Part shown: one piece after another, positions 1-51,119 of the stretch
Position numbering within the stretch: position 1 is the stretch's first letter
How the letters are laid out: every line of letters starts with the position of its first letter
Assembly: GCA_026991755.1 (NCBI GenBank)
Contig: JALXAX010000128.1
Location: 1-51,119, forward strand
Direction of reading: 5' to 3'
Length of the DNA stretch: 51,119 nucleotides
DNA from: Thiotrichaceae bacterium
Lineage (GTDB): Bacteria; Pseudomonadota; Gammaproteobacteria; Thiotrichales; Thiotrichaceae
The notes under the pieces: model-generated
Told to the model about the DNA's origin: nothing
What the model saw: only the letters and a program-made list of their open reading frames with translations
The model's database searches: none
Made by a program: the position numbers and the translations under genes

Positions 1-139
1 TCCCCAGCCCTCCCCCCAAAGGGGAGAGGGAGCTTATTTCATTTTGCATTGAGCAGCCCTGTATTAAGAATAGTTTAATAATAGTTTTTCTATTATCTAA
101 AAGTCAAAATCTACTGAGGAACGGCTACTGTACAGCACT

Positions 140-216
140 CTAGGAGGCTGCCTGATAACTAAGAAACTACTGCAAATCCCATGAACATCATAATTTGACC
201 TTATTGAAATCGTTAA
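140..216 (+). repeat. Family B palindromic repeat, left part only
   Basis: The segment starts TAGGAGGCTGCC and matches the complete family B copies at 20993-21159 and 27924-28020 through the shared core CTACTGCAAATCCCATGA and ATTGAAATCGTTAAAT. The right terminal repeat (GGACAGCCTCCTA in the other copies) is absent, so this copy is truncated. Confidence 0.7.
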
Positions 217-263
217 ATATTTAGTGTTTTGCTTGCAAATGACTTAAAAGTGAATGCAAAACG

Positions 264-405
264 TTGTTATTGGTTGCTTTTATAACGAAAACAATCGGAT
301 TATAGCCTAATAAAAACGAATCATGACTCGATTAGTTCTTCCGTAGATAAGCTGGGGAATTCTATCATCCAGAAACTCCGACTAAAGTTAATCAAAAGTT
401 TCTGA
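264..405. repeat. Family C repeat, rearranged mosaic
   Basis: The first half (264-345) matches the right part of the family C copy at 37721-37886, with shared AAAAACGAATCATGA. The second half (about 357-405) matches the end of the copy at 28090-28257 that carries AATTCTATC, CAGAAA and AGTTAATCA. In intact copies these two halves are opposite ends of the element. Their side-by-side order here indicates a deletion or inversion. Confidence 0.6.
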
Positions 406-418
406 GGCAGGGCTTAAA

Positions 419-615
419 CCGGAATCCGTGACTTCACTACGGCATAGGGAATAAGATATTGATTCATCACGGGTTTAAAAAATGCCCGCTTACACTAAAG
501 TATAATTGAGTACAGTAGTGCTCACTAAACGAAGGGTGAAGCCAAGATTTTTTAAAATACCTTGCCAAACCAATATCTTACACCCTATTGCACGCATTGA
601 AGTCACAGATTCAAG
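419..615. repeat. Family F element with about 45-bp terminal inverted repeats
   Basis: The left arm (419-462, beginning GGAATCCGTGACTTCA) pairs with the right arm (571-615, ending TGAAGTCACAGATTCAAG). The same two arms recur at 29390-29433 and 29698-29741, where a family D element sits between them. The copy ends 9 bp from the purA stop codon, so the purA transcript would carry its hairpin in its 3' end. Confidence 0.65.
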
Positions 616-623
616 TTAAAGTT

Positions 624-1919
<1,296 letters not shown>

Positions 1920-2015
1920 TTACATCTCTCCTAAAACTCTACATATGTAACTATTGTTAGCATAGTTACTGCTACTTATGATTTTTAAATCGCTTAAACT
2001 GATTTGGCTATTTGA

Positions 2016-3233
2016 TCAAACACTTAGACTTTCAACTACCCATGAGCCATCACTCGCTACAAGTTGTTGATTACAGCCTAACTGGGTTGCACTGTATGGC
2101 TCTGCATCATGCGACAATTGGCGAATAACAATCTCACCTTGTTGACGTAATGCTTTGATCAATACTTCCAATGTTTCATCCGCTACTGAGGGTGCGAGTA
2201 TTTTATTTTGTACTACTTTATGCTCCGACTCGTTCTCCTGAGTAAGGCTGTTTAATAGGCGCAAGTCAGCTGAGAAGCCCGTTGCGGGGCGGGCATTTCC
2301 AAAGGCTTGACCGATGCCATCATAGCGTCCACCACGTATAATCTCTCGTTGAAGTGTTGGCAAATAAAGCTGAAACATGACGCCCGTATGATAAGCGTAA
2401 CCACGTAACTCACCACAATCGATATTGATAGTAAGTGTCGGGAAGCTTTTCTCTAAACGAGCCACTAAATCATTTAGGTAGGACAATATCTCTTTTACTT
2501 TGCTACCTAAACTTTCTAGCAGTTCGCTAGCTTCTTTAAGTACATCTTTCGAACCGTTTAACTCAGGTAGTTTTTGTAAAATATTAGCATGTTCAGCAAC
2601 CAACGATTTTTGCTGAACCCAAGCAGATATATCAGGAATGGATTTGCGTTCCAACATATCTGACAGATATTCTTGATCGGCTTCATCTAGATCAAGCGCT
2701 GAAGAAATTTCTGTAAAGATACCCACATGCCCCACATCAAGAATAATACTATGCTGGTTCTCTCTCGCACTCAGCTGTAATGTCTCAATCGCTAATGAAA
2801 TAACTTCAAAATCACTGTCCATTCCAGCATGACCAAACAGCTCAGCACCAATTTGTAACGGGGAGCGTGATCCACCATTAGAGTGATTGCTCCGTGTACG
2901 CAAAACAGGCCCTGAATAGCAAAGACGATTAGGATGCTCTACACGCATTCTATGAGCATCAATACGTGCCACTTGAGGCGTTATATCGGCTCTAACACCC
3001 ATTAGACGGCCACTGGCTTGATCAGTAAGCTTGAAGGTTTGTAGATCCAGCTCCTCACCTGTGCCTGTTGACAACGAGTCTATAAACTCTACTAAAGGAG
3101 GCATCACTAATTGATAGCCCCATCCGCTGTAGAGATCAATTAATTGTCGTCGTAAAGCTTCTAGCTGACTTGCTGCATCAGGCAGTGCTTCGGAAATTCC
3201 TTCCGGGAGTAACCAGTAATGATTATCTGACAT
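2016..3233 (-). CDS. hisZ: ATP phosphoribosyltransferase regulatory subunit (HisRS-like)
   Basis: The 405-residue protein resembles the catalytic core of histidyl-tRNA synthetase, with the segments RADITPQVARIDAH (about residues 101-114) and GGRYDGIGQAFG (about 300-311). It lacks the C-terminal anticodon-binding domain, the usual form of HisZ, which activates short HisG in the first step of histidine synthesis. Its place between the hfl genes and purA is the common site for hisZ in Gammaproteobacteria. The 99-bp gap to purA shows no strong terminator, so they may be co-transcribed. The upstream gap contains a family E palindrome. Confidence 0.93.
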   Translation of the reverse strand: MSDNHYWLLPEGISEALPDAASQLEALRRQLIDLYSGWGYQLVMPPLVEFIDSLSTGTGEELDLQTFKLTDQASGRLMGVRADITPQVARIDAHRMRVEHPNRLCYSGPVLRTRSNHSNGGSRSPLQIGAELFGHAGMDSDFEVISLAIETLQLSARENQHSIILDVGHVGIFTEISSALDLDEADQEYLSDMLERKSIPDISAWVQQKSLVAEHANILQKLPELNGSKDVLKEASELLESLGSKVKEILSYLNDLVARLEKSFPTLTINIDCGELRGYAYHTGVMFQLYLPTLQREIIRGGRYDGIGQAFGNARPATGFSADLRLLNSLTQENESEHKVVQNKILAPSVADETLEVLIKALRQQGEIVIRQLSHDAEPYSATQLGCNQQLVASDGSWVVESLSV

Positions 3234-3259
3234 GATCTTTTAATTAACTAATTAGTTTA

Positions 3260-3434
3260 GACTCAGGAGTAAAAAACTTACGGAACATGACTTGCACCCA
3301 AAGGGCATAGCAACCTTTTGCCCCAGATTGAATGATCTAAAATCATTGCATAGAAATACTATGCGCCTTTTTAGATCATCCAATCTGGAACAAAAATTCT
3401 GCGTCAAGTTCCGCATCTTATTTAATCCTGAGTC
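3260..3434. repeat. Family E palindromic element between hisZ and the DUF2065 gene
   Basis: There are two nested inverted repeats: an outer pair, GACTCAGGA (3260-3268) with TCCTGAGTC (3426-3434), and an inner pair, CCAGATTG (3323-3330) with CAATCTGG (3381-3388). The inner core also occurs at 19675-19776. The element fills the gap between two genes that are closely spaced in related genomes and ends 1 bp before the DUF2065 stop codon. Confidence 0.65.
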
Positions 3435-3435
3435 C

Positions 3436-3627
3436 TTAATGTAAAAAGAGCAACAACATACCCAGCACCATACTACCGATACCTACTATACGTAAGGTAT
3501 CGTTTGGAAGCTCTTGCATCTTTAGATAAGTTTTCTTTAAGCTGTCTGGGCTAACGAAAGGGAGAATCCCCTCGATGATCATCACTAATGCAATGGCATT
3601 TAGGAGATCATCCCAATTGACGCTCAC
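3436..3627 (-). CDS. DUF2065 small inner-membrane protein (YjeT-like)
   Basis: The 63-residue protein has two predicted membrane segments (about residues 7-25 and 45-62) joined by a short polar loop with PFVSPDSLKK. Its size, membrane layout and position directly after hflC match the DUF2065/YjeT family, whose function is not established. It lies 5 bp after hflC and is surely co-transcribed with hflK-hflC. A family E palindrome lies directly downstream, so transcription into hisZ must cross a strong hairpin. Confidence 0.85.
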   Translation of the reverse strand: MSVNWDDLLNAIALVMIIEGILPFVSPDSLKKTYLKMQELPNDTLRIVGIGSMVLGMLLLFLH

Positions 3628-3632
3628 CGTTG

Positions 3633-4502
3633 TTACTTCCCTTTCTTCTTAAAGAATTTAAAGAACTCAGAGTTAGGTTCAAGCACCATCACATCACCTG
3701 ATTTACCTAGTGAGTTTTTATAGGCATTTAAGCTACGGTAGAACGAGTAGAATTCAGGGTCTTGTTGATAAGCTTGAGCATAAATTGCCGCTGCTTTCGC
3801 ATCACCTTGACCTCGTATCGTCTCAGCTTCTTTGTAGGAATTTGCAACAATAATCGTTGATTTTCTATCCGCAGCTGCTTTTAATTTTTCAGCTTCCTCA
3901 TCACCACGTGAACGAAAATCCTGTGCAACTCTATGGCGTTCGGACTGCATCCGCTTAAAGACAGAATCACTAATCGTGTCAGGAAAGTCTATTCGGCTCA
4001 CACGTACATCAACAAGCTCAACCCCTAACGATTTAACATCACTGGCCGACTTATCTTGTAAAGCCTGCATAATTTCGCCACGCTGACCTGTTACCGCTTC
4101 TTGAATAGTACGCTTACCAAACTCACCACGCAGACCTGCCGTCATGATACCTTCTAGACGTCTTACTGCTGTGTCTAGACTTCCACTGGTTGCACGATAA
4201 AACACATCAATGTCTTTGATACGCCATTCAACAAAGAAATCAACCAGTAAGAATTTTTTCTCACCTGTCAGAAAGCGTTGTTTATCAACCTGTAGAGGTA
4301 ATACTTGTGCAGGATATTTCTTAACGCTATGTACAAAGTTTGTCGGCCATTTAAAATGGAGACCTGGTTCTATATTGGTTTCAACAATTTCTTTAAACTT
4401 AAATTTGATTGCTTTTTCACGCTCATCAACCGTATATACTGAAGTTAGTAAAAGAAATAAGATTAGTCCAATTACGATAAGTAATCCTTGAGAAATCTTC
4501 AT
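3633..4502 (-). CDS. hflC: HflC, SPFH-domain subunit of the HflKC complex
   Basis: The 289-residue protein has an N-terminal signal anchor (residues 5-22) followed by the band 7/SPFH domain, starting YTVDEREKAIKFKF. In Escherichia coli HflC and HflK form a periplasm-facing cage around the membrane protease FtsH and modulate its activity. The C-terminal half is the expected charged helix with ADRKSTIIVANSYKEAE. The start codon overlaps the hflK stop codon by one base (TAATG), which points to translational coupling and equal synthesis. Confidence 0.96.
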   Translation of the reverse strand: MKISQGLLIVIGLILFLLLTSVYTVDEREKAIKFKFKEIVETNIEPGLHFKWPTNFVHSVKKYPAQVLPLQVDKQRFLTGEKKFLLVDFFVEWRIKDIDVFYRATSGSLDTAVRRLEGIMTAGLRGEFGKRTIQEAVTGQRGEIMQALQDKSASDVKSLGVELVDVRVSRIDFPDTISDSVFKRMQSERHRVAQDFRSRGDEEAEKLKAAADRKSTIIVANSYKEAETIRGQGDAKAAAIYAQAYQQDPEFYSFYRSLNAYKNSLGKSGDVMVLEPNSEFFKFFKKKGK

Positions 4503-5635
4503 TATCTTCCCTCTCTTAACGAGCTACGATTGCTAGTACGTGATTGTTTTTTATTGGCCTCATTCTTTAAACGATCAATCATCTCTCCGCTAATAGGTGG
4601 AGGTGTTGAAGCCATAGAGCTACTAGAGTTTGAATCATTGGTAATAGGCAGATAGAACATATTATTAGAAGACGATGTATCCATCATAATCTTCTTACTG
4701 CCTGACATAACCTGCTCCATCGCATCTAGATAAAGTCTTTCACGCGTAACTACAGGCGCTTTGTTGTATTCTTTGGTTAGATTTGTGAAACGAGATGCAT
4801 CACCTTCAGCCTTAGCAATAACCTGCTCTTTATAAGCATTGGCTTCTTCCACCGCTCTTGCAGCTTTACCACGTGCGTCAGGAATAACCTTATTGGCATA
4901 GGTCTCAGCTCTATTTTTCGAACGGTTAAAGTCTTCTCTGGCACGGTTAGCATCATCAAAAGCATCTTTAACTTCTTCTGGGGCAGTAGCATCTTTTAGG
5001 TTAATTTTTGTAACCTTTAAACCGATTTTATATTCATCCAGAATGCTTTGCATCAACTCATGTGTATCTATTTCGATTTGCTCGCGGCCGGTCTGAATAA
5101 TAAAATCCATCTCATTACGTCCAACCACTTCACGTACTGCTGAACGCATGACTTGATGTAAAACACCTCTGTCTGGGTTACGTTCATTATCAGCATCCAT
5201 CACATTAAATAAATATTCTTTAGGGTCGCTTATCAAATACTGCACTTCAATTTTAAGGTCAACGATGTTCTCATCTTTAGTTAGCATGGTAGTGTGATCA
5301 GCTGTCGAACGATTTCGGTCCACATCAACCACTTCAACTCTTTCGATAGGCTTGGGAACCCAATGCAAGCCAGGATTTGTTATTTCTTTGAACTTACCAA
5401 AGTGTAAAACGACACCGCGTTGACCTGCTTCGATGGTATAAACACCCGAAAACAACCAAAGCGCTAGAGCGACAAGAGGTAATAAGAGCATTAATTTACC
5501 CCCACCACCATCGGATACCGATGCAAAAAGCTCAGTTACTTTATCAGCAGGGTTATTTATCTTATTGCCTGATGACTTCTTTTTCTTATTACCACTCCAG
5601 GGGTCTTTATCCCCACCTGGTTCATTCCAGGGCAT
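4502..5635 (-). CDS. hflK: HflK, SPFH-domain subunit of the HflKC complex
   Basis: HflK is the partner of HflC in the FtsH-associated membrane complex. The start at 5635 gives 377 residues and the family-typical N-terminus MPWNEPGG; GGAG lies 8 bases upstream. An ATG five codons earlier (5650) has no such site. A Gly/Lys-rich cytoplasmic tail is followed by a membrane segment (about residues 48-66), the SPFH domain and a helical C-terminus with a Ser/Asn-rich tail. hflX and hfq, often upstream in other species, are not here; the next gene upstream is the MerR-type regulator. Confidence 0.95.
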   Translation of the reverse strand: MPWNEPGGDKDPWSGNKKKKSSGNKINNPADKVTELFASVSDGGGGKLMLLLPLVALALWLFSGVYTIEAGQRGVVLHFGKFKEITNPGLHWVPKPIERVEVVDVDRNRSTADHTTMLTKDENIVDLKIEVQYLISDPKEYLFNVMDADNERNPDRGVLHQVMRSAVREVVGRNEMDFIIQTGREQIEIDTHELMQSILDEYKIGLKVTKINLKDATAPEEVKDAFDDANRAREDFNRSKNRAETYANKVIPDARGKAARAVEEANAYKEQVIAKAEGDASRFTNLTKEYNKAPVVTRERLYLDAMEQVMSGSKKIMMDTSSSNNMFYLPITNDSNSSSSMASTPPPISGEMIDRLKNEANKKQSRTSNRSSLREGR

Positions 5636-5782
5636 AATTTGCTCCAGCATTTATAATTAAAATTACGCAGGTCAATACATCACCCACAAAAGAGCCAATT
5701 GTATGCAGGTCGCACCAACTTGGCAAATTGATTTATGATTTAGTCCATAGAAAAAGGGATAGAATGGATAGCCAACGAAACT

Positions 5783-5851
5783 CTGAACAAGTCTCAGTCA
5801 TATATCCTGAAGCTAAACAACGTTATTCTCGTATTTTTAGAACTTGTTCAG
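5783..5851. repeat. Inverted repeat upstream of hflK
   Basis: CTGAACAAGT (5783-5792) and ACTTGTTCAG (5842-5851) are perfect inverted copies 49 bases apart, in the gap between the MerR-type gene and hflK. A third partial copy, AAACAAGTCTAA, lies near 5867. No tRNA gene is visible here, although a tRNA-Pro often follows this MerR gene in relatives. It may be an old palindromic repeat or a regulator site. Confidence 0.35.
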
Positions 5852-5880
5852 CAAGTCAATACCAAACAAGTCTAAATCTA

Positions 5881-6255
5881 CTAAACTGATTTAACCGAGA
5901 TACCTTTAATGGTGTGAAGGATATCTTCAAGTTCGCCAATCAGCTGCTTAACAAGCAAATTGGTTTGCGCATGATCTTCGCCTGCCTCTTCACCATTTAA
6001 CTTCTGACGCGCACCACTAATGGTATAGCCGCTATCGTAGAGTAAACTACGAATTTGACGGATCAACAATACGTCCTGCCTTTGATAATAACGACGATTA
6101 CCACGCCGTTTCATTGGCTTTAAATTAGGAAACTCTTGTTCCCAATAACGCAATACATGTGACTTGACGCCACATAAATCGCTCACCTCACCAATAGTAA
6201 AATAGCGTTTACCTGGTATGGCAGGAAGTTCGTTATTATTTGTCGGTTCCAGCAT
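5881..6255 (-). CDS. MerR-family transcriptional regulator
   Basis: The 124-residue protein has a MerR-type winged helix: [13 protein letters not shown] (helix-turn-helix, about residues 18-30), [11 protein letters not shown] and [13 protein letters not shown] (wing). It has only a short C-terminal helix and no Cys-rich effector domain. It belongs to the MerR-like proteins often encoded after ihfA in Gammaproteobacteria; their targets are unknown. The start codon lies inside the end of ihfA (20-bp overlap), so the two are translationally linked. Confidence 0.9.
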
Positions 6256-6535
6256 ATGTTTCTACTCGATGCTTTAGCTTTTGTCCAGGACGGAAGGTTA
6301 CTACTCGACGTGCGCTGACAGGAATTTCTTCACCCGAATTTGGGTTTCTGCCTGGGCGTTCGCTCTTATCTCTTAACATAAAGTTTCCAAAACCTGAGAA
6401 CTTTACATTGATGCCTTGCTCTAGTGCAGACTTAATTTCTTCAAAAAACATCTCCACTAAATCTTTAGCTTCACGTTTATTTAATCCCACTTCTTCGTAT
6501 AAATTTTCTACTATATCTGCCTTTGTTAAGGTCAT
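6236..6535 (-). CDS. ihfA: Integration host factor, alpha subunit
   Basis: The 99-residue protein of the HU/IHF family bends DNA as a heterodimer with IHF-beta. It begins [24 protein letters not shown] and contains the DNA-contacting arm [20 protein letters not shown] (about residues 62-82), typical of the alpha subunit. The position directly downstream of pheT is the conserved site of ihfA, in which the pheST-ihfA genes form one transcription unit in enterobacteria. The 52-bp gap to pheT contains no evident terminator. Confidence 0.97.
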
Positions 6536-6587
6536 CTCACTCGCTCCATTATTTACATTCTGGTTTAATCGATCGTATTAAACCAAA

Positions 6588-8969
6588 TTATCTTAAAACT
6601 GCACCTGCTTGTTGTTCCAGCAAGGTTACCAGTGTGTTAGTACTAGTTGTTATTTCTTTTTCCTCTAATGTGCGTGAAACGTCTTGAAAAATCAAGCTTA
6701 ACGCGAGACTTTTCTTACCCTCAGGTATGCCTTCACCCGCATACATATCAAATAAATAATAGTCAACTAATTGAACTATTTCAGATTTTTTTATCACACG
6801 CCCTATATCAGCATAGGAAATATTTTCTTCAACCAGCAGTGCTAAATCACGCTGAACAGCAGGATAAGCGGAAACTTTTTCATAAGCAGGTATCTGCCTT
6901 TGACTAAGCGCCTCAATATCCAGCTCAAACAAATAGATGACTTGCCCTAAATTCAATTCTTTTTCAAGGTTAGGATGTAAAGCTCCAACCCACCCTACTG
7001 TTTCATTATCATAAACAATCTTTGCTGACTGGCCTGGGTGTAATGCCGTGTGAGCCTCGATTTCAAACTCAAACTGACGACCTACTACTTCAGCCAATAA
7101 GGCCTCCACATCACCTTTAATATCAAAAAAGTCTACCTGACGGGCTTGTTGTGACCATTGCGCATCATTCTTTGTGCCTGTGATGGCTCCAGATATTTTT
7201 TTACGCTGCAACAGGCCTTCAGCCGTCTTAATAAAAGTCAGCCCTGTTTCAAAGACTCTGACCCTACTCTGCTGTCTCTTTAGGTTATAACTAACCGTCT
7301 TTAGCAGACCTGACCACAAAGTCGTTCTCATCACAGAAAGCTCAGCAGAAATTGGATTAGCTAGCTTAGTGGCTTCCAATTCTGGAGATAACAATTGTTC
7401 TATTTTCTCATCAACGAAACTATAGCTTACCACTTCTTGATAACCCAGTGAAGTCAATACCTTATGAAATACATCTAACTTTACATCAGCTTCACTTGAT
7501 TGCACAACCAACGGCTTCATATCGCGTAATTTAGCTGGGATTTGATCATAGCCATTGATTCGGGCTAATTCTTCGATGAGGTCTACTTCGATAGACATAT
7601 CAAACCTGAAAACGGGAGGGATAACACTCCAACCTTCATTTGTTGCGGTAATTTCACAGCCTAAACGCTGTAAAATCATTTCAATTTTACTACTAGGAAT
7701 AGTGATGCCCAAGACCCGCTCAACCCGCTTTTCTCTCAGATGAATAGGTGATCTTACTAGCAGTTGATCATCATTAATGACATCAACAATTTCAGCAGAC
7801 TCTCCACCACAAATATCAACAATTAGTTGGCTGGCGCGCTGAATAGCTCGCACTTGTAAATCAGGGGATACGCCGCGCTCGAAGCGATGGGATGAGTCTG
7901 TATGCAAACCATAGCTACGCGCTTTACCAGCAATGGCAACAGGTTCAAAGTACGCACTTTCTAAAAATATCGACTGGGTGTCATCCGTTACTGACGTGGC
8001 CAAGCCACCCATAATACCTGCCAATGCTACGGCTCCATTGGCATCTGCAATGACTAAGCTATCACTTTTTAAATCTACGGTATTACCATCTAACAATTCA
8101 AGCCTCTCGCCTGAATTCGCCATTCTGACGGTGATACCTGTTTGTAGCTTGTCTAAATCAAAAGCGTGCATGGGTTGCCCCAGCTCTAACAGCACGTAAT
8201 TGGTTATATCAACCACAACGCCAAGGCTACGAATACCTGCGCGCTGTAATTTGGTTTTCATCCAGTCAGGCGTTGCTGTTTTAGTATCGACTTTGTTAAT
8301 AATGCGACCCGCGTATCGCTTACACGCATCAGGCGCTTCAATATCAACAGGGAAGGTATCACTGCACACTGCTGATACTTTAGGCACATCCAATTGAGCT
8401 ACGTCTGTATCAGTTAGCACACCCACTTCTCGTGCAACACCAATAATACTTAAGCAGTCTGCACGATTTGGGGTGATATCCAAATCAAGTACTTTATCAC
8501 TAAGATCAATGGCATCACGTAGATCAACACCTAATTCAGCATTATCAGGAATTGCTAGCAAGCCGTCTGTCTCGTCATCAATACCCAAAGTTTCGGCACC
8601 ACAGAACATACCCTGCGATAAAACACCTCGTAATTTTGATTTCTTTATTTTGAAGATCGTTCCATCTGGCTCGGGCAATCTCGCACCAACCGTAGCAACA
8701 GGCACCTTTTGCCCAACCGCAACGGAGGCGACGTTAGTGACAATCTGAATCGACTCATCGCCTAAACTCACTTGACAGACTTTTAATCTATCAGCATCGG
8801 GATGTTGCTCTATTTCGGTAATTTGCCCCACAACTACTTTGCTAAAGTCGCTGGCTACTGGCTCAATACCATCTAGCTCAACCCCCGCAAAGGTTAGTTT
8901 TTCTGCGATATCTTCTATATCAAGCTTGGGATTTACAAGTTCCCGCAGCCATTGTTCACTGACTTTCAT
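6588..8969 (-). CDS. pheT: Phenylalanyl-tRNA synthetase, beta subunit
   Basis: The 793-residue subunit recognises tRNA-Phe and edits mischarged tyrosine. An N-terminal EMAP-like tRNA-binding domain (about 40-150, with HPDADRLKVCQV) is followed by the B3/B4 editing region with HAFDLDKL and SSHRFERGV, the B5 domain, the inactive synthetase-like core and a C-terminal anticodon-binding domain from about residue 700 (KVSAYPAVQRDLALLV). The length is normal. It starts 19 bp after the pheS stop codon, with AGGAG upstream of its ATG. Confidence 0.98.
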   Translation of the reverse strand: MKVSEQWLRELVNPKLDIEDIAEKLTFAGVELDGIEPVASDFSKVVVGQITEIEQHPDADRLKVCQVSLGDESIQIVTNVASVAVGQKVPVATVGARLPEPDGTIFKIKKSKLRGVLSQGMFCGAETLGIDDETDGLLAIPDNAELGVDLRDAIDLSDKVLDLDITPNRADCLSIIGVAREVGVLTDTDVAQLDVPKVSAVCSDTFPVDIEAPDACKRYAGRIINKVDTKTATPDWMKTKLQRAGIRSLGVVVDITNYVLLELGQPMHAFDLDKLQTGITVRMANSGERLELLDGNTVDLKSDSLVIADANGAVALAGIMGGLATSVTDDTQSIFLESAYFEPVAIAGKARSYGLHTDSSHRFERGVSPDLQVRAIQRASQLIVDICGGESAEIVDVINDDQLLVRSPIHLREKRVERVLGITIPSSKIEMILQRLGCEITATNEGWSVIPPVFRFDMSIEVDLIEELARINGYDQIPAKLRDMKPLVVQSSEADVKLDVFHKVLTSLGYQEVVSYSFVDEKIEQLLSPELEATKLANPISAELSVMRTTLWSGLLKTVSYNLKRQQSRVRVFETGLTFIKTAEGLLQRKKISGAITGTKNDAQWSQQARQVDFFDIKGDVEALLAEVVGRQFEFEIEAHTALHPGQSAKIVYDNETVGWVGALHPNLEKELNLGQVIYLFELDIEALSQRQIPAYEKVSAYPAVQRDLALLVEENISYADIGRVIKKSEIVQLVDYYLFDMYAGEGIPEGKKSLALSLIFQDVSRTLEEKEITTSTNTLVTLLEQQAGAVLR

Positions 8970-8988
8970 TGCTATCTCCTATACTTGA

Positions 8989-10029
<1,041 letters not shown>

Positions 10030-10102
10030 TTATGTTCAACGTTGTTGACAGCAAACCCTATACTCTCGATATGCCTATGTTTAACGTAAACGACAATTCC
10101 TT

Positions 10103-10139
10103 AGAAACGAAAACGGGGATAGACTTCCGCCTATCCCCG
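10103..10139 (-). terminator. Intrinsic terminator or attenuator between rplT and pheS
   Basis: The minus strand can form a stem of nine pairs: CGGGGATAG (complement of 10131-10139) with CTATCCCCG (complement of 10114-10122), around an 8-base loop. A T-rich tail, TTTTCGTTT, follows (complement of 10105-10113). It lies 95 bp before the pheS start, the position of the pheM attenuator in enterobacteria. I found no phenylalanine-rich leader peptide, so classical attenuation is not shown; it may simply end the thrS-rplT transcript. Confidence 0.6.
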
Positions 10140-10149
10140 CTTGGTATTC

Positions 10150-10390
10150 AACCTAAAATCCTCAGTTAAACAGCCTATAGAGTGATTCTCTTCGGCTGAA
10201 TGGCGTAGTAAAAAAAGGAATTAATGGTTGATCCTTAATGAGTTTTTTTTACATAGCCAGTCAGCTGAAGAGGGTTGCTCTATAGGCTGTAGCGCCTTCA
10301 CTCTATAAGTGAAGATTGATAAAGCTTCTTACTTTAATACTATCAGTAGTTTAATAAGTGCTGGAAGCGGTTAACTGAGGAATTTAGGTT
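10150..10390 (+). repeat. Family D structured repeat, copy 1
   Basis: This 241-bp element has terminal inverted repeats (AACCTAAAATCCTCAGTTAA at the left; TTAACTGAGGAATTTAGGTT at the right). Between them a long imperfect hairpin runs from CAGCCTATAGAG (10171-10182) to CTCTATAGGCTG (10278-10289), with an inner stem CTCTTCGGCTGA/TCAGCTGAAGAG. A second small hairpin, CTTCACT/AGTGAAG, spans 10296-10314. Other copies are at 29441-29680, 47098-47336 and 50932-51119. Its left end is 10 bp from the terminator hairpin ahead of pheS. Confidence 0.85.
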
Positions 10391-10497
10391 CAACAATTTA
10401 TGCTAATTGATTATTGTGCTAACTCATTAAGTGCTAGCTAACCAAAGTGCCAACTAATCAGAATATGACTAATTAGCACACTAACTAATCAGGTAAA

Positions 10498-10857
10498 TTA
10501 TTCAGCTAGGGCGGCTTTCGCTTGCTCTGCTATTTTACCAAAAGCATCAATATCATGAACGGCTAAATCAGCAAGCATTTTACGATCTACTTCGATCTCA
10601 GCTTTGCTTAAACCATTCATTAGACGACTGTATGAAAGATCAAACATTCTAGCAGCAGCATTGATACGAACAATCCATAAACGACGGAATTGACGCTTCT
10701 TTGTGCGACGGTCACGATAAGCATATTGTCCTGCTTTTGTAACTGCCTGTGTAGCAACGCGATATACACGGCTTCGTGCGCCGTAATAACCTTTTGCTTT
10801 CTTTAATACTTTCTTATGTTTTTTACGAGCGGTAACGCCACGTTTAACTCTAGCCAT
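10498..10857 (-). CDS. rplT: 50S ribosomal protein L20
   Basis: The 119-residue protein starts [20 protein letters not shown], the canonical basic L20 N-terminus that threads into 23S rRNA. The globular C-terminal part includes [12 protein letters not shown] and YSRLMNGL. In E. coli L20 also represses translation of rpmI-rplT by binding the mRNA near infC/rpmI. It lies 15 bp after rpmI. The 107-bp AT-rich segment after its stop codon carries repeated GCTAA/TTAGC palindromes before the family D element. Confidence 0.98.
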
Positions 10858-10872
10858 TTCTCAATTCCTCTC

Positions 10873-11070
10873 TTATGAATACGGTAACATTTTACGAACT
10901 GCAGGTGTATCGCACTTTTCTACGACATCGCCAGCACGTAATTGACGCTTACGCTTAGAAGATTTCTTGGTCAAGATATGACGCAAGTGAGATTGCTTAC
11001 ATTTATAGGTGCCATTAGCACGCTTGCGGAATCGCTTTGCAGCGCCGCGGTTGGTTTTCATCTTAGGCAT
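10873..11070 (-). CDS. rpmI: 50S ribosomal protein L35
   Basis: The 65-residue protein starts [20 protein letters not shown] and contains the family motif [18 protein letters not shown]. It is a late-assembly large-subunit protein. AGGAG lies upstream of the ATG at 11070. The gap from infC is 323 bp instead of the usual tens of bases because a family A element has inserted there (11169-11380). Confidence 0.98.
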
Positions 11071-11168
11071 CTTATTTCTCCTGTTCTGCGATTAACGCAG
11101 CTTGGTTGAAAAACATTCCTTAAGAGTGCCTCACCTTAAAGGAATGGTATTAAAATTTATTGATGTAT

Positions 11169-11380
11169 GAGACCTTTGCATGAAAGGATGGCGAGAGAAA
11201 AATGAGCGTAATTTTCTCTACTTCTACTAAAAAAGCAGGTAATAGCCGAGCTATTGGCCGAACTTTTAGCAGAAATAGAGGGAATTCAAGCCATTTTTTA
11301 GTGAGCTTGCCGTTTTATCAAAACGGTCAACTCAATTATTTAGCTTGCTATATCCGTCATATCTTTTGTGCAAAGGTCTC
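11169..11380 (+). mobile_element. Family A MITE-like element, copy 1, in the infC-rpmI gap
   Basis: The 212-bp element has terminal inverted repeats (GAGACCTTTGCATGAAAGGA at the left; TCTTTTGTGCAAAGGTCTC at the right) and exact 5-bp flanking duplications TGTAT (11164-11168 and 11381-11385). Inside are palindromes CCGTTTTATCAAAACGG and AATAGCCGAGCTATT. It has no coding capacity. It sits 13 bp from the infC stop codon inside a ribosomal-protein operon. Confidence 0.85.
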
Positions 11381-11393
11381 TGTATATAGCTAA

Positions 11394-11966
11394 CTACTTA
11401 TCAGCTTCTTTCTGCTTTTTAGCAGCTTCTATAGCTGCTTTGTCCTGTGCAGATAATGGACCTAGTGTCATCATCATCTGGCGACCTTCCATCTTAGGGT
11501 ACTGCTCAACCGAGCCGTATTCAATAAGGTCTTTTTCGATACGCTTAAGCATTTCCATACCTAATTCACGATGTGCCATTTCACGACCACGAAAGCGTAC
11601 GGTTACTTTTGTCTTATCACCAACTTCTAGAAACTCTTTCAATTTACGTAGCTTGATATTGTAATCACCAATATCGGTACCAGGCCTAAGCTTGATCTCT
11701 TTTAGCTGTGTCTTTTTAGTTTTCTTTTTAGATTGGGATTTCTTCTTGCTCTCTTCGAACTTGAACTTACCATAATCCATGACACGACAAACAGACGGCT
11801 TTGCATTAGGTACGATCTCTACCAAATCCAAATTTGCATCTGCTGCTACTTGTTTAGCTTCTTCTAAGGAAACAACCCCTCGGTTTTCTCCTTCCGCATC
11901 AATCAATCGCACCTCTGGCGAGGTGATATTATCGTTGATTAGTTGCTTTTTTTTCTTTCCGGCGAT
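11394..11966 (-). CDS. infC: Translation initiation factor IF-3, with ATC start codon
   Basis: The start at 11966 is ATC and gives 190 residues beginning (M)[24 protein letters not shown] lies 6 bases upstream. The conserved IF-3 N-terminus INxxI..xEVRLI lies upstream of the first GTG in the frame (11912), so a start there would lose the N-terminal domain end. A TAG two codons before the ATC rules out a longer form. The N-domain has [13 protein letters not shown]; the C-domain has [14 protein letters not shown] and [18 protein letters not shown]-3 rejects non-standard start codons and so represses its own AUU/AUC-started mRNA. Confidence 0.95.
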
Positions 11967-11978
11967 GTGCTACTCCTT
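11964..11978 (-). promoter_or_regulatory. infC ribosome binding site and ATC start codon
   Basis: On the minus strand AAGGAG (complement of 11973-11978) is followed by six bases and ATC (complement of 11964-11966). Non-AUG starts at infC are known to mediate IF-3 autoregulation; E. coli uses AUU. The thrS stop codon (11970-11972) lies between the two, so thrS and infC are translationally adjacent. Confidence 0.85.
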
Positions 11979-13895
11979 CAATAAGCTTAAGTTGTGTTCT
12001 GCAATCTCAGCTTTGATCTTATTAATAAAGTCGTCAACAGACAATGTTCCTAAATCATCTCCTGATCTGGTACGCACTGCTATAGACTCGTTTTCCATTT
12101 CTCGATCACCTGTGACCAACAAATAGGGAATACGTTGCAAAGTGTGCTCGCGGATTTTAAAGCCTATCTTCTCATTTCTCAAGTCCGAAATAGCACGAAT
12201 ACCTGCATTTTTAAGCTTTTCTACCACTTTTTCAACATAATCTGACTGTTTGTCAGTAATATTCATCACAACGACTTGTTCTGGCGACAACCATGTTGGG
12301 AACTTTCCTTCGAAATGTTCGATCAAAATACCTATGAATCGCTCAAACGAACCCAGGATTGCACGATGCAACATGACAGGTACAGGACGAGATCCATCTT
12401 CCGCAACATATTGTGCCTCTAAGCGCTCTGGCATAGAAAAATCAACCTGGATGGTACCTAGCTGCCAAACCCGACCCATGCAGTCTTTTAAAGAAAATTC
12501 AATTTTAGGTCCATAGAAAGCCCCTTCACCTGGAAGCTCTTGCCAATCCAAGCCTTTAGCATCCATCGCATCCGCCAATGCTTTTTCTGATTTATCCCAC
12601 ACTTCATCACTCCCTACACGATTGTCTGGTCGAGTAGATAAGCGATAAATAACTTCATCAAAACCAAAGTCCTCGTAAACTTCATGCAAGAAGTCGATAA
12701 AATCACTTACCTCAGATTCGATCTGCTCTTCAGTACAGAAGATATGCGCATCATCCTGAACAAATGCACGTACTCGCATCAAGCCATTTAACGCACCTGA
12801 CATTTCATTACGATGACAAGAACCGAACTCAGCCAAACGTAAGGGTAAATCACGATAACTTTTCAAACCTTGATTAAACACCTGTACATGACACGGGCAG
12901 TTCATTGGTTTGATAGCAAACTGTTTGCCATCCGAGTCCAAAGTGAACATATCATCGCTGTACTTAGCCGCATGGCCTGAACGTTCCCATAAAGAGAAGT
13001 CTACTAGCTGAGGTGTTTTAATTTCCTTGTAATCATGAGCATATTGCTTATTCCGCATATATTGCTCAATGGTGTTGTAAATAGTCCAGCCTTTGTCATG
13101 CCAAAACACTTGTCCAGGTGCTTCTTCTTGAATGTGGAACAAATCCAACTGACGACCAATCTTACGATGGTTACGTTTTTCAGCTTCTTCTAAACGTTTT
13201 AAATAGGCATTTAGTTCTTTCTTATTGGCCCATGCTGTTCCATAAACACGTTGTAGTTGTTCATTATTAGAATCACCACGCCAATAAGCACCTGCCAGTT
13301 TAGTTAGCTTAACCGCGGGAATTGAACCTGTATTAGGCACATGCGGGCCGCGACATAAGTCAATGAAATCACCTTGACGGTATAAAGAAAGTGCTTCATT
13401 TTCTGGAATACTCTCGATGATCTCCGCTTTATACGCTTCGCCCATATCACGGAAAAAAGCTACCGCTTCATCACGCTCCATCACACTACGTTCTACAGGT
13501 ACTTTTTGCTTGATGATTTCCTTCATGCGCTTTTCTATCAAAACCAAGTCTTCAGGAGTTAACATTTTCTCCATTGCAAAGTCATAGAAAAAGCCATCTT
13601 CAATAACAGGACCTATCGTTACTTGAGCATCGGGGTACAGTTGTTTTACAGCTTGCGCCATTAGATGAGCCGATGAGTGACGAATTATTTCTAACCCTTC
13701 ATCATCACGCGAAGTTACGATACTCAACTCAGCATCATCTTCCATCACGAATGAAGTATCGACCAACTGTCCATTTACTTTTCCACCCAATGCAGCTTTC
13801 GCTAAACCAGGACCGATATCAGAGGCGACATCAAAAACAGAAACTGCATTGTCAAACGAACGTTGACTACCATCAGGTAGAGAGATTACCGGCAT
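11970..13895 (-). CDS. thrS: Threonyl-tRNA synthetase
   Basis: The class II synthetase has 641 residues from the ATG at 13895. This start matches the family N-terminus [14 protein letters not shown] and has GGAG upstream; an ATG 13 codons earlier (13934) has neither. Domains in order are the TGS fold (1-60), an editing domain with [14 protein letters not shown], a catalytic core with the zinc-site segments [17 protein letters not shown] and [13 protein letters not shown], and an anticodon-binding domain with [10 protein letters not shown]. It is the first gene of the operon, with infC following at once. Confidence 0.98.
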
Positions 13896-13992
13896 TATTA
13901 TTTCTCCAGTGGTGATCCTTACGAAAGACCACATGTGTTTATTTGAAAATCACAGCTCACTGATTAAAATACCAGCAAGCCAAAAGCGGGTA

Positions 13993-14021
13993 TTATAATC
14001 GTAATTTCAAGATTTGCTAAT
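13993..14021 (-). promoter_or_regulatory. Probable sigma-70 promoter of the thrS operon
   Basis: On the minus strand a perfect -10 box TATAAT (complement of 13993-13998) lies 17 bases after a weak -35 TTAGCA (complement of 14016-14021). The predicted transcript begins near 13985 and has a leader of about 90 bases before the thrS start. It is read from sequence only. Confidence 0.6.
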
Positions 14022-14232
14022 ATAAATAATAAAGCTCCGATAAATGGATCTTTATTAAGGATTTAAGCTACCAGCACTCCAGACTTGATGGATTCAGAGC
14101 AGTCCAAGGCGTTCAAAACAAGGCTTGGATGGCAGGCAATGGTTGCTCCCTTGGCAAAACGCAGTGTTGAGCGCTTTGGGTTACTCCCTTCAGGCGAGTC
14201 ATGAAACCCAGCTTGTTAGAGTACCGATCTGA

Positions 14233-15912
14233 CTACCCCTCTTTTCTTTTCTCCCTAAACCAATCCAACAAGCCATCTGTAGAGGCATCATGTTGATAAA
14301 GCGTTCTTCCAGACTTAATCTCATTTAAAATATTAGATGCCAGCTTTTTACCAAGCTCCACACCCCACTGATCATAGGAATTTAAGTTCCAAATTGCACC
14401 CTGTACAAATATTTTATGCTCATACAAGGCCAATAGTGAACCCAATGAACGAGGCGTTAATTGGTCAAGGACAATTGAGTTGCTAGGCTGGTTTCCTTGA
14501 AACGTCATATGAGGAATATGCTTCTCAATTTCATCAAGCTCCACACCCGCATTACGTAATTGCAAGCGTGTTTCGTTTTCGTTACGGCCCCGCATTAGAG
14601 CTTCTGTTTGTGCAATAAAATTGGAAGCCAAAATATCACAATGCTCTTTCAAGCAAGAATGTGAACGAACTGAAGCTATAAAATCAGTCGGTATAAGGCG
14701 TGTACCTTGGTGTAACAATTGGTAGAAAGCATGCTGGCCATTGATGCCCTCCGTTCCCCATATTACTTTTCCTGTTGAATAAGTAGTCTGTAAACCATCA
14801 CGATCTACCGATTTACCATTACTTTCCATATCCGCTTGTTCTAAATAAGCAGGTAATAGCCTTAAATGATGATCATAGGGAAGTACTGCACTAGATTCCG
14901 CACCAAAGAAATTGCCATACCAAATGCCAATAAGTGCAAGAATCATCGGCATATTGGTTTCCATAGGTTCATTTTGAAAATGCTTATCCATAGCTTCCGC
15001 CCCTTCAAGCATTTCGATAAAGCGATCCATTCCTACATAAAGCGCGATAGACAAACCAATCGCAGACCATAAAGAGTATCGGCCTCCGACCCAATCCCAA
15101 AATTCAAACATATTAGAAAGGTCAATACCAAAGGCTTCAACTGCTTCACTGTTGGTTGATATCGCGACAAAATGCCTGGCGATATCTTTTTCGCTGATGG
15201 CAGGGTCTGCTAAGAACCACTTTCTTGCAGTATTCGCATTGGTAATGGTTTCTTGAGTAGTAAATGTTTTGGATGCAATAATGAAAATAGTAGTTTCCGC
15301 ATCTAAATCCATTAAGCGGTTTTCTATTTGAGTACCATCCACATTGGAAACAAAGTGGACTCTTAGTCTATCTGCATAGGGCGTTAACGCGCGACAGACC
15401 ATATTAGGGCCTAAGTCAGAACCACCAATACCTATGTTAACAATATCGGTAATAGGCTTACCCGTGTAACCCTTCCACTCGCCTGATCGCACTTTTCCAG
15501 TGAAGACACGCATCTTTTCTAGCTCGTGCAAAATCCCTGGCATTACATCTTTACCATCAACCATTATAGGGCGGCCTGAGCGGTTACGTAGCGCGGTATG
15601 TAACACCGCCCTCCCTTCTGTATTGTTTATTTTTTCACCACGAAACATAGCATCGCGAAACTCGCGTACTTTTTGCTTCCGAGCCAAATAGAAGAGATGA
15701 TCAAGCGTATAATCGGTAATAATATTCTTAGAATAATCTAGCAACATGTTCTCAAAAGACAATGAAAACTGATCAAACCGATCCGGGTTTTCGGAAAATA
15801 AATCCATCATTTTAACGCTCTTCATATCATTATGATGAACGAGTAAACGTTGCCAAGCAGGCGTATGAACAAGCGTAGATTTTGCGTTAGAAATGAGTCC
15901 TAATGAGCGCAT
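14233..15912 (-). CDS. pgi: Glucose-6-phosphate isomerase
   Basis: The 559-residue protein interconverts glucose 6-phosphate and fructose 6-phosphate. It carries the SIS-type sugar-phosphate motifs [27 protein letters not shown] and [17 protein letters not shown], and the C-terminal signature segment [13 protein letters not shown]. The length is normal for the long bacterial form. GGTG lies before the ATG at 15912. It is likely a single-gene unit: repeat-filled gaps lie on both sides, about 340 bp before thrS and more than 1 kb upstream. Confidence 0.98.
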
Positions 15913-16026
15913 AACATCACCAATTTTAATTGTTTTTTGTAATTCCCAATTGCTACAAAGTAAGAAACTTTGCGATCGTTAGCCTATTTCAGCTAACACT
16001 CTATATTACTGAATTACATTCATTAT

Positions 16027-16195
16027 GAGACTTTTGCATGAAAGAATGACGAGAAAAAAATGAGCGTAATTTCCTCTATTTTTGCTAAAAAAGAGGAAAT
16101 TCAAACCATTTTTTAGTGAGCTTGCCGTTTTATCAAAACGGTCAACTCAATTATTAAGCTTGCTATATTCGTCATTTCTTTCGTGCAAAGGTCTC
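16027..16195 (+). mobile_element. Family A MITE-like element, copy 2
   Basis: The 169-bp copy has terminal repeats GAGACTTTTGCATGAAAG and CTTTCGTGCAAAGGTCTC, with exact 5-bp flanking duplications ATTAT (16022-16026 and 16196-16200). It lacks the internal segment that holds the AATAGC/GCTATT palindrome in copy 1. This looks like a clean internal deletion of about 40 bp. Confidence 0.85.
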
Positions 16196-16200
16196 ATTAT

Positions 16201-16627
16201 AATAGTCCTGTGTATTCCCTTACGTTTTGCATAATTGCAAAACTAATACTAGACATTAATTACTACCTCATCCCTGATGATTGTAGGTCGTATCTGTTTT
16301 ATAGTTTATTATTTTTAATAAATAAACAACTCTCTTTGAGTTTTTCAAATAGGTACTGTTTGTCACCGCAATTTCCCAACAACTAAAAGATACAGTGTTT
16401 AAATATTAACAAATAGTATACATCGCTCAATTAATTTTCACTATGAACGGTATCGGCAAAGCACTACCTTTCACAAATAATGCGACCCTTCATCTAGATA
16501 GACGTTAACTTCAATGAGGAAAAAAATGGCTCTGTGGACATTGTTTGTATGCTTCGACGTGATACCTTTGCAGGATTTCTAACTCACAAAATCATGAGAG
16601 ACGGTAAGTTAGAGCGTTACAGTTATT
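16201..16627. other. Gene-free stretch between pgi and a hypothetical gene
   Basis: AT-rich sequence with only short, poorly supported open frames on either strand. A tiny frame at 16526 (MALWTLF...) follows GAGG but has only about 18 codons. Nothing recognisable was found. Confidence 0.4.
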
Positions 16628-16867
16628 TCACACACGTTCCTTAGTACTTACCTTCTTTTCTATCTCTGATAGTGGCTCATGAGTTAACAAAGATAATTGG
16701 TGTTTAATCAATCTCATTATTAGAGTCTGTAGATAGCTGTCAGACGAAAAGCGATTTATTTTTCTTGAATGACTGACTCCCGCTTTCGAGTGCTTCGTCG
16801 TTCTCTTCAAAGCTTTAGATATTGGAAAAATACTAGATACATTACTTGTACTTTTTGTCGCACTCAT
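16628..16867 (-). CDS. Small basic hypothetical protein
   Basis: Not recognised. From the ATG at 16867 it would encode 79 residues starting MSATKSTSNVSSIF, rich in Ser, Lys and Arg, without a membrane segment. An ATG six codons earlier is possible, but AAGGA lies 7 bases before 16867, which decides the start. It is divergent from the DUF4870 gene across an AT-rich 117-bp gap. Its last codons overlap a sequence (16631-16648) that matches the outer arm of the family E repeat at 19621, so the stop codon may come from a repeat remnant. It could be real or a chance frame. Confidence 0.4.
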   Translation of the reverse strand: MSATKSTSNVSSIFPISKALKRTTKHSKAGVSHSRKINRFSSDSYLQTLIMRLIKHQLSLLTHEPLSEIEKKVSTKERV

Positions 16868-16984
16868 TGCAGATCCTTTGCACACTTACTCACCAGATGG
16901 TTTACATTGATATGAAGTTATACTACTTATCATTACTTTATCAAGTAGAATAACAGCTGACATATTCATTACAGGAGTTAAATC

Positions 16985-17341
16985 ATGTCTAAATCAATAG
17001 TGAACAAGGATGATAAAAAATGGGGAATGGTCGCTCATTTATCAGCACTAGCAGGGATCATTTTCCCACTAGGTATTGTACTCGGCCCGCTTATTGTTTG
17101 GTTACTGAAACGGAATGAGGGTAAGTTTATTGATGATCAAGCCAAGGAAGCATTAAACTTTCAAATTACGGTTGTTATTATCAGTTTTGTACTAGTCGTA
17201 CTAGCCGCAGCCTTTAAACCTTTCATGATTCTCGCTGCTATTGTAGGCATAGCAGGACTAATTTTTGCAGTGATTGCGGGTCTTAAAGCAAAAGAAGGGG
17301 AGAAATATCGTTACCCTTTCTCTTTTCGCTTCATCAAATAG
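16985..17341 (+). CDS. DUF4870 family small membrane protein
   Basis: The 118-residue protein fits the DUF4870 (Tic20-like) layout: KKWGMVAHLSALAGIIFPLG, a GPLIVWLLKRNEGKFIDDQAKEALNFQ segment that is the family hallmark, then two more hydrophobic stretches (about 54-72 and 77-98). The function is unknown. The ATG follows AGGAG at good spacing. It stands alone, converging with the YeeE/YedE permease gene. Confidence 0.85.
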   Translation: MSKSIVNKDDKKWGMVAHLSALAGIIFPLGIVLGPLIVWLLKRNEGKFIDDQAKEALNFQITVVIISFVLVVLAAAFKPFMILAAIVGIAGLIFAVIAGLKAKEGEKYRYPFSFRFIK

Positions 17342-17378
17342 TCTGTGATTCTCAAAATTGATCCGCCTTGAACTCAAA

Positions 17379-17409
17379 CCCACCAAAGCGATAATTACAC
17401 TTTGGCGGG
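17379..17409. terminator. Hairpin between convergent genes
   Basis: CCCACCAAAG (17379-17388) pairs with CTTTGGCGGG (17400-17409) with one mismatch around an 11-base loop. It sits between the convergent DUF4870 and permease genes, where a shared terminator is expected. No T-run follows on either side, so it may be only a weak terminator. Confidence 0.4.
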
Positions 17410-17429
17410 CTGAATTCAAAGTAGCGTTA

Positions 17430-18650
17430 TTAAACCTTATCCAGTTTACGTAAAGAATTTGGCAACAACCGCATATCGGCAAGGCCTGCAACTAATGCCT
17501 TCATAAAGGTAGCCTCATCCTCATATACCATCTGGTAGTACTGGATTTTCATCGTAAGCGCGCTACCAAAAACAATCGCAGCGAAAGTTAGGAATGAGCC
17601 TAATGCCAGTGTTGAAGCGCCTGTAACCGCTTGGCCAATCGTACAGCCAATCGCTAGCACTCCACCAACACCCATCAGGAAAGCGCCTATAATATGGTTA
17701 AAGAAATCTTTCCAACCCGAGAACCATTCAATACGGAAAGTTCTGGAAAGAGCGGAATAAAGCAATGAGCCTGTTATCACACCCGCTGCTGCCACTAATG
17801 CAAAGGTAACATAAGTATTTGAGAAGCCAGACTTAAGCCACATTAAAAAATGTGCTGTTGGTTGTACAAAAGTAAAGGCTTGCGCACCAAGACCATAAGG
17901 ACGATCATCCATCATCTCAGCTTCTTCGAGGAGGTTTTGCCCCATAGCTCCTGTTGTTACCCACCAGGCAGCGACGATAATCAAACCAATAACTAGCCCA
18001 GCTGTCATATGATCCCAGTTGCCACGAAAATCCGTAGACTTTAAAGCCCACAACAGCATCAATGTACCGAGGACTGCCGCTATAACATGACCTGTTGATA
18101 ATGAATCAGTACCTGTGAAGTGGCTAACAATCGATCCAAGCCCTTGGCTTTCGATACCAGAAACAGATAAATCAATATTAGCAGGCTCCATCCAGCTTAG
18201 AAAAACAATATGCCCAAAGTCAGTAAAGACCATAAGGTACGCACCTATTCCAATGGTCAACAATACAAAAATAGATTTAAGGTTACCACCACCAAAACGC
18301 AGTAATGACTTATTGCCACAGCCTGATGCTAATGTCATACCAATACCGAACATGATTCCACCAAGTAGGTGTCTCGGCCAGGAAAACATAGGTGAACGAT
18401 AAGGAGGGTTCGATGTTTCACCGCTTTGCGTGAGTGACATATCTACGAAACCAAAATGTTCTAATAGCATCACGCCCAATATAGCCACACCTAGCGCAAA
18501 CATCCATGCCCGCATTCGTCCTGTATCGCCCATATTAACAACATCGGAGACAGCCCCCATGGTACAAAAATTGGTTTTATTGGCTACTATGCCTAACAGC
18601 ACAGCGAGTCCAAACGCCCATAGTAAAATCTGCGTGTAAATCTCCATCAA
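17430..18650 (-). CDS. YeeE/YedE-family sulfur-compound permease
   Basis: The 406-residue polytopic membrane protein is the long, two-half form of the YeeE/YedE (DUF395) family. Members carry thiosulfate or other sulfur species; the family includes the thiosulfate transporter TsuA. The conserved cysteines of the transport path lie in NKTNFCTMGAVSD (Cys29), LASGCGNKSLLRFGGGN (Cys111) and, near residue 342, AIGCTIGQAVTGAS. About nine hydrophobic segments are visible. It follows the MtfA-like gene on the same strand after 152 bp. The actual substrate cannot be read from sequence. Confidence 0.92.
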   Translation of the reverse strand: MMEIYTQILLWAFGLAVLLGIVANKTNFCTMGAVSDVVNMGDTGRMRAWMFALGVAILGVMLLEHFGFVDMSLTQSGETSNPPYRSPMFSWPRHLLGGIMFGIGMTLASGCGNKSLLRFGGGNLKSIFVLLTIGIGAYLMVFTDFGHIVFLSWMEPANIDLSVSGIESQGLGSIVSHFTGTDSLSTGHVIAAVLGTLMLLWALKSTDFRGNWDHMTAGLVIGLIIVAAWWVTTGAMGQNLLEEAEMMDDRPYGLGAQAFTFVQPTAHFLMWLKSGFSNTYVTFALVAAAGVITGSLLYSALSRTFRIEWFSGWKDFFNHIIGAFLMGVGGVLAIGCTIGQAVTGASTLALGSFLTFAAIVFGSALTMKIQYYQMVYEDEATFMKALVAGLADMRLLPNSLRKLDKV

Positions 18651-18802
18651 TCATCCTCTGTTAACGGTTTAATTGGGTTTAGTTCGAAAGTCGTGAAGCC
18701 TAAATCATTTCTAGCAGCTCTTCTGTTGATCTAGATTAACTTTCTATTTAAGCAGATTACCGCAAGTGTGAGGTTTTGTAAAAGCTCAGCCCAATAAACT
18801 AG

Positions 18803-19585
18803 TTAAGTTTTTAAGATAAGACTGGATTGAATGCGAGGATGTTGTTTATAAAAAAGCTCCAATTGTTCATAAACATCTATTTGATAGTGCTTGAGAACTT
18901 CAGGTGCAGTAAAAAAGTACTCACTGATAACTGCAAAGTACTCAGCGGGATTGGTACTTGCATATCGGTTGATGTAAGCATCTTCTATATTGCGATTTAA
19001 CTCATCAAAGCCATTACTTAAGGACTCCGTCCATTGATCTCTATGCATAGACGGATGTAGTGGAGGCATTCCATTGGCTCTACCATTTAACATATCCAAC
19101 TTATGACAGAATTCATGAATCACTACATTATGTCCTGGCACTAGATTGAAACTGTCAGAATGCACTTCTTCCCAAGACAGAATGACGGGTCCGTGAGACC
19201 AGGACTCACCACTTAATACGCGTTCTTCCTGATGAATTAAACCATTGTGATCAGATATTTCACGCTTAACGATGAAATTAGCAGGATAAACAACAATTTC
19301 CACCCAACCATCATAATACTCAAGGTCAAGATTAATAATGGGCAGACAAGCCTGCGCAGCAATAATTAAACGCACCTCCTCTGTTATCTCAAAACCTTGC
19401 ACGCCTGTAAATGTTTTCTCATAAAGAAACAAAGTGGTTAACTTTCGAAGCATTCTAAGTTCTTGAGTAGTCAGGTTTTGTAATATGGGCAGGCTACGAG
19501 CTACTTGATCCCATAAATTTTCAGCAATCGCATATTGCCTAAGAATAAAGGGACGGAATAACTTTTTGATCCAATAGAACATCAA
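18803..19585 (-). CDS. mtfA: MtfA-like zinc metallopeptidase
   Basis: The 260-residue protein of the MtfA/DgsA anti-repressor family has a gluzincin motif H157-E-F-C-H161 within VIHEFCHKLDMLNGRANG and a downstream glutamate in NPAEYFAVISEYFF. In E. coli MtfA binds the glucose repressor Mlc and has peptidase activity; no Mlc gene is seen here. The N-terminal FYWIKKLFRPFIL region is the family's hydrophobic start. An alternative start is the second Met codon (19582). Confidence 0.9.
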   Translation of the reverse strand: MMFYWIKKLFRPFILRQYAIAENLWDQVARSLPILQNLTTQELRMLRKLTTLFLYEKTFTGVQGFEITEEVRLIIAAQACLPIINLDLEYYDGWVEIVVYPANFIVKREISDHNGLIHQEERVLSGESWSHGPVILSWEEVHSDSFNLVPGHNVVIHEFCHKLDMLNGRANGMPPLHPSMHRDQWTESLSNGFDELNRNIEDAYINRYASTNPAEYFAVISEYFFTAPEVLKHYQIDVYEQLELFYKQHPRIQSSLILKT

Positions 19586-19620
19586 TAAAGTATGGGCTTA
19601 GTATTAAGGTTCTCAAGCTG

Positions 19621-19836
19621 TACTAAGGAACGTGCATTGAAATAATCTCAACACTCTAACTTGCTTTATTGCCTCAGCTTGAATGATCTTAAATCGTTGC
19701 GTAGAGTGACTATGTGCCTGCTGAAGCTTCTAAGTTTCGCTAAAGCTCAGCTAAGTATTTTGATCATCCAATCTGGAACAATAATTCTTCGCTATAGTTG
19801 TCGATGTTATTCCATACACGCTCCTAAGTAATACTC
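19621..19836. repeat. Family E palindromic element, copy 2
   Basis: The outer arms CTAAGGAACGTGCATTGAAA (from 19623) and TATTCCATACACGCTCCTAAG (ending near 19831) pair. The inner arms CAGCTTGAATGATC (19675-19688) and GATCATCCAATCTGG (19762-19776) match the inner arms of the copy at 3260-3434. The outer arms differ between the two copies, so the shared unit may be the inner core. A fragment of the outer arm recurs at 16631-16648. Confidence 0.55.
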
Positions 19837-19880
19837 ACCCATAGACTTGTTATTGGTACAAACACCTCTTTATTTATATT

Positions 19881-20092
19881 GAGACCTTTGCGCGAAAGAT
19901 ATGACGGACATAGCAAGCTTAATAATTGAGTTGACCTTTTTGATAAAACGGCAGGCTCACTAAAAAATGGCTTGAATTCCCTCTATTTCTGCTAAAAATT
20001 CGGCCAACAGCTCGGCTATTACCCTCTTTTTTAGCAGAAATAGATGAAATTACGCTCATTTATCTCTCGCCATCCTTTCATGCAAAGCTCTC
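19881..20092 (-). mobile_element. Family A MITE-like element, copy 3 (inverted)
   Basis: The 212-bp element is in the opposite orientation to copies 1, 2, 4 and 5, with ends GAGACCTTTGCGCGAAAG and CATGCAAAGCTCTC. The flanking pentamers ATATT (19876-19880) and TTATT (20093-20097) agree at four of five positions, consistent with an aged target duplication. Confidence 0.8.
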
Positions 20093-20143
20093 TTATTAGC
20101 TGAATAGAGCCTGGAAGGCAATACATAACTAATCTTCTTAGGC

Positions 20144-20176
20144 AAAAAAATAGGGTTCAGATGAACCCTATTTTTT
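20144..20176. terminator. Bidirectional intrinsic terminator
   Basis: A-run (20144-20150), hairpin ATAGGGTT/AACCCTAT (about 20150-20171) and T-run (to 20176). It lies 39 bp downstream of the Ala-rich lipoprotein stop codon and should end that minus-strand transcript. It reads equally well on the plus strand. Confidence 0.85.
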
Positions 20177-20214
20177 AACAATATATAGCCAACTTAAGTC
20201 AACTAAGGATTGTT

Positions 20215-20499
20215 TTAGTGTGCTGCTTCTTTTGCTGCATCTACAGCATCACCTGCTGCTTCTTTAGTTGCATCAACCGCGCCAGCCGCAGCTTCTTTAC
20301 CAGCTTCAACTGCTGCACCCGCTGCATCTTTAGCAGCATCAGTTACATTTCCGCCAGCTTCCATAGTTGCTTTACCAGCATCCATTGCTGCACCGGCTGC
20401 ATCTCCAGCCGCGCCTTTTGCTGCATCCATGGCATCTTCGCCACAGGCAGTAAGGCCAGCAGCAAGAATAAGAGTTGCAAATAAGGTAGATAATTTCAT
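20215..20499 (-). CDS. Ala-rich repeat lipoprotein
   Basis: From the ATG at 20499 (GGAG upstream) the protein has 94 residues. A signal peptide ends in the lipobox LTAC, giving lipidated Cys19. The rest is almost only Ala, Gly, Asp, Glu, Lys and Met in an 11-residue rhythm such as DAAKGAAGDAAGA and DATKEAAGDAV, predicting an amphipathic helix like LEA-type or apolipoprotein-like proteins. It resembles small abundant periplasmic helix lipoproteins, but no specific function can be assigned. It is a single gene with its own terminator. Confidence 0.8.
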   Translation of the reverse strand: MKLSTLFATLILAAGLTACGEDAMDAAKGAAGDAAGAAMDAGKATMEAGGNVTDAAKDAAGAAVEAGKEAAAGAVDATKEAAGDAVDAAKEAAH

Positions 20500-20763
20500 T
20501 TCTTTCTCCACAAAGTATATGAATTCCAATACTGCATTTAGTACTAACACCAGATGCTTATCGAAACACTCAACAAACCAGAATAGTTTCTGATTACTAG
20601 CACATAAAACCAAGACCAAGACCAATATTTATTGGCTCAGACTACACGTTACATGCTCGGTTCGTAGTCTATATGAAAAAAAATGAATTACCAGCATGAT
20701 CTACGCTGCACGCCTATCTAATTCGCTTGAAAATCTTACAGTTACATTGAAAATATACAATAT

Positions 20764-20973
20764 GAGCCTTTGCATGAAAGGATGACGAGAGAAAAACGAG
20801 CGTAATTTTCTCTATTATCTGCTAAAAAAGAGTGTAATAGTCAAGCTATTGGCCGAATTTTTAGCAGAAATAGAGGGAATTTAACCTTTTTTAGTGAGCT
20901 TGCCGTTTTATCAAAACAGTCAACTCAATTATTAAGCTTGCTAAATCCGCCGTATCCTTCATGCAAAGGCCTC
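20764..20973 (+). mobile_element. Family A MITE-like element, copy 4
   Basis: The 210-bp element has ends GAGCCTTTGCATGAAAG and CATGCAAAGGCCTC and exact 5-bp duplications AATAT (20759-20763 and 20974-20978). The end base pairs GCC/GGC have changed on both sides relative to the usual ACC/GGT, so the terminal repeat is kept complementary. Confidence 0.85.
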
Positions 20974-20992
20974 AATATGTTGATAACGACAC

Positions 20993-21159
20993 TAGGAGAC
21001 TGCCAGAGAACTAAGAAGCTACTGCAAATCCCATGAGCATCATAATCTGAGGTTATTGAAATCGTTAAATAGCTACGGCTATTCGCCTCTTCCAATAATC
21101 TCACCTTATGATACTCCTGTGATTTTCGCTACGTTTCCTATTCTAGGACAGCCTCCTAG
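20993..21159 (+). repeat. Family B palindromic repeat, full copy
   Basis: The terminal inverted repeats are TAGGAGACTGCC and GGACAGCCTCCTA. The core CTACTGCAAATCCCATGA and CCTGTGATTTTCGCTACG is shared with 27924-28020. This copy is longer (167 bp against 97 bp) because of an internal ATTGAAATCGTTAAATAGC segment. It ends 3 bp before the bactofilin stop codon. Confidence 0.75.
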
Positions 21160-21162
21160 GTT

Positions 21163-21543
21163 CTACGTAGCTTCAGCCTCCACGGCCACACCCATGGCAA
21201 TCAACATACCATTCACTGTCGCCCCTTGTTGCATTTCTATCTCACTGTAGTGTACATCACCGTGGATAACAGATCCCTCAGCAAGAGAAAGACGCCTAAA
21301 GGCAAAAAGATTACCTTTCACTTGCCCTGCTACCACAACGTAAGGTGCTCTCACTTCACCTTGAATCATACATCCTTCATGCAAGATCAGCTTTGCATCA
21401 GAGTCCATTGATGCAACCACATTGCCAATAACCCTCCCTCTAATATGCAACTCTTTAGAGAAAGATAAATCCCCCAAAAATTCAACATCTTGCATAAGGT
21501 CTGACACATGCAAACTTAAATCTTGATCGTTATTTTTTTTCAT
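21163..21543 (-). CDS. Bactofilin
   Basis: The 126-residue protein has the bactofilin (DUF583) beta-helix core: LSFSKELHIRGRVIGNVVA, KLILHEGCMIQGEVRAPYVVVAGQVKGN and RLSLAEGSVIHGDVHYSEIEMQQGATVNG, with short flexible tails. Bactofilins polymerise without nucleotide and act as scaffolds for cell shape or polar protein placement. In Myxococcus xanthus the bactofilin BacP works with the small GTPase SofG in placing type IV pilus motors. That precedent is notable because an MglA-like GTPase gene set begins 1 kb away. The 3' end abuts a family B repeat. Confidence 0.92.
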   Translation of the reverse strand: MKKNNDQDLSLHVSDLMQDVEFLGDLSFSKELHIRGRVIGNVVASMDSDAKLILHEGCMIQGEVRAPYVVVAGQVKGNLFAFRRLSLAEGSVIHGDVHYSEIEMQQGATVNGMLIAMGVAVEAEAT

Positions 21544-21690
21544 ACTCTCATATCGCTCAACTTAATAATTACAGACTTCGCATTAATCGCTGAAAACAGA
21601 ACATTACCAGGAGGCTGAAGAATAAGGAGAATTAAGTCACTTACTTTCAGAACTTATCACATAATGCAAAGATGATTAAAAGGAATCAAT

Positions 21691-22077
21691 TTAATTGTGA
21701 TTACGGGACATCTCTAGCTCTTTCTCTAAAGCTAAAATAGTGTCATCCCTTAATTGCAAATCATCCATCAACACCTGTATTTTTTCTAATAACGTATTTT
21801 TTGACCCAGCAGGCTCTGGAGTATTTGACTTACTCATTTTTTGTAACTGCTCGTTACTTAACTTAAGCTCTCTGCGCAACTGTGCATTATCATCAAAACA
21901 TTTATCAAGACGATTCTTAATAGAAAATGCATCTTCATTTTCATCGATAGACTGAATGGCTTGTACCTCTACAGCTTGAGACCTGTTTCGCAAATGGTTA
22001 AACCACCAACCCACTCCAACTCCTGCCAAAGCCGCGAGTATTAAGTACAAAGCCATTTGTAATACTAAATACATCAT
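21691..22077 (-). CDS. Membrane-anchored coiled-coil protein, unknown
   Basis: Not assigned to a family. The 128-residue protein has an N-terminal membrane segment (residues 4-27, with GVGVGWWF), a charged linker, then two helical stretches with heptad character (about 55-82 and 93-125), separated by a KSNTPEPAGSKNT turn. AAGGG lies before the start. It is 147 bp upstream of the bactofilin gene on the same strand and could be co-transcribed. A membrane tether for a cytoskeletal scaffold is a plausible inference only. Confidence 0.75.
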   Translation of the reverse strand: MMYLVLQMALYLILAALAGVGVGWWFNHLRNRSQAVEVQAIQSIDENEDAFSIKNRLDKCFDDNAQLRRELKLSNEQLQKMSKSNTPEPAGSKNTLLEKIQVLMDDLQLRDDTILALEKELEMSRNHN

Positions 22078-22353
22078 GAAAAAACCCTTTATTACCTTTT
22101 ATAGGTACGAAAATACACGAAACGTCTTATGATTTGAAAGACATTTCAGCTAGTAGCCCCTTTGTAACTGACAAAATAACCTCATACCAGACTACTCATC
22201 CTTTATAACCATCTGACGAAACACTAAAAAACAATTACTTGCCCCGACAATGTCTCCTAATGTATTGCAAAAAGGCTGGAAATACCACTCATACCCCCCA
22301 TTTAGACAGCTTGTCTGCTATTATGTATCATCTACAGAGTGATAATAATTAAT

Positions 22354-22512
22354 GAGACCTTTGCATGAAAGGATGGCGAGAGAAAAATGAGCGTAATTTT
22401 TCAGATTTTGTCTAAAAAAGAAGATAATAGCCGAGCTATTGGCTGAGTTTTTAGACAAAATATGGGAAATTCAAGCCTTTTTAATCCGTCATATCTTTCG
22501 TGCAAAGGTCTC
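22354..22512 (+). mobile_element. Family A MITE-like element, copy 5
   Basis: The 159-bp copy has ends GAGACCTTTGCATGAAAGG and CTTTCGTGCAAAGGTCTC. The flanks TTAAT and TATTA do not match base for base, but ATTAAT occurs on both sides one base out of register. The internal stem reads GTCTAAAA/TTTTAGAC where other copies have TGCTAAAA/TTTTAGCA, so both arms changed together. It ends 45 bp upstream of the first gene of the GTPase-roadblock gene set. Confidence 0.8.
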
Positions 22513-22557
22513 TATTAATAACAACACCACTTACTCAAGCTTGATAACTAAACTGCT

Positions 22558-23253
22558 ATGCAAAAAACTATTAACGAAAGCGATCTGTTGAATGCCAGTA
22601 TTGACTTGATCCTTCCTCAGGAAACACGTTTACGATTTTCTGGCGATTACGAGTCCATTACTGCATGGCGATTACTTTCTCGTTACATCTCTCGCTACCC
22701 TCATGATCTAAGAGTTCATGCACAAAGAATTCTACTGGCTGTGGAAGATAAACTTACGGATTATTTACCCGGTGCATTGCAAGACTTAATGATAGCTCTT
22801 TCAGGTAAAGGAAAACCCTTTTTCACTGATTTATTGGAACAGGCTAAGCCTGATTTGTCAGAAGAAAATTACCAACACTTATTAGAACAGTTTGATAAGA
22901 ACGATCACCAAAATCAATGTTGGAAAAAAGGCTCAATACTGGCAAATGGAGTTTGTAATGGCCAAACCATGATCACTTTTGATAGCGCGGAAGAAGAGTC
23001 AGGCTTCGCTAGCACACTCGAAGAAGCCCGTGCTTACATAGAATATGGTCAAATTGAAGAAGCGCGTGAATTGCTCGAGAATGATCTATTAACTAACCCA
23101 TACTCAAACGACATAGAGGAAGAACTACTGTACTTATATCAATCGTTACAAAATCGCAATCACTTGGACATAATGACTAATAAACTACAAGAACTAGGCA
23201 CTGAGCTTACGCCAGAATGGAAGCAATGCCTAAAAAACGCGAATTCTTGGTAA
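22558..23253 (+). CDS. FimV/TPR-like cytoplasmic protein, first gene of the GTPase-roadblock set
   Basis: The 231-residue protein has no signal or membrane segment. Residues 153-215 (TLEEARAYIEYGQIEEAREL onward) form TPR-like helices closely resembling the C-terminal domain of FimV-type proteins, including the one encoded at 26414. The N-terminal 110 residues are helical and not recognised. FimV proteins organise type IV pili and pole identity in Pseudomonas and Shewanella; a soluble relative here is inference. The ATG has no clear Shine-Dalgarno sequence. The next gene starts 9 bp downstream. Confidence 0.75.
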   Translation: MQKTINESDLLNASIDLILPQETRLRFSGDYESITAWRLLSRYISRYPHDLRVHAQRILLAVEDKLTDYLPGALQDLMIALSGKGKPFFTDLLEQAKPDLSEENYQHLLEQFDKNDHQNQCWKKGSILANGVCNGQTMITFDSAEEESGFASTLEEARAYIEYGQIEEARELLENDLLTNPYSNDIEEELLYLYQSLQNRNHLDIMTNKLQELGTELTPEWKQCLKNANSW

Positions 23254-23262
23254 AATAATAAA

Positions 23263-24735
23263 ATGGGCATTCAAAATAACCAACAACCTCTCAATGTGTA
23301 TCTTTCAAATATAAGTCCGCATAGCCAAGCTATACTTGAGTTTTTTATTGGCAGCACCGGCGGAAAATCGTTCAGCCTGGTATCCACTCCTGCTGATGCA
23401 GAAGTTTATATTACAGACTTCGACTTTCCTGGCTCTAAAGATCATTGGGAAGCAGAACATGCTATTTCTGCAAAGCCTTGTATCGTTTTATCAATGGAGA
23501 ACCCGAATAACCCTCATGTACAGTGGGTAGCCAAACCTATTACTGCTCAAGCACTTATTGCAGCGGCTAAAACAATATCTAATATAATGCACAGTGGGGT
23601 TGATATAACTACTTCTGTAGAAAAGCCGACCAAAGAAGCAACTACTTTACCCCCTCCTCCACTGCCTAGATCAACACTAGCGACATCACCCTTTAGTCAA
23701 AAAAGCGTCATCGACCCCCCTTTGGTGAAGTCTAAGGTAGGCGTTCTCCCCCGTAAACCGACACAAACTCCCTCAATAGCGAAAAGCATAGCTACTGAAG
23801 ATCTTGACGACGGTGATACATCTGTCGTAGTCAGAACACCTAAATCAACTACAACTACGACTTCCAAAACAAAGGTTGCTATTCCATCGTCGAATAAGAC
23901 CAATCAGGATATAAAGAGCAAGGGTCAAGTTAATAAAACAACTCAAGCTCTAAAAGAAGAACCCGAAAAGGCCTCAAAAGAGGTTTCTATTGCTAGAGCT
24001 GAGAAAGCTAAAAAACGATGGGAGCTACTGTGTGGCACAAAAGAAAATATTGCTGCTTTGGCTCTCAAAAAAGATGAATCGCTTGTCTATAACAGTGAGC
24101 ATTACTTCCAAGGTACACTTATAGCTGCTTTACGTTTGGCAAAACAAACGGGACAAGTTGTACAGATAAAATATGCACCCCATCAATTCTATATTTGCCA
24201 CCATGAGTATCTTGTTTTTAGTCCATTAGCACCTCAGTCTGATGAGTATGCACAGCTTTGCCATACCTTGGTAAAACCTGGACAAGTTAACTTACATATA
24301 CTCACGGGTACCGAATCAGAAGAAATACGCAAAAGGATTCACTCGGAAGACGCGCAGTTCACCTACAACTTAGAATCCTTTGTGTGGACAAGTTGTTTAC
24401 TAACCTCTAAAGGTCGCGTACCTACCTCACTTGATTGTGACGACCAGTTCTTACTTAAATACTGGCCTAATTTCACCCGTATTGAAAACTTTCCTTTCGC
24501 TATGAAAGTAGCCGCTACTTGGCAAAAGAAGCCTTACAAACTCAATGAAATCGCAAGAGAAATGGATGTCCCTCTAAGATATGTCATCGCCCTATACAAT
24601 GCATGTGTCGGGCTTTCTCTCTTTGAAACTGATAGTTCAAAAGTCCAGCAAAAAACCACCTACGAACCAAAGAAAAAGAGTGGTTTAATTGCAAGACTCT
24701 TTGGTCGCCTTATAAAAAGTGAGCCCACCAGCTAA
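23263..24735 (+). CDS. Pseudo-receiver plus winged-helix-like protein
   Basis: Not a named family to my knowledge; 490 residues. Residues 10-105 look like a degenerate response-regulator receiver: acidic ITDFDFPG (Asp52, Asp54) where the phosphate acceptor would be, Ser77 in IVLSMEN, and WVAKPI (Lys91) like the conserved K-P. A Pro/Ser/Thr/Lys-rich linker (110-240) follows. The C-terminal 250 residues end in a winged-helix-like region (about 430-478, with KPYKLNEIAREMDVPLRYV) and a basic tail. It joins the GTPase gene by a TAATG overlap, so the products are likely made together. Confidence 0.75.
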   Translation: MGIQNNQQPLNVYLSNISPHSQAILEFFIGSTGGKSFSLVSTPADAEVYITDFDFPGSKDHWEAEHAISAKPCIVLSMENPNNPHVQWVAKPITAQALIAAAKTISNIMHSGVDITTSVEKPTKEATTLPPPPLPRSTLATSPFSQKSVIDPPLVKSKVGVLPRKPTQTPSIAKSIATEDLDDGDTSVVVRTPKSTTTTTSKTKVAIPSSNKTNQDIKSKGQVNKTTQALKEEPEKASKEVSIARAEKAKKRWELLCGTKENIAALALKKDESLVYNSEHYFQGTLIAALRLAKQTGQVVQIKYAPHQFYICHHEYLVFSPLAPQSDEYAQLCHTLVKPGQVNLHILTGTESEEIRKRIHSEDAQFTYNLESFVWTSCLLTSKGRVPTSLDCDDQFLLKYWPNFTRIENFPFAMKVAATWQKKPYKLNEIAREMDVPLRYVIALYNACVGLSLFETDSSKVQQKTTYEPKKKSGLIARLFGRLIKSEPTS

Positions 24736-25277
24736 TGAGTCATACTAACCGAAAAATAATTTTTACTGGCCCTGTAGGATCAGGCAAAACCACTGCCATC
24801 AATTCGATCAGTGATATTGAGATGGTTTCGACAAACCAGGAAGCGTCTGATATGACGCAAACAAGGAAAAAGAATACCACCGTTGCTATGGATTACGGTG
24901 TTATTAAATTAGGTAATGATGAAAAAGTTCATCTATACGGCACCCCAGGCCAGGAACGCTTTGACTTTATGTGGAGCATCTTAACCAAAGGTGGTATTGG
25001 TCTCGTATTACTTTTAGACAATACCCGTAAAGACCCTTTCCACGACATGAAGTTTTACACCCATTCTTTTAAAGATTTTATAAATGAGAATCAAATGGTT
25101 ATAGGTATCACTCAAACAGATAGACAAAAAACGCCCTCTATTACTCAATACCGAGATTGGTTAACCGAACTCGGGTTTGAGGCTCCTATATTTGAAGTAG
25201 ATGCTCGCTCTCGTGATGACATCTCACTTTTATTACAAGGACTTCTCTTATCACTAGACCCAGGAGTTGTACAATGA
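24735..25277 (+). CDS. MglA/Ras-like small GTPase
   Basis: The 180-residue single-domain GTPase has a P-loop GPVGSGKT (12-19), a switch I threonine around Thr48-Thr49, a G3 motif GTPGQERFDFMW (69-80), a TQTD (126-129) in place of the usual NKxD, and a VDARSRDD segment (155-162) at G5. It belongs to the bacterial MglA/Rup-type group that pairs with roadblock proteins. MglA in Myxococcus switches cell polarity and drives gliding and pili. It overlaps both neighbours (1 bp with the pseudo-receiver gene, 4 bp ATGA with the next gene). Confidence 0.9.
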   Translation: MSHTNRKIIFTGPVGSGKTTAINSISDIEMVSTNQEASDMTQTRKKNTTVAMDYGVIKLGNDEKVHLYGTPGQERFDFMWSILTKGGIGLVLLLDNTRKDPFHDMKFYTHSFKDFINENQMVIGITQTDRQKTPSITQYRDWLTELGFEAPIFEVDARSRDDISLLLQGLLLSLDPGVVQ

Positions 25278-25918
25278 GTGAATACATCTTACAAGATGAC
25301 CTCTATCTAGGCGTGACTCCAGCAGGTAGTTATTACGCAGTTCAAGACAATACTGAGGAGGTTGGGCGCACCTTTTTAAGACGTTTACTACAAAACCCGC
25401 AAAGCATTCAATTGAACTCAGAAATAGCAAGTAACTATAGCGGGCTAGAGGGCAATAGTGCACTCGAGTTTATCCATTGGATGCAAAATGCGGGTATGGT
25501 TTATGGAACAGAAACCCCCGAAGAAGCACCTCAAGAAAAACTCGAAAAGATTCTTCCAAGCCTCCTTCAACCCATCGCAGATAGCGAAAAGGTTGTCATT
25601 GCAGAATCTCAAGGATTCTACCTTGGTGCCTCAGGGTTTGCTCATGAAGCCTCAGAAGAATTAGCAGCAATGAGTACAGAGCTTATTAAAACTTATGATC
25701 GTCACAAGCTATTACTTAACGGAAATCTTCGCCTTAAACAACGAGGCTGGGGAATCATTGATGGCACAGGCAGTTCCGAAATTGGCTTCTGGCCTTTATT
25801 TATTGGTGATGAAATTTTCACTCTAATTGCTGAAGGTATGCCACAATTCAATCAGACCGCATTCAGACAGTTAATTTGGGCACTTTCCATTCGTTATGAC
25901 AACCGAGTGTTTAATTAA
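25274..25918 (+). CDS. Divergent roadblock-like protein with helical N-domain
   Basis: Not recognised by name; 214 residues. The C-terminal half (about 105-210) has the roadblock/LC7 pattern: KVVIAESQGFYLGASGFAHE (strand-turn-strand followed by helix), EELAAMSTELIKTY, two further strands and a long last helix. The N-terminal 80 residues look like a small winged-helix or PqqD-like domain. If correct, the set encodes two roadblock proteins for one GTPase, with this one as the atypical partner. The start overlaps the GTPase stop codon (ATGA). Confidence 0.7.
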   Translation: MSEYILQDDLYLGVTPAGSYYAVQDNTEEVGRTFLRRLLQNPQSIQLNSEIASNYSGLEGNSALEFIHWMQNAGMVYGTETPEEAPQEKLEKILPSLLQPIADSEKVVIAESQGFYLGASGFAHEASEELAAMSTELIKTYDRHKLLLNGNLRLKQRGWGIIDGTGSSEIGFWPLFIGDEIFTLIAEGMPQFNQTAFRQLIWALSIRYDNRVFN

Positions 25919-26023
25919 AGCCATGCAGCACCCATCAACCTAAAAATAATAAAAACAACAACTAACTTTATTTATCAAAGGTAAACTTTGATTAAGATAC
26001 CTTTAAATGTGTAGGAGAATTTT

Positions 26024-26386
26024 ATGTTATCAGAAATGTTAAACTCAATCTTAAGCGACCTGAACGGGTCTAGTACCGAAATCGAAGCATCAGCTGTTAT
26101 ATCAACAGATGGGCTCATTATGGCCTCTATGCTCCCTGCGGGAATGGATGAGGACCGAGTCGCAGCGATGAGCGCAGCTCTATTATCATTGGGCGACAGG
26201 ACAGCAGAAGAACTTGAACGTGGATCTCTAGAGCAAGTGCTTATCAAAGGAGACAACGGGTATATTTTAATGACCCATGCGAGTAATGAGTCAGTCCTTA
26301 CTGTGCTTGCTAAGCCAAAAGCGCGACTTGGTCTGATCTTTCTTGATGTTAAACGAGCCGCTGCTAATATCACTAAGCTACTGTAA
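26024..26386 (+). CDS. Roadblock/LC7 (MglB-like) protein
   Basis: The 120-residue protein is a clear roadblock domain: IEASAVISTDGLIMASMLPAGMDEDRVAAMSAALLSLGDRTAEEL, then LEQVLIKGDNGYILMTHASNESVLTVLAKPKARLGLIFLDVKRAA. Such proteins act as dimeric GTPase-activating or scaffold partners of MglA-like GTPases. AGGAGA lies before the ATG. The 105-bp gap from the previous gene shows no terminator, so it is probably in the same transcript. Confidence 0.95.
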   Translation: MLSEMLNSILSDLNGSSTEIEASAVISTDGLIMASMLPAGMDEDRVAAMSAALLSLGDRTAEELERGSLEQVLIKGDNGYILMTHASNESVLTVLAKPKARLGLIFLDVKRAAANITKLL

Positions 26387-26413
26387 CTTAGACAAATAAC
26401 ATCAGGGTAACTC

Positions 26414-27898
26414 ATGTCTGCAATCCTACATCCGCCTATAACAAGCTTATCTCCAGTGATCAAAAAAGTATTCTTGGCATTACTGTTAATGCTGGTTATC
26501 GTATCTACTAGTTTTGCTAATAGAACTTATGGTCCTGTTAAAGCAAACGACTACCTAAGCAAAATTGTTAAGAAGAATTATCCTCATAGCACATTAACAA
26601 AGCATCAAATCATGGTCGCTATTTTACGTAGCAACCCTGAAGCGTTTAGAGGTGGAAATATTCATTTCCTAAAACAAGCTGTTACTTTAAACCTACCTAA
26701 TGAAGCGACTATTGCTAGCATTACACCTACTGAAGCATCTTCTATTATCGCCAAACACCTTGTTTTTTTCAAAAAAGGAAAAACAGGTAGCTTTACACAT
26801 GAGCCTCTAGTCTCAATTAATAATAAAACTACAACCCAAGCAGACTTAGATAAAAAAAGTAGTGATACAAACACAGTTCAAGTTCAAACAACTCAAACTA
26901 AAAATACTTCATCCTCAACTATTCCAACAAAAATTAAAATTGAAGTACGCAAACAAAAGCAAACACAAGTCAATGAACTCAAACATGTAAAATCACTAGA
27001 AGAAATTAGTATTCAACAAAATAAAACACTTAACACGCTTGATGAGCAAATACGTGTCCTAGAGGAAGTGCTTGAAAAAGATAATGCTAAAGAAGTTGAA
27101 AGGAAAGAAAGCAAGGAAAGCTCAACACCTTCTACAACCCCAACTGAAGAAACTCAAACCACCAATGCGATACCAACCGATCAAAGACAAACTACTGACA
27201 AGGCCTCAACACCCCTTGCCAATACAACAGAAGAACCTGTTATAGAACAAAAAGGTACCCAGGAAGATGAAGAAGATACAGCAAAAAATGCGATTTCTTC
27301 ATTAGAATCCGCGCTATCACAATCCTCTGTCACACCTGAAGAATCAAACAAAAAGACAAAGCAAACAACATCCTCCAAACCTAATCAAGAAGAGCCTCCT
27401 GTACAACAGGCAATCGAAACACCGAAAGAAAATACTAAAACCGAGTCTTCTATCGTTAAGTTGATCAAGGGGCAAAGTAAACCCAAGATCATTGCTTTAG
27501 TTTCTGCTTTTGTCATTGGCTTATTTACTCTTGGCTATCTGTTATTTGGTCGTAATCCACAGCAGGCTAATGATCCCCAGCAGATCAGCACAGATAAAAC
27601 ATTCGAACTCACTGATACAAATAGTTCGTCTACTAACACCAACGTAACATTAGATACTCCCCACGAAGCTGAGCTATTAAACCCTGTTATTAAAAAGCAG
27701 TCATCTAGCCCTGATTCTGATGATTCTCCTATTTCATCAGAACAAAGAGAGAAAGAGGCAGAAATGAAAATCAATATGGCTCGTGCTTATATGGACATGG
27801 GTTTTATAGACTCGGCTAAAGAATCACTTGAGGAAGTTCTAAAAGAAGGTACTGAAGAACAAAAAGATACGGTTAAACAAATGCTAAGCATGCTGTAA
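26414..27898 (+). CDS. FimV-like LysM/TPR membrane protein
   Basis: The 494-residue protein is built like FimV: signal/anchor (16-36), N-terminal FimV/LysM domain (about 37-105, with TYGPVKANDYLSKIV, IMVAILRSNPEAFRGGNI and VTLNLP), a periplasmic linker with a coiled coil (about 190-225) and Thr/Glu-rich low-complexity sequence, a membrane segment (about 358-378) and a cytoplasmic TPR-type C-domain (448-494, KINMARAYMDMGFIDSAKE). It is shorter than Pseudomonas FimV (about 900). FimV binds peptidoglycan and marks poles. The gene lies 27 bp after the roadblock gene and could link the GTPase module to the envelope. Confidence 0.9.
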   Translation: MSAILHPPITSLSPVIKKVFLALLLMLVIVSTSFANRTYGPVKANDYLSKIVKKNYPHSTLTKHQIMVAILRSNPEAFRGGNIHFLKQAVTLNLPNEATIASITPTEASSIIAKHLVFFKKGKTGSFTHEPLVSINNKTTTQADLDKKSSDTNTVQVQTTQTKNTSSSTIPTKIKIEVRKQKQTQVNELKHVKSLEEISIQQNKTLNTLDEQIRVLEEVLEKDNAKEVERKESKESSTPSTTPTEETQTTNAIPTDQRQTTDKASTPLANTTEEPVIEQKGTQEDEEDTAKNAISSLESALSQSSVTPEESNKKTKQTTSSKPNQEEPPVQQAIETPKENTKTESSIVKLIKGQSKPKIIALVSAFVIGLFTLGYLLFGRNPQQANDPQQISTDKTFELTDTNSSSTNTNVTLDTPHEAELLNPVIKKQSSSPDSDDSPISSEQREKEAEMKINMARAYMDMGFIDSAKESLEEVLKEGTEEQKDTVKQMLSML

Positions 27899-27923
27899 AG
27901 CACTTTTTATGTGTATACTGTTC

Positions 27924-28020
27924 AAGGAGGCTGCCCGAGAACTAAGAAGCTACTGCAAATCCCATGATCATCATAATCCTGTGATTTTCGCTACGCTTAT
28001 ATTTCTCGGACAGCCTCCTA
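27924..28020 (+). repeat. Family B palindromic repeat, short copy
   Basis: The 97-bp copy has ends AAGGAGGCTGCCCGAGA and TCTCGGACAGCCTCCT. It carries the same core as the copies at 140 and 20993. It lies 26 bp after the FimV-like gene and could fold into a hairpin at the end of that transcript. Confidence 0.75.
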
Positions 28021-28041
28021 GGTAATTGAACTCAAGAGCCT

Positions 28042-28257
28042 CTATTAATTCATGGTTCGTTTTGTTGAGGCTAGAATTAATAGAGATACCCTAAGGAAGC
28101 TCTGATCAAGTCATTATTCGTTTTTCTGAGGCTAGAATCTGCCAGCTTTTCGCTATAAAAGTGACCAATAGCTACGGCTATTGCTAACTTTTCTAACAAA
28201 AACCTGACAAATTCTATCTCACAGAAATTCCGATCAGAGTTAATCAGAGCTTCCCTA
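28042..28257 (-). repeat. Family C repeat (full copy 28090-28257) plus a partial copy
   Basis: The full copy has terminal repeats CTAAGGAAGCTCTGAT and ATCAGAGCTTCCCTA, with inner sequence that is the reverse complement of 37721-37886. A partial unit at 28042-28077 repeats the TTCGTTTT/TGAGGCTAGAAT segment. Together with family B they fill the 404-bp gap between the FimV-like gene and the OmpA-like gene. No other gene is seen in that gap. Confidence 0.75.
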
Positions 28258-28302
28258 AAGTATATTCCCCAGTACTTTTGTCCAACGATGTGGCTTTGAA
28301 AT

Positions 28303-29349
28303 ATGTCTAAATATTCAATATCTAATAAACAGCTTTTGCTCCCGATAGCATTACTCTCCACCGTAATCATTGCGCTATTAGGTATCTCTGTTTTTGTTGT
28401 AGCACCTAACATTCAGCATAGTCTTGCTAAAGAAATTAAAGACGAACTCTCCAAGCACTCCATTCCCGCCAACATTACCTTATCAGGTCGAGATGTTGTT
28501 TTAAGTGGAACCGTTAAGAACCTTGAAACCAAGAAGAAGGCTACTTTAATAGCTGAAAAGGTATGTGGTATACGCTATGTCGACAACCAACTACTTACAG
28601 AGAAAACTGAGAACCTAGCCTTATTATCTAGTAACAATAGTGATGAAACGATAGCAAAAGGAAAGCTTCATAAAAAAGAAACATCCACGAATACTAACCT
28701 GTCAGAAGCGACACTGAACAAAACCAATAATGAAGAAGAAAAAAAGGTGCCTCAGTTAGCTAAAACACCCATACAGAAAAAGGCTGAAATACCTGAACCA
28801 AAAACTGAAGACAACGCGACAATACCGTCAACAAAAACCTCTGACCTGAAAATCGCTTCAAATAAACAACTTAGTAGCACCCCATCTCATTCAAAAGAGA
28901 CAGCAAAGCCTTCCACCACTATCGAACCAACCACAGACAAGAAAACCACCAAAGAAAAGCACCCATCCCAAAAGCATAACAGCTCTGGAAAAACACTAAA
29001 CTATGAAACAATGCTGGCAGCGATGAATGCTTATAACCAGCAAAAAGGAAGAAACCCAAAAGCTAATAAAACAGCCAAAGGTAAGAAAATTCACACCTTG
29101 CAGCTTCAATTCAAAAAGAACACAGATAGTGTTCTGACTGGATCACATAATGAGCTTGATAAATGGGTCAAACACCTCAAGAACAATAATTCACACATTA
29201 AAATAATCGTAGCTGCTGATAATACTAAGCTAGCTGAAAATCGTGCCCAAGCCATTAAGAAGTATTTAAGCTCACAGGGCATTGAAGCTCTGAGAATTAA
29301 AACATCAGGTGAAAGTGGAAAAGAGTCTATCCGCTTGATTGAAAACTAA
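28303..29349 (+). CDS. BON/OmpA-like membrane-anchored protein (ArfA-like layout)
   Basis: The 348-residue protein has an N-terminal membrane segment (12-33), a BON-like unit (about 40-105, with IPANITLSGRDVVLSGTVKN), a long Lys/Thr/Ser-rich linker (110-235) and a short C-terminal OmpA-type domain (about 262-348, with VAADNTKLAENRAQAIKKYLSSQGIEALRIKTSGES). TM-BON-OmpA order is known from mycobacterial ArfA/OmpATb. The OmpA domain is expected to touch peptidoglycan. It may belong to the preceding gene set, but two repeats separate it from the FimV-like gene. Confidence 0.8.
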   Translation: MSKYSISNKQLLLPIALLSTVIIALLGISVFVVAPNIQHSLAKEIKDELSKHSIPANITLSGRDVVLSGTVKNLETKKKATLIAEKVCGIRYVDNQLLTEKTENLALLSSNNSDETIAKGKLHKKETSTNTNLSEATLNKTNNEEEKKVPQLAKTPIQKKAEIPEPKTEDNATIPSTKTSDLKIASNKQLSSTPSHSKETAKPSTTIEPTTDKKTTKEKHPSQKHNSSGKTLNYETMLAAMNAYNQQKGRNPKANKTAKGKKIHTLQLQFKKNTDSVLTGSHNELDKWVKHLKNNNSHIKIIVAADNTKLAENRAQAIKKYLSSQGIEALRIKTSGESGKESIRLIEN

Positions 29350-29389
29350 AACGTTAGTTTCTCGAATACTAATCACCAAATTATTTATA

Positions 29390-29741
29390 CCTGAATCCGT
29401 GCCTTCAATGAGAATATCGTAGCGTAAGATATTTATTTTTAACCTAGAATCTTCAGTTAGACGGCTTATAGAGTAATTCTCACAGGCTGAGTGGCGCAGT
29501 GAAAAAAGGAGTTAATGGTTGATCCTTAATGAGTTTTTTCACATAGCCAATCAGTCTGTGAGGGTTGCTCTATAAGCTGTAGCGCCCTCACTCTAAGAGT
29601 GAAGATTAATACCACCATTTACTTACATCCTATCAGATACTTAGCAAAGACTTGGAGCGGTTAACTGAGGATTCTAGGTTTAACGGGATTTTAAAAAATA
29701 TTAGCTTGTACCCTGTGCCGTAGTGAAGTAACGGGTTCAGG
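29390..29741. repeat. Family F element interrupted by family D
   Basis: The left arm CTGAATCCGTGCCTTCAATG (29391 on) and the right arm GCCGTAGTGAAGTAACGGGTTCAG (29717-29740 region) are the two ends seen together at 419-615. A complete family D element (29441-29680) occupies the space between them. The layers suggest F was present first and D entered it. Confidence 0.65.
29441..29680 (+). repeat. Family D structured repeat, copy 2
   Basis: The 240-bp copy has ends AACCTAGAATC and GATTCTAGGTT, which are perfect inverted repeats. Its stems differ from copy 1 yet still pair: CTCACAGGCTGA/TCAGTCTGTGAG replaces CTCTTCGGCTGA/TCAGCTGAAGAG; CTTATAGAG/CTCTATAAG replaces CCTATAGAG/CTCTATAGG; GTGAAAAAA/TTTTTTCAC replaces GTAAAAAAA/TTTTTTTAC. 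It lies inside a family F element between the OmpA-like gene and bolA. Confidence 0.85.
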
Positions 29742-29754
29742 TTATATTCGGAAT

Positions 29755-30066
29755 TCAACTTTTCCCACCACCTTTACAGTCAGGTGAATCGGGCACAACA
29801 CCCTGCTTTTTATTAAACTCTTCGGGTGTCATCGTGTGCAAGGTTAACGCATGAATTGCCCCATCTAATTCATCTTTTAATATCTCATTCACCATACGAT
29901 GACGAGCGATTAACATCTTGCCCTCAAAGTCATCACTGACAATAGTGACCTTAAAATGAGATTCGGTTGCAGGTCCGCTATGCATATGGCTCTCGTTCTC
30001 AATATTTAATACGGAAGTGCTTATCTTTGCTTTTAATTTACTGTCTATAACAGATTGCATACTCAT
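29755..30066 (-). CDS. bolA: BolA-family protein
   Basis: The 103-residue BolA-fold protein has the segments NIENESHMHSGPATESHFKVTIVSDDFEGK, RHRMVNEILKDELDG and IHALTLHTMTPEEF. The conserved histidine region fits BolA proper, which works with monothiol glutaredoxins in iron-sulfur or stress control and affects cell shape. The start at 30066 has AAGG upstream; a second ATG two codons later is too far from it. It is divergent from the MoxR gene. Confidence 0.95.
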   Translation of the reverse strand: MSMQSVIDSKLKAKISTSVLNIENESHMHSGPATESHFKVTIVSDDFEGKMLIARHRMVNEILKDELDGAIHALTLHTMTPEEFNKKQGVVPDSPDCKGGGKS

Positions 30067-30192
30067 TATCGTACCTTGCCTCGTTTCTTTTGTAATATGA
30101 TGTCAGACTAAACAAGTTCTGATTGGCTTATTGTCGATCACTCACCATCAGACTTGTGGCTACTTACATCAAACATTCGGATACTTACTATA

Positions 30193-31164
30193 ATGGAAGA
30201 TAATTCCACTTTTAACAAATTACGCGACTATATCAATGGACATATCATTGGTCAGGATAGATTAGTCAACCGACTCATGATTGCATTGCTAGCGGATGGA
30301 CATCTTTTAGTTGAAGGTGCACCTGGACTCGCGAAAACACGAGCCATTCGTATATTGAGCCAAGGCTTGCAAGGTGATTTTCAACGGGTGCAATTCACCC
30401 CTGATTTGTTACCTGCCGATATTACAGGGACAGAAGTATTCAACTCACAAGACAGTAGCTTCAGCTTCCAACACGGCCCGCTATTTCACAACCTGATTCT
30501 TGCAGACGAGATTAATAGAGCGCCCGCCAAAGTACAATCAGCATTACTAGAGGCTATGGCAGAACACCAAGTGAGCGTAGCAGGTACAACTCACTCATTG
30601 CCAGAACCCTTCCTTGTCATGGCGACTCAAAACCCAATAGAACAAGAAGGCACCTATCATCTGCCCGAAGCTCAGCTTGATCGCTTCCTAATGCATGTCA
30701 CCGTTGATTACCCCAGCCTAAGTGATGAAAAAAACATACTCCATCTAGGCCGACGCGAGGCGATGCATCAGTTAGTAGTGGGTGAGAAAAAACAGAAATA
30801 TGTACTCAGTCAAAAACACCTCAAAAAAGCTAAGAAAGCTGTTTTAAGCATCCATATGGCAGCTAATATTGAACAATATTTACTACAATTAGTCATGTCG
30901 ACCAGGAAACCCGAAAACTACTCTAAGTCTTTGGGCAAGACTATCCTATATGGTGCTAGCCCACGCGCCACATTAGCCTTGGATCGATGTGCGCGTGCTC
31001 ACGCTTGGCTTGCAGGAAAAGACTATGTAGGCCCCGAAGACGTGCAAAATGTAGTACACGATGTGATGCGGCACAGACTGATCCTAAGCTTTGAAGCCGA
31101 AGCTGAAGGACGCACCGTCGACTCGGTTATAGATGAATTACTAACTCATGTCGCTGTTCCCTAA
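30193..31164 (+). CDS. MoxR-type AAA+ ATPase of the Bat operon
   Basis: The 323-residue protein starts MEDNSTFNKL (an ATG 13 codons earlier is not conserved in style). MoxR features are HIIGQDRLVNRLMIALLADGH, Walker A GAPGLAKT (42-49), Walker B LADEINRAPAKVQSALLEAM (103-122), sensor MATQNPIEQEGTYHLPEAQLDRF and the arginine finger region SPRATLALDRCARAHAW. MoxR ATPases act with von Willebrand A-domain proteins as chaperone-like pairs. The genes that follow encode exactly such partners. Confidence 0.95.
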   Translation: MEDNSTFNKLRDYINGHIIGQDRLVNRLMIALLADGHLLVEGAPGLAKTRAIRILSQGLQGDFQRVQFTPDLLPADITGTEVFNSQDSSFSFQHGPLFHNLILADEINRAPAKVQSALLEAMAEHQVSVAGTTHSLPEPFLVMATQNPIEQEGTYHLPEAQLDRFLMHVTVDYPSLSDEKNILHLGRREAMHQLVVGEKKQKYVLSQKHLKKAKKAVLSIHMAANIEQYLLQLVMSTRKPENYSKSLGKTILYGASPRATLALDRCARAHAWLAGKDYVGPEDVQNVVHDVMRHRLILSFEAEAEGRTVDSVIDELLTHVAVP

Positions 31165-31193
31165 ACTATTCATTATTGATCGAAAATATATAA

Positions 31194-32162
31194 ATGAGTG
31201 AAACCAAAGAAGCACTGGATGAAATCACCTACTGCTCGCTATCTTTCTTATTAAAGCAGAGCGCTCAAGCTCGCCTGCTTAAAAGAGGCAGTAAAAACAT
31301 TCATGCTCATCAATCGGGTCAGCACTTATCCCTTTATAAAGGGCGAGGTATGGACTTTACTGAATCTCGTTTATACCAATCAGGCGACGATGTACGTTTG
31401 TTAGACTGGCGAGTGACTGCACGAACAGGAAAACCTCATACTAAAGTCTTCTCAGAAGAGCGCGAACAACCTGTGATGTTAATCATCGACATGCGCCCAG
31501 CTATGTTTTTTGGAACTCAGGGCTGTTATAAATCCGTCATGGCTGCAAAAGTAGCTAGTCTGCTAGCATGGAAAAGCCTACAAGACGGCGACAAAGTGGG
31601 TGGCATTATTATACCGTCATGCGAACAGGCAAAGATCCATAAGCCTAGCCGAAGCCAGTCAGCTGTATCACGCTTTATCAACACTATAGCTCACGCCTCC
31701 GAGCCTTGCAGCACCACACAAAAACGTCCATTAGTGAAGACCCTCAAACAGCTACACCCCCTTATTGAAACAGGCACTCAAATCATTATGCTGAGTGATT
31801 TTAGAGGTCTCGATAATAAGGCAGTACAACAACTCACCGCTCTTGCCAGCAAATCATCACTCCACTTAATTCATATTAGCGATCCATTTGAAATTAAAAT
31901 AGCTAGTGATAACAATCCTGACAGTCTGAACAATGGAGAAGATAAAGAAAAACCACCCTCTCTCGCTAACCTACAGGTCAGTAACGGAAGTCAAACATTA
32001 TCACTTAACAAAGAAGCCCTCTCAAACTATCGACAAGTGTGGCAAAACCGAATAGACACGCTCACTGATTTATCGCACCACGATAATATCCACTTACTCA
32101 ACCTATCTACCACTGACACCCCCTCTTCTCTCTTGTTAACCCTTTCACGAGGCATACAGTGA
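31194..32162 (+). CDS. DUF58 (MoxR-associated) protein
   Basis: The 322-residue cytoplasmic protein has the DUF58 hallmark GRGMDFTESRLYQSGDDVRLLDWRVTARTGKPHTKVFSEEREQPV (residues about 51-95), followed by a vWA-like fold beginning MLIIDMRPAMFFGTQG, in which the metal-site residues are only partly kept. DUF58 proteins follow MoxR in Bat operons; they probably link the ATPase to its clients. The gene lies 29 bp after moxR and overlaps the next start codon by GTGA. Confidence 0.93.
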   Translation: MSETKEALDEITYCSLSFLLKQSAQARLLKRGSKNIHAHQSGQHLSLYKGRGMDFTESRLYQSGDDVRLLDWRVTARTGKPHTKVFSEEREQPVMLIIDMRPAMFFGTQGCYKSVMAAKVASLLAWKSLQDGDKVGGIIIPSCEQAKIHKPSRSQSAVSRFINTIAHASEPCSTTQKRPLVKTLKQLHPLIETGTQIIMLSDFRGLDNKAVQQLTALASKSSLHLIHISDPFEIKIASDNNPDSLNNGEDKEKPPSLANLQVSNGSQTLSLNKEALSNYRQVWQNRIDTLTDLSHHDNIHLLNLSTTDTPSSLLLTLSRGIQ

Positions 32163-32734
32163 ACGGCACCGACTTACCCATTCGAGATATTCACCTACCT
32201 GATAGCAGCTTATGGTGGCCATTAGCACCTGGCTGGTGGCTCTTGATATTACTAACCCTCTTTATTACAGGGCTTATCTATCAGAAAAGAAAACGAAACG
32301 CTTTACATCCACTCGCTAAAAATACCAAGAAAACACTTTCGGAAGCTCACGCGCTACTCACTAGCATTGCGACTAAACATGGGAGTAGTAAAAAAGAAAA
32401 CAGTGGACAACAAACCATAAAAGCCCTATCAGTTCTTTTACGACGCACCGCCATCAGCTTATACGGAGATGAAAGTGTAGCGGGGCTAGCGGGTGAAAAA
32501 TGGCTTGAATTTCTTGATGACAAGGGCAATACCAAAAACTTCTCTCAGGGTATGGGACACCTATTCCTTGACCTCCCCTATCGTCCCAAGCAACCCGTTA
32601 ACCCCTCAAACTCCACCGAAGAACATAACAACAAAGAGTTAGATAGCCTACTACTAATAACTCAACAATGGCTCAATGCTCAAGCACACACTGGCAACAC
32701 AAAGGGTAATAAGGAGGAAAGCCATCATGTTTGA
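32159..32734 (+). CDS. DUF4381 membrane protein of the Bat operon
   Basis: The 191-residue protein begins with GTG overlapping the DUF58 stop codon. It has the DUF4381 pattern: RDIHLPDSSLWWPLAPGWWLLILLTLFITGLIYQKRKR, with one membrane span at about 18-41, then a helical cytoplasmic domain with LLRRTAISLYGDESVAGLAGEKWLEFLD. The family is found almost only between DUF58 and BatA genes and its role is unknown. It overlaps the batA start by 8 bp. Confidence 0.9.
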   Translation: MNGTDLPIRDIHLPDSSLWWPLAPGWWLLILLTLFITGLIYQKRKRNALHPLAKNTKKTLSEAHALLTSIATKHGSSKKENSGQQTIKALSVLLRRTAISLYGDESVAGLAGEKWLEFLDDKGNTKNFSQGMGHLFLDLPYRPKQPVNPSNSTEEHNNKELDSLLLITQQWLNAQAHTGNTKGNKEESHHV

Positions 32735-33773
32735 ATTTCAGTGGCCCTGGCTTTTTATTTTATTATTCTTACCGTTACTGCCTCTACTATTACCTCAATC
32801 ATTTAGAAGAAAGGTAACTCCTGTAGAAAGAACGCTAACATGCAAGACGCAAGCATCACTAAAAGTGCCCTTTTTAGAAGAGTTTATCGACCCCAAACAA
32901 CTTCAACAAAAGCCTTCTACTTCACTATTGAGAAAAATATTACTCATTTCCGCATGGTGCTTATTCATTAGCGCTTTAGCCAAACCCGTATGGATTGATG
33001 GTGTTGCCAACTTACCTGTCAGTAGCCGTAATATTATTGTAGCGGTAGACCTATCAGGTAGTATGTCCGAACGTGACTTTTTACTAAGTGGTAGTAAAAT
33101 AAGCCGTCTAGCTGCCATCAAAAAAGTAGCCCGTGATTTTATCAGCAAGCGGGGAGGAGACCGTGTTGGTCTTATTCTGTTCGCAGATCACGCTTACTTA
33201 CAAGCCCCATTGACTCGCGACTTAACCACTGTAATGACATTGCTTGATGAAGCCGAGCAGGGACTCGCAGGTGATCGAACAGCATTAGGCAATGCTATCG
33301 CTCTTGCCGTAAAAAAAGTACAAGAAAAACCAAAGCAGGAACATGTATTAGTACTAATGACCGATGGCACTGCAACCGTAGGTATGGACGTTAATGAAGC
33401 TATTGAATTCGCAAAAAAAGTAAAACTAAAGATTTATACCATTGGGATTGGCTCGAACACTACTACAAAATCAACACTAGCAGGCAGAAACAAAGCCATC
33501 AGCACTTCCCCTGATGACGCAACTTTAAAACAAATAGCTCAACAAACAGAAGGATTTTATTTCAAAGCAAACAACATGCAACAGCTTCAATCCATCTATG
33601 AAAAGATAGATAAATTAGAACCGGTTATCGACCTTTCACAAGCTTGGCACCCTACCAAAGACATATTCTACTTACCACTCTCTTTAGCTTTGGCATTGGT
33701 CAGTTTGCTCTTCCTGAGCAACTTGCTTCACTTATATTCAATACGCTTCAAAGAAGGGCAAAGTCATGTTTAA
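32727..33773 (+). CDS. batA: BatA-like von Willebrand A-domain membrane protein
   Basis: The start at 32727 (MFEFQWPWLF) follows AAGGAGG; upstream in-frame ATG codons have no such site. The 348-residue protein has an N-terminal membrane segment (6-23), a second (71-87), a vWA domain with the metal-site DLSGS (108-112), GDRVGLILFADHAYLQAPLT and TDGTATVGMD, and a C-terminal membrane span (about 312-331). BatA proteins were named in Bacteroides aerotolerance; envelope stress or export roles are proposed. It overlaps batB by 8 bp. Confidence 0.93.
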   Translation: MFEFQWPWLFILLFLPLLPLLLPQSFRRKVTPVERTLTCKTQASLKVPFLEEFIDPKQLQQKPSTSLLRKILLISAWCLFISALAKPVWIDGVANLPVSSRNIIVAVDLSGSMSERDFLLSGSKISRLAAIKKVARDFISKRGGDRVGLILFADHAYLQAPLTRDLTTVMTLLDEAEQGLAGDRTALGNAIALAVKKVQEKPKQEHVLVLMTDGTATVGMDVNEAIEFAKKVKLKIYTIGIGSNTTTKSTLAGRNKAISTSPDDATLKQIAQQTEGFYFKANNMQQLQSIYEKIDKLEPVIDLSQAWHPTKDIFYLPLSLALALVSLLFLSNLLHLYSIRFKEGQSHV

Positions 33774-35487
33774 GGAATATTTTCTTTATCCTCTTTGGTT
33801 ATGGCTGATTCCTTTCGCTTTATTAGGCTTCTATGGGTTGTATCGTTATCAACAGCAACAAAATCATTGGGATAATTTTATTGATAAAGCGCTACGACCT
33901 TTTGTCATTTCAAAAGCAGACAATAATAAAACCCAACATGCTTTTATCATCTATGCGATAGCATCAACTCTAGCTATTTTGGCACTCTCAGGACCAAGCC
34001 TGCATAAAGAAGAAATCCCACTCTATGAATCCAACCAGGGACTGGTTGTTGTCCTAGATTTATCAAAATCCATGTTAGCGGAGGATGTAAAGCCTAATCG
34101 CCTAAAACTCGCAAAACTAGCGCTGATTGAGTTACTCACCCCACAAAAAGATGCACTCAAATACGATGGATATGTAGGCTTAGTCGTCTTTGCCGCCGAT
34201 GCTTTCGCAGTGACTCCACTCACCAATGATGCTGAAACCATCATGGCTCAGCTTACCCACATGTCACCCGATACTATGCCCGCACAAGGAAGCCGATTAG
34301 ATAAAGCTATTAATCTAGCCAATGGCTTATTAACTAACTCAGGGTACGCAAAAGGAAATATTTTACTGGTTACAGATGGCTTCAGTGATCTTGATAAAAC
34401 AATACAAGCCACCCGCTCTTCAACAAAAAACGGTTTTAAAGTCTCTGTATTAGCCGTAGGAACTCCGCTAGGTGCGCCGATACCGCTAAATACTTCCTAC
34501 AAAACGTCACAAAATACAAAAAAAGCTAATTTTTTATCCGACAAACAAGGTAAAAGGATTATCGCAAAACTGGATGGAAAATCCCTGCAATCAATTGCCG
34601 ATACAGGCAAAGGATACTATCTAGAGTTATACAAAAACCCAAACGCAATAGCTACCTTACTAAAGCACTATCAACCTACCGCAACATTCAAAACCCATGA
34701 TAGCGATGAAAAAAATACGCTTGAATATAAAGTTAATGCGGGTATCTGGTTGCTTTTCCCACTATTGGTTTTACTAATCTATTCATATGCTCGTGGTTTT
34801 ATAATGATAGCGTTTATCATCCTTTTATTACCTGTAGAACCAGTTTATGCATTTGACTGGAGCAATTTATGGCTTAATCAACAGCAACAGGCAAAGCGGT
34901 TACTTGATAAGGCATCGGTAGACACTCAACCTGTTAACAACACCACTGAAAACGCTGTTAAGGCACAACAGCTGTTTACAGATACTCAATGGAAAGCCAG
35001 TGCCGCTTACCGGGCCAAAGACTATGCATTAGCCGCACAATTATACTCAGAGGAAAACACTGCAACCGCTTGGTATAACAAAGGTAATGCTTTACTTAAT
35101 ATGCAAGAAATAGAAAACGCCATCGAAGCTTATAAGACTGCTCTTAGCATGCAACCTCAGCATGTTGATGCAAACTATAACCTGCAATTAGCTATAAAAC
35201 AGCAAGAAGAAATGACTAACGCAATGCCAGACAATAAAGCCCTATTGCAACCTACTGACTCCAATGATTCAAGCAACGCTCAAAATACAGCTGATGTGGA
35301 AATTGAACAAGCTAAAGCACCTTTTACCGCTCAAAATGAACAAATAAACGAGCAACAAAAAGAACAGCAAGCTTATGAAAAACAGTGGCTAAAAAGCATA
35401 CCTGATGACCCCTCTATGCTATGGCGTAAAAAGTTTAAGTTTCAGTATAAAAAGCGTAACCAACAATCAGAGATACAACCATGGTAG
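33766..35487 (+). CDS. batB: BatB-TPR fusion (BatB/BatC-like)
   Basis: The 573-residue protein has membrane spans (about 6-24 and 58-77), a vWA domain with the metal-site DLSKSM near residue 95 and AADAFAVTPLTNDAETIMAQ, two spans (about 325-362), then a periplasmic or cytoplasmic TPR part (about 400-490, SAAYRAKDYALAAQLYSEE and TAWYNKGNALLNMQEIENAIEAYKTAL) and a Gln/Glu-rich end. In Bacteroides BatB and BatC are separate; the fused form is common in Proteobacteria. It overlaps batD by 7 bp. Confidence 0.93.
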   Translation: MFKEYFLYPLWLWLIPFALLGFYGLYRYQQQQNHWDNFIDKALRPFVISKADNNKTQHAFIIYAIASTLAILALSGPSLHKEEIPLYESNQGLVVVLDLSKSMLAEDVKPNRLKLAKLALIELLTPQKDALKYDGYVGLVVFAADAFAVTPLTNDAETIMAQLTHMSPDTMPAQGSRLDKAINLANGLLTNSGYAKGNILLVTDGFSDLDKTIQATRSSTKNGFKVSVLAVGTPLGAPIPLNTSYKTSQNTKKANFLSDKQGKRIIAKLDGKSLQSIADTGKGYYLELYKNPNAIATLLKHYQPTATFKTHDSDEKNTLEYKVNAGIWLLFPLLVLLIYSYARGFIMIAFIILLLPVEPVYAFDWSNLWLNQQQQAKRLLDKASVDTQPVNNTTENAVKAQQLFTDTQWKASAAYRAKDYALAAQLYSEENTATAWYNKGNALLNMQEIENAIEAYKTALSMQPQHVDANYNLQLAIKQQEEMTNAMPDNKALLQPTDSNDSSNAQNTADVEIEQAKAPFTAQNEQINEQQKEQQAYEKQWLKSIPDDPSMLWRKKFKFQYKKRNQQSEIQPW

Positions 35488-37334
35488 TTTTTTCCAGAAC
35501 GATCTTCTCTATTGTACTGATATTTCTATTGGTTATCACGACGCTGCAACCTGTATTAGCCACACCAGCAACTGTACACATTAGTCCTAGCAGCGCCATT
35601 AAAGACCAGACGGTAACACTAACAATTTCTGTCGATCCGAAAAACCAGCAACACCCCAATCTTTCTGTATTAGAAAATAATTTTCAGATATTAAAAACCA
35701 GTACCTCAAGTAGCTTACGTCATGAAAAAAGCAAAACACTGATAAGAAAAAACTGGCTGGTACTATTGTTGCCTCTAAAGAAAGGGAAGTTAGTCATTCC
35801 TTCAATTAAAATTGGTAACGAACGAACTCCTTCAACCAGTCTACTTGTTACTAATAAAATGCCTAAAGCTGAAATAAAATATTCAGCGCCTAACCAAAGT
35901 CCCAAGGATATATTTGTAGAAGTAGAAACTGACTTACAAGAAGTGTATGTGCAAGGTCAACTTATTCTTACTCAAAAAATATACCACTCTATTCCTCTTA
36001 AAAGTGCAAATCTAAGCCCCCCCAAAACTAAAAATAATGCAGCTGAAATTATCCCGTTAGCCAAAGACAAACCTTACTATTGGAAGATACAAGGTAAGCG
36101 TTATCACGTTATTGAGCGCAGTTATGCATTATTCCCTAAGCGTAGTGGTGCATTACATATCGAGGAAGCTGAATTTAGCGGACAAACCAAAGCTCGGTCA
36201 GCAAGCTTGTTAAGCATGCTAGAGGGGGTTGATAAGGTTAAAGAAGGATCAACTTCACAGAAAAAAGTTACTGACCGTACTTCCGCCATTAGCCTTACTG
36301 TAAAACCACAAGCTGATTCATTTACAGATAGCCATTGGCTACCTGCCAAGAATATAACCCTCTATGGAAATTGGTCTCAGCCGCCCAGCCAAGTAGAAAG
36401 GGGAGAACCCGTTACTTTACAACTAGGCATTATTGCGGATGGTTTACGCGCTGAACAACTGCCTGATCTTCAACTAGCCATACCTGAAGGAAATAAAAGC
36501 TATAAAGAACCACCTGAACTTCATAACAATATTACACTAACGGGCATAACTGGCACTTGGAGCCAGAAAATAACCATTATTCCCTCGACAGCAGGATCTT
36601 TGGTTATTCCCGAACTACAGTTAGCTTGGTGGAATGTACTTACAGAACAAAAAGAAACTACTATATTTAATCAACAAGTATTAGGGGTTAAAACTAACGC
36701 AAAGAAAGAAGAAGCAACAGCCTCTTTGAGCACCTCTCCTAGTCCAGATGAGTCAAAACCAAAAGTGGCAGCCCTGACTAACCCTACAGAAAATACTAGT
36801 AAACAGGATACTTCAGCTCCCCCTATTCCAGAACCAACTACCGTAATCTTTGATAAAGAGAAACTTTGGATACCCTTGCTATTGCTATTATCTGGCTACT
36901 TCATCTATAAAATTCAGGAGCGATCCTCTTTAATAAAAAAGAAAAGAAGCACTCCCACTAAAAAAGAATCAGACAAAACCCCTGAGCATAAAAATGACAA
37001 ACTCATTCTTGATGCATTAAAACTAGCATGCCTCGAAAACAACCCACAAAAAGCACAGATGCTACTCTCCCAATGGGCTTCACTAGCCGACATTACGCCA
37101 CCTACATTGGACGGCATATCCGAAGCTAGGAATGCTTTTTTACAACCAGAAATAGAACAGCTAAGCCGTACTCTTTATAGTAAAACTAAAAACCAAACAT
37201 CCTCAAAATGGAACGGAAGTAATTTATGGAAAGCAATCCAAAAATATCCGTATTCTAATGACGCTAAAATACCAAAACAACGAGTTCACCTACAAAAGCT
37301 GTATCCCATTGAAATGAATACTCATCATACTTGA
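35481..37334 (+). CDS. batD: BatD-like protein
   Basis: The 617-residue protein has a signal peptide (1-28, ending VLATPAT), then several beta-sandwich domains typical of BatD (VHISPSSAIKDQTVTLTISV, FVEVETDLQEVYVQGQLILTQKIYHS, YHVIERSYALFPKRSGALHI), a low-complexity segment, a membrane span (about 462-480) and a basic cytoplasmic tail. BatD probably sits in the periplasm with BatA and BatB. It is the last gene of the operon, followed after about 160 bp by a strong hairpin terminator. Confidence 0.92.
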   Translation: MVVFSRTIFSIVLIFLLVITTLQPVLATPATVHISPSSAIKDQTVTLTISVDPKNQQHPNLSVLENNFQILKTSTSSSLRHEKSKTLIRKNWLVLLLPLKKGKLVIPSIKIGNERTPSTSLLVTNKMPKAEIKYSAPNQSPKDIFVEVETDLQEVYVQGQLILTQKIYHSIPLKSANLSPPKTKNNAAEIIPLAKDKPYYWKIQGKRYHVIERSYALFPKRSGALHIEEAEFSGQTKARSASLLSMLEGVDKVKEGSTSQKKVTDRTSAISLTVKPQADSFTDSHWLPAKNITLYGNWSQPPSQVERGEPVTLQLGIIADGLRAEQLPDLQLAIPEGNKSYKEPPELHNNITLTGITGTWSQKITIIPSTAGSLVIPELQLAWWNVLTEQKETTIFNQQVLGVKTNAKKEEATASLSTSPSPDESKPKVAALTNPTENTSKQDTSAPPIPEPTTVIFDKEKLWIPLLLLLSGYFIYKIQERSSLIKKKRSTPTKKESDKTPEHKNDKLILDALKLACLENNPQKAQMLLSQWASLADITPPTLDGISEARNAFLQPEIEQLSRTLYSKTKNQTSSKWNGSNLWKAIQKYPYSNDAKIPKQRVHLQKLYPIEMNTHHT

Positions 37335-37496
37335 ATACATTATCACCACCTCTAGTCAGCCTTGTAAGAGTCATTAGCGTTACTTATGAGACAGCAATAA
37401 AAGAAACATCGCTCAACACAGGCTATGCGAGTACTCAACTCTTAAATATCACTCTACAAGCATGTTCCTAGAAAACGCAGTTGAATCACAAAAGTC

Positions 37497-37546
37497 CACG
37501 CAAGCTATTGGTGCACCATGCATACCAATAGCTTACGTGTCTTTTT
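37497..37546 (+). terminator. Intrinsic terminator of the Bat operon, made from a family G repeat
   Basis: CACGCAAGCTATTGGT (37497-37512) pairs with ACCAATAGCTTACGTG (37524-37539) with one mismatch and is followed by TCTTTTT (37540-37546). The first arm and about 30 bp before it (37468-37511) recur at 43791-43832 without the second arm, so the terminator seems to derive from a repeated element. Confidence 0.8.
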
Positions 37547-37580
37547 CGAGCCCAACCGTGCTTTCTATGATGATTAAGGT

Positions 37581-37608
37581 TTGCCATCTCAACATAAGCA
37601 GTTAGAAT
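37581..37608 (+). promoter_or_regulatory. Promoter of the tRNA-Arg gene
   Basis: A -35 TTGCCA (37581-37586) and a -10 TAGAAT (37603-37608) are separated by 16 bases and followed by the GC-rich discriminator ACGCGC, as in stable RNA promoters under stringent control. The tRNA begins 12 bases after the -10 box. Confidence 0.75.
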
Positions 37609-37619
37609 ACGCGCTCTAT

Positions 37620-37693
37620 GCTCTTGTAGCTCAGATGGATAGAGCATCCGCCTCCTAAGCGGAGGGTCACAGGTTCGACTCCTGTCAAGAGCG
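37620..37693 (+). tRNA. tRNA-Arg, anticodon CCT
   Basis: A full cloverleaf: acceptor GCTCTTG/CAAGAGC, D-arm GCTC..GAGC with AGATGGATA loop, anticodon stem TCCGC/GCGGA around loop CTCCTAA (anticodon CCT, reading AGG), T-arm ACAGG/CCTGT with loop TTCGACT, discriminator G at 37693. A 3' CCA is not encoded (GCAT follows). It is a single tRNA between the Bat operon terminator and a family C repeat. Confidence 0.95.
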
Positions 37694-37720
37694 CATAATT
37701 TCACTTCAATTACTTTTTTC

Positions 37721-37886
37721 TTGAGGAATCTGATTAACTCTGATCGGAATTTCTGTGAGATAGAATTTGTCAGGTTTTTGATAGAAAAGTTAGCAATAGC
37801 CATAGCTATTGGTCACTTTTATAGCGAAAAGCTGGCAGATTCTAGCCTCAGAAAAACGAATCATGAGTTGATCAGAGGTTCCTTAA
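37721..37886 (+). repeat. Family C palindromic repeat, full copy overlapping the 3' end of the methyltransferase gene
   Basis: The 166-bp element has ends TTGAGGAATCTGATTAACTC and GAGTTGATCAGAGGTTCCTTAA, which are inverted repeats. An inner palindrome AATAGCCATAGCTATT sits in the middle. Its last bases (37883-37885, TTA) are the stop codon of the TrmH-type gene on the minus strand. Confidence 0.85.
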
Positions 37887-38422
37887 CTGTCCATATATGT
37901 TGTTAATTCATAAAGGGCGATAGCCGCTGCTGTCATCACATTCATAGATGTATTCTCACCAAACATAGGAATATGAATGGTATGGTCAGATACATCTAGT
38001 AATGTTTGCTCTATACCATCTTTTTCTGAGCCTAATATTAAACACATCTTCTTATCTAATTTTCCACCCTCTACCTGCTTACTCACAAACTCTCGTATAG
38101 CCAAACTTTGAGAAGTTACCTCCAGACTTACGATTAAATAGCCTTCTGCCTTAAGGCTCAGCACAAGATCAATGGCAGATTCTATATAACTATAATCAAC
38201 TTTCTTTTGTGTGGAACGAGCTGCCTTTCTAATCTTTAAATGAGAGGCTGATGCTGATTTAGCTGGGAGGTATATTTTCTCTATACCAAAAGCTTCCGCC
38301 ACTCTAAACAGACTTCCAATATTACTGGCTAGTTCAATACGGTTAGCAACTATATGGACTGGGAATTGCTTTTGTGGAAAGTGAATGTCATTGTGTTTTA
38401 ATTGGATATTGGGCTTATTCAT
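37883..38422 (-). CDS. TrmH/SpoU-family RNA 2'-O-methyltransferase
   Basis: About 179 residues from the ATG at 38422 (a GTG at 38449 would add nine). SPOUT signature segments are VHIVANRIELASNIGSLFRVAEAFGIEKIYL (motif 1 with N..N.G.. pattern), CLILGSEKDGIEQ (motif 2) and IHIPMFGENTSMNVMTAAAIALYEL (motif 3). It makes 2'-O-methyl nucleosides in tRNA or rRNA; the exact target is not clear. The C-terminal end and stop codon lie in a family C repeat, so the last residues may have been replaced by the insertion. Confidence 0.9.
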   Translation of the reverse strand: MNKPNIQLKHNDIHFPQKQFPVHIVANRIELASNIGSLFRVAEAFGIEKIYLPAKSASASHLKIRKAARSTQKKVDYSYIESAIDLVLSLKAEGYLIVSLEVTSQSLAIREFVSKQVEGGKLDKKMCLILGSEKDGIEQTLLDVSDHTIHIPMFGENTSMNVMTAAAIALYELTTYMDS

Positions 38423-38536
38423 TATTCTCATCTTTAGTAAGGTCAACACAGTTTAGCAGGTGAAAAAACTGCCCATGAATCTGCACTTAGTCTTAAACTA
38501 TCTCCGTTCATCACTTACATACGCTACTCTCTACTT

Positions 38537-39637
38537 ATGAAACTTTGCATGAAAAACATACTAGTCCTTATTTTAACGTTCACCCTCACTGCTTGTGGTG
38601 GAGGTTTTAGCACACCGGACACTCCTAACCCCGATAACAACAATGGAGGTGGTAACAGTGGAGACACTATTCAACTATTCTTCTCCAAACCCGACCCTTC
38701 AGGCAATACTCCGTTTATTAATGGGCCAGAAGAAAACTTGGTTACCGCTATAGATAATGCACAAACTAGTATTGATATCGCCATCTATGAGCTGAGCCTA
38801 GAGAACATTACCCTTAGCTTGATAAGAGCACATCAACGCGGTGTTATAGTACGTGTACTAACTGATTCTGATCACCTGGATTGGGCGCGATTTATTCAGT
38901 TAGCCAATGCAGGGATTCCCGTTAGGGGAGATGGGCGCAGCTCATTAATGCATAATAAATTCACCGTTATTGATAATACTGAAGTGTGGACAGGCTCAAT
39001 GAATCTAACCTATACAGGTGCTTTTCAAAATCGAGAGAACCTAATACGCCTCAGTAGCCCACAAGCTGCAACTAACTATAGCGAAGAGTTTTCGCAATTG
39101 TGGGCGGGCATTCATAACCAATCTAATAGTGCTAATAATTTCTTTTCAATAAACAACTCAGCAGTTGATATTCACTTTTCACCCGATGATAACTTTCGTA
39201 GTTCGCGACTGTTACCATTATTACAAAACGCAACTCAGTCTGTTCACTTAATGGCTTTTTCTTTCACCAGCCAAGATATAGCAGATGCGTTAGTAGTATT
39301 ACATCAACGTGGCTTGAATGTAGAAATCATCGTTGATAGTGGTCAGGCAGGACAAGCTAGCTCACAGTATGATGACCTTTTAGTACTAAACTTAAATATC
39401 AGGAGAGATGGGCAATCCCATAAGTTACACCATAAAGTGATTATTATTGATGGCCGATATGTAGTAACTGGCTCTTACAATTTCTCTGAGAATGCAGAAT
39501 CTCGGAATGATGAGAATTCGGTGGTTATTGATAATCAAGCTATTGCCCAATTGTTTGAGCAGGAGTTTTCGGATATTAACAATCATTCGGTTGCAAAATC
39601 AGCTGTAAAGTCTTTTGCTAAGGACGAGGGCTATTAA
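38537..39637 (+). CDS. Phospholipase D-like lipoprotein
   Basis: The 366-residue exported protein has a signal peptide with lipobox LTAC (Cys20; an ATG four codons later is also possible) and a Gly/Asn-rich linker, followed by two PLD catalytic motifs: H139-x-K141-x4-D146 (MHNKFTVIDNTEVWTGSMN) and H298-x-K300-x4-D305 (LHHKVIIIDGRYVVTGSYNFS). Both HKD sites are complete, as in Nuc-type endonucleases and PLD hydrolases. It is probably anchored in the outer membrane and faces the periplasm or surface. Whether it cuts DNA or lipid cannot be told. Confidence 0.92.
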   Translation: MKLCMKNILVLILTFTLTACGGGFSTPDTPNPDNNNGGGNSGDTIQLFFSKPDPSGNTPFINGPEENLVTAIDNAQTSIDIAIYELSLENITLSLIRAHQRGVIVRVLTDSDHLDWARFIQLANAGIPVRGDGRSSLMHNKFTVIDNTEVWTGSMNLTYTGAFQNRENLIRLSSPQAATNYSEEFSQLWAGIHNQSNSANNFFSINNSAVDIHFSPDDNFRSSRLLPLLQNATQSVHLMAFSFTSQDIADALVVLHQRGLNVEIIVDSGQAGQASSQYDDLLVLNLNIRRDGQSHKLHHKVIIIDGRYVVTGSYNFSENAESRNDENSVVIDNQAIAQLFEQEFSDINNHSVAKSAVKSFAKDEGY

Positions 39638-39685
39638 TTAACAAGTCTGTCTGATATGGACATGGTACTTAATGAGAGTCAGCCT

Positions 39686-39925
39686 CTAAACCCAATGAAT
39701 CACTTTTTCATTCACCACCCACTGGTAGCTTTCATCTGCCACACCACAGCCATTACAGCCTCCCGTACCACAAGATATTCTCTGAGCTTGGATTTTTCCT
39801 TTTTTCACCCAGTAATCTAGTGCGAACCCAGCCGCTTCTTTACTGATATCAAAATGCGTGGCGACATCACTCAAGGTAGATTGCTCGCGGGCTTTCATAT
39901 ACTCACGGATTTCACCTAGTTTCAT
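39686..39925 (-). CDS. feoC: FeoC-like winged-helix protein
   Basis: The 79-residue protein begins with a winged-helix domain (EIREYMKAREQSTLSDVATHFDISKEAAGFALDYWVKKGKI) and ends in a cysteine segment CGTGGCNGCG with Cys52, Cys57 and Cys60. Enterobacterial FeoC has four cysteines for an iron-sulfur cluster; only three are visible here. It controls FeoB stability or expression. Its start overlaps the feoB stop codon by 4 bp. Confidence 0.88.
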   Translation of the reverse strand: MKLGEIREYMKAREQSTLSDVATHFDISKEAAGFALDYWVKKGKIQAQRISCGTGGCNGCGVADESYQWVVNEKVIHWV

Positions 39926-42300
39926 ATTAGCCTCTCTCGTAGAGACGTAGGCTTTTCATTCTTTCCGTTCTTTTCATTAAAGTGCTGCTGGTTCCCTACC
40001 CTGCTAAAGATATAAATGGTAAACACTAATGCGGCTAACATACCCACAATCCATAAAAATGAAACCAGAGGATGTGATGAGAAAGTCGCAGCCTGATAAA
40101 AGCTAACAGCTGTAGCATAAGCCAAGCCTGTACTCCACAGCACACCCAGAGTCGCCCAGCCCGCTCCTGTCTCACGTACCATTGCGCCCGTTGCCGCTAC
40201 ACAAGGGAAGTAAAGCAGAATAAAAAGCAAATAAGCGAACGCACCTATCTTTCCATCAAAGCGTTTATGCATAGCACCAAAAGTAGAGACATCTACCTCT
40301 TGATCTGCCGCGGCTTGTTGTTGATCAGAAACATCAGCAACCGTCGATAAACCTAATGGGTCGCTCAGGCTCTCTACTACACCTTTTAAGTTAGCAGGAA
40401 TAGTGAAGACCGCCTCTTTTAAGCTATTAGTTAGACTATAAGGTGCTTCTTCAACCGCTTGCTCGCCCGTCGGCTTATCTATGGTGGAATAAAGCGCATC
40501 CAACGTACCAACTACTACCTCTTTCGCCAGTAATCCTGTGATAATACCAACCGTTGCAGGCCAGTTATCTTTTTCAATTCCCATGGGTTTGAAAACAGGA
40601 GTGATGACTCTTGCTGTTGCACTAAGTACCGATTTTTCAGAGTTCTCGTTGCTAAACGTAAAATCAGTACCGAGGGAGTTCACCACATTAATCAAGGCAA
40701 CTACCACAATAATGATTTTCCCTGCCCCCAAAATAAAGCCTTTTAACTTACTCCAGGTACTCATCAATACCGTACGCAAACTGGGAATTTGGTAAGTCGG
40801 CAACTCCATAAAGAAGTCCTCTGCTTCGCCCTTTAACAGGGTTTTTCGCATGACTAGCCCCGTCATAATCGCAAAGAAAATACCAATTAAATACAGTAAA
40901 AACACCATATTCTGACCACCCACGGGAAAGAAGGCTGCGGCAAATAGTGCATAAACAGCAAGCCTTGCACCGCATGACATAAACGGCGACATCATCACCG
41001 TAATAATGCGCTCACGTTTAGAATCCAAGGTTCGAGTAGCCATAATGCCAGGTACATTACAGCCAAAGCCAACGATGAGTGGAACAAACGCTTTACCCGA
41101 AATACCCAGCTTACGCATAAAGTGATCCATCACAAAAGCAGCGCGTGACATATAACCTGATTCTTCAAGTACGGTAAGGAATAAAAACAATGCACCAATA
41201 ATAGGGATAAAGGTAGCGACTACTTGAATACCCCCGCCCACACCTGAAGCCAGTATAGTAGTAAACCATTCTGGCATCCCCCAACTGGTGAGCAATGCAC
41301 CCAAACCATCCACAAAAATGGCTTGAGCGGTTAGATCAAAGAAATCAATAAACGCGCCACCTAAATTGATACTAAAGGTAAATAGCAGATACATCATAAC
41401 CAGAAAAATAGGTACACCTAACCAGTTACCTAATACAAAATGGTCAACTTTATCAGAAAAAGTTCGACTCACTTTACCCTGTTCTTTAACGATACTTTGA
41501 GCCAGCTCTGTTGCCTGTTCGAAACGAACTTCTGCCAGTAAGAAGTCTAACTCCTCGGATGTACTCGCCTCGATTTGGGTAATCAGGCTAGTAGCTTCTT
41601 CAGTATGATGTTCTTGCAGGATTTTTAGCGCTTCTGCTCTTGTAACATTATTATTACTTTGAATTTCCTTCAAGGCATCTTCAATAGCTTGATGATAATG
41701 AAGCCTAAGAGCTTCAGCAGGATTAAGGCTTTTAAGCGTTTCGACTAATTTTTCCTGTATTTCTGCAGCGCTTTGACCACCCTTTAAGCTAAGCGGGACA
41801 ACAGGACAACCCAGTTGCTCAGAGAGCTGGCTTACGTCAATTTTCATACCGCGTTTATGAGCGATATCCATCATGTTTAAATAAACAACAACAGACACGC
41901 CCATTTCAAGCAGTTGTAGCGTTAAATACAATCCACGCTCAAGCGTACTGGCATCAACAATATTGATAAACGTGTAATCAGGGTTATCGACACAGAATAA
42001 TCGTGCAACATGTTCATCTGCAGAAACAGCTGAATAATCAAGGGAGTATGTGCCAGGGAGATCAACTACATGAATGGTTTCATCGGCGTGTTTAAAGTAG
42101 CCCTGCTTGCGTTCAACCGTAACACCAGGCCAATTCCCTGTGCTTTGACGCGACCCTGTTAGACGGTTAAATAAAGTAGTTTTTCCTGCATTGGGGTTTC
42201 CAACCAGCGCAACTTTAAAATCCGAGGAATGCGATTGAATAGAAAGATTTGATTCTGATGCAGACTGATCTGATTCAGAATTACAGCATGCTTTGGTCAT
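39922..42300 (-). CDS. feoB: Ferrous iron transporter FeoB
   Basis: The 792-residue protein has a cytoplasmic G domain with G1 GNPNAGKT (34-41), a switch region TGNWPGVTVERK, G3 DLPGTYSL and G4 NMMD. A GDI-like helical domain follows, then two Gate regions in the membrane part (GVGGGIQVVATFIPIIGALFLFLTVLEESGYMSRAAFVMD and PFMSCGARLAVYALFAAAFF). It imports Fe(II) across the inner membrane. The short Cys/Ser-rich N-terminal extension (MTKACCNSES) is unusual. It starts 19 bp after feoA. Confidence 0.97.
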   Translation of the reverse strand: MTKACCNSESDQSASESNLSIQSHSSDFKVALVGNPNAGKTTLFNRLTGSRQSTGNWPGVTVERKQGYFKHADETIHVVDLPGTYSLDYSAVSADEHVARLFCVDNPDYTFINIVDASTLERGLYLTLQLLEMGVSVVVYLNMMDIAHKRGMKIDVSQLSEQLGCPVVPLSLKGGQSAAEIQEKLVETLKSLNPAEALRLHYHQAIEDALKEIQSNNNVTRAEALKILQEHHTEEATSLITQIEASTSEELDFLLAEVRFEQATELAQSIVKEQGKVSRTFSDKVDHFVLGNWLGVPIFLVMMYLLFTFSINLGGAFIDFFDLTAQAIFVDGLGALLTSWGMPEWFTTILASGVGGGIQVVATFIPIIGALFLFLTVLEESGYMSRAAFVMDHFMRKLGISGKAFVPLIVGFGCNVPGIMATRTLDSKRERIITVMMSPFMSCGARLAVYALFAAAFFPVGGQNMVFLLYLIGIFFAIMTGLVMRKTLLKGEAEDFFMELPTYQIPSLRTVLMSTWSKLKGFILGAGKIIIVVVALINVVNSLGTDFTFSNENSEKSVLSATARVITPVFKPMGIEKDNWPATVGIITGLLAKEVVVGTLDALYSTIDKPTGEQAVEEAPYSLTNSLKEAVFTIPANLKGVVESLSDPLGLSTVADVSDQQQAAADQEVDVSTFGAMHKRFDGKIGAFAYLLFILLYFPCVAATGAMVRETGAGWATLGVLWSTGLAYATAVSFYQAATFSSHPLVSFLWIVGMLAALVFTIYIFSRVGNQQHFNEKNGKNEKPTSLRERLI

Positions 42301-42319
42301 GATATTTCTCTAGTCAGAC

Positions 42320-42556
42320 CTAATGGATGGTTGAGACCATAATTTTCTCAGCAATCGAGCGACCAAGGCTTATACGAATATTATTATTTGCCAATACCAT
42401 ATCCCCACCGCGATTACGCAGAATTTCGAGATACGAGCCTATGCCAATGCCCAAGCCTAATAATCTAACTTGTATTTTACAATCTGACAGAATTTTTTTG
42501 ACATAAACTTGAGTGGATTGTTTATGAATAGCTAGAGGGGTTGTTGTGTTTAACAT
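42320..42556 (-). CDS. feoA: FeoA, SH3-like partner of FeoB
   Basis: The 78-residue protein has the FeoA SH3-like core (RLLGLGIGIGSYLEILRNRGGDMVLANNNIRISLGRSIAEKIMV) after a short N-terminal tail. It is needed for FeoB activity. First gene of feoABC. Upstream are a TATAAT box and Fur-like palindromes. Confidence 0.93.
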   Translation of the reverse strand: MLNTTTPLAIHKQSTQVYVKKILSDCKIQVRLLGLGIGIGSYLEILRNRGGDMVLANNNIRISLGRSIAEKIMVSTIH

Positions 42557-42567
42557 TTTTTATTTCT

Positions 42568-42654
42568 GCAAATGGGAATAGTTCTTAATTGTATGGGCAA
42601 AATATCTTAAATGCAAATGATTCCTGTTTGCGGATTGATGTATGTCATATTATA
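42568..42654 (-). promoter_or_regulatory. Possible feo promoter with Fur-like palindromes
   Basis: TATAAT (complement of 42649-42654) is a candidate -10 box. Downstream lie GCAAATGATTCCTGTTTGC (42613-42631), an imperfect palindrome like iron boxes, and a related GCAAATGGGAATAGTTC (42568-42584). TTGATGTATGTCAT (42635-42648) resembles an FNR half-site pair but is weak on one side. Regulation by iron and oxygen is known for feo in E. coli; here it is inference. Confidence 0.4.
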
Positions 42655-42661
42655 GTATCGA

Positions 42662-42897
42662 ATTATCTTTATTTATTCTCTTATACCTTGCATGAAAGGT
42701 GGAAAGATACCCAGCCGAAGGGAGTATAAAGTAACTGGGTTGCAAAATAACCTCAGATAATTATCCTTAGAATATAAACCCCATCTTGAATTGATTTATA
42801 GAAAACCTTTGCACGAAAGATTTGAAGCCCAGCCTATGATAATCCAGTGATTTTCACTACGCCTCTAGTACATCATCAACCAGCTATGGGTAGTAAA
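42662..42897. repeat. Remnants of family A and B repeats
   Basis: CCTTGCATGAAAGG (about 42687), ACCTTTGCACGAAAGATTTGA (from 42801) and CAGTGATTTTCACTACGCCT (about 42845) echo the ends of family A and the core of family B, without whole elements. No gene is seen between feoA and the methyltransferase gene. Confidence 0.45.
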
Positions 42898-43608
42898 TCA
42901 ATGTTCCCAAGGTATTCTAATTGGATGCATACATACTATGGGGTTGAACCTGTTTAAGTAACGAATATCATTTTTATTAATAACTTCATCCCAAAACTCC
43001 TGATTCGGCAACGTATTATTGTCTGAGTATAAAACCGTTTTGAAGAATCGTTTTATGATGTTATGCAGGTCGAAGAAACTATACTCTAATTTATGATGCT
43101 CCCAAGCAGGGTTCAATCTCGATAAGCGGTGACCACAAGGTGTGGATAGTAAAAGCATGCCATCATCGGTAAGTGCATCACATAGTTTAATCATTGCTAT
43201 TTCTCGATGATGGAGGTGTTCGATGGTATCGAATGATGAAATAAGATCAAACTTTCCCATTGGTTTACCATCAGCCCATTGCCAGGTTTCCAAATTCCCA
43301 ACTTTATAGCTGAGGTTTGCAGCTGAGAAATTTTTATTCGCATAGTGGACTGCTCGCTCATCATAATCAGCCCCAATTATTTCAGCTGTATTATTTTGTT
43401 TCGAGTACATCATTGCGCCGTAACCTGCACCACAGGCTATGTCCAAAATTCGTTTTTTTCCAGTAACTAGACTGGTAGCCCATTGATATCGACCGACATG
43501 ATGAATTCCTTGTTTATTTGAAGCCCTGATATATGCATTTACATCGTAGCCTAAATCGGGGAGGTAAAATTCTACAGTTTTATTTATACGTTTAAATAGT
43601 TTCATCAT
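42898..43608 (-). CDS. Class I SAM-dependent methyltransferase
   Basis: The 236-residue protein has motif I RILDIACGAGYGA (53-65), motif II acid IGADYDERAV, and FDLISSFDTIEHLHH (a Methyltransf_11/23 post-motif) followed by DGMLLLSTPCGHR. The N-terminal segment and the C-terminal NPIVCMHP do not identify the substrate; glycan or lipid modification is common for such UbiG/Ubi-like methyltransferases. It is probably a single gene flanked by repeat remnants. Confidence 0.88.
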   Translation of the reverse strand: MMKLFKRINKTVEFYLPDLGYDVNAYIRASNKQGIHHVGRYQWATSLVTGKKRILDIACGAGYGAMMYSKQNNTAEIIGADYDERAVHYANKNFSAANLSYKVGNLETWQWADGKPMGKFDLISSFDTIEHLHHREIAMIKLCDALTDDGMLLLSTPCGHRLSRLNPAWEHHKLEYSFFDLHNIIKRFFKTVLYSDNNTLPNQEFWDEVINKNDIRYLNRFNPIVCMHPIRIPWEH

Positions 43609-43703
43609 TTTACTAAGCTTTAAAGAACGGATTCAGGATTAACCAAGACATTATGTATGAGTTGCTCCCCCTTAACGTCAATATCAAATTCATAATGCAA
43701 CTA

Positions 43704-43832
43704 CTTAATGATAACTGGAGGCGGTCAACTGAGGAATCTAGTGCATAACTAAAGTGCAGTTGGACAACTTGTAGAGTGATCTTGTTTAACCTAGAAACGT
43801 AGTTGATCACGAACGTCCACGCAAGCTATTGG
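43704..43832. repeat. Family D right-end remnant and family G fragment
   Basis: GGCGGTCAACTGAGGAATCTA (43720-43740) matches the right end of family D. CCTAGAAACGTAGTTGATCAC and GTCCACGCAAGCTATTGG (43790-43832) match 37468-37511, the front arm of the Bat operon terminator. The gap 43609-43885 shows no gene. Confidence 0.55.
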
Positions 43833-43885
43833 CACACTGAGCAAAACAGATAGATATCCATTACTGAACGTAGTGAATTTCATGG

Positions 43886-45250
43886 TTATACTGAAACAAA
43901 GTCCATCGAGCCAACCTCACTTTCAGCACTAATCAACTCTGCACGGAGTGAATTTGCATAAGCTTCAGTAATCTTCACATCTACGAATTTACCAATGAGT
44001 GACTCATCACCCGAGAAGTTAACAATACGGTTATTCTCTGTTCTACCCGCAACCTCGCTACTGTCTCGCTTTGACAAGCCAAACACTAACAATCTTTGTG
44101 TGGTACCTACCATCTGCTGACTAATTTCACTAGCCATTTCAGTGATACGTTTTTGTAAACGGGCTAGCCTTTGCTTGCTAACCTCTGGTGCAACTTCATC
44201 TGCCATATTTGAAGCAGGTGTACCAGGGCGGGCGCTATAGATAAAGCTAAAACTGTAATCAAAACTTATATCTTCGATAAGCTGCATCGTATCTTCAAAA
44301 TCTTGATCTGTTTCACCGGGAAAGCCGACAATAAAATCAGACGACATACTAATATCAGGGCGAACTTTGCGTAGCTTGCGAATTTTTGATTTGTATTCCA
44401 GTGACATATGCCCACGCTTCATAGCCGCCAAAATACGGTCTGATCCACTTTGCACGGGTAAATGTAAATGGTTCACTAGCTCTGGCACTTCAGCATAAGC
44501 TTGGATAAGACTGTCTGAGAATTCTACAGGATGTGAAGTGGTATAACGGATGCGATCAATCCCTTCAATAGATGCTATATAGTTGATAAGAAGAGCTAAG
44601 TCAGCAATGCTGTCATCATGCATTTTGCCTCGGTAGGCATTTACATTTTGACCTAGCAAATTCACTTCACGCACATTCTGCGTGGCAAGCTCGGCCACTT
44701 CTGCAATCACATCATCAAAAGGACGAGAAACTTCTTCACCGCGAGTATAGGGCACTACGCAAAACGTACAGTACTTGCTACAGCCTTCCATAATGGAAAC
44801 AAAAGCAGAGGGACCATCGGCTTCGGGCTTGGGTAGATGATCAAATTTTTCGATTTCAGGAAAGCTGATATCAATCACGGGCGCTTTATTAATGCGTGCC
44901 TTTTTAATCATCTCAGGTAAACGATGCAATGTTTGCGGGCCAAAGACCACATCCACAATCGGTGCGCGCTTTTGTAAGTTCTCACCTTCTTGGCTAGCCA
45001 CACATCCACCCACTCCTAATACCAAATTAGGGTTATCTTTCTTAAGATGCTTCCAGCGACCAATTTGAGAGAAGACTTTCTCTTGTGCTTTTTCACGAAT
45101 TGAACAGGTATTTAACAAGATAACACTAGCTTCTTCTGGATTATCTGTTAGCTCTAAGCCTTGTGAGTCTTTTAGCACATCCAGCATTTTAGCTGAATCG
45201 TACTCGTTCATTTGACAACCGTGGGTTTCTATAAAAATCTTGCCTGACAT
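43886..45250 (-). CDS. miaB: tRNA-2-methylthio-N6-dimethylallyladenosine synthase
   Basis: The 454-residue radical SAM methylthiotransferase modifies A37 of tRNAs reading UNN codons. An N-terminal UPF0004 domain holds three cluster cysteines (Cys12 in [12 protein letters not shown], Cys49 in [11 protein letters not shown], Cys83 in [10 protein letters not shown]). The radical SAM motif [19 protein letters not shown] (Cys157, 161, 164) and a C-terminal TRAM domain follow. The length matches MiaB. The usual neighbours ybeZ/ybeY are not here. Confidence 0.97.
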
Positions 45251-45445
45251 TGCGTGTTCGTGGTTATTTAGAAAGCGCTTATGGTATACCTTTGCAAGCT
45301 AATAGAGAAGTTGATTTAAAACTGAGGGGTTTTGTATGGGTCTTACATTATAAGAGGTATAACTTATAAAGCCCAAATGATGAAAATAGCACGGTCACGC
45401 TCATAAAGAACAAACAACGACCGAGAAACTACACGTATTCGATAC

Positions 45446-45480
45446 TAGTACTCCAACAAGTTAGGTTTGATGGAGTACTA
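45446..45480. terminator. Perfect hairpin after the DUF302 gene
   Basis: TAGTACTCCA (45446-45455) and TGGAGTACTA (45471-45480) pair over 10 bp around a 15-base loop. It lies 4 bp past the DUF302 stop codon on the minus strand. No T-run follows, so it could protect the transcript end rather than terminate. Confidence 0.45.
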
Positions 45481-45484
45481 ACCA

Positions 45485-45970
45485 TTACTTAATAGCCGCA
45501 GAAGAAAGCTTATCTAGAGCGCCAGTAACTTTTGGCAATACTTTATTGCCTTCCAGTTTATAGTGATCTGCTAAACCAATAGGTTTGTGATAGGCAATAT
45601 AAACCTTACCATCATCAGCTTTGTATACAGCCACTCGAAGTGGTAAATCTAAAGAGGCCGCCATATCTTGCTTCATTACTAACGTACCGCCTTTTGGGTT
45701 ACCAAAAATGAGTACTTGGGCTTCATTCATATCCAAACCAACGGTTTTTGCATTTTTCTTGTGATCAACTCTTACAAAGATGCCTAAGCCTTTCTTTTTA
45801 ACGATAGCTTCAAACTTATCCATCGTTTCATTCACACTATAGGGACTTTCCTTTTTTACAATATCTGAAACTTCAACAGATTTAACAGCAACCTGTTCAG
45901 AGTCTGCATAACTAGTGAAAGAAAAAAGCCATAACGGCAATAGTGGTATCAACATTAAAATATGTTTCAT
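45485..45970 (-). CDS. Secreted DUF302 protein
   Basis: From the ATG at 45970 (AGGAG upstream) the protein has 161 residues. A signal peptide (MKHILMLIPLLPLWLFSFTSYA) leads to a DUF302 domain: NETMDKFEAIVKKKGLGIFVRVDHKKNAKTVGLDMNEAQVLIFGNPKGGTLVMKQDMAASLDLPLRVAVY. The family binds ligands in other species but has no proven role. It is periplasmic by its signal. Confidence 0.9.
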   Translation of the reverse strand: MKHILMLIPLLPLWLFSFTSYADSEQVAVKSVEVSDIVKKESPYSVNETMDKFEAIVKKKGLGIFVRVDHKKNAKTVGLDMNEAQVLIFGNPKGGTLVMKQDMAASLDLPLRVAVYKADDGKVYIAYHKPIGLADHYKLEGNKVLPKVTGALDKLSSAAIK

Positions 45971-46082
45971 AACTGCTCCTGAATTGGGGGGGCTGACATT
46001 GGGTAAAACCTGCATGCGCTATACGAGAATCAGCTCTGTCTAGATGCACCTTTTATTATTGCAGGTACGGCTCCTTTGAAAA

Positions 46083-46556
46083 CTAACGATGTGTCACGTG
46101 TGCTTGACCCTCTTCCATAATAAGTTTCACTCTATCACCTGATCTAAAAGATTCTTCAGCTAATTGCGTAACCGTTACACGTTGCCCCGTATCCAATCGC
46201 ACTGATATTTCTAATCCCGCTTTTTTTTGTAGCTCTTTATCAGCGCTAGAACCAGCAACTCCACCTAAGACACCACCGATAATAGAACCAGCAACGCTAC
46301 CGTATCCCACACCCAGTGTGCCACCCGCTATCGAACCAACGGTGCGCCCAACCGTATTACCTGCACTATTTCGCTTACCCAACACAGTGACCTTTTTAAC
46401 GCCTGTCACCATCCCTGTTTGTACTTCCACGATACGCTCACGCTTTATAGTACCTGCTTTTTCTTCGGTAACGGGGGCACTCGTAGAGGAACAACCTAGT
46501 AAAACTGTACTTCCGATTAGTATAGTTAAAGAGTGTGTAAATAATGTCTTGAACAT
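46083..46556 (-). CDS. Glycine-zipper outer-membrane lipoprotein (SlyB-like)
   Basis: The 157-residue protein from the ATG at 46556 has a signal peptide with lipobox LLGC (Cys22), a short linker and a glycine-zipper hairpin (GNTVGRTVGSIAGGTLGVGYGSVAGSIIGGVLGGVAG) and then a C-terminal beta domain (LEISVRLDTGQRVTVTQ). This is the SlyB/PcP layout; SlyB supports outer-membrane integrity under stress in enterobacteria. It lies on the same strand as the DUF1841 gene, 70 bp after its stop codon. Confidence 0.9.
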   Translation of the reverse strand: MFKTLFTHSLTILIGSTVLLGCSSTSAPVTEEKAGTIKRERIVEVQTGMVTGVKKVTVLGKRNSAGNTVGRTVGSIAGGTLGVGYGSVAGSIIGGVLGGVAGSSADKELQKKAGLEISVRLDTGQRVTVTQLAEESFRSGDRVKLIMEEGQAHVTHR

Positions 46557-46626
46557 GGGAATTTCTCTCAATAATAGATAGTTGTGAATGTATTTTGAAA
46601 ACAGAGTTGGATCACGTAAGTCTTGA

Positions 46627-47061
46627 TCAAGATTTAAGTAAAACTTCCTTGATACACTTAAGATACTGGGCATCATCGGGGGTTGTTGCCGAGCGTTGAG
46701 CTTGCCAAATAACCTCTGCCAAACAATCCATCACTTGATGCTCCGCTTCGTGGTCACCTACTTTGAGGGCAATTTTTTGAATTAGTTCATTAATCCCAGC
46801 AGGGCTATTCATGCCCACTTGTTCACGAATACCCAAGTGCATACTCATATGCAAGAACGGGTTAGTCTCGTTCATCTCTGGGAGGTATTCGCGTGATTTT
46901 GCCTTATCGACATTTTCCAGCAAAGCATGATACTCGGGGTGTTCTTTAATAACCGCAGCAATTTGCAACTCTAATGGCTCAAGTGGTTGCCCCGTCTGCG
47001 CTTTGTTCCAGCAATCACAGTAGAACTGCCTCATGCCATCTCTATCGTTTCCAAAAAGCAC
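46627..47061 (-). CDS. DUF1841 protein
   Basis: The 144-residue cytoplasmic protein has the DUF1841 pattern: RQFYCDCWNKAQTGQPLEPLELQIAAVIKEHPEYH, ETNPFLHMSMHLGIREQ and DHEAEHQVMDCLAEVIWQAQR, rich in His and Asp/Glu. It starts with GTG at 47061, with AAGG 7 bases upstream. Function unknown. Upstream, 37 bp away, is a family D element. Confidence 0.9.
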   Translation of the reverse strand: MLFGNDRDGMRQFYCDCWNKAQTGQPLEPLELQIAAVIKEHPEYHALLENVDKAKSREYLPEMNETNPFLHMSMHLGIREQVGMNSPAGINELIQKIALKVGDHEAEHQVMDCLAEVIWQAQRSATTPDDAQYLKCIKEVLLKS

Positions 47062-47097
47062 TGCTTTACCTTGTTTATGAGTAGAATAATGAGGTTA

Positions 47098-47336
47098 AAC
47101 CTAAATTCCTCAGTTAACCGCTTCCAATATTAAATAGATTATTGATAGCATTAAAGTAAGTAGCTTTATCTAGCTTCACTTATAGAGTGAAGGCGCTACA
47201 GCCTATAGAGCAACCCTCTTCGACTGACTGACTATGTGAAAAAACTCATTAAGGATCAACCATTAATTCCTTTTTTTACTACGCCATTCAACCGAAGAGA
47301 ATCACTCTATAGGCTGTCTAACTGAGGATTTTAGGA
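47098..47336 (-). repeat. Family D structured repeat, copy 3 (inverted)
   Basis: The 239-bp copy is inverted relative to copy 1. Its stem reads CTCTTCGGTTGA/TCAGTCGAAGAG on the minus strand, still fully paired through wobble pairs. Its left end (47336) lies 8 bp from the acnB terminator hairpin, repeating the arrangement seen before pheS. Confidence 0.85.
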
Positions 47337-47372
47337 TAAAAAAAGACCTGCTTCTTAAAGCAGACCTTTTTT
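47337..47372 (-). terminator. Intrinsic terminator of acnB
   Basis: On the minus strand GGTCTGCTT pairs with AAGCAGGTC (complements of 47358-47366 and 47345-47353), with two wobble pairs and a 4-base loop, and is followed by a T-run (complement of 47337-47344). It lies about 40 bp after the acnB stop codon. A T-run on the plus strand makes it bidirectional. Confidence 0.85.
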
Positions 47373-47409
47373 ATGCCTTGCTACAACCTTATAGCTCTCG
47401 ATCAGCCAC

Positions 47410-50010
47410 CTAGCTACTAACTTCCACAATAGGGATAAACTTCTCCGCTACACTTTGATAGCTCTCTATCTCATCAAAGTTCATATAACGGTAAATATCA
47501 TCAGCCATCAGATCTAAGTCTTTAGCATAAGCCATATACTCTTCAACGGTAGGTAGTTTGCCTAACATAGCTGATACGGCTGCTAGTTCTGCTGAGGATA
47601 AATACACATCAGCACTATCACCTAAACGGTTTGGGAAGTTTCGGGTTGAGGTTGAAACTACTGTCGAATTCGGTGCTACTCGTGCCTGATTTCCCATGCA
47701 GAGAGAACAGCCTGGCATTTCAGTTCTTGCGCCTACTCGCCCAAAAGTGTTGTAACAACCTTCTTCCATTAATTGATGTTCATCCATCTTGGTGGGTGGC
47801 GCTATCCATGTTCTTGCAGGTACTGCACCGCCAAATTGGTCAAATAGCTTTGCCGCAGCGCGGAAGTGGCCGATGTTGGTCATACAAGAGCCAATGAAGA
47901 CTTCATCTACTTGCGCGCCAGCCACTTCTGACAAGGGCTTTACATCATCAGGATCATTCGGGCAGGCTAACAAAGGCTCTTTGATTTCATTAAGATCGAT
48001 TTCGATAATCTCTACATATTCTGCATCAGCATCCGCTGTCATTAATTCTGGATTTGCCAACCATTTTTCCATTGCTTCGATACGACGGGAAATAGTACGC
48101 GCATCACCGTAGCCTTCTGAGATCATCCACTTTAACAGGGTAACATTTGATTGCAGGTATTCACGAATGGGCACTTCACCTAGCTTGATGCTACAGCCTG
48201 AGGTTGAGCGCTCTGCTGAGGCATCCGACAATTCGAAAGCTTGTTCTACTTTTAGATCAGGCAGGCCTTCGATCTCTAGGATTCGACCCGAGAAGATGTT
48301 TTTCTTATTGGATTTTTCTACCGTTAGCAGACCCTTTTGAATAGCCACATAAGGAATCGCATTTACTAGATCACGTAAGGTGATACCTGGCTGCATATCG
48401 CCTTTGAAGCGTACTAATACCGATTCAGGCATATCTAAAGGCATGACACCCGTTGCCGCTGCGAATGCGACTAGACCAGAACCTGCGGGGAATGAGATTC
48501 CGAGAGGGAAACGGGTATGGGAGTCACCCCCTGTACCTACGGTATCAGGCAATAACATACGATTAAGCCATGAGTGGATAATACCATCACCAGGGCGTAG
48601 CGATACGCCACCGCGATTCATCATAAACTCGGGTAGTGAGTGTTGAGTATCTACATCGATAGGACGAGGATACGCAGCGGTATGACAAAACGATTGCATC
48701 GTTAAATCAGCCGAGAAACCTAAGCAAGCCAAGTCTTTTAGCTCATCTCGTGTCATTGGACCTGTGGTATCTTGCGAGCCTACTGTTGTCATCTTGGGTT
48801 CGCAGTACTGTCCTGCTCTCACACCTGCCAAACCACTGGCTTTACCGATAATCTTTTGTGCCAAGGTGTAGCCTTTGTCGCTTTGCTCTGGCTCATCAGG
48901 TGTTTTAAATAAGGTAATGGGTTCCATGCCCAGTGCTTCACGCGCTCGTACTGTTAAGCCTCGACCAATAATAAGTGGGATTCTGCCACCGGCTTGTATT
49001 TCGTCTAGCAAAACCTGTGTTTTTAGCTCAAAGGTTGAGATCACTTCGCCTGTTTCATTGTTTTTTGCTACGCCTTCATAAGGATAAATGTCTATAACAT
49101 CACCCATTTCAACCGTAGATACATCTAGTTCTATAGGTAACGCGCCAGCATCTTCCAATGTATTGAAGAAGATAGGAGCGATCTTTCCACCCAAGCAAAA
49201 ACCACCTGCACGTTTATTAGGAATGTTAGGAATGTCTTCACCCATGTACCAAAGCACAGAGTTTGTAGCTGATTTTCTAGATGAGCCAGTACCCACAACA
49301 TCACCCACATAAGCCAAAGGATGACCTTTTTCTTTAAGCCTTTCGATAGTGCCTAATGGGTCTTCTGTGAAGTTGGGGCGAGGCATTTTAAGCATCGCTA
49401 GCGCATGAAGCGGTATATCGGGTCGTGACCATGCATCGGGAGCGGGAGAAAGATCATCCGTATTGGTTTCGCCTGGCACTTTATAAGCCGTAACGGTGAT
49501 CTTTTCTGCTAAGGCAGGACGACTAGTAAACCACTCAGCATCCGCCCATGATTGCATGACGGCTTTGGCATTTGTATTTCCATTGTCTGTTTTTTCTTTA
49601 ACATCATGGAAAGCATCGAACATTAATAATGTGTGTGATAGGGCTTTAACCGCTGTTTCTGCGATTTCCTCATCATCTAGCGCATCAATCATTGGAGCAA
49701 TGTTGTAACCACCTAGCATGGTGCCTAATAGCTCAACCGCTTTATTCTTATCAATTAATGGAGAGCTAGCTTCACCTTTTGCTAATGCAGCCAGAAAACC
49801 CGCTTTTACATAAGCAGCCTCATCTACTCCTGCGGGTACACGGTCTGAAAGTAACTCCAGTAAGAAATCTTCCTCCCCAGCAGGTGGGGTCTTCATCAAC
49901 TCAACTAAGTCAGCAACTTGCTGAGCACTTAAAGGTAAAGGTGGGATGTTTTGTTCAGCGCGTTCAGCAACATGCTCGCGATAGGCTTTTAACACAATAT
50001 TGTTCTCCAT
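47410..50010 (-). CDS. acnB: Bifunctional aconitate hydratase 2 / 2-methylisocitrate dehydratase
   Basis: From the ATG at 50010 the protein has 866 residues, as usual for AcnB, and starts [27 protein letters not shown]. Further upstream Met codons (to 50094) give an unusual N-terminal extension; none has a clear Shine-Dalgarno sequence, so the start is set by family length. HEAT-like, swivel and catalytic domains are present; [4Fe-4S] cysteines lie in [16 protein letters not shown] and [14 protein letters not shown]. It is the citric acid cycle aconitase. Confidence 0.96.
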
Positions 50011-50214
50011 AAATCTTGGAGGTGTTCTATTAATAGTCATCACACTACCATGTCTTGATTGTGTGAGAATCGTGCTCATATACGTGTGTATCATCTAAAA
50101 TGACGTAACATACAAACAAAATCAAAAATTAACAGAGACACCCTAGTATACTGGGACTCATGATAGCAAATATCTGGCTTAGCTTTAATGAAATAACGAA
50201 ATGAAAATAACAAA

Positions 50215-50742
50215 ATGAAAATAACAAGCGCTAACAAACCTTCTTTATTCATCAACAATCTAAAACAAGGCATATTTATTGACCTGTTGCTACTCGCGGC
50301 TTTAGTCAGCTTGGTAGTAGGGATAACAGCGCCATTAATGACATTGGAGAAGCTGTATTTTTTTGAAAATAGAATCAGCTTGATCGGTGCTGTTACACAG
50401 TTATTCGAAAAGAAAGAGTGGATTTTATTTGTGGTTATTGGTTTGTTTAGCCTGTGCTTACCCTTTATTAAAATTACCTCTCTTATGGCAATTTTGCATA
50501 TTCCCCATCAAGGCAATAGCTTTTTAGATAAATTACTTCGATGGATTGAGCATTGGGGAAAATGGTCTATGCTAGATGTGTTTGTCGTCGCATTACTGCT
50601 TGTTTCCGTCAAGCTAGGAGCACTAGCAAAAGTAACGGTACACTATGGTGTTTATGTTTTCGCAGGCTCTGTGATACTCACGATGATCGTCAGTTTCTGG
50701 ATTGATCGACTAGCCAGAAAGCGAGATAACGCTAACGAATAG
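50215..50742 (+). CDS. Single-domain PqiA-family membrane protein
   Basis: The 175-residue protein has four predicted membrane spans and the PqiA signature EHWGKWSMLDVFVVALLLVSVKLGALAKV. E. coli PqiA is about twice as long with two such units and works with MCE proteins PqiB/PqiC in lipid transport; no MCE gene is seen here. The start codon is preceded by an exact 14-bp duplication (ATGAAAATAACAAA), which creates a five-codon frame ending over the start (AATGA). The gene is divergent from acnB. Confidence 0.88.
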   Translation: MKITSANKPSLFINNLKQGIFIDLLLLAALVSLVVGITAPLMTLEKLYFFENRISLIGAVTQLFEKKEWILFVVIGLFSLCLPFIKITSLMAILHIPHQGNSFLDKLLRWIEHWGKWSMLDVFVVALLLVSVKLGALAKVTVHYGVYVFAGSVILTMIVSFWIDRLARKRDNANE

Positions 50743-50758
50743 TGTAAGGGCGGCTTCG

Positions 50759-50917
50759 CTATAAGTTAGAATCAGGGTCATTAGCATGATTCGACACACC
50801 ACTGGTTGCATCAAATATCTCATCAGGCGTAGACGTTACCCAGTTTCCCGAACAGCCTACCAAGAATACGTTGAGTAGCAAGCCTAGTAGCATAGTTATA
50901 AGTGTTCTTGGGTACAT
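50759..50917 (-). CDS. Small lipoprotein of 52 residues
   Basis: The frame starts at ATG 50917 with GAAGGA 7 bases upstream and ends TAG at 50759-50761. It encodes MYPRTLITMLLGLLLNVF, then lipobox LVGC (Cys22) and a 30-residue polar tail (SGNWVTSTPDEIFDATSG and NHANDPDSNL). It resembles very small entericidin-like or unclassified lipoproteins; no family is recognised. It converges with the PqiA gene. Family D begins 15 bp upstream, so the Shine-Dalgarno sequence abuts that repeat. Confidence 0.75.
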   Translation of the reverse strand: MYPRTLITMLLGLLLNVFLVGCSGNWVTSTPDEIFDATSGVSNHANDPDSNL

Positions 50918-50931
50918 TTTAAATGTCCTTC

Positions 50932-51119
50932 AACCTAAAATCCTCAGTTAGACAGTCTATAGAGTGACTCTCTTCGGCTGAATGGCGTAGTGAAAAAAGG
51001 AATTAATGGTTGATCCTTAATGAGTTTTTTTACATAGCCAGTCAGTCGAAGAGGGTTGCTCTATAGGCTGTAGCGCCTTCACTCTATAAGTGAAGATAGA
51101 TAAAGCTGCTTACTTTAAT
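50932..51119 (+). repeat. Family D structured repeat, copy 4 (cut by window end)
   Basis: The left end AACCTAAAATCCTCAGTTAG and both hairpins are present. The stem CTCTTCGGCTGA/TCAGTCGAAGAG is fully paired; GTGAAAAAA faces TTTTTTTAC with one wobble pair. The right terminal repeat would lie beyond the window. Confidence 0.85.

Follow-up and report, generated by a model that had tools for sequence, protein, structure and literature searches.

A small non-autonomous element of Thiotrichaceae and other proteobacteria with a hairpin selected on one strand, most likely as RNA

Introduction

Short repeats that encode no protein but fold into long hairpins raise the question of whether the fold is a by-product of inverted repeats or is itself maintained, and if so, in which molecule. 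The case considered here comes from a contig of a Thiotrichaceae bacterium (JALXAX010000128.1, assembly GCA_026991755.1), analysed over its 51,119 nucleotides (hereafter, the window), in which a first-pass annotation had described four copies of a repeat, family D, whose hairpin arms differ by paired substitutions, with a nearly fixed loop, and had concluded that the fold is selected, as RNA or as a DNA hairpin, or is kept in register during transposition. With a probability of roughly 0.7, we interpret family D as part of an old, horizontally spread, non-autonomous element of ~235 bp, in which a hairpin of one strand is selected, most likely as RNA, and which is probably mobilised by a transposase of the IS1380 type.

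Family D in the window

The four copies and the parts of copy 1 are located as follows (TIR, terminal inverted repeat; E-values refer to the covariance model R1 described below).

10152-10388, + strand: copy 1, matched by the model at 10168-10294 (E 3.7e-12)
10147-10151, no strand: left target-site duplication of copy 1, TTCAA, the same letters as 10389-10393
10152-10168, + strand: left TIR of copy 1, CCTAAAATCCTCAGTTA, 17 bp, of the same class as the TIR of an IS1380-family IS in locus L288
10170-10216, + strand: left arm of the long hairpin of copy 1, inverted repeat
10217-10243, + strand: apical part of copy 1, type II, AAAAAAAGG..GGTTGATCC..TTTTTTT, nearly fixed genome-wide
10244-10290, + strand: right arm of the long hairpin of copy 1, inverted repeat
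10297-10313, no strand: subterminal palindrome of copy 1, TTCACT-ctata-AGTGAA (family form TCACC-N5-GGTGA)
10372-10388, - strand: right TIR of copy 1, CCTAAATTCCTCAGTTA, 17 bp, inverted repeat with the left TIR
10389-10393, no strand: right target-site duplication of copy 1, TTCAA, the same letters as 10147-10151
29443-29678, + strand: copy 2, stem allele CTCACAGG, flanks TTTAA/TTTAA (E 6.5e-11)
47100-47335, - strand: copy 3, stem allele CTCTTCGG with an A·C mismatch, flanks TTAAA/ATAAA (E 3.1e-11)
50934-51119, + strand: copy 4, left flank TTCAA, truncated by the contig end (E 3.9e-12)

All four copies and every paired difference previously listed for them are present in the sequence, including the wobble intermediate of copy 4, a G·T pair (GTGAAAAAA/TTTTTTTAC); what had been missed is the A·C mismatch of copy 3 at the same pair (GTAAAAAAA/TTTTTTCAC). 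No open reading frame of 100 aa or more terminates within copies 1-3, in line with the claim that the element encodes no protein. The predicted RNA fold of copy 1 has an energy of -114.7 kcal/mol vs -55.4 +/- 4.2 kcal/mol for dinucleotide shuffles (z = -14), and none of the 4227 Rfam covariance models matched within the elements up to an E-value of 5. Copy 1 lies between pheS (8989-10008, minus strand) and rplT (10498-10857, minus strand), both named by Pfam; beside it, at 10111-10142, a strong bidirectional terminator-like stem, possibly a pheST attenuator, is located between the same two genes.

The genome is rich in small repeats. Within the window, the segments 11158-11386, 16024-16201, 19963-20979 and 22343-22512 belong to a different family of repeats, in which the inverted repeats are long (ATGAGACCTTTGCATGAAAGG ... 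CGTGCAAAGGTCTC), and further short repeat families occupy 137-219, 20989-21071, 27920-28002, 37485-37527 and 43806-43848.

Family D across the genome

The source genome (3.66 Mb, 207 contigs) contains 73 occurrences of the loop with at most one mismatch and 140 perfect instances of the TIR pattern. We extracted 73 copies, 53 of which are complete. The basic form is 236 bp long, with 17-bp TIRs and 5-bp target duplications; 30 complete copies measure 234-238 bp, 17 measure 272-273 bp and 6 measure 318-322 bp. A 37-bp insert interrupts the right arm in 21 of the 53, and the six longest copies have a further left-arm insert of ~48 bp. In two copies (L024 and L028), the reverse complement of the 37-bp insert occupies the precise mirror site of the left arm, showing either that sequence can pass between the arms or that a tiny insert re-entered the mirror target. 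Three stem alleles dominate (CTCTTCGG, CTTTTAGG and CTCACAGG), and the right arm is complementary in each. Exact 5-bp duplications, with the consensus WTNAW, flank 36 of the 53 complete copies, compared to a mean of 8.9 and a maximum of 17 when partners are shuffled. The copies are mostly intergenic, and many are decayed or truncated. Family D thus has the properties of MITEs, namely TIRs, target duplications, a length of 227-322 bp (own copies and the wider set described below; less than ~500 bp) and no transposase gene, and is a non-autonomous transposable element.

Distribution and likely mobiliser

A scan of named genomes for the pattern TIR-N(181-241)-TIR returned at least 101 stretches, in Nitrosomonas, Rhodoferax, Undibacterium, Polaromonas, Comamonadaceae, Candidatus Thiodiazotropha, Arenicellales, Thiotrichaceae and others. 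Among the 86 TIR pairs extracted, 234 bp is the modal length (27 pairs), followed by 235 bp (14), nearly all spanning 227-252 bp, and exact 5-bp duplications flank 56 of 85-86, vs 6.3 after shuffling. Carriers include Nitrosomonas sp. Nm33 and Undibacterium amnicola, and shared coordinates of matches put the window into one genus with two Thiotrichaceae MAGs. The plasmid collection yielded two copies, and no match was found in the viral and phage collections or in a contig pattern search restricted to the D loop; a literature search, largely without subscription papers, retrieved nothing on this element. On the conjugative plasmid p5 of Caballeronia grimmiae (L306, 3001-3234), a 234-bp element fills nearly the whole gap between convergent genes, starting 1 bp past one stop codon and ending 5 bp ahead of the other.

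Several shorter or distinct forms share these ends. Hairpin-less derivatives of 84-132 bp (L106 1501-1632 in genome G003, L088 467-591, L095 800-883 and L086 1439-1522) keep intact TIRs and perfect 5-bp duplications; in the G003 derivative, the hairpin is removed and CAGCCTATAGGCTG remains. Nitrosomonas sp. Nm33 harbours ~13 near-identical copies of a 250-bp MITE (L172, L182, L197) with the same TIR and no such hairpin; lacking hairpin homology, these were rejected as relatives and are considered a separate MITE. Contig ends of the Thiotrichaceae genome G022 (L107, L113, L119, L124, L130) stop at this TIR, which suggests an unassembled multi-copy element or IS. A candidate IS from G022 was dropped as mobiliser when the IS body was not recovered.

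The first-pass annotation had called for a search for a full-length relative that combines these terminal repeats with a transposase, and such relatives do exist, in other genomes, as IS1380-family ISs. The one in Nitrosomonas sp. Nm33 (L288) is 1729 bp long, encodes a PF13701 transposase (E 4.9e-17), ends in the TIRs CCTATTTTCCTCAGTT / CCTAAATTCCTCTTTT and is flanked by an exact duplication of TTTAT. On a plasmid of Polaromonas P1-6 (L305), an IS1380 IS with a TTAAA duplication, the transposase of which is 50.6% identical to that of Nm33, lies ~360 bp from a 234-bp element, with which it has the TIR variant CCTAGAAACGGCAGTT (also written CGGCAGTT) in common. In both ISs, the palindrome TCACC-N5-GGTGA has an offset of 76, counted from the left end, and overlaps the transposase start codon; 94 of 110 elements have it 74-77 bp from the right end, mostly without the ATG, and in copy 1 it is ~75 bp from the right end, its place at the left end of the ISs. 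Given the TIR and the palindrome at a matching offset, the right end of the element corresponds to the left end of the IS, and the palindrome probably serves as a site for the transposase or as an operator. The TIRs, the 5-bp WTNAW duplications and the right end, all matching an IS1380 IS, point to an IS1380-type transposase as the likely mobiliser in trans.

No IS with this TIR was found in the genome of the window, the fragmented assembly of which may have lost it, and its own IS1380 fragments (C108 and C140) were rejected as mobilisers, their flanks being without the TIR. The Nm33-type transposase had no match in 63 genomes of the family, in a search run without a positive control. We also rejected the possibility that the element produces an antisense RNA to the transposase mRNA: the spacer between the TIR and the palindrome differs between element and IS, so that the two have no long complementarity.

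Covariation in the hairpin

The statistical covariation test that had been proposed as a check on the selected fold came out negative in the own genome and positive in the relatives. We used our own script, in the manner of R-scape, with a null in which the substitutions inferred on a branch are reassigned to randomly chosen columns; this script and those for the event tests below rely on parsimony on a tree that ignores recombination among copies. Applied to the 53 genomic copies, the phylogeny-aware test found no pair significant (0), since two-sided change happened only about once per pair, and the coupling among the four window copies is suggestive, no proof of selection. The relatives were represented by an alignment of 51 oriented hairpins, none of them from the genome of the window, for which RNAalifold predicted 37 pairs, 34 of them with two-sided changes. 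Paired cells amount to 93.7% vs 64.4% in shuffled alignments, and the covariation score is 0.801, vs 0.254 shuffled and 0.07-0.16 slid. The phylogeny-aware test found 5 significant pairs, all 5 inside the structure and 0 outside, and a rougher full-length alignment gave 6, again all (6/6) in the structure. The relatives therefore prove coupled changes in the hairpin.

A covariance model built from the 51 relatives, with family D left out (R1), matches all four window copies (E-values from 3.7e-12 to 6.5e-11); family D therefore belongs to the same lineage. Family D has a different apical part (type II) atop the lower stem common to the lineage; type II is also present in L184 and partly in L175.

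Selection on one strand

The hairpins of the relatives contain G·T in 290 cells and A·C in 22. Inferred events starting from Watson-Crick pairs show the same asymmetry (79 to G·T vs 20 to A·C; 18 vs 0 on internal branches), as do the own copies, with 37 G·T vs 10 A·C in the hairpin and 21 vs 23 in other stems of the same copies (Fisher 0.0025). The subterminal palindrome, used as a control, has 29 A·C vs 17 G·T and no strand asymmetry of the hairpin kind. Furthermore, of the two strands it is the + strand that has the better fold in 50 of the 51 relatives (medians of -70 vs -48 kcal/mol) and in 30 of 30 own copies. Since neither a cruciform nor correction between arms has a strand preference, it is a single-stranded molecule of one strand, the element + strand (the window + strand at copies 1, 2 and 4), whose fold is selected. 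Thus, from the initial alternative of RNA or DNA hairpin, the one-strand fold is supported and the double-stranded cruciform is disfavoured.

RNA is favoured as the selected molecule because several positions are wobble-dominated; adjacent U·G/G·U pairs occur at columns 18-19 with 114-115. The selected fold could instead be that of single-stranded DNA, as an intermediate, a priming site or a hairpin recognised by a protein. Folding with DNA parameters indeed gives the asymmetry as well (49 of 51 relatives favour the + strand), a promoter scan of copy 1 found 1 promoter-like site vs 1.3 expected, that is, not above chance, and the copies show no bias in orientation relative to genes. However, the substrate of DDE transposases, among them IS1380 (PF13701), is generally double-stranded DNA, the TIRs and target duplications fit transposition of that kind, and the wobble-dominated positions with their adjacent U·G/G·U pairs suit RNA better, so we consider single-stranded DNA rather unlikely to be the selected molecule.

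A different challenge comes from copying between the arms, by template switching or gene conversion, which would match the arms without selection and turn 'compensatory' changes into single mutational events. The mirror-site 37-bp insert (right arm of 21 complete copies, left arm of 2), the clustered allele switches, such as CTTC to CACA, in both arms and the occurrence of about one double event per pair in the genome all agree with such copying, and the insert suggests that it does occur as well. Nevertheless, arm-to-arm copying predicts no preference for G·T over A·C, at odds with the 290 vs 22 and 37 vs 10 counted above next to balanced controls, and the hairpins retain wobble pairs and conserved internal mismatches that it would have erased. 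Recombination between arms, named in the first-pass annotation as a way in which its reading might fail, is therefore partly real but cannot explain the strand asymmetry, and as an account of the hairpin as a whole we find it quite improbable.

Timing of selection and host setting

On the internal branches of the tree of own copies, 33 hairpin changes keep pairing and 0 break it, whereas on terminal branches 62 keep it and 31 of 94 break a pair (Fisher 3e-5 vs internal). Single changes preserve pairing in 19 of 19 cases on internal branches vs 44.5% expected, and in 48 of 79 on terminal branches (P 0.004), where some constraint is left; no broken pair has been inherited by more than one copy. 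This pattern fits selection on active elements that is relaxed after insertion. Together, the covariation in 51 outside relatives, the excess of G·T over A·C and the retention of pairing on all internal branches uphold the original claim of a selected fold on evidence that is new to it.

The same data bear on a possible function at the level of the host, under which the copies would be kept as stabilisers of mRNA 3' ends, processing sites or terminators. The mostly intergenic location of the own copies would agree with such a role, and reviews describe stably folded MITE transcripts by which neighbouring mRNAs are altered (PMC10969869, PMC3733652). Yet the + strand is unbiased with respect to gene direction (12:15 among own copies, 20:27 in the wider set), which makes a host role of individual copies less likely; no convincing 3'-end bias was seen, no terminator was predicted in the copy 1 hairpin, and pairing is lost after insertion (31 of the 94 terminal changes), leaving this explanation very unlikely. 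Finally, an ordinary decaying MITE, that is, a deletion derivative whose core is palindromic but has no structure under selection, would account for the TIRs, the target duplications, the lack of coding capacity and the many decayed or truncated copies but is hardly credible given the conservation of length and hairpin over two bacterial classes, the significant covariation and the absence of any broken pair inherited by more than one copy.

We therefore prefer the selected RNA hairpin of a non-autonomous element. On this reading, family D is the Thiotrichaceae branch of this old, horizontally spread element, and its hairpin of ~120 nt occupies the place of the transposase gene in IS1380 ISs. 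With pairs covarying across beta- and gammaproteobacteria, the fold is selected on one strand and matters during the activity of the element, multi-copy lineages having kept pairing that private changes of single copies often break. We infer that the fold acts as an RNA transcribed across the element and that it may aid the propagation of the element itself. One point counts against this explanation: if the element had retained the promoter from which the IS transcribes its transposase gene at the left end, that promoter would read the opposite strand.

The hairpin in other MITEs

R1 has matches in 54 of 398 genomes. That all of these are copies of the same element was rejected, as among 30 loci checked only the three strongest have the TIR pair. 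At weaker loci, the apical motif AAGGCG...CAACGC is found in elements with other terminal repeats, of the following kinds.

GTGTGGTGTTTCAGAAGTT
TATACCCAAGC.ACCTCAAGATGC, also in plasmid-collection records of Pseudoalteromonas and Photobacterium
GAAGGTRCGAAYAAGTC
CTAGTACATCAACCAG, in the own genome

Two of these end kinds carry two hairpins in opposite orientation. The E-values of ~1e-9 to 1e-4 at the level of genomes are fair; those of the fetched loci, from 4e-12 to 1e-3, come from loci chosen as prior matches. The MITE kind with CTAGTACATCAACCAG ends and two opposed type-I hairpins is located at L393-L397 of the own genome (contigs C12, C111, C158, C185 and C189), and a related repeat end occurs in the window at 42836-42889. 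Elements of ~266 bp with ERIC-like TATACCC ends and two inverted type-I hairpins are present in L385-L388 (G200) and in plasmid records H29-H33, in Pseudoalteromonas and Photobacterium.

The recurrence of this hairpin in MITEs whose ends differ points to a shared part, and its covariance model could annotate many unexplained intergenic repeats. We put forward, tentatively and with more doubt than confidence, that the hairpin is a mobile structured-RNA module passed between transposase families for an RNA-based propagation advantage independent of the transposase.

Comparison with known systems

The cores of MITEs are commonly regarded as remnants, with folds that arise as by-products of inverted repeats. 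Here, core length and fold are conserved across two bacterial classes, and the hairpin shows the pattern of changes to be expected of a functional single-strand fold, which is missing from an internal DNA control. It thus becomes testable whether non-autonomous elements carry RNA that aids their own spread. The element resembles MITEs in its basic form of less than 300 bp, TIRs, target duplications, lack of a gene, many intergenic copies and stable predicted fold; unlike them, it is one lineage of near-constant length, with a covarying one-strand fold, spread over beta- and gammaproteobacteria, and not a recent deletion product of a single IS. REP and REPIN sequences with RAYT transposases are likewise palindromic repeats, recognised as a one-strand fold, whereas the ends and 5-bp duplications of our element are of the DDE transposase kind.

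The ERIC or IRU repeats of enterobacteria are short, conserved palindromes of intergenic regions for which an RNA fold has been predicted (PMC2759123). Membership in ERIC was rejected, as an E. coli ERIC copy scores 5 bits against the hairpin model. TIME is likewise non-autonomous, of conserved length (262 bp) despite divergent cores, with similar predicted RNA folds and a transposase supplied in trans. It differs in its 38-bp Tn3-family ends, its usually single copy and its description from Pseudomonas, and the available passages of its description contain no covariation or strand test; the present element has IS1380-family ends of 17-18 bp (CCTARAWTCCTCAGTT) in place of the 38-bp Tn3 ends and reaches up to 73 copies per genome. 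The IS1380 family (PF13701) itself is a further relative in the ends, as the element shares with it the TIR class, the 5-bp duplication and the TCACC-N5-GGTGA palindrome 76 bp from the end and differs from it in having, instead of a transposase, the hairpin.

Follow-up and report, generated by a model that had tools for sequence, protein, structure and literature searches.

Polarity control by MglA and MglB is known in detail mainly from Myxococcus, and the landmark that marks the pole for gammaproteobacterial pili is FimV. The Group 1 module of Myxococcus xanthus (MglA/MglB/RomR/SgmX) consists of a GTPase, a roadblock GAP, a receiver-type adaptor and a TPR effector, and the actinobacterial conservons (Group 2, CvnABCD) keep a GTPase and a roadblock protein together with helper proteins in a single operon. 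The Group 3 MglA systems of beta- and gammaproteobacteria were defined by Wuichet and Sogaard-Andersen in 2014 (PMC4316618). In the sections of that paper that describe them, the GTPase has the motif GTPGQ, a Thr replacing the Arg finger, no Lys in its G4 motif and DAR as its G5 motif. It is accompanied by one MglB or two and by a conserved protein whose receiver-like and winged-helix ends are separated by a variable linker.

The locus described here lies in a 51,119-nucleotide stretch of DNA (the window) from a genome of the Thiotrichaceae (Gammaproteobacteria), and its nearest named loci were found in Thiotrichaceae MAGs, the closest D protein being 79% identical. Six tightly packed plus-strand genes, A to F, had been proposed from the sequence alone. 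All six were found as open reading frames, with overlaps of 1 bp between B and C and 4 bp between C and D, and with gaps of 9 bp (A-B), 105 bp (D-E) and 27 bp (E-F). Neighbourhoods were annotated with iterative profiles, first in 39 GTPase loci of the same family and then in 80 named loci, which are those found by a profile of D.

Gene C (24735..25277, plus strand) encodes an MglA-family small GTPase that matched the Ras, Roc and ATP_bind_1 models of Pfam. Among the 79 cassette GTPases, the G3 motif GTPGQ was present in 78 and TT, with Thr in place of the G2 Arg finger, in all 79; G5 was DAR in 76, and [NT]KxD occurred anywhere in only three. The GTPase of the window carries GTPGQ and TT, together with TQTD as a G4 motif without Lys and DAR as G5. 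The Group 1 motif TVPGQ was found in none of the 79 sequences. The coupled roadblock protein is E (26024..26386, plus strand), a roadblock/LC7 protein of MglB type that scored above the Pfam cut-off (Robl_LC7, E 1.1e-18) and has solved roadblock relatives. With these Pfam matches and motifs, the sequence-only reading was right to call C a Ras/MglA-type GTPase and E a true roadblock protein. The third partner, B (23263..24735, plus strand), adjoins C in 78 loci, and its ends are conserved and its middle variable. It is a putative pseudo-receiver protein by alignment, in which the receiver Asp and Lys-Pro are conserved in Thiotrichaceae and the acidic pair was not seen, with a variable linker, a winged-helix-type C-domain and a terminal basic amphipathic helix. 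The receiver-like and winged-helix folds are those predicted for the Group 3 partner in the published sections (PMC4316618), and a sequence profile of B gave no match among solved structures. On motifs and gene partners, B-C-E is assigned as a Group 3 MglA system in the sense of those 2014 sections, and the core of the cassette is thus already known (PMC4316618).

A tree of 64 GTPases compared cassette proteins with non-cassette relatives only. The cassette GTPases clustered in it, and a single clade was not supported, there being four label changes. Several variants of the GTPase were also seen. The window's genome holds a second GTPase of the same family on contig C51 (L061:6914-7987, minus strand), with a C-terminal extension that appears roadblock-like by sequence and has no Pfam roadblock match among the best 25; similar proteins occur in Leucothrix (L062, L064), and a related GTPase adjoins a PAS/PhnD-like pair in L234. 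In a gammaproteobacterial MAG (L132:1596-3086) the cassette GTPase bears an N-terminal Ser/Thr protein kinase domain (PF00069). In Thiothrix singaporensis (L087:7005-8993) B and C lie in one frame, possibly an assembly error since the frame has an ambiguous residue.

Of 36 genomes from the same family, among them that of the window, 35 gave a match to the GTPase family; the one negative genome was 69% complete, as was one genome in which only a paralogue was found. Among the 80 named loci, D and E were present in all, C in 79, B in 78 and A in 74, and wherever A, B or C was missing the contig end falls on that side. The order A-B-C-D-E was kept as far as the contigs reach, with one permutation, E-PAS-PhnD-A-B-C-D, in a Methylophilaceae locus (L128). 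This conserved A-E order is far beyond chance. Carriers include Thiothrix, Thiofilum, Thiolinea, Leucothrix, Cocleimonas, Methylomonas, Methylovulum and Acidithiobacillus, as well as Chromatiales and Methylococcaceae. In a sample of 274 genomes drawn evenly from the class, D was present in 26, and strong A matches (E below 1e-13) were likewise found in 26, of which 24 were also D-positive. No cassette GTPase was found in three D-positive genomes (G135, G180, G232), perhaps because the first-look filter has limits.

Twenty GTPase loci without D carried B in 14 cases and E in 17 and never A, and B-C-E is therefore the general Group 3 unit, with A and D marking an extended form. The shared features with the Group 3 description are the B-C-E set, GTPGQ and DAR, and the MglB-type roadblock; what differs from its 2014 sections is that A and D are always added here, that B ends in a tail helix, and that an Aer-PAS/PhnD-like pair and FimV-like and bactofilin neighbours occur (PMC4316618). 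A and D are an elaboration that is absent from those sections, and no description of the extended gene set was found in literature on roadblock proteins together with FimV, with MglA and Acinetobacter, or with the host genera of the cassette. The suggestion that no described system has this exact gene set thus holds, within that literature, for the additional A and D and not for the B-C-E core, described in the 2014 sections (PMC4316618). The cassette extends a known system in a conserved and as yet uncharacterised form, and it is no new kind.

Gene D (25274..25918, plus strand) had no match in Pfam or NCBIfam. An AlphaFold2 model built on 47 aligned D sequences (mean pLDDT 90) predicted an N-terminal winged-helix-like domain followed by a full roadblock topology, alpha-beta-beta-alpha-beta-beta-beta-alpha. 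For residues 87-210 the best solved matches include a Streptomyces roadblock protein (Z 10.9) and M. xanthus MglB (Z 9.3). As modelled, D is a clear roadblock fold, in agreement with its first description as divergent and roadblock-like. The best structural match of D is thus to a roadblock protein from Streptomyces, as in the conservons; unlike these, the locus has no histidine kinase, and its helper proteins and neighbours are others.

Gene A (22558..23253, plus strand) encodes a soluble protein with only sub-threshold TPR matches in Pfam and NCBIfam. Its model is all-helical, with the TPR at the C-terminal end. Beyond A itself, a profile of A found a segment of FimV-sized frames in most genomes, and all nine of the matched frames that were tested carry the FimV core. 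The reverse profile, made from the internal cytoplasmic TPR of FimV, gave 71 matches among the 5388 ORFs of the 80 loci, and all 71 were A. Since the profile matches are reciprocal, A is FimV-related through the internal cytoplasmic TPR, and its description as a soluble FimV/TPR-like protein held. A as a true FimV was ruled out, the core domain being absent and the C-terminal model TIGR03504 reaching 21.0 bits, under the cut-off of 30.65. When A was compared with known folds, only generic TPR and helical proteins came up and no Foldseek match fell under E 0.001, so that the structure adds nothing to the FimV link, which rests on the profiles. The TPR of A could fill any TPR role. A functional parallel with the M. 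xanthus module may be drawn protein by protein, in which A would stand where SgmX stands, as a parallel only; in contrast to that module, TVPGQ is absent here, the genes are clustered and B is not RomR.

Gene F (26414..27898, plus strand) encodes a short FimV-like protein of 494 aa with a signal sequence, FimV core, TM helix and FimV C-terminal domain, and it exceeded both curated cut-offs (TIGR03505, 56.7 bits against 43.45; TIGR03504, 46.2 bits against 30.65), which bears out its first naming as FimV-like. Compared with FimV/HubP, F has the core and the C-terminal domain and is short, whereas A has the internal cytoplasmic TPR, is soluble and lacks the core domain. The window's genome has three FimV-core proteins, among them a long canonical FimV elsewhere, and F is therefore an additional short FimV-like protein. 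F adjoins the cassette in 36 of the 80 loci and is absent near it in Cocleimonas, Methylococcaceae and others; as a universal member of the cassette it was rejected, and it is mainly a Thiotrichaceae neighbour, specific to lineages. The expected co-occurrence of six genes was thus found for A to E, which are colinear in the 80 loci, and not for F, and the placing of FimV and a GTPase in one operon stood by way of A in the universal cassette and not by the lineage-specific F. The sequence-only reading held on both counts on which it had staked itself, since A to E co-occur in relatives and the putative FimV and roadblock domains are related to FimV and to roadblock proteins respectively. Elsewhere, Leucothrix-type loci (L096, L099, L101, L103) have two tandem FimV-like genes after E, and frames of about 1000 aa in genus g4 (G008:C1:1006356-1007258 and G014:C1:179991-180860) gave several consecutive FimV-core matches, as if the core were repeated.

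In 32 of the 80 loci the cassette is preceded by a bactofilin gene, which stands in either orientation and is mainly a Thiotrichaceae neighbour. In the window it is divergently transcribed (21163..21543, minus strand; Pfam E 3.3e-22), and between it and A is a gene for a small TM/coiled-coil protein (21691..22077, minus strand) that is conserved in Thiotrichaceae and had no family match in Pfam. The region of interest should extend upstream to these two genes (21163-22077). In M. xanthus, the GTPase SofG works with a bactofilin. On the other side, a BON-OmpA protein (28303..29349, plus strand) is found 3' of F in 18 loci, its membership in the unit being uncertain. Farther downstream in the window, genes of MoxR-type ATPase, DUF58-like, two von Willebrand factor type and BatD-like proteins follow consecutively on the plus strand (30154-37334), which looks like an ordinary MoxR/Bat operon. 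An envelope or cell-shape function, in which the switch and its neighbours (bactofilin, TM protein and the peptidoglycan-binding F and BON-OmpA) would organise the wall or filament or holdfast structures in place of pili, is consistent with the bactofilin 5' in 32 loci and F and BON-OmpA 3' in Thiotrichaceae, whose carriers form filaments and holdfasts. We regard it as quite unlikely, as Methylococcaceae, Chromatiales and Acidithiobacillus keep the cassette while bactofilin, F and BON-OmpA are absent.

Directly 3' of E, 36 of the 80 loci carry a gene for a protein of about 160 aa whose single PAS domain most resembles the one that binds FAD in E. coli Aer (8dik, E 1e-43). In 37 of the 80 there is a gene whose product, about 248 aa long, has a PF12974 (PhnD-like) domain and no visible signal sequence. 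Close PhnD-like members were found in 12 genomes of the 274-genome class sample, all 12 cassette-positive (hypergeometric 3e-14, ancestry not corrected). Nine Thiotrichaceae loci without an adjoining pair had PAS and PhnD-like genes together elsewhere, L229 with an orphan copy of E: at L229:6044-7610 an orphan roadblock protein close to E lies beside the two genes, apart from the main cassette. Both genes were in trans in G001 and G003, and both were absent from the window's genome, G004 and G005. This pair was missed in the first reading, as were the tail of B and the upstream bactofilin. The tight co-occurrence of these partners with the cassette would also suit a switch that senses redox state or nutrients and acts on metabolism or a second messenger, to which FimV and bactofilin would be incidental neighbours. 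Such an output seems distinctly improbable, given that the universal member A bears a FimV-related TPR and that the cassette stays where the sensors are absent, as in the window's genome and many Thiotrichaceae. A chemosensory pathway built around the GTPase is a possibility that we raise tentatively, with signals passing from PAS and PhnD-like proteins to the roadblocks, the tethered MglA, the FimV-type TPR and polar pili. The Ras-like GTPase might there, on an equally tentative footing, take the place of a histidine kinase, with the Aer-type PAS reporting redox state and the PhnD-like protein acting as a cytosolic receptor.

The C-terminus of B was a basic amphipathic helix in about 77 of 79 B proteins (for example GLFSRLLKRLLGGG), with a mean net charge of +2.8; the two exceptions are one fused and one truncated frame. 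The tail suggests a peripheral membrane anchor and membrane tethering rather than plain DNA binding. This bears on the main rival explanation, a transcriptional pathway in which the GTPase and the roadblocks would control B and D and the winged helices of these would bind DNA. It is the one offered in the 2014 sections for Group 3 systems, and both a winged-helix-type C-domain in B, by the fold prediction published there (PMC4316618), and the modelled N-terminal winged-helix-like domain of D would accord with it. However, a basic amphipathic tail so near to universal is unusual for a soluble transcription factor, and winged helices double as protein-protein modules, and we consider DNA binding unlikely as the output.

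A polarity or motility output of the cassette is plausible. PilT was over cut-off in all 26 D-positive genomes compared to 232 of the 274 overall (p 0.01, ancestry not corrected), a weak association because PilT is nearly universal in the class. Flagellin was found in none of 22 Thiotrichaceae genomes, and type IV pili are therefore the most likely motility target in that family. In Snodgrassella, mutations in an orphan mglB belonging to a Group 3 system were associated with changes in how colonies spread and in competition within the gut, and the link to pili was inferred by the authors (PMC11112851).

We give about an even chance to an MglA/MglB-type switch, sensor-fed in many relatives, that acts on FimV- or bactofilin-linked machinery at the pole, with type IV pili as the likeliest target. 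By its motifs, C would cycle between GDP and GTP, and E and D, the one a roadblock by family and the other by predicted fold, would form a regulatory platform that stimulates or times GTP hydrolysis. B may serve as a pseudo-receiver/winged-helix scaffold whose amphipathic tail would tether the switch to the inner membrane. A would read C-GTP, and its TPR, for which the relationship to FimV was observed, may engage partners of the polar landmark. An Aer-type FAD-PAS could, in many relatives, feed in redox or energy state and the cytosolic PhnD-like protein ligand state, probably via E. In Thiotrichaceae the output would be coupled to the dedicated FimV-like F and the bactofilin, most likely placing or activating type IV pili.

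In sulfur oxidisers, methanotrophs and iron/sulfur acidophiles alike, the conserved cassette unites an MglA switch of Group 3 with a FimV-type domain. The uncharacterised Group 3 systems thereby gain a parts list, comprising A, D, the membrane-type tail of B and the PAS/PhnD-like pair, and the inputs and readers of a bacterial Ras-like switch become testable in culturable Thiothrix and Methylomonas. Since likely redox and nutrient sensors adjoin it in many relatives, the cassette may link sensing to surface grip or movement.
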